Positions 1 through 36,039 are shown, counted from the first letter of the stretch. The stretch is DNA of 36,039 bases from an uncultured Paracoccaceae bacterium (GCA_937884725.1 CAKZYH010000480.1:1-36039), one strand, 5' to 3'. Notes: generated by a model not told the origin, from the letters alone. Made by a program: numbers and translations.

Positions 1-1134
1 CGGGTAGGGCGCGTGATGGTGCCCACCATCGTCATGCCCATGCCCATGCCCATGCGAGTGGTGACTGTGCTCTTGGTGATGGTGGTGCCCGCTGTGCCCG
101 TGCCCCTCGCTGTGATGGTGGTGGTCACCGGCCGCTGTCAGCACCCTGCACGCGCCTGAACAAAACGCAGCGCAGAGGTCGCATGTCTCAACCGCACTGC
201 CCGGCGCAGAGGCGCCCATCCCCTCCACGTGATGGTGATGGCTTTCCTGAGCGGCCCCAACCTCAGCCTCGAAGCCGAGCACCTGCGTGCGGTATTTGCA
301 AAGCCCGCAATTCATCACGGCCTTGCCTTCTAAAATCTCCGTCGTTCGCTCAACGAACGTGTTCAAAACCTCCGCGTGCAGGCCGAGATAGCCAGCCTTG
401 CCGAACTGAATGGCGGGAAAGCGCGCGGCCGTCGCGTCGGTGAACCCATAAATGCGGTCGATCAAAATCCCAGAGAACAGAAAGTAGGGAAACACTACGA
501 TCCGCCGAAAACCCAGCGTTGCAACCCGCTCTAGGCAAGGCTCCACCAACGGGAAGGTGACGCCGGAATAAGCGACCTGCGACCACCCAAAGCCAAATCC
601 CTCCCAAAGCATCCTGCCGATCTTGGCAACGTTACCGTTCGCGTCAGGGTCCGACGCACCGCGACCCACCACCACAAGGGCAGTCTCAGCCGCAGGCACC
701 GGGCCGTGTTCGGCGTCCATCGCCGCCATCGCTGCAGCCACCCGGTCCCCCGCCGCACGCAGCATGCGCGCATCCACGCCCAGCTCGCGCCCATAATCGA
801 TGCTGAGCCCGTTCTTCACGCCATAGGTGTTGAGGACGGTCGGGATGTCGTTCTTGGCATGCCCCGCCGCAAACAGCATCCCCGGAACCGCAAGGATCCT
901 GGTGGCACCGGCAGCGCGCAACGTATCGAGCCCATCGCGGATGACCGGGTTGGCAAACTCCAGATAGCCGTGGGCCACAGGCCACGGCGCCAGCTTAGGC
1001 TTCAGCGCTTCGGCAAGCTGAGCAAACTCCGCAACAGCACTTTTGGCACGACTGCCGTGCCCGCACAGCATCACGCCAATCTTATCGCCCGCGCTGCTCG
1101 GCTCGCGGTGTTCAATCAGCACGTGCTGGTTCAT
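1..1134 (-). CDS. cbiX: CbiX-type sirohydrochlorin cobaltochelatase, His-rich C-terminus, truncated by window edge
   Basis: Manual minus-strand translation from ATG at 1134: MNQHVLIEHREPSSAGDKIGVMLCGHGSRAKSAVAEFAQLAEALKPKLAPWPVAHGYLEF...VVVGRGASDPDANGNVAKIGRMLWEGFGFGW...; C-terminal MNCGLCKYR (MxCxxC), CDLCAAFCSGAC, then HHHHSEGHGHSGHHHHHQEHSHHSHGHGHGHDDGGHHH. No stop before the window edge, so it is missing from the ORF track. Confidence 0.88.
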   Translation of the reverse strand, partial: MNQHVLIEHREPSSAGDKIGVMLCGHGSRAKSAVAEFAQLAEALKPKLAPWPVAHGYLEFANPVIRDGLDTLRAAGATRILAVPGMLFAAGHAKNDIPTVLNTYGVKNGLSIDYGRELGVDARMLRAAGDRVAAAMAAMDAEHGPVPAAETALVVVGRGASDPDANGNVAKIGRMLWEGFGFGWSQVAYSGVTFPLVEPCLERVATLGFRRIVVFPYFLFSGILIDRIYGFTDATAARFPAIQFGKAGYLGLHAEVLNTFVERTTEILEGKAVMNCGLCKYRTQVLGFEAEVGAAQESHHHHVEGMGASAPGSAVETCDLCAAFCSGACRVLTAAGDHHHHSEGHGHSGHHHHQEHSHHSHGHGHGHDDGGHHHAPYP

Positions 1135-1304
1135 GGCCGGCGCTCTGTCAGGTTCGCAGGCGGATCCATTCCGCCCATCAGCGCTCGTCCTTCGCCCGCC
1201 CGGTGGCGAACGCTCTGTCTGCAGCCGCGTCTTGGCCCCCGGGTTGGGTCAGCCTCACCGCGATCGCTTTCAGTCCCTTAAGGAACGCTGCGCCCAAAAC
1301 CTCT

Positions 1305-1392
1305 AGAGCACTTTCGGCTGACACGGAACCGCACGATGGTCATGGCGCGCCGACAAGGCGTGACGCGATCCCGTGTCAGCCCAAAGTGCTCT
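1305..1392. repeat. Large imperfect inverted repeat (22-bp arms, 1 mismatch)
   Basis: Left arm AGAGCACTTTCGGCTGACACGG (1305-1326); right arm CCGTGTCAGCCCAAAGTGCTCT (1371-1392); the arms are reverse complements except at one position; intergenic between divergent genes. Confidence 0.8.
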
Positions 1393-1522
1393 CAATGCAG
1401 TTCGGCGGCACGGGCAAAAGTGCAGCCATGCTCTGTTCATGTACACTTTGTGATAACAAGCCCCATCGTGCTGCCCTACTTGGCGGGCACGGATCTGTTT
1501 CGACAATCTACGGAGTTTGAGA

Positions 1523-2026
1523 ATGGCGTTTGCCCGTTTGGCCGTCGCTGCGGTGTTACCTGTGTTAGTCATCGCTGGTGTTGCGTCGGCAAAAGAGCCC
1601 ACGAACCTCACCGGTGAGTGGAAAGGGTCCGGATTCGTCCAGAAAGACGACGCGTCCAACAAAATTGGCGTGCGATGCGAAGTCGTCGGCAATCAATCGG
1701 GCGATGAAGTCGGGTTTTCGGGCATCTGCCGTGCAATGCTGGTTGTGCGGCGTAGCATCGGCGCCGACATCGTGCGCAACGGTACAGACTACACAGGAAC
1801 TTACGTCGGATCGCTGGAAGGCGGTGTGGCCCAGCTCAACGGCACGCGGGTGTCCCCCAACCGCATCGTGCTGGAGATGACCTTCGAGCGCGCCGTTAAC
1901 GGTGACGACAAAGCCGAAATGATCATCCTCACCGACGGCAACGAAGGGTTTTCCATCGAGACCCGGGATCGCATGGAAAATGGCGCCACCGTTGTGACCT
2001 CGAGCGTGGATTTCCGCCGGAAATAG
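1523..2026 (+). CDS. Secreted hypothetical protein
   Basis: MAFARLAVAAVLPVLVIAGVASAKEP signal peptide, then NLTGEWKGSGFVQKDD...; ATG at 1523 (the ORF track uses TTG at 1517). Confidence 0.7.
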   Translation: MAFARLAVAAVLPVLVIAGVASAKEPTNLTGEWKGSGFVQKDDASNKIGVRCEVVGNQSGDEVGFSGICRAMLVVRRSIGADIVRNGTDYTGTYVGSLEGGVAQLNGTRVSPNRIVLEMTFERAVNGDDKAEMIILTDGNEGFSIETRDRMENGATVVTSSVDFRRK

Positions 2027-2064
2027 ACCCCTCGCGCAGGGCACGCCTGTTGGGAGGGCGTGGC

Positions 2065-2976
2065 CTAGAACATGTCGCTCAGCAAAACCACGATGATGCC
2101 GACGCCAAGCGCTGTCAGCACCCAGCGACCGATGCCGGGATCGGGGTCGGTGTTGCGCAGGGACGGGCGTGCACGACCCCGTGCCCGGTACGCCTGCCGG
2201 GCTGCATCCGCCGGCGGCACCATGTCCACCCGTGGCTGGTCCGGATCGCGGGCACGAACCGGCGTCGGTTCATAGCCGGGACCCGCGGCATAGCCATCGG
2301 GCGTCGGATCGCGGTCGCTGAAGTAACCGTTGCCATCGGCAGTGTCGTAGCCACCCTTGATCGGGGGGCGCGCCGGCGCATACGCCACGTTCCCGCCGAC
2401 AGGCGCGGCACCGGCAGTCTCAAGCTCACGCTGCGCTGTGACCAATGGAGTGGGGCCGGACGGCTTGACCGGCGGTGGCGGTGCACTGGCGGCCACCTCA
2501 TCGGCCATCACGGCAAGATCGCTGACCGGACCATCGCCTTCCACATAGGCGGCGAGGTTCGTGATGAAGGCGTCCACGAGCGCGCGCGTCTTGCGCTCCA
2601 TCGCGTTCGCGCTCAACTCTGCCAGTGGCCCCGTCGCCTCAGCGCTCACATGATAGGCAAGGTTGGTGGTCGTCTCGCTGATGGAGGCGAGCGCGATGTG
2701 CGCATTGCCCCGCAGCATGCCGGCATCGCCGCCATTGATGCGGCCGCGCACCGAATAGCCCGCTGGCGGGTCTTCATTGTAAAATTCCAGCTGCCCGACG
2801 AAATGGGTTAGGCCGTTACCCAGATCGCTTTGGGTGTCCAATCGAATGGAATCCGCTCCGTCCCGGCTGGCCGTTTGCACGCCCGGCAGAATACGCTTAA
2901 GCACAACAACATCGTGAAGCGCATTGTAAACGCGCTCGCGCGGGGCATCGATAGCCTTTTCGCCTGTGGCTTCCAC
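2065..2976 (-). CDS. CoxG-like (SRPBCC) protein with C-terminal transmembrane helix
   Basis: MEATGEKAIDAPRERVYNALHDVVVLKRILPGVQTASRDG... typical of carbon monoxide dehydrogenase subunit G family; C-terminal GRWVLTALGVGIIVVLLSDMF helix. Confidence 0.8.
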   Translation of the reverse strand: MEATGEKAIDAPRERVYNALHDVVVLKRILPGVQTASRDGADSIRLDTQSDLGNGLTHFVGQLEFYNEDPPAGYSVRGRINGGDAGMLRGNAHIALASISETTTNLAYHVSAEATGPLAELSANAMERKTRALVDAFITNLAAYVEGDGPVSDLAVMADEVAASAPPPPVKPSGPTPLVTAQRELETAGAAPVGGNVAYAPARPPIKGGYDTADGNGYFSDRDPTPDGYAAGPGYEPTPVRARDPDQPRVDMVPPADAARQAYRARGRARPSLRNTDPDPGIGRWVLTALGVGIIVVLLSDMF

Positions 2977-3021
2977 GACGATACCTCTCGTTAATACTGC
3001 GCTAACCTAGCTGTCGTCATC

Positions 3022-3714
3022 ATGTATTCAAAGAGCGAATTAGCGTGTCCAATCTGTGGCGGGACTGAGTTCACCTTTGGGCCGAAGGGTCGGCGCGCCC
3101 CCAACGGACAAATGCCGCGCTGTGTCGGCTGTCAAAGCTTAGAGCGCCATCGCGCATATCGCCTTGGTTTTGCTGCAATTTTGCCATGGTGTGATGGGCG
3201 GCGTGCCCTGCAGTTCAGCGACGATCCGGCCATGCCCCGCCATCCATTTACCACGTTTGAGGTTTCTCAATATGGCGGGCCTAATTCACTCGATCTGCAG
3301 TCAATCGACCGCGAAAACAAAGCCTACGATATGGTTATTGTTAACCATGTTCTTGAGCACGTCGCCGATGACTTAGCCGCTCTTAAGGAATTGGACAGGG
3401 TGTGCAGCAGCACCGGCGTCGTCGCGCTCTCGGTGCCCGACCTCTTGCGCATCGCTCGCACGCGCGAATATGGCCGCCGTCGGGACGACAAGCACGGCCA
3501 CTATCGCGTCTACGGACCAGATATCGTGGAGCGGTTTGCGGCGGCAGTGCCCAACTGGAGCGTCCTCGCCGTCACGGTGGCGGACCCCATCACCGGGGCG
3601 CCCGATCGGCTCAACTTCCTGTCGCGCAGTGTCAGCACGCTGGAAACGTTTCACGACCTATTGCGCAGCGCCATGCTGGCGCCGCGCTTCGTTCTGCATG
3701 GGCCTGACCGTTAA
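3022..3714 (+). CDS. Class I SAM-dependent methyltransferase with N-terminal zinc-ribbon-like motif
   Basis: CPICGGTEF...CVGCQSLERHRA then YDMVIVNHVLEHVADDLAALKELDRVCSSTGVVALSVPD. Confidence 0.75.
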   Translation: MYSKSELACPICGGTEFTFGPKGRRAPNGQMPRCVGCQSLERHRAYRLGFAAILPWCDGRRALQFSDDPAMPRHPFTTFEVSQYGGPNSLDLQSIDRENKAYDMVIVNHVLEHVADDLAALKELDRVCSSTGVVALSVPDLLRIARTREYGRRRDDKHGHYRVYGPDIVERFAAAVPNWSVLAVTVADPITGAPDRLNFLSRSVSTLETFHDLLRSAMLAPRFVLHGPDR

Positions 3715-3729
3715 GGCCAGGCGCGCCCC

Positions 3730-4251
3730 TTAGCTGCTGCCGAGCGGCGCAGACGAAATGTCGAACTTCGGGATCGCCATGTCAGAGGCAGACTTGTTTT
3801 CAATGTCGCCCCAGTTTGCCTCGGACGTCACGATCATGGCCGGGATGTCCTCTTCCCAGAACTCCACAACGCGCGGCGTGATGTTGAGGTAAAGCTTGCC
3901 GTCCACAATGCGCCACAGGTTCGGGTTGCCGGGTACCTTGCCGCCCTTGGTCACACCGTAGGCGCAGTGGCCGTCATATTGCGGCGCGAAGGCAGCGGGA
4001 TCGGCTTCGAAGCGGGCAAGATTTTCCGCGTTCGCGAATGCAAAGGTCGCGCCATTATACTCAGCGGTGAACTCAGCGCTGCCAGGGATCGCAGCGGGCT
4101 GTGCCTGACCGACAGGGGCTTGGTCCATGTCGAAATAGGCGACCACATCGAAGCCGGAGTTCGCGAACCCTGTCGCGTTCACATATTGCGGGCCTGCCAT
4201 GGCGGAGGTGGAGAGGAGCGCCGCGAAGGCGGCGGCAGCGAGGATGCGCAT
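3730..4251 (-). CDS. Exported YHS domain-containing protein
   Basis: Signal peptide MRILAAAAFAALLSTSAMA; YHS-like NSGFDVVAYFDM...ATFAFANAENLARFEADPAAFAPQYDGHCAYGV. Confidence 0.75.
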   Translation of the reverse strand: MRILAAAAFAALLSTSAMAGPQYVNATGFANSGFDVVAYFDMDQAPVGQAQPAAIPGSAEFTAEYNGATFAFANAENLARFEADPAAFAPQYDGHCAYGVTKGGKVPGNPNLWRIVDGKLYLNITPRVVEFWEEDIPAMIVTSEANWGDIENKSASDMAIPKFDISSAPLGSS

Positions 4252-4594
4252 GGTGCAACTGTCCTTGAGCTAATCGGTTCATCGACTTCAGCGACATAGG
4301 GGCCGGCACGCCCTCCTGCCCATCACAACCGAAAAACACATGATCGCGAAGGCGTGAGGTCCCCATGGCGCGACGAGCCAATGTGACGCGTTCCTGCACG
4401 CGGTGGGTGCCAACCAGGTCGGCAACGGCACCTTGTATCAACGCTGGGCCGCGACGTTGGCGCGTCGACTCGCCATCGGCAGTACCCTCGCCGAACCCCG
4501 TGCCCGGGGAGCGCACCGCCGAACTAATACGGCCTCGATCACGGCTTCCCCTTGGAAAATGCTGCATTTTGGCCAAATTCTACCCACTGCAGGC

Positions 4595-5071
4595 ATGGAG
4601 AAGCGGGTGCTACAGGCAATTAACGACTGGATCCATAAAATCTCCAAAGCGGGTGAGGTTGAGGACGACTTTTCCGGGAGCGATCCCCGTCTCTCAGTCG
4701 CGGCGATCTTGGTGCACATCATCGCCGTGGATGGTGTGGTGACCGAGGATGAAAAAACTCGGCTGCGCCAGGTCCTCAAACAGCGCTACGACCTTGACGA
4801 TTTCTGCACTGAGAAGCTGATCACCGAGGCAACCCAAAAGGAAGACGACGCCGTCGATCTGTACGGTTTTACGTCCGTCCTGAAGCGCGAACTTGACCAC
4901 GACCAGCGCCTCGAAGTCGTCGCACTCATGTGGGAGATGGTTTATGCCGATGGCGAACTGTCGGAGTTTGAGGACAATGTGGTGTGGCGCGTGGCCGAAC
5001 TCATCGGCGTTTCAGCGCGCGATCGCGTCACAATCCGTCAGCGGGTTGAAGCGCGCGCGTTCGGGGACTGA
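4595..5071 (+). CDS. TerB-family (tellurite resistance TerB-like) protein
   Basis: MEKRVLQAINDWIHK...DPRLSVAAILVHIIAVDGVVTEDEKTRLRQVL...ALMWEMVYADGELSEFEDNVVWRVAELIGVS; start moved from 4403 to the in-frame ATG at 4595. Confidence 0.8.
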   Translation: MEKRVLQAINDWIHKISKAGEVEDDFSGSDPRLSVAAILVHIIAVDGVVTEDEKTRLRQVLKQRYDLDDFCTEKLITEATQKEDDAVDLYGFTSVLKRELDHDQRLEVVALMWEMVYADGELSEFEDNVVWRVAELIGVSARDRVTIRQRVEARAFGD

Positions 5072-5076
5072 TACGC

Positions 5077-5835
5077 ATGGACCAACGGGTTGACGGGGGA
5101 GCCTCGCGCGGCAAGGTCTTGATCGTGATGCATCAGGCGAGCTCAACGCCAGGCCGCGTGGGCCAGATGCTCACCGCGCGCGGCTATAAGCTCGACGCCC
5201 GCCGGCCAGCTCTTGGCGACAGCTTACCTCGTTCAACCACCGACTATGCTGGCGTCGTGATTTTCGGCGGCCCTCAAAGCGCCAACGACACCGACGCTTA
5301 CATCAAGCGCGAGATCGACTTTTGTAACGTTCCCCTGCGCGATGGCACGCCCTTCTTCGGCATCTGCCTCGGCGCACAAATGCTCACAAAAGCCATCGGC
5401 GGTTCCGTCGCACCCCATCCCCAGGGCCAGGTCGAGATCGGCTACTACGACATTACCCCGACGGCTGAGGGCAAAGCGCTGATGGATTGGCCGGGCAAGG
5501 TCTATCAGTGGCACCGCGAAGGCTTCACGGTACCGAGGGGCACAGAACTCCTCGCCCGCGGCGACCATTTTGACGAGCAGGCCTTCCGCGTCGGCCCCCG
5601 CGCCTACGGCGTGCAGTTCCACTCAGAGCTGACGCTTGCCATGCTCTACCGCTGGACCACCCGCGCCCACGCCAGGATGGCGCTGCCCGGCGCCCGCAAG
5701 CGCGGCGATCACTTCGCTGGCCGCGCCATCTATGACGGCCCGGTCAAGACATGGCTCGGCAACTTCCTGGACATGTGGCTCGCTTCTCCCCAAACGGCTG
5801 AACAGCCACAGGAAAAGGCCGAGGCAGCAGCCTAA
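5077..5835 (+). CDS. Class I glutamine amidotransferase (GMP-synthase-like domain)
   Basis: VVIFGGPQSANDTD...FGICLGAQMLTKAIGG...GVQFHSE: class I GATase nucleophile Cys and His motifs. Confidence 0.88.
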   Translation: MDQRVDGGASRGKVLIVMHQASSTPGRVGQMLTARGYKLDARRPALGDSLPRSTTDYAGVVIFGGPQSANDTDAYIKREIDFCNVPLRDGTPFFGICLGAQMLTKAIGGSVAPHPQGQVEIGYYDITPTAEGKALMDWPGKVYQWHREGFTVPRGTELLARGDHFDEQAFRVGPRAYGVQFHSELTLAMLYRWTTRAHARMALPGARKRGDHFAGRAIYDGPVKTWLGNFLDMWLASPQTAEQPQEKAEAAA

Positions 5836-5891
5836 AGCGGACCAAACCGCCCCTCCGGAGAGCTGCCTAAAACCTCCGGGAAACCCAGCGG

Positions 5892-7073
5892 CTACGCGGC
5901 CGCCTTCGTCTCCAAAAAGCCGTTCATCCGCGCGATCGCTTCTTCGATCCGGTCCAGCGCCGCGGCGTAGGACACGCGAATGTACCCCTCGCCCAGCGTG
6001 CCAAAGTCTGGCCCACCGATCAGCGCGACCCCCGTTTCATCCAGCAACGCGTTGGCGAGCGGCTTCGCCTGCCATCCCGTCGCGGTGATGTTGGGAAAGG
6101 CGTAAAACGCGCCCTTTGGCGTCGCACAGGTGACGCCCGGCAGCGCGTTCAATGCCTTCACCGTCGCAACGCGCCGCTGGTCGAAGGCTTTCATCATCGC
6201 TTCCGCCTCATCCTGCGGCCCCTTGAGTGCCGCAAGCCCCGCATACTGCGTTGGGGCGTTCACACAAGACCATGCGTTCACAGCAAGCTTCCGCGCTTTG
6301 TCGAACAGCGCCGGCGGCCACAGCGACCACCCGAGCCGCCAACCCGTCATCGCATAGGTCTTGGACCAGCCGTCCAGCAGGATCAGCTGTTCCCGCAGCT
6401 CCGGATAGCTGGCAAGCGAGCGGTGCGGCAGCCCGTCATAGGTCATGCGGCTGTAAATCTCGTCCGACATCACCGCCACGCCCGGATGGGAGGCAAGGAT
6501 TTTCGCCAGCGCATCCACGTCCGCCGGATCGCTAACGCCGCCCGTCGGATTGGCCGGCGAATTCACAATCACAAGCCGCGTTTTGTCGGTGATGCGCTCG
6601 GCGACATCCTCCGGGTTGAACGCAAACCCGTTCTCCTCCCGGATCGGGATGGGCACAGGCGTCGCGCCTGTAAACTCGATCATGGAGCGATAAATCGGAA
6701 AGCCGGGGTCAGGGTAGAGGATCTCAGTCCCCGGCTCGCCAAACATCTGGATCGCCATGTACATCGTCACCTTGCCGCCCGGCACGATCAGAATGTGATC
6801 CGGCGAGGCCGCGACGCCCGACCGCGCCGTCAGATCGTCGGCGACAGCTTCGCGCAGCGCGGGGATCCCCGTCGCGGGCGTATAGCCGTGGTGACCATCG
6901 CGCAGCGCCTTGATGCCCGCCTCAACGATGTGCTGCGGCGTCGGAAAGTCCGGCTGGCCGATCCCCAAATTGATGATGTCACGGCCCTGCGCAGCAAGCG
7001 CGTTGGCGCGCGCCAGAACGGCGAAAGCATTTTCTTCGCCAATGCGGTCAAAGCCAGAAATCGTCGTCAACAT
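5892..7073 (-). CDS. Class I/II PLP-dependent aminotransferase
   Basis: MLTTISGFDRIGEENAFAVLARANALAAQGRDIINLGIGQPDFPTP...NSPANPTGG...SDEIYSRMTYDG...LDGWSKTYAMTGWRLGW. Confidence 0.92.
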   Translation of the reverse strand: MLTTISGFDRIGEENAFAVLARANALAAQGRDIINLGIGQPDFPTPQHIVEAGIKALRDGHHGYTPATGIPALREAVADDLTARSGVAASPDHILIVPGGKVTMYMAIQMFGEPGTEILYPDPGFPIYRSMIEFTGATPVPIPIREENGFAFNPEDVAERITDKTRLVIVNSPANPTGGVSDPADVDALAKILASHPGVAVMSDEIYSRMTYDGLPHRSLASYPELREQLILLDGWSKTYAMTGWRLGWSLWPPALFDKARKLAVNAWSCVNAPTQYAGLAALKGPQDEAEAMMKAFDQRRVATVKALNALPGVTCATPKGAFYAFPNITATGWQAKPLANALLDETGVALIGGPDFGTLGEGYIRVSYAAALDRIEEAIARMNGFLETKAAA

Positions 7074-7122
7074 GGGTCGGCACCTCCTATCCCCGTGCCT
7101 TAGCGGACACATGCGCGAGAGG

Positions 7123-8037
7123 CTACAGCTTGGTCGGGATGTTGCTCGCCACCGGCCGGCCGCGGACCCGCTCGCGATGCAAAATGTAAATCCCAGCGCT
7201 CACGATGATCGACGTGCCAACAACGGTCCAAACGTCCGGAATGTCGCCAAAAATGATGAACCCGAACAGGATCATCCACACGATCTGAGTGTAAACGAAC
7301 GGCGCCAGCACGGATGCGCTCGACATGCGGTGGGCCAAAACCAACGCGTAGTGCCCGACCGCACCAAAAAACCCCATCATGAACGCCAGCGCCCATTGCC
7401 AGCCCTGAAGGCTCTCCACCGCGCTGACGGCAAACGGCGACAACCCGAGCGCACCCACCATCGCCGAGATCATCAACAGCGCTTCAGAGCTTTCGGTCTG
7501 ATGAAGTTTGCGCGTCATCAGCGCGTAGCCGACATAGGAGCACATCGCGCACACCGAGAGCCCGGCCGCCCAATGCATCGCGCCAGTGCCAGGCCGCATC
7601 ACGATGAGAACGCCCACAAAGCCGACCAGCACCGCAGCCCAGCGCCGAATGCCTACCTTCTCACCAAGCACAGGTCCTGCGAGCGCTGTCACCACGAGCG
7701 GACCGGCGAACATGATCGCGGCCGCCTCGGCCAGCTGAAGATGCTGAAGCGCCCAAAAGTTGAAGAAGGTCGAGCCCAACAAGAACAGCCCACGCACAAT
7801 CTGCGCGATGGGCCTGGAGGTGCGCAAGCACTCAGTGTTCGACCAAATGCGCCACACCAGCGCCAGCAGAATAACGTGCGTCGCATAGCGCAAAAACGCG
7901 ATATCGCCGGACTCCATCGTCCGGCCCAGCCACTTCGCGGTGGTATCGAGGCAGGCGAACAGACCAAACGCCGCCGTCATCAGCGCAATGCCGCGAATGG
8001 CGGCACCCGCCTCGGTGGACGCTGGCGGTATCGGCAT
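7123..8037 (-). CDS. DMT family transporter (EamA domains)
   Basis: 304 aa hydrophobic protein; ...ATAKWLGRTMESGDIAFLRYATHVILLALVWRI..., ...LAGPVLGEKVGIRRWAAVLVGFVGVLIVMRPG, second repeat ...FIIFGDIPDVWTVVGTSIIVSAGIYILHRE. Confidence 0.88.
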   Translation of the reverse strand: MPIPPASTEAGAAIRGIALMTAAFGLFACLDTTAKWLGRTMESGDIAFLRYATHVILLALVWRIWSNTECLRTSRPIAQIVRGLFLLGSTFFNFWALQHLQLAEAAAIMFAGPLVVTALAGPVLGEKVGIRRWAAVLVGFVGVLIVMRPGTGAMHWAAGLSVCAMCSYVGYALMTRKLHQTESSEALLMISAMVGALGLSPFAVSAVESLQGWQWALAFMMGFFGAVGHYALVLAHRMSSASVLAPFVYTQIVWMILFGFIIFGDIPDVWTVVGTSIIVSAGIYILHRERVRGRPVASNIPTKL

Positions 8038-8531
8038 CAGGCCTCAGCTGCAGTGAGATCGTCGTCGGCGACCGGCTCGGTCAAGTTCGCAGCGGCACCG
8101 TTCGCTTTGGACAGGTTCTTCTCCATCTTGCGCAACAGCTTACGTAGCTTGCGCTTGTCCTTGTCGCGAAACCCGGCCAGCGCTTCCTTCTCCACACGCC
8201 GTCTCTGGCGGTCGATGTCGGCAATCAGTGCACGCCCGGGCTCGGTGAGAAACACCTGTGCGAGCCGCCCATCCATGGGCGAGGTCTGCCGCACCACGAA
8301 CCCGTGGGTGGCAAGCCGCGTCACCATGGCCGTCACCGTCGGCGGCTCCAGGCCCAGCTCCTGCGCAAGCTCGCTCATGGTCCGGCCGCCGTCTGTCACG
8401 AGCGCCTTCAGCACTAACTCCTGACCAGGCTGAAGCCCCAGCCCGGCAAGCTCGGCAGCCGCGCGCGCCCGCTCAGCCTTATGCGCCTCGTTTAGCCGGT
8501 GCGTCGCGGTCTTGGTGTATTGGAACGCCAT
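8037..8531 (-). CDS. MarR family transcriptional regulator
   Basis: LGLQPGQELVLKALVTDGGRTMSELAQELGLEPPTVTAMVTRLATHGFVVRQTSPMDGRLAQVFLTEPGRA winged-helix signature. Confidence 0.88.
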   Translation of the reverse strand: MAFQYTKTATHRLNEAHKAERARAAAELAGLGLQPGQELVLKALVTDGGRTMSELAQELGLEPPTVTAMVTRLATHGFVVRQTSPMDGRLAQVFLTEPGRALIADIDRQRRRVEKEALAGFRDKDKRKLRKLLRKMEKNLSKANGAAANLTEPVADDDLTAAEA

Positions 8532-8641
8532 CGCAAACCTTTATTGCAGGCTGGCACAGCCGTGTGACGGTGCGCTCCCACATCCCCTATGGCCGGCCTC
8601 GGCAGCGCGGGAAACACTCATCAGTGCATGGTCGGTGCCCG

Positions 8642-9229
8642 TCACAGTCGGCCAACCATTTTGGTGACCTTGACCACGTAACGCTCGCGGTCCCGCGGAG
8701 TGGACGAATCGATTTTGTAGAGCGCGCTGTAGCGGGTCTTGCAGCGCGGATGCACCAAAAAGCGGATGCCCCGCAACAGCGTTTTTCGCCCGGGTTCCCC
8801 AATCACTTTCGATTGCCACCAACGCGCGCCACAGGTGGTGATCACCGCGATGGTCTTGATGTGGTGAAGCTGGCCCCCCATCGGCGTATCGGCGGTGGGC
8901 ATGGTGAAGGTGGCGTGTGGCACGAAAACCCGGTCAAGCCAGCCTTTCAGCATCGCCGGCAAACCAAACCACCAGGTCGGATAGATGAAGATCAGCGTGT
9001 CGCACCACCTCAGATCCGCAAGGTGCTCGGCCACCGGCAACTCGTTCTCAGAGTGGGTATGATAGCCCTCGCGCTCCTCCCGGCTCATCACCGGATTAAA
9101 GTCTTCGTCGTAGAGGTCGATCAGGCGGGTTTCAGCGCCGCGGTCAGCGAGAGTTTGCCGAACCTTGGCCAATATGTGCGCGTTAAAGCTCCCCGGATTC
9201 GGGTGGCTGAAGACAATCAGAGCTTTCAT
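8642..9229 (-). CDS. NAD(P)H-dependent oxidoreductase / quinone reductase-like flavodoxin-fold protein
   Basis: MKALIVFSHPNPGSFNAHILAKVRQTLADRGAETRLIDLYDEDFNPVM...LIFIYPTWWFGLPAMLKGWLDRVF. Confidence 0.88.
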   Translation of the reverse strand: MKALIVFSHPNPGSFNAHILAKVRQTLADRGAETRLIDLYDEDFNPVMSREEREGYHTHSENELPVAEHLADLRWCDTLIFIYPTWWFGLPAMLKGWLDRVFVPHATFTMPTADTPMGGQLHHIKTIAVITTCGARWWQSKVIGEPGRKTLLRGIRFLVHPRCKTRYSALYKIDSSTPRDRERYVVKVTKMVGRL

Positions 9230-9323
9230 GGTTGAGAGTGCCGCTCGTTCGGCGCGAGGGAGATACCCCGCGCCTACTTCACCCTAGCATGAAACGCGCC
9301 GGATGCGCTGGGCCCAAAGTGCT

Positions 9324-10715
9324 TTAAGCGGTCGTCAGGGTGGGGAAAAGGTACGGTTTTCCGTAGTCAAAATCGGGATCGTCCCACGCAATCATCTTGC
9401 CGGGGTTGAGGAGCCCCTTCGGATCGGCCTGATGCTTGAAGGCCAGCTGCACCGCATCGGTCTGCTTCATGCCGCCTTCCTCCAGCGTGTAGCGGTGCGG
9501 ATTGAAGATCGGCGCACCCGCAGCCTCATGGATCGCGATGACCTCGTCGAGCCGCTCTTCGGTGGTGAACTGCACCAGCGGCAGCCCAAAACACCCAACA
9601 GCGCCGTCGAAGCGCACAAACTCCAGATGGGTCGGCACCTCAGGCCCAAACGTCTTGGCCATCTGCAAAACTTTTTCGCTGATCCCGGGCGGCGGATAGA
9701 GCACCTGCAGATAGGTGATCGACGGATCCGTCTTCATGGCGCGCAGTGTCGTGTGGTTCCAACCAAGCTCAAACGCAGGCGGCAGCGCCGCCACCGCCTC
9801 CGCATCCGCTGTGTCGGTCCGCAGCGTCACAGTTCCCCCCGCAGCTTCCGCAAGGAACACAACGTCGCTTGCAGCAAAGGGCGCTGCCACCACGACCACC
9901 ATAGCCGCACCCTTCGGCAGATAAGGCTGGTGACGCTTCAGATGCGGCGTGCAGTACTCGTCGAGCACGCAAAGGTTCTTGAGAAGAAGCCCGTCCATCC
10001 CGGCAAGGTGCTCGCCAAAGCGCACCGCACCCTCGAGCGTATCGAACGCGATCAAAATGTCGCTCCAGTCATAGGCCGGCGCCAGCGGCATCGTCACTTC
10101 AGTGATGACGCCCGTCGTCCCATAGGCGTGGTTCGCCTTGGCAATATCGGCCCCTTCCAGCGTGATCACCGTCGGCTCGCTGCCGTCCATCGTCGCGAGC
10201 CGCAGGCTGATGATATTGCCCGGATCGCGAAGACCGCCCCAATGGATGGATCCAACCCCGCCAGACCCCCCAGCAATAAACCCGCCAATGCTCGCCGTCG
10301 TGTAGGTGCTCGGCGACAGGCGCAGCTCCTGACCACCCGGCCGGGTTTGCTTGTCGATCTCCGCCAGGATCGCGCCGGGCTCAGCCGTCACCGTCCCCTG
10401 ACCGATGTGCTTCACCGCCGTCATCGCCGACACATCAAGAACAAGCCCACCAGCCAGCGGCATTGCCTGCCCATAATTGCCGGTGCCGGCCCCGCGCACA
10501 GTCACCGGCACATCATTGTCAAAGCAGGCGCCTAGGATCTGAACCACCTCCGCCTCGCTCTTCGGCACCGCCAGAATGTCGCCGGTGATGTGCTCCAACT
10601 GCCGCTTCAGCACCGGCGAGTACCAGTAAAAGTCGCGGCTCTTGCGCTGGACGATGCGCGGATTGTCTTCCAGCTTGATGTCCGGAAGTGCGGCTTTCAG
10701 GGATGCGATGTCCAT
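9324..10715 (-). CDS. FAD-binding oxidase (GlcD/FAD_binding_4 type)
   Basis: VPVTVRGAGTGNYGQAMPLAGGLVLDVSAMTAV...EPGAILAEIDKQTRPGGQELRLSPSTYTTASIGGFIAGGSGGVGSIHWGGLRD; C-term ADPKGLLNPGKMIAW. Confidence 0.9.
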   Translation of the reverse strand: MDIASLKAALPDIKLEDNPRIVQRKSRDFYWYSPVLKRQLEHITGDILAVPKSEAEVVQILGACFDNDVPVTVRGAGTGNYGQAMPLAGGLVLDVSAMTAVKHIGQGTVTAEPGAILAEIDKQTRPGGQELRLSPSTYTTASIGGFIAGGSGGVGSIHWGGLRDPGNIISLRLATMDGSEPTVITLEGADIAKANHAYGTTGVITEVTMPLAPAYDWSDILIAFDTLEGAVRFGEHLAGMDGLLLKNLCVLDEYCTPHLKRHQPYLPKGAAMVVVVAAPFAASDVVFLAEAAGGTVTLRTDTADAEAVAALPPAFELGWNHTTLRAMKTDPSITYLQVLYPPPGISEKVLQMAKTFGPEVPTHLEFVRFDGAVGCFGLPLVQFTTEERLDEVIAIHEAAGAPIFNPHRYTLEEGGMKQTDAVQLAFKHQADPKGLLNPGKMIAWDDPDFDYGKPYLFPTLTTA

Positions 10716-11986
10716 AGCGTGTCCAGTTCGCTGTAGAGCGGCGGGGCAGCCTCAATGGGCACGCCGCGACGGATGACGTTGCGAGCACTCTCATGGCTGG
10801 CGAAGAGCTCGGTCCACTCCCGCGCGCCAAAAATGACGAGGTCGGCCGGCATTCCCTCCTCAACGGTCCGCACCGGCTGGCCCATGATTGCCGACGGTGT
10901 TGCGCTAAAGGCCCTCGGCCAATCGCCCACCGGGTGGTCGAGATGCAAAATCCGGGTCGCCTCGCGCCAAACCTCAGCCATATCCAGATCGCCGTAGGCA
11001 AAAAACGGATCACGCGTGTTGTCCGAGGCAATAGCCACCGCAATCCCCCGCGCGGCCATCTCATGCACCAGCGTACCGCCGCGGATGCGCGGTGTGCGCC
11101 CCGCCTGGCGATCCTGCAGATACATGTTGCACAATGGCAGTGAGACGACCGCGATGTTCTGCGCCGCGACGGCATCAAGGGTTCGGTCAGCGTCGCTATC
11201 GCTCATGGTCATCAGCGAGCAACAATGACCGCAGGTGATCTGGCCCGAAAAACCGATGCGCTCCGCCTCGGCTGCCACCGCAGCGAGGCAGTTCGACGAT
11301 GGATCCAACGATTCGTCAGAGTGAAAGTCGATGTCGAGCCCCCGCCGCTCCGCCTCTTCCATCAGTGCCCGCAGTTGGGGAACAAGCGAGGGCACCGGGT
11401 AAAGTACCGCCCCCACAATCCCCCCGTGCTGGGTTACCAGATCAAACAGCGGACCCACATCGTCCGGCAAAACGTCGATGCCAGTGAGGCTCACACCCTG
11501 CAGCGCTATCCGGTCCGCCCAAGCCTCGCGCACCTCAGCAAAAACCGGCCACGAAATCTCGCCCTGATCCTCCAGCGTGTCGATGTGGGTGCGGATCTCG
11601 GCAGTCCCGTGCGCGTACGCAGTTGTTAGGGAAAACTCCATCCGAGCGCGCACGTCAGCTGCTGACCAGTGGGCCCGCTGGTCGGCCATGGTGGCGTGGA
11701 GCGCGCCATCAAACGTTCCGTCTGGGTTAGGTGTCCGCGGCCAAATATGCCCCTTGTCCAAATGCGTGTGCATGTCGCTAAACGCTGGGACAACGATGCC
11801 GCCGGCGCAGTCGATGCACTCCTCGCCTGCGCGACCAACCTCACCAGTCGCCGCCATCGAGGCCCCCGTCGGATCCTGGGACACGGCCTCAATGCGATCC
11901 CCCCGCAGTCGCAGGCTGACCGGCGTCAGCGCATCCCCGTCCCCGCCGGCAAGGCAGGCCGGCACTCGGGCATTCAACAAAATCAC
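10697..11986 (-). CDS. Amidohydrolase, cytosine deaminase-like
   Basis: Metal motifs SDMHTHLDKGH, DIDFHSDES, ITCGHCCSL, IASDNTRDPF; C-terminal ADLVIFGAREWTELF. Confidence 0.85.
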   Translation of the reverse strand: MILLNARVPACLAGGDGDALTPVSLRLRGDRIEAVSQDPTGASMAATGEVGRAGEECIDCAGGIVVPAFSDMHTHLDKGHIWPRTPNPDGTFDGALHATMADQRAHWSAADVRARMEFSLTTAYAHGTAEIRTHIDTLEDQGEISWPVFAEVREAWADRIALQGVSLTGIDVLPDDVGPLFDLVTQHGGIVGAVLYPVPSLVPQLRALMEEAERRGLDIDFHSDESLDPSSNCLAAVAAEAERIGFSGQITCGHCCSLMTMSDSDADRTLDAVAAQNIAVVSLPLCNMYLQDRQAGRTPRIRGGTLVHEMAARGIAVAIASDNTRDPFFAYGDLDMAEVWREATRILHLDHPVGDWPRAFSATPSAIMGQPVRTVEEGMPADLVIFGAREWTELFASHESARNVIRRGVPIEAAPPLYSELDTLWTSHP

Positions 11987-12852
11987 CGGTTGCCCTTGGA
12001 CATCGCGCTTTCATGCCAGCTCGACAGCAGCTTCGACGAGATGAAGGCGAGCGTGACGTAGATGACGATCCCCGTCAGCGAGATCAGAAACAGCGCCGCA
12101 AACAGGCGCGGGATCTGAAGCCGATAGCCCGCCTCGATCAGCCGAGACGCGAGCCCCGTCCCCGCGCCGGCAGACCCCGCCACAAACTCCGCAACCACAG
12201 CACCGATCAGCGCAAGACCGCCAGCAATCCGCAGCCCACCCAGAAAGTAAGGCATAGCACCCGGCAGTTGCAGGTAGCGCAAAGTTTGCCACCGCGACGC
12301 GCCATAAAGCTTGTAGAGGTCGCGAAGGTTCCGGTCAGCCGAATTCAACCCTAGCGTCGTGTTTGATAAGATCGGAAAGAACGCTACAATCCACGCGCAC
12401 AACAAAAGCTTAGCGTAAATATTCTCAACGTAGATGTTGATCAGCGGAAACACCGCAACAATCGGCGTCACCTGTAACACCACGGCAATGGGGAAGATGG
12501 CATACTCCACAAGCCGCGACTGAGTGAGCGCAATCGCAATCGTAACGCCCAACGTGACAGCCAAAAACAGCGCACCAAACGTAATGATCAGCGTGTTGAC
12601 GAGCCCGCTGAAGAGCATCGCACGATCCTCAACCAGAGCGTCGAGAACCCGTGCAGGGCTAGGCAAGATATAGTGTGGCACGTTGTTCGTCGTCACATAG
12701 TCTTGCCACAAACAAATGAGCCCCGCGATCACCGCGGTGGGCAAGGCGATGCGCAAAAACGCATCGAGACGTTGCCAACGCTTCAGCTTCGCCGCCGCTT
12801 CCCTCGTCGCCGGGACCCCAGGCGGCGGTGCATCGTTCGCGGTGATCGTCAT
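11983..12852 (-). CDS. ABC transporter permease (SsuC/TauC/NMT1-type)
   Basis: ...DLYKLYGASRWQTLRYLQLPGAMPYFLGGLRIAGGLALIGAVVAEFVAGSAGAGTGLASRL... EAA loop of nitrate/sulfonate-class permeases. Confidence 0.92.
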   Translation of the reverse strand: MTITANDAPPPGVPATREAAAKLKRWQRLDAFLRIALPTAVIAGLICLWQDYVTTNNVPHYILPSPARVLDALVEDRAMLFSGLVNTLIITFGALFLAVTLGVTIAIALTQSRLVEYAIFPIAVVLQVTPIVAVFPLINIYVENIYAKLLLCAWIVAFFPILSNTTLGLNSADRNLRDLYKLYGASRWQTLRYLQLPGAMPYFLGGLRIAGGLALIGAVVAEFVAGSAGAGTGLASRLIEAGYRLQIPRLFAALFLISLTGIVIYVTLAFISSKLLSSWHESAMSKGNR

Positions 12853-13664
12853 GCGCTCATGGCCTTGGAAAGGGCGTCCGAGGTGCGCCGCGCGATGGCC
12901 GAAAAGCCCTCCGATAGGCGAAACTCCTGGGTGCGCTGCCGCGGCCCATCCACCTCGATGGACTGAGCGATGCGCCCTGGCCGCCCCGTCATCACAGCAA
13001 TCCGCGTCGACAGATAAACGCTCTCAAACACCGAGTGGGTCACGAACATCACCGTCCAGCCGCGCTCGTCCCACAGCCTCAACAGATCATCGTTCAGCTT
13101 AAAGCGCGTGATTTCGTCCAGCGCTGCAAACGGCTCATCCATCAGAAGCACATCAGGATCGGTGGCGAGCGCCCTTGCAATCGAGACCCGCATCTTCATG
13201 CCGCCCGACAGCTCCCGCGGATAGGCCGCGCGGAAGTCAGCCAGCCCAACGCTTTCCAGCGCATGCATAATCTGCGGCTCGGCTGTTTTGCGGCCCACAC
13301 CCTTCAGACGCATCGGCAGGTAGACGTTGTCAAAAACCTTGGCCCACGGCATCAGCGTCGGCTCTTGGAAGACAAAGCTCACCTCGCGCCGTTTCGGATC
13401 GGCCGCCGTGCCTTCCCAGCGAATGTCGCCATCCGTCGGGCTATCCAATTGCGAAATCAGCCGCAAAATCGTGGACTTGCCGCACCCAGACGGCCCGAGC
13501 AGGGACAAAAACTCCCCCTTGCCCACGGTCAGGTCGACCCCGTGCAACGCGCGCGTCCCGTTATCAAACGTCTTGCCTACTGAGCGCAGGGTGACCAGCG
13601 GCGGGGGCACCGCCGCTGGTGTCTCGCCGCCCTCAAGCGGCGCGTTGGCGAGGGTCTCGCTCAC
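12849..13664 (-). CDS. ABC transporter ATP-binding protein (SsuB/TauB-like)
   Basis: LLGPSGCGKSTILRLIS; SFVFQEPTLMPWAKVFDNV; LSGGMKMRVSIARALATDPDVLLMDEPFAALDEITR; FVTHSVFESVYLSTRIAVM. Confidence 0.95.
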   Translation of the reverse strand: MSETLANAPLEGGETPAAVPPPLVTLRSVGKTFDNGTRALHGVDLTVGKGEFLSLLGPSGCGKSTILRLISQLDSPTDGDIRWEGTAADPKRREVSFVFQEPTLMPWAKVFDNVYLPMRLKGVGRKTAEPQIMHALESVGLADFRAAYPRELSGGMKMRVSIARALATDPDVLLMDEPFAALDEITRFKLNDDLLRLWDERGWTVMFVTHSVFESVYLSTRIAVMTGRPGRIAQSIEVDGPRQRTQEFRLSEGFSAIARRTSDALSKAMSA

Positions 13665-14689
13665 TCGACGCCGAGTTCCTTCTTCGTCTCCAGCGCGGCA
13701 CCAGTGTTGGCAAAATCCAGCGAGTAGGTGGACGCAAGGTCAATGCCCTCAGGCGCAACACCAGCGGCAAGCATCTTCTCGTAGAACGACGTGAACCGCT
13801 CGTCGGTCATCGCGCCGATCCCCATGGTGAGCGAATCGCCCGAATCGACGATGCCGTATTCCTTCATCTTCTCGATGGAGAACGCCAGCTGCGCATCGCT
13901 CATGTTGGGGTTCTGCTCCTGGATCATCGCGTTCGCCGCCGACGGGTCACCATACAAATAATTGGCCCAACCGATGGACGAGCCCTCCACAAAGCATTTC
14001 ACCGCCTCAGGGTTTTCTTCCATGTAGGGCCGCATGACCTCCACAGTCGTCGCGTAGCTGTCGAACCCATAGTCCGCCAACAGGAAGATGTTGGGCGAGA
14101 AGCCGCCTTCGGTCTCAATGGCAAACGGCTCCGACGTCACATACCCTTGCTGACCGGACTTCTTGTTGGCAAGGAATGGCGCGGGGTTAAACGTGTAGGG
14201 CGCGCGGTTGTCGGCGCTAAATCCGTATTCGTCGATCATCCATTGGTAGTACGACTGAAAGCCGTTGTCGCCGATGAACAGCGTGTCGGCCTCTTTCAGC
14301 GACTCGAACGTATCGAGCCCCTGGTCGGGGTGGGTCATGATGACCTGCGGCTCTTTTTGCATGTGCGAGGCAACGACCACGACCGGAATCTCTTCCGCCG
14401 CCGCGTTGAACACCTGCAACAGGTTGCCGCCCATGTGGAATTGAATGCGCCCCGCCAAAAGCAGCGCACGGTTGTTCACCTGCGGGCCGCCCGGCGCGAT
14501 GGTCACATCAAGGCCGCACGCTTCGTAGGTGCCGTCCACAACCGCCTGATAGTAGCCGCCGTGCTCGGCCTGCGGGAGCCAGTTCGTGCCGAAGGTGACG
14601 GCGGTGGTGTCCTGAGCTTGGGCCGCGCCCAGGAGCGCGGTAGAGCCCAAAAGAGCAACAAAGATGCGCGTCATGGAAATGTCTCTCAT
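13661..14689 (-). CDS. ABC transporter substrate-binding protein (NMT1/THI5-like)
   Basis: Signal peptide MRDISMTRIFVALLGSTALLGAAQAQD (ATG at 14689; alternative 14674), then VTFGTNWLPQAEHGGYYQAVVDGTYEACGLDVTIAPGGPQV...; start moved in from ORF-track 14878. Confidence 0.88.
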   Translation of the reverse strand: MRDISMTRIFVALLGSTALLGAAQAQDTTAVTFGTNWLPQAEHGGYYQAVVDGTYEACGLDVTIAPGGPQVNNRALLLAGRIQFHMGGNLLQVFNAAAEEIPVVVVASHMQKEPQVIMTHPDQGLDTFESLKEADTLFIGDNGFQSYYQWMIDEYGFSADNRAPYTFNPAPFLANKKSGQQGYVTSEPFAIETEGGFSPNIFLLADYGFDSYATTVEVMRPYMEENPEAVKCFVEGSSIGWANYLYGDPSAANAMIQEQNPNMSDAQLAFSIEKMKEYGIVDSGDSLTMGIGAMTDERFTSFYEKMLAAGVAPEGIDLASTYSLDFANTGAALETKKELGVE

Positions 14690-14770
14690 GGTTCGGTCGG
14701 GTGAGGTCATCGAATAACGGTTGCAGGGCCTCTTTGCCGTCGCAACAGCCACTATTTCTGGCGCCTTTTC

Positions 14771-14801
14771 TTGCAAGCACCATGCCGCGATGTGGTTGCA
14801 A
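14771..14801. promoter_or_regulatory. Inverted repeat, candidate operator between divergent ABC operon and RidA gene
   Basis: TTGCAAGCAC (14771-14780), 11-nt spacer, GTGGTTGCAA (14792-14801); 9/10 arm match. Confidence 0.4.
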
Positions 14802-14925
14802 AAGCACCCGGCAACAGTGCGGTAAAGCGTGGTTGAGGAGACGTAAAGCGCCGCAAGGCATAAAGTTTGCGTGCCCACCCGGGCGCCCGAACGGCGCCTC
14901 GTCAGCGATCCAGAAAAGGTGACCC

Positions 14926-15312
14926 ATGACCCCGATCACGCCGCCGCAGATCCACCCCCCCTTCGCCAACTATGCCCACGGCATTGTGGTGCCGGCGGGG
15001 ATGCGTCTTCTGGTGTTGTCGGGGCAGCTCGGGATCGCTGCCGACGCGTCCGTCCCGAAGGACGCCGAGGGCCAGGCCGACCTTTGCTTTGCCAACATCG
15101 CCGCTGTCCTCGCCGCCGCGGGCGCAGGCCCTGAGGCCGTTGTCCGGCTCAACGCCTACGTCAGCGGCCGCCAGCACCTCGCCGGCTACATGGTGGCCCG
15201 CGACCGCTTTGTGTCAAATCCCGCCCCTGCCTCAACGCTCATGAGCGTCACCGGCCTTGCCCGCGATGAGTCCGTCCTTGAGGTGGAGGCACTCGCCGCA
15301 CTGCCCGGTTAA
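14926..15312 (+). CDS. RidA (YjgF/YER057c/UK114) family protein
   Basis: IVVPAGMRLLVLSGQLGIAADASVPKDAEGQADLCFANIAAVLAAAGAGPEAVVRLNAYVSGRQHLAGYMVARDRF...PASTLMSVTGLARDESVLEVEALAAL. Confidence 0.9.
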   Translation: MTPITPPQIHPPFANYAHGIVVPAGMRLLVLSGQLGIAADASVPKDAEGQADLCFANIAAVLAAAGAGPEAVVRLNAYVSGRQHLAGYMVARDRFVSNPAPASTLMSVTGLARDESVLEVEALAALPG

Positions 15313-16412
15313 CCCTCCGGCAGCGCCGCGCGTACCCGCCCGTCGGGCTCGGTGACCGCGCGGCCCAACAGCTCCAGCTCAGTCAGCGCCGCGATCACCC
15401 GGTACGCCGGATGGCCCACATCGCGCACAATCACATCCCGATCGACTGGGGTCAGCGACAACAGCGACGCCACCGCGTCCGCAACCGTGTGTTCGGGCGC
15501 GTCATCCTCGCCCACCAGCGGCGGTGCCTCGGCCTCAAACAGCGCCAAGGTCCGTTGCCCGCCCTCAAACACAGCGCTCAACACATCGTCCGCCGAAATC
15601 GCAAGTCCCGCGCCCTGCCGCAGCAAGCTGAGACACCCCTCAACACGCGGATCAAGCGGAGAACCCGGAACCGCAAACACCTCACGGTTCTGGTCGTTGG
15701 CATAACGCGCGGTGTGGAGCGCCCCGGACCGCGCGCTCGCCTCCACTACCACCGTCGCCAGCGATAGGCCGGCAATCAGCCGGTTGCGTCGCGGATAGTC
15801 GCGCGGCAGCGGGTTATGCCCAAGCGGCATCTCTGTCACGAGTGCGCCCTCTGCTGCGATCGCCTCAGCAAGGTCCTCGTTGTCAGCCGGCGTCGGCCGA
15901 TCAACGCCACCGGCCAGAACAGCAACCGTCGCCGCCGGCCCAGCGCCCCTGTGCGCCGCCGCATCAATGCCAAGCGCAAGACCCGACGTCACGACCGTGC
16001 CAGCGGCCACAAACCGCTCCGCAAAGCGCCGCGCCAACGTACCACCCGCCGCAGAGGCCTTGCGCGCACCCACAATTGCGAGCTGTGGGCGGTGGAGCAG
16101 AGCGGTAGTCCCCCGCACCATGATCACCGGCGGCGGCGCATGGATTGCGGCAAGCTGCGGCGGGTAATCGGGCGTGCCCAAAAACACCATACGCACCCCG
16201 CGCCGCGCCGCAGCCGCCTGTTCGCGCTCCACCGCACCCGCTGGCGGCGCAACGCCCGCCGTGTGCCAACGGGGCATGTCGGCCAGTGCATCCGCTGCCG
16301 AGCCATACCGGCGCAGCGCATCGCGAAAGGTTGCCGGCCCCACCTGCGGCGTTCGGATCAGCCGCAGCCACGCGACCTCCTCCTCAGCGCTCGCGGGACC
16401 TGAAACGCTCAC
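15309..16412 (-). CDS. dprA: DNA-processing protein DprA
   Basis: [48 protein letters not shown]...[89 protein letters not shown]. Confidence 0.96.
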
Positions 16413-17026
16413 GACTTCTTGCCGATTTTGCTCTCAGTGCCCGACAAAAGCCGCTGGATGTTCGGCGTGTGCTTGTACCAAATGAGCGCTGTCATCAGGC
16501 CAAACACCTCAGCGTACTGTATCTGATTGAGCGCCACGAGGATGAATGGGGTCGCGAACGTCGCGGTCAGCGAAGCGGCCGAAGAAAAGCGCAGTGCGAA
16601 CGCCATCGCGAGCCATACCGCTCCGAAGCCAAGCCCAGCATAAAGCGAGCATCCGGCGAGACACCCGATGTAGGTCGCCACGCCCTTGCCGCCCTTAAAG
16701 CCAAGCCAAACCGGAAAAAGGTGCCCCAGAAGCGCAGCAAGTGCAGCGGTGACGGCCTGGTCGGGGCCGCCAAAATGAAATGCTGCGAGCACAGGGAGGG
16801 TCCCTTTCAGCCCGTCCAGCATGACAGTCGCAAACGCGATGTCCTTGCGTCCCGTGCGTAGCACATTGGTGGCGCCGATGTTGCCCGAGCCGATCTTGCG
16901 AACGTCCCCGAGCCCTGCCGCCTTGGTGAGAACAAGGCCGAATGGGATCGAGCCCAAAAGGTAGGAGAGGGCGAAGGTCATGGCGTAAAACGGCCAATCT
17001 GCGGCCCAGCTGATGGGATCAGGCAT
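16409..17026 (-). CDS. plsY: Glycerol-3-phosphate acyltransferase PlsY
   Basis: [40 protein letters not shown]...[23 protein letters not shown]; start at ATG 17026 (MPDPISW). Confidence 0.95.
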
Positions 17027-17139
17027 GGCTGCTCCGTCGATGAATTGGCCAATGTCTACGCGAATGCGTCGCCTTTGACGCCCCTTGATTGTGGAGGCGC
17101 GGGGGAAAATTTCTTGCAACCTTAGCGGATTGAGGGACT

Positions 17140-17153
17140 TGACAAGCCTGTCA
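17140..17153. promoter_or_regulatory. Small inverted repeat upstream of acyl-CoA dehydrogenase gene
   Basis: TGACA-AGCC-TGTCA, about 40 nt upstream of ATG 17193, overlapping TTGACA and close to GATAAT. Confidence 0.3.
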
Positions 17154-17192
17154 TGATAATACGCGCGATGAACTGCCGGAGATGAGACGCTG

Positions 17193-18857
17193 ATGGATGA
17201 CACTGTGGGCCGCCGCTTTACGTGGCGCAGGCCAGAGCCTGCCGCGGCGCCGCAGCCGGCAAAGCCGCCGGAGCGCTCCGACGCCTACAACGCCTACGCT
17301 GATGATCCGGCCCTCATGGCCTGCCTCGATCCCGTGCTCGACGATCAGGCCGAGGACGAACTGCGCGCGCTCGGCACCTTCTGGGGCTCATCGGACGCGA
17401 AGGAAATCGCACGGCTCGCCGTCGCCGCAGGCCAACCGCTCGTGCGCGAAGACCCTTACGGCAACCGCATCGACAGTTTCGACATCCACCCCGCATTCCG
17501 CGCGCTCCTCAAGCGCGGCGTCGCTGAGGGCCTGCCATCGGCCGCCTGGTCCGACAGCGACGACAGGCGGCTTCACAGGCTGCGCGCGGCCCGTCTCTAC
17601 ATGACCGCCCAGTGCGAGCGGGGCCATCTCCTGCCCCTGTGCGGTACCCACGCCGCCGTTGCCGCGCTGGTTTACGCGCCAAACCTTGAGGGCGAGCTTT
17701 TCCCCCTCATCGAAGGCCGGGTCTACGATCCGTTTGAGCTCGCCTCCGCCGACAAAGAGGGCATCCTCATCACCCTCGCGACGGCGGGGCACTCGCCCAC
17801 AAACGGCCCAGCGTCAGGCCTGCGCGCCGATCCGGCTGGCGGAGACCGCCTGCGCGTATCGGGCATCGCGCCCTTTGTGCCTTCGCCCACGGCCGACTTC
17901 TTCTTCGTCATCGCCCAGTCGCTGGATGGCCCCACGGCCGCCCTCGTGCCGCGCTATGGCGGTGACAACGATGGCACGATCTTCGTCGATGGCGTCACCG
18001 AACCGGTCGGCATGCGCTCGCAGGCCTTTGCATCCATTCGGTTCGAGGGCGCGATGGCGCGGCGGGTCGGCGATCCGGGGCGAGGCCTGTCGGTGCTTCG
18101 CGATGTGCGCACACTCAGCGAACTTGACACCACGATCATCGCCGCCGGAACCGCTCGCGGCGCCGTCGTGGGGCTCTATGAAACGCTGCGCGAGCGCAGA
18201 AGCGATGACCGCGCGCCTCTCGCTGAACCAGAAGTTATGCAATCCCTCGCCGGCATGGCGATGGACGTCTCGGCGCTGACGGCACTCGCGCTCCGCCTTG
18301 CCGGCGCGTTCGACCAAGCCTTTGAGCGCGATAGCGATCACGCCATCGCCCGTATCGGTACACCGGCCGCGCGGGTCTACGCCCTCGGCATCGCCCAGAG
18401 GATCGCGCTCGAAGCCGCCGAGCTGATCGGCCCTGTCACGCTGCGCGCGTCCCACCCGGCCGCACTCGCTGCCGCGGACCTTGCCACGCTCGCCCATTGG
18501 GACGGCAGCGCCAGCGGTGCCGCAACAGAGCTTGCCGGGCTCGTCGCGCGCGATCCTCAATTGCTTCGTGATTGCCTGGACGAAGTCGCTGCGGAGCTCG
18601 GCTCAGCGGGCGACAGCGTCGTCCAGCAGATTGAGGCCCTCGGCGAAGACACCGCTGGCGACGTCTACTTCGCCCATCGATTCGCCGAACAACTCGCGAT
18701 GCTGATCGCCGTCACCACCATGCGCCGTCATCTGCCGCGGGTTGTCGGCGACGCCTTCCTCGCCAACCGTCTGGAAGGCATCTACGGACACAGCGCCGGT
18801 GCCGTACAGTTCGAAGACCCCCGGGAAGTCATCGAGCTTCTGCTGCCGGACTTCTAA
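17193..18857 (+). CDS. AidB-like acyl-CoA dehydrogenase family protein (divergent)
   Basis: 554 aa; [77 protein letters not shown]-terminal [30 protein letters not shown]; layout resembles AidB-type acyl-CoA dehydrogenases. Confidence 0.7.
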
Positions 18858-19053
18858 ACCAGCTTTGCCTTTTTGTCGGTGATTGACGGAACTGAGGGCG
18901 TGACCCAATGCGCCAAGAAGTAGGCTGAGCACCACGGCGCCGATGCGCATCTCTTCTAAGGGTGTCAGCCCCTTTGTGTGCGGCTTGCAAGCCGACCCCA
19001 TCGGCCTCACACTGCGGACGGATGGCAACTGTGAGCTGCGGGGCGATCTACAC

Positions 19054-19839
19054 ATGGATGCTTTGACCGTCACGGGCGAGGCACTTCTCGAACTCTTTAT
19101 TTACGCGCTCGTCATTGAAAGTGCTTTGGCGGTTTTGTTCAATTGGCGCGTCTTTAAGATATACTTTGGTGGTCGCGGTCTCCGTACGGTGATTGCGATC
19201 GTCGTGTCAGTCATTGTTGTCTATGTCTTTAAGATTGATGTGCTCGGCGACCTGGTTTTCGCTTTCGACGGTTCTCCTTCCGATATAGCGCCTGAGGATG
19301 ATCCGCGGGACAGAGATATTGGTAAGATAATAACTGCGCTTGTACTCGCCGGCGGAAGTGGCGGCGTGCACAACCTTCTGACGATCCTAAACTTTCGCCC
19401 CCAACAACTTAGCGCAGTGGCACAGCGCCGGAAAGAACTCGAAGACGCTCAGGCGGCGGCCGGGGGTAACATTGCGTATGTTTCGATCACTGTGAATGCC
19501 GCTGCCGGTGTCGGCCCGATCATGATTAGCTTCGAAGTCGTCAACTCACCTCCAGATGATACTCGGCTCGTGTCGGGTATTGTGATGCAGGACCCACCGC
19601 CGTTCTCGGCAATGTTTCGTCGTAATTGGAACCGCTTTCCTAACTTCGGTGGGTACACACTCCAAGCAAACAAAGCCTATCTGATCTACATGACTGCAGA
19701 GGCTCAAGATGGTTCCTTCGTGTCGAGAAAAGTCTACCAACAACCAGTGAAGTTTTCGAAGAATGCAATCATAGACCTGCACGCAAAGTTTGACCCGAAG
19801 GCGATTCCCGCGCCGATGATCGAAGATTCGGGGGCGTAG
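19054..19839 (+). CDS. Hypothetical membrane protein
   Basis: MDALTVTGEALLELFIYALVIESALAVLFNWRVFKIYFGGRGLRTVIAIVVSVIVVYVFKIDVLGDLVFAFDG... hydrophobic N-terminal half then a soluble C-terminal domain; in-frame ATG at 19054; visibly less GC-rich than its neighbours. Confidence 0.6.
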   Translation: MDALTVTGEALLELFIYALVIESALAVLFNWRVFKIYFGGRGLRTVIAIVVSVIVVYVFKIDVLGDLVFAFDGSPSDIAPEDDPRDRDIGKIITALVLAGGSGGVHNLLTILNFRPQQLSAVAQRRKELEDAQAAAGGNIAYVSITVNAAAGVGPIMISFEVVNSPPDDTRLVSGIVMQDPPPFSAMFRRNWNRFPNFGGYTLQANKAYLIYMTAEAQDGSFVSRKVYQQPVKFSKNAIIDLHAKFDPKAIPAPMIEDSGA

Positions 19840-19876
19840 GGTCTTTCAAATGGGCAAAGCCGATACGTGACCCGCG

Positions 19877-20356
19877 TTAGGTCGCGCCCTCATCACGAAC
19901 GCGCCGCAGCCGATCGATGGCACCCTGCAGGATAAATGCGGCGGCCACCTTGTCGATGGCCTCCCGACGCCGCGCGCGCGACGCATCGGCCGCAATCATC
20001 GAGCGCTCCGCTGCAACTGTGGACCACCGCTCGTCCCAGCCCACGATTGGGCGCGGATCGCGTGTGGCAAGGTTACGCGCGAAATCGCGCGTGGACTGCA
20101 CCCGCGGACCGGACGAGCCATCCATGTTGAACGGCAACCCAATCACGTGGCCGACAACGCCATACTGGTCGGCGAGTGCGATGAGTTCATTCGCGTCCGC
20201 CGTAAACTTCGTCCGCCGGATCACACGAAGCGGCGAGGCCACCTGCCACGCGCTGTCGCACACGGCGATCCCAATGGTCTTGGTGCCCAGATCGAGGCCA
20301 AACAGCGGGCCCGGCGTTGCCACGAGCGCCTCGACGGGGGTGAACGGATCGCTCAT
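19877..20356 (-). CDS. ruvX: Putative pre-16S rRNA nuclease / Holliday junction resolvase YqgF (RuvX)
   Basis: [34 protein letters not shown]...[29 protein letters not shown]...[17 protein letters not shown]...[17 protein letters not shown] at 20356 overlaps the upstream stop. Confidence 0.95.
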
Positions 20357-21075
20357 GACGGGGGCGGAGGCGCAAACAAGGTTCCCGCATCCGTCCAACC
20401 TGCGGCCGGATGGGTACGCACCGTCTCTGCAAACGCGGCAACAAAAGCCCTAATCGGGCCGGTGTGAACCAGATGATGGGTCATGAGGCCGATGGGCCCA
20501 TGTTGGTCAAAGGCGCGTTCGATCATGGCGCTCAGCGTCGCCTGCGGTTGGAACTCGCGCCCAGCATGCCAAGCAATCGGATCGATATGCACATCAACGC
20601 GGCGCATCGGCCCGGCAACGGTCGGACCGCCAAACAACGACACGCCGTGATAACCCGCCGCCGGCAGCGCGTCGAGCACGCCACGCGCGGCACGGTTCCA
20701 GGGCGGCACCATCACAGGCAAAAATGCTGGCGACACCGCCAGCCTCGCCCTGGCGGCGACACATCCCGTAATGACCTCTTCAGGTGGCCGAGCATCACCA
20801 AGCTCGGCTGACTTGCCGGCGCCCTGGTGGTTCGTGTGGCTGACGCCGTGTTGAAGCACCGCAACATCCCGGTCCTTGCATAACTCCAAGAGCTCGCTGG
20901 TCGCTCCGTCTGGAATAACCGCCAGCGCGAGCGGCGCCCCGGCGGCGTCATTAAACAGGCGGTCAAGCGCGGCCGATAGAGCGGTCGCATCATCGTCGCG
21001 CCACCAAAAAAGCCGCCGCTCTCCCCGAGCCGCCGCGGCGTCCAGCAGGCGCCGAAGCGTAGAGATCGCGCTCAT
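20353..21075 (-). CDS. Polysaccharide deacetylase-like (NodB-type) protein
   Basis: [21 protein letters not shown]...[10 protein letters not shown]...[21 protein letters not shown]...[29 protein letters not shown]. Confidence 0.78.
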
Positions 21076-22175
21076 CCGCCTGCGAGTGTCTTGATGTGCC
21101 GTGCAGCCCGCGCTGCCCCATCAGCACGGATCTTGATGTTGGGGCGCGGCCCAGCCAGCGCTGCCTTGGACGCGGCCAGCAGCTTTTCGGGCGTGAGTAT
21201 CTCCGGATCGATGACCGAAATCCCCTGAAACTGGGAATACAGCGCCGCACGGTCGCTCTGTTCGGTTTCGTCACCGTCGGCAAACGGAATGAGCACCATC
21301 GGCGGACCGGCAGCAATGGCATCCAGAAAGGTGTTGTAGCCGGCTTGGCTAATGCAGAGCGATGCACCCCCAAGAAAGCTCTGAAAATCACGCCGATTGG
21401 GCTCAACGGTGACGTTGGCGGGGGCCATGCGCTGCCAACCGGCAATGCTGTCGGCCAGCGGCTTGGGAATGAGCAGGTGCCAGGGCGGACCCTCTGGCCA
21501 AAGCGCGGCAGCACCTAAGGCGGCTTCAAACAGCCCAGAGCCAAACCCACCACCCCCTGCGGTCACCACGATTTTCCCGTGCGGCTCAGCACTCCCGCTG
21601 ACCACCACGTTGTGAATATAGCCGGTGTAGTGAACCGGCGGGATTTCGGCAGGGTCCATATGGAACGTGTCGCGCGGCCCGGTCAGCGTCTCGTCCCCAT
21701 GGACGATGATGTGGTCCATCGTCTCGCGCGCCACCTTCGCCATAAAGGCGCGGCGCGGAACGTCTTTGCGCACCAAGATATCGCGCACCGAGCTGATAGT
21801 GATGCCGCCGCCCGCCCGCACCTTGGCAAGCGGTTCGCGAAGCTCCGCCGCAAACGGCTTGCGGCCAAACGGAAAGCCCTCGGTGATGAACGCGTCCGCG
21901 CCGTCCACCGCTTCCAGGATCGCTTGGCGCCGCTCGTCGGCAAGGCTCGAATAGCCCCCGTCAGGCCCGCCCAGGTTCTTAAAGTCCTGCTCGATCGTGA
22001 AGACCGGCGCCAACGTGACCGTTCGGATCCCGCTGAGGTCGAGCGTATCGGGCGGCGTGGCGCCCAGAATCAGGGTGGTGTCGATCCCCTCATCGTTCAT
22101 GGCACGCGCGAGGGCCGAGGCGCGCACCGTGTGCCCCGTCCCCAAAAGATGCTGCACCCAAATCGCGGCCTTCAT
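21072..22175 (-). CDS. MurG/GT28-like glycosyltransferase
   Basis: MKAAIWVQHLLGTGHTVRASALARAM...KIVVTAGGGGFGSGLFEAAL...FLGGASLCISQAGYNTFLDAIAAGPPMVLIPFADGDETEQSDRAAL. Confidence 0.82.
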   Translation of the reverse strand: MKAAIWVQHLLGTGHTVRASALARAMNDEGIDTTLILGATPPDTLDLSGIRTVTLAPVFTIEQDFKNLGGPDGGYSSLADERRQAILEAVDGADAFITEGFPFGRKPFAAELREPLAKVRAGGGITISSVRDILVRKDVPRRAFMAKVARETMDHIIVHGDETLTGPRDTFHMDPAEIPPVHYTGYIHNVVVSGSAEPHGKIVVTAGGGGFGSGLFEAALGAAALWPEGPPWHLLIPKPLADSIAGWQRMAPANVTVEPNRRDFQSFLGGASLCISQAGYNTFLDAIAAGPPMVLIPFADGDETEQSDRAALYSQFQGISVIDPEILTPEKLLAASKAALAGPRPNIKIRADGAARAARHIKTLAGG

Positions 22176-23263
22176 GGTGCATTGTCCCTATAGTGTTGAG
22201 CGGCCCGCGCCAGAAGTGCGTCAACGCTAGTCGCGCCAGCCGCCAGGTCCCGCTTTGCGGCAAAACTCAGCGCTGCGGCGGACATTGCGCGGCGGCGCTC
22301 CGGGTTCTTGGCAAGGTCGATCATCGCTTCCGACCATTGCGCGGTGTCTGTCGGCGGGGTCAAGATCGCGCTTGCATCGCTGACAACATCGGGCACGCCG
22401 CGCGTGTCGCCCCCGATCACCGGAAGCCCGGCGGCTTGCGCTTCCAAGAACGCAAAACCGAACGGCTCCTCGATGGCGGGCCACACAAAAACGTTCGCGC
22501 TCCTATAAAGCCGCGCCAGCTCAGGCTGGTTGAGAAGCCCCACAAAAGTCCCCTCCGGAAAAAGCGGCTCCAGCTCGCCGCTTGCATCGCCATCGCCCGC
22601 CACCGTGAGCCGGGCCGTCGGGCACGCCGCCGCCACGGCCGGCCACGCCTCGGCGAGCACTTTGATGCTGTCTGCCTTGCGGCCGGGGCGCAGCATCGCG
22701 GCGGTGGCGAAATGGCAGTCGTCGTCGGCCGTGCGCACAGCCGCATCCTGAAACGGCGCCGTGTCGACAAACGGCGGAAACGGCGCCACCGTGTCCGCGG
22801 CAAAGTCGGTGAGCGCCGGCAGATCGCTCCGCGTCACAGCCGCCAGCGCGTTGGCGCGCCTCAGCGCGTGGTCGGCATGGGCAAAGTGCACCGCCCAAGG
22901 CCCCGTGGCGCGCCGTGGGGAGCGGCTCGGCTCAACGATCGCGTAGGGCAGGCCAAACGCCTCAGCGAGCCGCGGACCCACAAGGTCAGGCCCCTTATGG
23001 TAGTTGTGATAGGTGAGGATCGCGTCAGGCGCCTCCTCAGCCCGCCACCGATCCGAAATCTGCGCCAGGTAGGTTTCCGCCTCCGCTTCGATGTCCTCAA
23101 GGCCCTCAGGCGTCTTGCGCCATGTCTTGAGCGCCGTCAGCGCGTCGACGTCGTGGCCGCTGTGGGAGAGCGCCGCCAGCAGCAGGCGGGCAAAGGTGCG
23201 GTCGCCGGACGGGGTCGGGTGGTTCGGCGGCTTCATGGTGGTGATGAACGCGACCCGGCTCAC
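22172..23263 (-). CDS. Group 1 (GT4-like) glycosyltransferase
   Basis: C-terminal ARLTVAGDGDASGELEPLFPEGTFVGLLNQPELARLYRSANVFVWPAIEEPFGFAFLEAQAAGLPVIGGDTRGVPDVV. Confidence 0.9.
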   Translation of the reverse strand: MSRVAFITTMKPPNHPTPSGDRTFARLLLAALSHSGHDVDALTALKTWRKTPEGLEDIEAEAETYLAQISDRWRAEEAPDAILTYHNYHKGPDLVGPRLAEAFGLPYAIVEPSRSPRRATGPWAVHFAHADHALRRANALAAVTRSDLPALTDFAADTVAPFPPFVDTAPFQDAAVRTADDDCHFATAAMLRPGRKADSIKVLAEAWPAVAAACPTARLTVAGDGDASGELEPLFPEGTFVGLLNQPELARLYRSANVFVWPAIEEPFGFAFLEAQAAGLPVIGGDTRGVPDVVSDASAILTPPTDTAQWSEAMIDLAKNPERRRAMSAAALSFAAKRDLAAGATSVDALLARAAQHYRDNAP

Positions 23264-24477
23264 GCCGCAATGCGCCCGCCCACGGTGCTTTCAATCCGCC
23301 GCAACAGCGTTGCGATGCCTGGCGCCGGCGAAAAGTGTTCGCGCACCCGCACCGCCGCCGCCTCGCCCATCCGTGCCCGCCTCGCCGGATCGCGCGCCAG
23401 CGTCATGATCGCGTCCGCCAGCGCCGGCGGAGACTGGGGTGCCACCAGCACACCGGTCTCTTCGGTCACGATCTCCGGGATTGCCGACACATCCGTCGCC
23501 ACAACAGGCAGCCCCATGGCCATCGCCTCCATGATGACGTTGGGCAGCCCATCGCGGTCGCCATTCTTGGCGATACGACTGGCCAGAACGAAAACATCGG
23601 CGCGCCGGTAAGCCTCGATCACCGCATCCTGCGGCTGGGAGCCGTGAAACGTAATGCGCTCTGCAATCCCAAGCGTTTCCGCCCTGCGTTTCAGTCGCTT
23701 GGTCAGCGCTCCGCCGCCGATGTGCTCGAAGCGCCAATCAAGGTCGCGCGGGAGCTTGGCAAGAGCGCTCAGGAGATCACCAAGCCCCTTTTTCTCCACC
23801 GCCCGGCACACCGATACAATGGTGAGCGGGGGAGTGGCAGAGCGCCGAGGCGCGGGCGGAAAGCGGGTGAGATCAAGCCCGTGATACACCAGCTCAAGCT
23901 GCTCCCGTGCTGGGTGAAGCGCGGCAAGAAACTCCCAGTTCGCGCGGGTGCAGGTCGTGCCCCACGCTGCGCCTGCCATCTTCTGGGTCAGGTCCCACGA
24001 CGGCGTCGTATAAATATCCTTCGCGTGCGCCGAAAACGCGTACGGGATCCCCGTCATCAGGCTCGCGTACCGCGCGACCGACGCTGGCGTGTGCAGATAG
24101 TGCACGTACAAAAGCCGCGTGTCCGCCGGCAACTCTGCGGCCAGCACAGCAGCCTGACCCCACCGGCGTGCCCGGCTCACCGAGCGGTCGCGGGCCCAGT
24201 CCGCATCGTAAGCGGCCTTTGCGGCGGCGTAACCCGGCAACGTTTTCGCGATCCGCCGCGCCGCCGCGACCCGCGCCGGATCATCCTGCAAATACTCCGG
24301 CAAATACAGGACCGGCGCCGTGATATGCCGATGCATTTCGTGGACTGAGCGCTCTGTCGGATGGCGCAGCGACACGATCTGTAGCGCCAGCCCGGCGTTT
24401 TGAAAGGCCAATATCTCTTGCGCGATGAACGTCTCCGAAAGGCGCGGATAGCCTTTCACGATGATCGAGACGCTCAT
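23260..24477 (-). CDS. Group 1 (GT4-like, WcaL-like) glycosyltransferase
   Basis: MSVSIIVKGYPRLSETFIAQEILAFQNAGLALQIVSLRHP...AVEKKGLGDLLSALAKL...ADVFVLASRIAKNGDRDGLPNVIMEAMAMGLPVVATDVSAIPEIV. Confidence 0.9.
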   Translation of the reverse strand: MSVSIIVKGYPRLSETFIAQEILAFQNAGLALQIVSLRHPTERSVHEMHRHITAPVLYLPEYLQDDPARVAAARRIAKTLPGYAAAKAAYDADWARDRSVSRARRWGQAAVLAAELPADTRLLYVHYLHTPASVARYASLMTGIPYAFSAHAKDIYTTPSWDLTQKMAGAAWGTTCTRANWEFLAALHPAREQLELVYHGLDLTRFPPAPRRSATPPLTIVSVCRAVEKKGLGDLLSALAKLPRDLDWRFEHIGGGALTKRLKRRAETLGIAERITFHGSQPQDAVIEAYRRADVFVLASRIAKNGDRDGLPNVIMEAMAMGLPVVATDVSAIPEIVTEETGVLVAPQSPPALADAIMTLARDPARRARMGEAAAVRVREHFSPAPGIATLLRRIESTVGGRIAA

Positions 24478-25697
24478 CCCGACGCGGCGGTCAGAGGGAT
24501 CGGTGCGCGGGCAAGTTCCCGTTGCGCGAGGATCGCCTCGGCGCGCGCATTGATTTGGTCGAGCCCCGACAGAAGGTCGCCGACCCCAGCTTCTGAAGGC
24601 GGCGGGTTGTCAGGCAGCTCGGCAAGAGCGTCCACCATCACATCCACGTCCGGATAAGCGTCGATGGGAAGGCATGTAAGGAGGCCCGCCTCCGCGGCCT
24701 TGCCTGCCCGGATCGCCTGCTCGCGCCGCGGTTTCACCCGGGGTACTAAAAGCGTTGGCTTATCGAACGACAAGATCTCACAGAACGTGTTGTAGCCACC
24801 CATCCCGACCACCGCCATCGCCTGCGCCATGAGGTGCTCAATGGTCGGCGTGAACTCCAGCACGTGGACCAGGCGCAGTGCCTCGGCGCGCGCCATGAAG
24901 CGGCGCTGTTCGTCCACCGGCATAAACGGGCCAAGAACGATGATGGCCGGGAACAGCGGCCGCTCCTGCGCCTCGTAAGCGCGCAACACCCAGTCCACCA
25001 ACTCTCGTCCATCCCCGCCACCGCCGGGTGTCACCAGGATGAAAGGATCGCTGCCAAATGGGTTCTCGCCAGGGCTCGCTTCGCGGGTCGGGACCTGGCG
25101 CTCCAGATACCCTGTATAGAGAAGCTTCTCGCGCACCGCCGGCGAGACCGTGATCCCCTCCAGCGGATCGTGGATCGCTTCTTTGCCGTAAACCCAAATG
25201 TCATCGTAGAGTTCTTCGAGCGCCTGGACCGCGTTTTTGCGATCCCATTCCTCAGCAAGGCTCGCCGGATCGTCCATCACATCGCGAAGACCCATCACGA
25301 GCCGCGTGCCCCGATCACGCAGCATCTTGAGCGTGGGCTCCACCTCGCCGCGCAGCCCCAGTGGCTCCTTATCGACTAAGAAAATGTCAGGATCGAACAC
25401 GTCCGCCGTGTGCTTGATGATCGAGCCACGCAGCTCCAGCAGGTGGTCGATATCAAGCGACAGTGAGCGTGAGGTGTATGCGCCATTGTGCAGCTTGATC
25501 ACGCCAGGCACCCTCACAAAGTCCACGCGCGCGCGAAAGTCGAAGCTGCCGATGATCGGCGAGCCGGACAAAATGATGATCGACAAGCGGCTCATCGCAC
25601 CGACCATAGCGTGCGCGATGGCCCGACAACGGCGCAGATGCCCAAGACCGAACGTGTCGTGGGAATAGATCAATATGCGGGGCTGCGCGTTATGCAT
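24474..25697 (-). CDS. MurG/GT28-like glycosyltransferase
   Basis: PRILIYSHDTFGLGHLRRCRAIAHAMV...FILVTPGGGGDGRELVDWVLRAYE...HLMAQAMAVVGMGGYNTFCEILSFDKPTLLVPRVKPRREQAIRAGKAAEAGL; ATG at 25697 preferred over TTG 25721. Confidence 0.85.
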   Translation of the reverse strand: MHNAQPRILIYSHDTFGLGHLRRCRAIAHAMVGAMSRLSIIILSGSPIIGSFDFRARVDFVRVPGVIKLHNGAYTSRSLSLDIDHLLELRGSIIKHTADVFDPDIFLVDKEPLGLRGEVEPTLKMLRDRGTRLVMGLRDVMDDPASLAEEWDRKNAVQALEELYDDIWVYGKEAIHDPLEGITVSPAVREKLLYTGYLERQVPTREASPGENPFGSDPFILVTPGGGGDGRELVDWVLRAYEAQERPLFPAIIVLGPFMPVDEQRRFMARAEALRLVHVLEFTPTIEHLMAQAMAVVGMGGYNTFCEILSFDKPTLLVPRVKPRREQAIRAGKAAEAGLLTCLPIDAYPDVDVMVDALAELPDNPPPSEAGVGDLLSGLDQINARAEAILAQRELARAPIPLTAASG

Positions 25698-25818
25698 CAC
25701 TGCGCGCAATAGCGTAGCCAAAGCCCCGCTTCAATGAAGCCAAAGCTCAACCGACCGCTTGATGCGGTGTTGTGGTTTGTGCGCAACCGTTGGCGATCGC
25801 AGCCCCAATCCGCCGAAC

Positions 25819-25843
25819 CCGCACAACGAATATGGTTGTGCGG
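25819..25843. promoter_or_regulatory. Perfect 9-bp inverted repeat in the divergent promoter region of the glycosyltransferase and ABC operons
   Basis: CCGCACAAC (25819-25827) GAATATG GTTGTGCGG (25835-25843). Confidence 0.5.
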
Positions 25844-25914
25844 CCGCCCATTCCCGTGCGCTTGCGTATGGGTTGGCCTAGCGCCGGCAGTTCGAAACGC
25901 ACGCGGGATTGGCG

Positions 25915-28521
25915 ATGGATCGCTCCCTGTTCGGGTTTATTTGGCGGTACTCCAAGCGTCAGCAGCTGATCATTCTGGCGCTGACCGTCACGTCTTTCCC
26001 GATCCTCTACATGACCCTCGAACTGCCCAAGTGGATCGTCAACGACGCCATTTCCGGGACTGATTTTCCAAAGGACCTGTTCGGCATCGAGCTCGAGCAA
26101 ATCCCGTATTTGCTGGTGCTGTGCTTTATGTTCCTGGGCCTCGTGGTGGCCAACAACGCCATCAAATACGTCCTCAACATGACCAAGGGCGTATCGGGTG
26201 AGCGCATGCTAAGGCGCCTGCGCTTTATGCTCTACAACAGCGTCTTACGCTTCAGGCTGCAACGTTTCCGCCGCGTATCGGGCGGTGAAATCATCCCCAT
26301 GATCACCGCAGAGGTCGAAGACGTCGGCGTTTTCATCGGTGAAGCCATCGCAACACCTGCGTTTCAGGGTGGTACGCTGCTGGTCTACATCACATTTATC
26401 TTTGCCCAGGATCCGTTCTTGGGCGCGGCGGCGGTCTCCCTCTATCCGTTCCAAGCCTACATCATCCCGAAACTGCAGCGCCGGGTGATCATGCTCACCC
26501 GCGAGCGGATCAAAAACATCCGCACCATCGCCGACCGCATCGGCGAGACGGTGAGCGCCGCGCCCGATATCCACGCCAACGATACCGCGCGCTACCACAT
26601 GGCCGACCTCTCAGATCGGCTATTCATCAACTATCGGATCAGGCTTGCGATTTTTAAACGCAAGTTCATGATCAAGTTCCTCAATAATTTCCTCAACCAA
26701 CTTCCGCCGTTCTTCTTTTATTCTGTCGGCGGTTATTTGGTAATCCAAGGCGAGCTTTCGTTCGGCGCGCTCGTTGCTGTCCTCGCAGCCTACAAAGACC
26801 TGGCATCTCCCTGGAAGGAGCTGCTCAAATGGTATCAAAACCTTGCCAACGTCTCCACGAAGTACGAGACGGTCGTCGAAGCCTTCGACGTGGATGACAA
26901 AATGCCATCCGAACGCCTCGGTGGCGATGAAAGCGACAGCACGGTCGACGTCGGCAACGAACTCGCCGTGCAGTCCGCCACTGTGTCCGCCGGGGGAAGC
27001 AGCACGGAAGTCTCCGACGTGTCGCTCACGGTGAGCGAGGGCGAAAAGCTTGCCGTCTACGGCCGCGATGGCAGCGGGCGGACCGAACTCCTCATGACCA
27101 TGGCCGGCCTCTACGATCCGGTCAGCGGGCGCGCGACCCTCGGCGGCAAGCGCTTCCAAGAGCTCTCCCACTGCACCATCGCTAAAGCGGTCGCCTACGT
27201 CGGGTCGGACCCGTTTGTCTTCAACGACACATTGCGCGCCAACGTCGTCTACAGCCTGCGCGGCGCACCGCAGGATGAGGACAAGGACGAACTGGCGATG
27301 CTGCGCCGGGCCGAAGCCATCCTGACCGGCAACTCGCTTCACGCCGTTCACGTCCCGTGGGAGGACTTTGGCCGAGCCGGTGTGAGCGATGCCGACGCCC
27401 TCGACGATCGCCTGTTGGAGCTGTTCGAAGTGGTCGGCCTTGCCGGCGACCTTTACCGTCTGGGCCTCAGCGCTCGGCTGGATGAGGCGGAAGCGAAGCG
27501 TCTCGCCGACAAGATTCTTACCGCGCGGAGCGAAGTGGTCCGCCGTGTGGGCGAGGACCGCAAACTCGCCGACCTCGTCGAACTCTGGGATCCGAAAAAG
27601 ATCAACTTCTCCGCGACGCTCGGCGAAAACATCATCTTTGGCGTGCCCACCGATCCGGGCATTCATGTTTGGGACTGCGCGCACAACAAAGCGATCCAAG
27701 CCGCGCTGCGCAAAGCGGGCATCTTCGACCGCCTCGTCAAAATGGGCGCCACCATCGCCGAAACCATGATCGAGCTCTTTGGCGAAACCGGTGCCGACGC
27801 CAGCCTCATCGGCGACTATTCGTTCGTGAGCGCAGACGAGCTGCCGTTGTTCGAAGAGCGGCTGCGCGCCTTGCGCGCGAAGGGCATCAATGGCCTGCGC
27901 GAGGACGTCGCCTGCGCCTTCATCAGCCTGGCGTTCCGCCTCATCCCGGCGCGGCATCGGATTATCACCGTCGACGAAGAGCTGGAAAAGGCGATCCTCA
28001 CCGCGCGCCCGATCCTTGCCGCAGAGCTGAAAGACGACAAAGACCACAGCCTGTTCGACGTCAAAGCCTTCTCGGAACCGCTCTCGGTGGAAGAGAATAT
28101 TTTGTTCGGTAAGCCGCGGGCGGACCGGCGCGGCGCGCGCGAACGCATCGACGAGCTCCTGCGCGACACAATTGCCTCGCTGGAGCTGCGCGATCCCATC
28201 GCCCGCGCGGGGCTGAACTTCAGCGTCGGCGTTGCCGGCGGGCGCCTGTCCGGCGGCCAACGCCGCCGCGTCGGATTGGTGCGCGCGATCATCAAGCGGC
28301 CGCATATCGTGATCATCGATCAAGTGGCCGATGGCGATGTGGCGCTCTTGGACAGCATCAAGAGTGCAGTCGGCGATGCCACCCTCATCATCGGGACAGC
28401 GGATCCCGCGGTCGCCAAGCGCTTTGAGAATGTGGCGGTCATGCGTGACGCAGAACTAGTGGCAACCGGGTCTTGGGACACAGTGAGCGACGTGGCGCTC
28501 GGCAACGAAGATGCGGCGTAG
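25915..28521 (+). CDS. ABC exporter-like protein with degenerate, expanded nucleotide-binding domain
   Basis: Type I ABC exporter-like membrane domain (MDRSLFGFIWRYSKRQQLIILALTVTSFPILYMTLELPKWIVNDAI...SFGALVAVLAAYKDLASPWKELLKWYQNLANV), then VYGRDGSGRTELL, LSGGQRRRVGLVRAIIKRPHIVIIDQVADGD; ATG at 25915. Confidence 0.88.
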   Translation: MDRSLFGFIWRYSKRQQLIILALTVTSFPILYMTLELPKWIVNDAISGTDFPKDLFGIELEQIPYLLVLCFMFLGLVVANNAIKYVLNMTKGVSGERMLRRLRFMLYNSVLRFRLQRFRRVSGGEIIPMITAEVEDVGVFIGEAIATPAFQGGTLLVYITFIFAQDPFLGAAAVSLYPFQAYIIPKLQRRVIMLTRERIKNIRTIADRIGETVSAAPDIHANDTARYHMADLSDRLFINYRIRLAIFKRKFMIKFLNNFLNQLPPFFFYSVGGYLVIQGELSFGALVAVLAAYKDLASPWKELLKWYQNLANVSTKYETVVEAFDVDDKMPSERLGGDESDSTVDVGNELAVQSATVSAGGSSTEVSDVSLTVSEGEKLAVYGRDGSGRTELLMTMAGLYDPVSGRATLGGKRFQELSHCTIAKAVAYVGSDPFVFNDTLRANVVYSLRGAPQDEDKDELAMLRRAEAILTGNSLHAVHVPWEDFGRAGVSDADALDDRLLELFEVVGLAGDLYRLGLSARLDEAEAKRLADKILTARSEVVRRVGEDRKLADLVELWDPKKINFSATLGENIIFGVPTDPGIHVWDCAHNKAIQAALRKAGIFDRLVKMGATIAETMIELFGETGADASLIGDYSFVSADELPLFEERLRALRAKGINGLREDVACAFISLAFRLIPARHRIITVDEELEKAILTARPILAAELKDDKDHSLFDVKAFSEPLSVEENILFGKPRADRRGARERIDELLRDTIASLELRDPIARAGLNFSVGVAGGRLSGGQRRRVGLVRAIIKRPHIVIIDQVADGDVALLDSIKSAVGDATLIIGTADPAVAKRFENVAVMRDAELVATGSWDTVSDVALGNEDAA

Positions 28522-28541
28522 ACGGTGAAAGGGGAGACTTC

Positions 28542-29003
28542 ATGAGCCTCGACGCAGATTTAGCGGCACTGCGCAAAATCCCGCTGTTCCGCGGCGTGGA
28601 TGATCAGAAGCTACGCCTGCTCGCCTTCATGTCCGAGCGCACCTTATTTGATGCGGGCGAGGACCTGATGGTGGAAGGCGACTTCGGCGACGTCGCCTAC
28701 ATCATATTGTCCGGCCAAGCCGATGTGCTCATCAACACGCCAACCGGCCGCCAGAAGGTCGCGTCCGTCAAAGAAAACGATTTCGTGGGCGAAATTGCGA
28801 TCCTCATCAACGTGCCGCGCACCGCAACAGTCACAGCGTCAGCGGATTTAGTCGCTCTCGGCATCTCTAAAGAGCATTTTTTTAAGCTTGTGAGCAATTT
28901 TCCTGACATGGGTGTGGAAGTCATGCGCGCGCTGGCGCAGCGTCTGGAACGCACCACGCGTGAGGTTGGGCGGCTGCGCGCGCAGCTGCCGCAAAACGGT
29001 TAG
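28542..29003 (+). CDS. Stand-alone cyclic nucleotide-binding (CRP/CAP-type) domain protein
   Basis: LRKIPLFRGVDDQKLRLLAFMSERTLFDAGEDLMVEGDFGDVAYIILSGQADVLINTPTGRQKVASVKENDFVGEIAILINVPRTATVTASADLVALGISKEHF; no HTH domain follows. Confidence 0.93.
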   Translation: MSLDADLAALRKIPLFRGVDDQKLRLLAFMSERTLFDAGEDLMVEGDFGDVAYIILSGQADVLINTPTGRQKVASVKENDFVGEIAILINVPRTATVTASADLVALGISKEHFFKLVSNFPDMGVEVMRALAQRLERTTREVGRLRAQLPQNG

Positions 29004-29015
29004 GGCACGCAAGCG

Positions 29016-29852
29016 ATGGACGACCAGGCGCTGTCAGTTACCTTTTGGGGCGTGCGGGGCTCAATCCCCGCACCTGGGCCAGGCACCGTGCACTATGGCG
29101 GCGAAACCACCTGTATCGAGGTGAACGCTGGCCCGCACACCGTCCTGGTCGATTGCGGATCAGGCGCGCGCCTCGCCGGACCCTCCCTCGCTGCACGAGG
29201 CATCACCGACCTCGACGTCGTCTTCACCCACACGCACATGGACCACATCTGCGGCCTTCCGTTCTTCAACCTTGCCTACAATCCAGCCGTTGCGCTGCGC
29301 TTCTGGGGCAGCCACACCGACGGTCAGCCCGAGCTGGAAGAGATCATCGAGCGGCTCATGTCACCGCCGATTTTCCCGATCCCCGCATCGTCCCTGAAAA
29401 ATACCCATTTCGGCCCGTTCACCGCCGGCACCGACCTCACGCTCGGCTGCGGCCTCACCGTCGGCACTACCCCGCTGCACCATCCGGGCCGCGCCACCGG
29501 CTACAAGTTCGAGTGGGCCGGCGCCACCGTCGCCATCATCACCGACCATGAGCACGGCAACCCCGAAATCGATGCCGGCGTCGCCGCCTTCGTGTCCGGC
29601 GCATCGCTCATGGTCTACGACGCCATGTACACCGAGGAAGAATACCCCAACCACGTGGGGTGGGGTCACTCCACGCCCGACAAAGCGGTCGCCCTCGGTG
29701 AGGCGGCTGGCGTCGGCGAAGTGCTCTTGTTCCATCACGATCCACGCCGCGATGACGCGACCATCGCCGCCGCTGACGAGGCGCTTGCCAAGCGAGGCCT
29801 CAAAGTGCGCGCCGCACGCCAAGGCGAGACTTTGGTCGTCGCTCCGCGCTAA
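29016..29852 (+). CDS. MBL-fold metallo-hydrolase
   Basis: VTFWGVRGSIPAPGPGTVHYGGETTCIEVNAGPHTVLVDCGSGARLAG...VVFTHTHMDHICGLPFF...TPLHHPGRATGYKFEWAGATVAIITDHEH...LLFHHDPRRDD: HxHxDH plus downstream His/Asp ligands. Confidence 0.93.
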   Translation: MDDQALSVTFWGVRGSIPAPGPGTVHYGGETTCIEVNAGPHTVLVDCGSGARLAGPSLAARGITDLDVVFTHTHMDHICGLPFFNLAYNPAVALRFWGSHTDGQPELEEIIERLMSPPIFPIPASSLKNTHFGPFTAGTDLTLGCGLTVGTTPLHHPGRATGYKFEWAGATVAIITDHEHGNPEIDAGVAAFVSGASLMVYDAMYTEEEYPNHVGWGHSTPDKAVALGEAAGVGEVLLFHHDPRRDDATIAAADEALAKRGLKVRAARQGETLVVAPR

Positions 29853-29853
29853 A

Positions 29854-29869
29854 GACACAACGTAGTGTC
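29854..29869. promoter_or_regulatory. Near-palindrome between the MBL and SDR genes
   Basis: GACACAACGTAGTGTC; GACAC/GTGTC arms around a central ACGT. Confidence 0.25.
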
Positions 29870-29888
29870 AGCGAGACGAGGCTAACCC

Positions 29889-30656
29889 ATGAAACTTGAT
29901 GGCAGCATCGCTGCAGTCGTCACCGGTGGTGCCTCCGGGCTCGGTGCGGGGACCGCAAAGCTTCTCGCCGAACGGGGCGTGAAGGTCACCCTGTTCGACA
30001 TGAATGCTGAAGCCGGCAACGCCATCGCGGCCGACATCGGCGGCCATTTCGTCACCGTTGACGTCACCGACGACGCGTCCGTTGAAGCAGGCTTTGCCGC
30101 CGCGCGACAGCGTCACGGCCAGGAGCGCATTTTGGTCAACTGCGCCGGTATCGCCCCGGCCGCCAAAACCGTCTCGCGCGGCGACCACCACCCGTTCGCG
30201 CTGTTTGCCAAAGTCATCGACGTCAACTTGGTCGGCACCTTCCGCTGCGCGGCAGCGGCAGCGCTTGGCATGTCGGTCGAAGCGCCGGTGACCGAAGACG
30301 GCGAAAAGGGTGTCATCATCAACACCGCATCCGTCGCCGCCTACGATGGCCAAATCGGCCAAGTCGCCTACGCCGCATCCAAAGGCGGTGTCGCCGGCCT
30401 CACCCTCCCGCTCGCCCGCGATCTCGCTCAACACGGTGTCCGCGTCTGCACCATCGCCCCTGGCATCTTCGAAACCCCAATGCTGATCGGCCTCGGCGAA
30501 AAGGTCATGACCTCGCTCGGCCAACAAGTCCCATTCCCCCAACGCCTCGGCCGACCGCACGAGTACGCCATGCTCGCCTGCGCAATCGCCGAAAACCCGC
30601 TCCTCAACGGCGAGGTGATCCGCCTCGATGGCGCAATCCGTATGGCGCCCCGCTAG
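29889..30656 (+). CDS. SDR family oxidoreductase (3-hydroxyacyl-CoA dehydrogenase type 2-like)
   Basis: AAVVTGGASGLGAGTAKLLAERGVKVTLFDMN...LVNCAGIAPAAKTVSR...GVIINTASVAAYDGQIGQVAYAASKGGVAGLTLPLARDLAQHGVRVCTIAPGIFETPM. Confidence 0.92.
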   Translation: MKLDGSIAAVVTGGASGLGAGTAKLLAERGVKVTLFDMNAEAGNAIAADIGGHFVTVDVTDDASVEAGFAAARQRHGQERILVNCAGIAPAAKTVSRGDHHPFALFAKVIDVNLVGTFRCAAAAALGMSVEAPVTEDGEKGVIINTASVAAYDGQIGQVAYAASKGGVAGLTLPLARDLAQHGVRVCTIAPGIFETPMLIGLGEKVMTSLGQQVPFPQRLGRPHEYAMLACAIAENPLLNGEVIRLDGAIRMAPR

Positions 30657-30684
30657 ACGCTGACGTTTTCCCTTGCGGCAACAA

Positions 30685-30704
30685 GCGAGGGTGTTCCCCC
30701 TCGC
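30685..30704. repeat. Intergenic hairpin
   Basis: GCGAGGG TGTTCC CCCTCGC, 7-bp perfect stem between convergent genes. Confidence 0.45.
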
Positions 30705-30728
30705 GCTCCCCCCGTTCGCCACGTGGCA

Positions 30729-30754
30729 GGGGTAAGATCAACAGATCTTACCCC
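30729..30754. terminator. Strong hairpin, possible bidirectional terminator
   Basis: GGGGTAAGATC AACA GATCTTACCCC: 11-bp perfect stem with 4-nt loop between convergent genes; no T-tract. Confidence 0.45.
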
Positions 30755-30874
30755 GCAGTCTAGCGTGTTCCGGGATTTGAGACCGTCAACGGACCGCTGC
30801 GCTCCGTGCTCCCCATGCTCACAGGCAAAGCCTGCTGCGCGTGGGTCCGCGCGGCCGTGGACAGTCAAAAATCC

Positions 30875-31906
30875 CTAGCGCATCGTTAGATCGATCCGAG
30901 AGCCGCTCGCCGCCGAACGATACACGGCATCCTCGATCCGCAGGTTCGCAAGATAGTCCTCGCCGGTATTGTGCGCCGGCGCGCCGTCCAGAAGCTGCGC
31001 CACCACATGGCTCTGCAGCGCCGCCACAGCGTTCCCGGCAAAGCCCGCCCGAGACCACTCGTAGGGATGCGGAGCCCAGGCGTTGGACCCAAAATCACGC
31101 CAGGAAAGATCGCCATCACCGCTCAGATGCAGCGTGCCCCGCTCCCCCTCCAGCCACATCTCGCCCATCGTCAGCCGACGGTTCTCCGCCACATGATCCG
31201 ACAGCCGGTTGCCATCAAAAAGCGCCCGCACACCCGAACCAAAATCAAACACCATCACGCCAGCATCCTCACCCCGGATCGCGGGGTTCAGCCTGCGCAA
31301 ATCGGCGTAAACCGACGCTGGCTCACCCAACAAAAAGCGGAACGTGTCGATGAAGTGGATCGCGGTCTCGTGGATCAGAAACCGGCTCATCGTCTGAAAG
31401 TAGGGCTGCCGGTCGAGATACGCGCGGGCACCTTGCCCATCCCCCGGCCTCAGCCGAAACGTGATCTGGTAAAGCTCGCCAAACTGCCCCGCCTCAATCA
31501 GCCGGGCCATCTCCACAAACCACGGCGAGAACCGAAAATTCTCGTGCACGATCAGCGTGATGCCGGCCCGCTCTGCGATCTCCACAGCGCGCTTTGCCTG
31601 ATCAAGGTCCTCGCAAAACGCCTTCTGGCAAATCACCGCAATCCCGCGCGCCGCCGCCAGCTGGATCAGCTCAAGGTGGGTCGCCGGCGGGGTGATGATG
31701 TCCACAAGGTCCGGCCGCTCCGCATCCAGCATAGCCGCCGGATCGTCATAGACTTTCGCCCCAGTCGGTGCCGCCATCGCGCCCGCCTTGACGGGATCGC
31801 GGTCACACACCGCCACCAGCGCCGCCCGCGGCTCCTCAGCCCACGCCGCGTGGTGGAACTGCGCGAAATAGCCAGCCCCGATGGTGGCAACCTTCAGCGC
31901 GGCCAT
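30875..31906 (-). CDS. Gfo/Idh/MocA family oxidoreductase
   Basis: LKVATIGAGYFAQFHHAAWAEEPRAALVAVCDRDPVKAGAMA...DLVDIITPPATHLELIQLAAARGIAVICQKAFCEDLDQAKRAVEIAERAGITLIVHENFRFSPWF. Confidence 0.92.
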   Translation of the reverse strand: MAALKVATIGAGYFAQFHHAAWAEEPRAALVAVCDRDPVKAGAMAAPTGAKVYDDPAAMLDAERPDLVDIITPPATHLELIQLAAARGIAVICQKAFCEDLDQAKRAVEIAERAGITLIVHENFRFSPWFVEMARLIEAGQFGELYQITFRLRPGDGQGARAYLDRQPYFQTMSRFLIHETAIHFIDTFRFLLGEPASVYADLRRLNPAIRGEDAGVMVFDFGSGVRALFDGNRLSDHVAENRRLTMGEMWLEGERGTLHLSGDGDLSWRDFGSNAWAPHPYEWSRAGFAGNAVAALQSHVVAQLLDGAPAHNTGEDYLANLRIEDAVYRSAASGSRIDLTMR

Positions 31907-32988
31907 CAGGAAAGTTTGGCGAGAACCGCCTCGGTCACGCTCTTCACACCATCGCTGCCGCCATACTCAGCCGTGCGTAGCCCATCGCGGAACGCATCGT
32001 CGGTGGCCTTCTGGATGAGATCGTGCGCGTCAATGAAATCCTGCCGGTCGCGCGTGCGGCCAAGCCAATCCAGCATCATCCCCGCTGACAAGATCGCCGC
32101 CGTCGGGTTGGCCTTCCCCGTCCCCATGATGTCCGGCGCGCTGCCGTGGGCAGGCTGAAACACCGCGCGCTCGTCGCCAATGTCAGCGGACGGCGCATAG
32201 CCCATGCCGCCGACCAATCCCGCCGCCAAATCCGACAGGATGTCTCCAAACATGTTCTCCGTCAGGATCACATCGAAATCCCAAGGCTTGTTCAGAAAAC
32301 TCAGCGTCGATGCGTCCACATAGATCCGCTCCACCTCCGCGTTGCCCGCATGCGTTTCGGCAATCTCGTCAAACACTTTGCGCATAAACACGAACGACAC
32401 GAACACGTTGGCCTTGTCGATCAACGTCACCTTGGGCTTGCGCTTATCCGACATCCGGCGCGCCGCCTCGGCAAAGGCAAATTTCGACACCTTCTCCGTC
32501 GTCTCGCGCGTAATCACCTGCATGTCGGTGGCCCGCTCATCATCGATGGTGCCAGGGCCGTCGGGGCTAAACAGCCCCTCGGTGCTCTCGCGGATCAGGA
32601 CAAAATCGATCTCCGACGCCCGCGGGCTGGCCAGCGGGGTCGGCACGCCTGGAAGCAGCCGCGTCGGCCGGACGCCGGCGTAAAGGTCGAACAAGAAGCG
32701 CAGGTCCACCTGAGGGCGGATTTCGGTGCCATCGTCCTTGCGGATCGAGGGCAGGCCGCACGCGCCGAGGAAAATGGCGTCGGCCTTGGCGCACGCCTCC
32801 GTCGCCTCTTCCGACAAGTCGGTGCCGGTGTCGAGGTACGCCTGTGCCCCCACGTGCAGCGGAACGCGGGCGAGCGGCGCCGCCCCCGTGCGGGCCAGCG
32901 CCGCGTCGGCCACGTCGAGCGCCGCGGGTGTGATCTCCAGCCCGATCCCATCGCCTGGGATCACCGCAACTTCGAACGAATGTGCCAT
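31906..32988 (-). CDS. Isocitrate/isopropylmalate dehydrogenase superfamily (tartrate dehydrogenase-like)
   Basis: [26 protein letters not shown]...RESTEGLFS...[65 protein letters not shown] at 32988. Confidence 0.9.
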
Positions 32989-33043
32989 CGAGAATTTTCC
33001 GTTTAGGCGAGCGCGGCAGCACCGCACGGCGGCCGCTCTTGGT

Positions 33044-34069
33044 TTAAGCCGGCAGCAATCCAGCTGCCGAAAGAGGTGTGAGGTCCACATCATAATGGGC
33101 CGGCCTCAGACCCGCGATCGGACTTTCAAACGAAGCTATGCTCTCGCCCAGCAGGCAGCCCAAGTAAACCGTGCGTAGGTCCTCACCGCCAAAGGCAAGG
33201 CTCGACACGTTGTGCAACGGCCCGCGGTGCGGCGCATCAAGGTGGGAGCGATCAAGGCGCCCGCTCAAAAACGCCCGCTCCACCTCCATCACACGGGCAC
33301 TGTCCCGGTTCTGCAGAACCAACGTGCGTTTCCCACCCGGCGCCACGCGCAGCACGGTGTTGGAAACGATCGAGACGATCCACAATCCGCCTTCGTCATC
33401 CAGCGCCATACCATCGGGGAAAATCCCGTCCCCATAGGCGGCGAAGGGCTGGTAGTGACCCAGCGTCCCATCCTCGGCGATGGCAAACGCGGCTGTCGAA
33501 CGCCCAAACGTCTCGTTCACAAACAGCGTTTCGCCGTCCGCCGACACAATGCACTCGTTGGTGTAACCCAGCTTGTCGGCCACAATGCTCGCACTGCCGT
33601 CAGGGCTAAGCAGCGCCACAAAACCATCACGCATCCCCGGCCGCGCTGCCGTATGACGCGGGATGTGCCGCGTGCTCACGGTCACATAAAGCCGGCCTTT
33701 GCCATCCTTCGCCGCAAAATTGGTCGGCGGCAGCGGCGCACCGTTCAGTTCCGTGAGCACCGGTGACACTGTGCCGTCCGGATGCAGCCGAAAGACGCCC
33801 CCATCCTCGATGGTCGTGCCAAGATGCGTCAGCAAGAACGACGCATCATCGTCGAGCAAAATGCCGTTGGGCTTCAGCGCAAACGGATGTCCTTTCGCCA
33901 AATGCCGCGTCACACTCCCCGTTGCCGGATCGATGATCGACACCCCGCCGGCATCCGTCCAATCGGCCGCAAACAACAGGCCGCTGCCATGGGCGATTAC
34001 GCATTCGGGCCGGTTCAGCCCCGAGCCGTGGAAGCGAAGCGTCTCTAGTTCTGGTGTCAGCTCTGGCAT
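33044..34069 (-). CDS. SMP-30/gluconolactonase-like beta-propeller protein
   Basis: RPECVIAHGSGLLFAADWTDAGGVSIIDPATG...HPFALKPNGILLDDDASFLLTHLG...GDGIFPDGMALDDEGGLWIVSIVSNTVLRVAPGG. Confidence 0.85.
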   Translation of the reverse strand: MPELTPELETLRFHGSGLNRPECVIAHGSGLLFAADWTDAGGVSIIDPATGSVTRHLAKGHPFALKPNGILLDDDASFLLTHLGTTIEDGGVFRLHPDGTVSPVLTELNGAPLPPTNFAAKDGKGRLYVTVSTRHIPRHTAARPGMRDGFVALLSPDGSASIVADKLGYTNECIVSADGETLFVNETFGRSTAAFAIAEDGTLGHYQPFAAYGDGIFPDGMALDDEGGLWIVSIVSNTVLRVAPGGKRTLVLQNRDSARVMEVERAFLSGRLDRSHLDAPHRGPLHNVSSLAFGGEDLRTVYLGCLLGESIASFESPIAGLRPAHYDVDLTPLSAAGLLPA

Positions 34070-34117
34070 CGTGCGAGTCTTTCGTCTCCAGCGACGCTAA
34101 CACAGGCACGGTTAACC

Positions 34118-35128
34118 ATGAATTTTGAACGTCTTGGCCGCAGTGGCCTCACTGTGTCGCGCATTTGCCTTGGCACAATGACCTTCGGCGGTCGCACCGA
34201 TGAGCATGAAGCCGGCCAGATCTACAAGGCGTGCCGAGACGCTGGCATCAACTTCCTCGACACCGCCGACGTCTATACCGGCGGCGAATCAGAGCGGATC
34301 ACGGGGCGCCTGATCGCGCACGAACGCGACCAGATCATCCTTGCCACCAAAGTCGCCAACGCGGTCGACAGCGACCCCAACCATCGCGGCCTATCGCGCC
34401 GCTGGGTTCGGGAGGGGGCCCATGGCTGCCTGAAGCGCCTCGGCACAAGCCATCTCGACGTCCTCTACCTCCACAAGGAGGACCACTTCACGCCGCTGGA
34501 AGAAACCGTCCGCGCCCTGGAAGACCTCGTGCGCGCCGGCGACGTGCATCACATCGGCGTCTCCAACCACCGCGCCTGGCGCATGGCCCAGCTCGCCCGG
34601 TTTTGCGACGAAGCCAACATTACGCGCCCGGTGGTGTGCCAGCCCTACTATCACGCGCTCTACCGCGCCATGGAAACCGAAGTGCTCCCCGCCTGCGCAG
34701 GGCTTGGAATGGGGGTGGTCAGCTACAGCCCGGTCGCCCGCGGCGTGCTGACGGGGAAATATAGCGGCAACGTCACCCCCGATGACAGCCGTGTCGGCAA
34801 CGCCGACGCCCGCATCCTGCAGACCGAGTTCAAGCCCGAAACCATCGCGCTCGCCGACCAGTTCGTGGCGCGCGCCAAGGCACGCGGCGTCGACCCAGCC
34901 GCCTACGCCATCGCCTTCGTGCTGGCCAATCCGATCATCACCGGCGCCATCGCAGGGCCGCGGACCTTGGCGCAGATGGAGGCCTACTTCGGCGCGCTAG
35001 ACGTGGAGTGGACAGAGGAGGACGAAGCGTTCGTGAATAGCCTCGTCCCAGCAGGCTCCACCGCGGTCCACCACTACGTCGACCCGGCCTATCCCGTGGA
35101 AGGAAGACCTGCGCGGGCGCAAGGGTGA
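34118..35128 (+). CDS. Aldo/keto reductase
   Basis: MNFERLGRSGLTVSRICLGTMTFGGRTDEHEAGQIYKACRDAGINFLDTADVYTGGESERITGRLI...LDVLYLHKEDHFTPLEETVRALEDLVRAGDVHHIGVSNHRAW. Confidence 0.94.
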   Translation: MNFERLGRSGLTVSRICLGTMTFGGRTDEHEAGQIYKACRDAGINFLDTADVYTGGESERITGRLIAHERDQIILATKVANAVDSDPNHRGLSRRWVREGAHGCLKRLGTSHLDVLYLHKEDHFTPLEETVRALEDLVRAGDVHHIGVSNHRAWRMAQLARFCDEANITRPVVCQPYYHALYRAMETEVLPACAGLGMGVVSYSPVARGVLTGKYSGNVTPDDSRVGNADARILQTEFKPETIALADQFVARAKARGVDPAAYAIAFVLANPIITGAIAGPRTLAQMEAYFGALDVEWTEEDEAFVNSLVPAGSTAVHHYVDPAYPVEGRPARAQG

Positions 35129-35222
35129 TCTGCGCACCCAACGTTTTAGGCCAATCTTGGGTGGTGTTTTGGGACTGAACCTTTAGCTACGCATCACAAG
35201 GTGCGTCGCAGGAGGCGTCTCA

Positions 35223-35906
35223 ATGATAAAATTCTATTTCCACCACACCCCGAACCCTATGAAGGTCGCTCTGCTTCTAGAGGAGCTTGGCCTCTCCTAC
35301 GAGGTGGTCCCGCTCGACACCTTCAAGGGAGAGCAGCACTCCCAGGACTACCTGGCCGTGAACCCGAATGGGAAAGCACCGGCGCTGGAGGACCACGGCA
35401 CACGGGTGTTCGATTCCAACGCGATCCTTTTGTACCTAGCGGAAAAACACTCCGCCTTCCTGGGTGCGCCGGACGAGCGAGCCGAGATGCTCTCCTGGCT
35501 GTTCTGGATTGCCTCTGGCCTCGGCCCCTTCTCCGGCCAGTGGGTGCACTTCCAAACCGCCGGCGCCAACGAGGGCGGCGACTACGCCAAGCGGCGCTAC
35601 AAGTACGAGGCCGAGCGGCACTATGGCGTGCTTGATCGTCACCTTGTGGGCCGCGATTTCGTCGTCGGAAACAGCTACACCATCGCCGACATGGCAGCGT
35701 GGGGCTGGGTCGACCGGCACGCCAGGGTCCTGGGCCCCGACGGCATCGACGCCTTTCCAGAGGTGAAGCGGTGGTACAGTGGCGTGAACGCCCGCCCCGC
35801 TGTGGAGCGCGCCCGCGCCATCGGCACCGACCTTAGGCTGAAGACCACATTTGACGAAGAAACGGCCCGGGCGCTCTTCCCCTCCAACTTCGCCGCTGCA
35901 TCTTAG
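35223..35906 (+). CDS. Glutathione S-transferase family protein
   Basis: MIKFYFHHTPNPMKVALLLEELGLSYEVVPLDTFKGEQHSQDYLAVNPNGKAPALEDHGTRVFDSNAILLYLAEKH. Confidence 0.94.
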   Translation: MIKFYFHHTPNPMKVALLLEELGLSYEVVPLDTFKGEQHSQDYLAVNPNGKAPALEDHGTRVFDSNAILLYLAEKHSAFLGAPDERAEMLSWLFWIASGLGPFSGQWVHFQTAGANEGGDYAKRRYKYEAERHYGVLDRHLVGRDFVVGNSYTIADMAAWGWVDRHARVLGPDGIDAFPEVKRWYSGVNARPAVERARAIGTDLRLKTTFDEETARALFPSNFAAAS

Positions 35907-36002
35907 CGCGGGGGCGTCACCGAAAGCCGCAGCACAGGTTAATGTGATCATACTGGCATTCGGCGCGCGGTGCGCCGGGACCAGTGGCACGGAGACTGCG
36001 CA

Positions 36003-36039
36003 GTGCGATTTGTGGCGGGCGGGCCGGTGCCTGCCATCG
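36003..36039 (+). CDS. Possible N-terminus of the next gene, cut by the window edge
   Basis: GTG at 36003 preceded by GGAG; reads (M)RFVAGGPVPAI to the edge. Only 12 codons visible. Confidence 0.25.
   Translation, partial: MRFVAGGPVPAI

Follow-up and report, generated by a model that had tools for sequence, protein, structure and literature searches.

Exporters and flippases of type IV (ABCB-type), such as MsbA, PglK and TmrAB, combine a membrane domain with a nucleotide-binding domain (NBD), and the homodimeric ones are encoded by one half-transporter gene. CFTR has the fold of an ABC exporter but no longer pumps, being instead a channel gated by ATP and phosphorylation. In cyclic-nucleotide-gated channels of the SthK type and in the effectors of Pycsar systems, a membrane protein is joined to a cyclic-nucleotide-binding domain (cNBD), which acts as an input domain in nearly all known proteins that contain it. 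The Wzx/Wzy and Wzm/Wzt pathways bring together several glycosyltransferases and a transporter-like membrane protein. In Sinorhizobium meliloti, Clr-cAMP controls surface polysaccharide genes, its targets being the cluster nodP2-smb21248 (PMC5498481).

We analyzed a 36,039-nucleotide stretch of DNA from an uncultured Paracoccaceae bacterium (the window), which contains an eight-gene locus with a pseudo-ABC exporter. Among named organisms, those closest to the genome of the window are species of Acuticoccus, in the order Hyphomicrobiales. Like MsbA, PglK and TmrAB, this protein is encoded by one half-transporter gene and, as modeled, has the same membrane-domain and NBD fold; however, its NBD is split by a triplicated helical segment, the Walker A Lys, the Q-loop Gln, the catalytic Glu and the H-loop His have been lost, and its partner is a cNBD protein. 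Whereas ATP and phosphorylation gate CFTR, the conserved ligand domain here is the cNBD, and any channel activity would be hypothetical. Compared with SthK and the Pycsar effectors, to which the pairing of a membrane protein with a cNBD is common, the membrane domain is of the exporter type, rather than a channel or a four-helix effector, and the genomic context is biosynthetic. The presence of several glycosyltransferases next to a transporter-like protein recalls Wzx/Wzy and Wzm/Wzt, but this set has two GT28 enzymes and a cyclic-nucleotide link. Wzx, Wzy, Wzm/Wzt and an initiating phosphoglycosyl transferase are absent from the set and do not recur within 10 kb in annotated relatives; the original prediction, made from the sequence alone, that polymerase, flippase and initiating transferase are missing holds at the locus. 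S. meliloti carries a pseudo-ABC–cNBD locus on pSymB; Clr, however, is a transcription regulator acting on a different polysaccharide cluster, whereas the cNBD protein described here has no DNA-binding domain. No description of this gene set was found in the open-access full-text literature. The combination of sugar-transferring enzymes, a transporter-like protein with a decayed ATPase and a cyclic-nucleotide sensor suggests a surface-sugar system that has yet to be described and that cAMP or cGMP would switch.

Gene organization of the locus

The eight genes of the window are as follows.

20353-21075, minus strand: NodB/CE4-like polysaccharide-deacetylase-like protein, 240 aa (conserved motifs in relatives)
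21072-22175, minus strand: GT28b, MurG-like glycosyltransferase, 367 aa (PF04101, 4.9e-08; syntenic orthologues)
22172-23263, minus strand: GT4b, GT4 glycosyltransferase, 363 aa (PF13692, 5.5e-23; syntenic orthologues)
23260-24477, minus strand: GT4a, GT4 glycosyltransferase, 405 aa (PF00534, 1.5e-35; EpsE/WcaL-like, far under NCBIfam cut-offs)
24474-25697, minus strand: GT28a, MurG-like glycosyltransferase (PF04101, 1.2e-06; likeliest start ATG at 25697)
25915-28521, plus strand: pseudo-ABC exporter (PF00664 and PF00005; start ATG at 25915)
28542-29003, plus strand: stand-alone cNBD protein, 153 aa (PF00027, 4.2e-17; ATG at 28542, GGGGAGA upstream)
29016-29852, plus strand: MBL-fold hydrolase of the RNase Z-like zinc phosphodiesterase family, 278 aa (PF12706, 3.1e-18)

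Pfam identifies Glyco_tran_28_C and Glycos_transf_1 in two genes each, ABC_membrane together with ABC_tran, cNMP_binding and Lactamase_B_2. Adjoining genes of the minus-strand chain overlap by 4 nt in every case and, with the likeliest starts, GT28a and the pseudo-ABC gene diverge across a gap of 217 nt, followed on the plus strand by gaps of 20 nt before the cNBD gene and 12 nt before the MBL gene. This is the layout originally predicted (with a divergence of about 220 nt), and all eight open reading frames are present. An Rfam search of the window matched no RNA element, and an alignment of the divergent promoter region from seven close relatives contained no conserved regulatory element. 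Upstream of the cluster lies an open reading frame of 298 aa without a Pfam match (18943-19839, plus strand).

The assignment of the last minus-strand gene as NodB-like is tentative: the motifs WWRDDDA, HGxxHxNH, PPWNR and THH are conserved in 18 relatives, but the window protein itself has no Pfam match. Some relatives reach Polysacc_deac_1 or DUF2334, weakly, and relatives carry the annotation polysaccharide deacetylase; no PDB match was obtained. In the MBL-fold protein the metal ligands (HxHxDH and a later His, Asp and His) are invariant in 22 sequences. Its relatives in the PDB are RNase Z and, weakly, Apyc1, and the match to NF041851 (3.4e-6) is far under the cut-off and outscored by RNase Z models. 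Judged from these sequence features, hydrolysis of a cyclic-nucleotide signal by the MBL protein is plausible.

Conservation and composition of the gene set

Co-occurrence was assessed in 384 alphaproteobacterial genomes, the window's own genome excluded. The pseudo-ABC protein is encoded in 128 of them and GT28a, the best-conserved glycosyltransferase of the set, in 126; both are present in 122, the pseudo-ABC protein alone in six, GT28a alone in four and neither in 252 (Fisher 6e-87, a value that ignores shared ancestry). Counted by family, both genes occur in 52 of the 55 families having either. In a sample of the phylum, the full-length pseudo-ABC protein was confined to Alphaproteobacteria; its carriers include Sinorhizobium, Rhizobium, Mesorhizobium, Azospirillum and roseobacters. 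The complete order NodB-GT28b-GT4b-GT4a-GT28a, divergent from ABC-cNBD-MBL, is found in Acuticoccus and Amorphus and, beyond these, in several further families of their order, and the class-wide order adds two regular items, a histidine phosphatase and an importer ATPase with a small membrane-protein gene. Many families across the class share this gene order, so the set is not a chance arrangement; it is a real, class-wide system. The proposal of a single non-standard system withstands the refuting condition originally attached to it, as homologues of the pseudo-ABC and cNBD proteins lie near these glycosyltransferases in most genomes and the co-occurrence of the pseudo-ABC protein with GT28a is almost perfect. 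The linkage of the genes is shown by these data, and the biochemistry discussed below is inferred.

The composition of 85 flanked loci is given here in descriptive figures, because close relatives are over-represented and assignments were made via tblastn: the cNBD adjoins or is fused to the pseudo-ABC protein in 100%, GT28a and GT4a are present in 78%, all four glycosyltransferases in 65%, the importer gene in 65%, the deacetylase in 59%, the histidine phosphatase in 46% and a class III cyclase in 28%. The MBL hydrolase, originally counted as a member of the set, is present in the window but limited to a subset of the loci (28%). About 20% of the flanked loci have none of the four glycosyltransferases nearby, GT28a being nearly always encoded elsewhere in the same genome.

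In the class loci the histidine phosphatase (PF00300, 4.1e-40 in locus L129) lies between GT28b and GT4b, and the importer ATPase, of the oligopeptide type (family 5), lies with the small membrane-protein gene beyond the deacetylase. Both items were overlooked in the original picture, as were the degenerate ATPase and the insertion of about 270 residues described below. In the window genome, an importer operon of this type lies on a separate contig. In the window and its close relatives there is no histidine phosphatase between GT28b and GT4b, and elsewhere in the genome only weaker matches (29-41% identity) are found. Class III cyclases are encoded in the pseudo-ABC region of S. meliloti, R. 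leguminosarum, Phyllobacterium and Mesorhizobium (three in the Mesorhizobium stretch), and the window genome has 11 cyclase-domain matches, all outside the locus. In rhizobial loci (L178:22181-23923, L171:18028-19191) one linked cyclase carries a 2Fe-2S ferredoxin domain, and the neighbouring genes include those of a DUF3095 protein and a nucleotide sugar dehydrogenase. A small methyltransferase of the Methyltransf_17 family (PF12692, 1.5e-55; L129:11632-12117) is encoded just 3' of the cNBD gene in about one third of class loci and is absent from the window.

A degenerate and interrupted nucleotide-binding domain

The elements of the pseudo-ABC protein are listed below by position in the window; residue numbers in the text start at the upstream TTG, at 25909.

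about 25909-26898, plus strand: membrane domain, followed by the split, degenerate NBD
27061-27084, plus strand: degenerate Walker A, GRDGSGRT, Lys replaced by Arg (residue check)
27274-28083, plus strand: helical insertion of about 270 residues in the NBD, between Q-loop and signature (profile self-comparison; AlphaFold2)
28306-28323, plus strand: degenerate Walker B, VIIDQ, catalytic Glu replaced by Gln (residue check)
near 28396-28401, plus strand: H-loop, His lost (residue check)

The Q-loop Gln is lost as well, and the LSGGQ signature and the Walker B Asp are kept. Profile comparison reveals that the segment running from the Q-loop through the helical region is present in three copies, made up of the insertion together with its flanks, with residues 549-708 matching 709-800 at an E-value of 4e-14, 405-548 matching 549-708 at 3.2e-7 and 405-548 matching 709-800 at 1.7e-5. 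An AlphaFold2 model of the whole protein has a mean pLDDT of 85 and values over 85 for most of the insertion, and a Foldseek search with this model as query returned matches to ABC exporters. The description as exporter-like is therefore apt for the predicted fold, membrane domain and NBD alike, but the protein fails the catalytic-residue definition and is not to be filed as an active ABC exporter.

Nine catalytic NBD residues were checked in 112 non-redundant members of the family. None of the 112 keeps all nine, the best (L110) keeping seven; the Walker A Lys is kept in 38 and the catalytic Glu position in 45, so some members may still use ATP. As a control, MsbA-like exporters of the same order retain the Walker A Lys, Q-loop Gln, signature, Walker B Asp/Glu and H-loop His in 31 of 31 cases. 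Mean pairwise identity in the pseudo-ABC family is 0.51 for the membrane domain versus 0.35–0.36 for the NBD, a relation that is reversed in the control (0.61 versus 0.65). Since the ATP site is eroded throughout the family, the protein differs from an ordinary exporter. A quick tree built on the membrane domain has at least 19 changes of state at the Walker A Lys, which is consistent with repeated decay of the ATP site, although change counts cannot separate gain from loss. Sequence error as the source of the lost residues was rejected, because Acuticoccus relatives share the losses, and so was a heterodimer with an adjacent intact half-exporter, as no such gene recurs across the loci.

Some relatives, about 400–430 aa long and about 40% identical to the pseudo-ABC membrane domain, have this domain only and no NBD.

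L174:13773-15077: membrane-domain-only relative
L175:13758-15020: membrane-domain-only relative
L176:11788-12987: membrane-domain-only relative (others in L116, L144 and L222)

Their existence implies that a membrane domain of this type can exist without any NBD. On plasmids of roseobacters and Thalassospira they belong to copper-resistance islands that also encode multicopper oxidases and c-type cytochromes. A protein of 863 aa from a different family of the order (L221, G342:C1:867500-877500) has the same interrupted-NBD architecture; it is 27% identical to the pseudo-ABC protein over residues 349-803, its membrane domain looks unrelated and, by sequence, it would represent a second type of pseudo-ABC protein, divergent from the first.

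The cyclic-nucleotide link

No partner of the pseudo-ABC protein is as constant as the cNBD, which in 14 loci is fused to the C-terminus of the pseudo-ABC protein itself, with at least five changes of fusion state on a quick tree. The phosphate-binding cassette of the cNBD is intact in relatives (Gly in 97 of 97, Glu in 90 of 97 and Arg in 97 of 97), in contrast to the eroded ATP site of the protein that it accompanies. The PDB matches of the cNBD profile include the SthK cNBD. In a model of a fused protein (pLDDT 85) the cNBD is well folded behind a linker that is disordered, so that no specific docking of the cNBD can be claimed.

Alternative interpretations

The protein could still be ATP-driven, through a relaxed site or a half-transporter partner with an intact NBD, and act as a PglK- or MsbA-like flippase of lipid-linked glycans with the cNBD as an added regulator. 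The exporter fold in the model and in Foldseek, the members that keep the Walker A Lys (38/112) or the catalytic Glu position (45/112), the LSGGQ and Walker B Asp remaining in the window and a locus without any other flippase all speak for such a protein. Nevertheless, Lys, Gln, Glu and His are jointly lost in the window lineage, no intact half-exporter recurs as a neighbour, membrane-domain-only relatives exist and the Lys state is highly changeable on the quick tree, and we regard an ATP-driven flippase as rather unlikely. A decayed NBD with a universal cNBD partner and a well-conserved membrane domain would also suit a receptor or scaffold without transport activity, one sensing the glycan or keeping the glycosyltransferases together and signalling through the cNBD. 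That interpretation would sit better with an output domain next to the cNBD, but none recurs there, and in nearly all known proteins the cNBD is a domain of input; the exporter-like fold kept by the modeled membrane domain also argues against it, and we consider it quite improbable.

A Pycsar-like anti-phage system, in which a cyclase would act with a cNBD-linked membrane effector and the MBL protein would be the off switch, has a very low probability. The cNBD matches the PADLOC model PycTIR (2e-17), linked cyclases match PycC models and the MBL protein weakly matches Apyc1, but the pseudo-ABC protein has no specific defence match, the set is usually present in one copy per genome, with conserved synteny and tied to biosynthetic glycosyltransferases, and most loci have no linked cyclase (linked in 28%). 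A defence system was rejected as a classification, as the PADLOC matches are at the domain level only and come from the shared cNBD and cyclase domains.

Proposed function and implications

The interpretation that we favour, with confidence that is about evenly balanced, is that of a glycan or glycolipid system, conserved in Alphaproteobacteria and controlled by cyclic nucleotides, whose membrane component is derived from an ABC exporter and probably independent of ATP. Two GT28 and two GT4 enzymes would build a short saccharide, probably lipid-borne, on the cytoplasmic side of the inner membrane, and the deacetylase would trim it. The pseudo-ABC protein may then translocate, gate or scaffold the product, taking its input from the cNBD partner, as a separate gene product or a C-terminal fusion, and not from the decayed ATPase. 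The cNBD would bind cAMP or cGMP supplied by class III cyclases, which are linked to the set in a number of genomes but encoded elsewhere in that of the window, and the MBL protein of those loci that have one may cleave either the signal or an intermediate. Against this interpretation stand the third of the family members that retain the Walker A Lys, the flanked loci with none of the glycosyltransferases nearby and the disordered linker of the fused model. What the analysis establishes is the gene set with its conservation and co-occurrence, the cNBD fusions, the loss of ATPase residues, the retention of cNMP-binding residues and, as a model, the fold, whereas the substrate, the direction of transport, the gating and the substrate of the MBL protein are inferred; the roles originally proposed (glycosyltransferases making a glycan or glycolipid, the ABC protein moving or sensing it, the cNBD and MBL proteins regulating) are likewise interpretations, and they fit the evidence.

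A bolder version, which we put forward tentatively and as doubtful, is that the pseudo-ABC protein has swapped ATP drive for cyclic-nucleotide gating and is an ATP-independent, cNMP-gated translocator of glycolipids, or a channel, conserved across the class. If true, CFTR, as an ABC protein that became a channel, would offer a parallel in kind, the switch here being the cNBD. In about one third of the sampled Alphaproteobacteria, a protein whose annotation reads ABC transporter, often with the addition ATP-binding, is without ATPase residues and tied to a sensor of cyclic nucleotides. Should this protein function in the proposed way, it would represent a new way of driving or gating an ABC fold and would provide a missing target of cAMP or cGMP signalling in bacteria with many orphan cyclases. 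In plant symbionts and marine bacteria, the gene set further suggests a glycan or glycolipid that has gone unrecognised.
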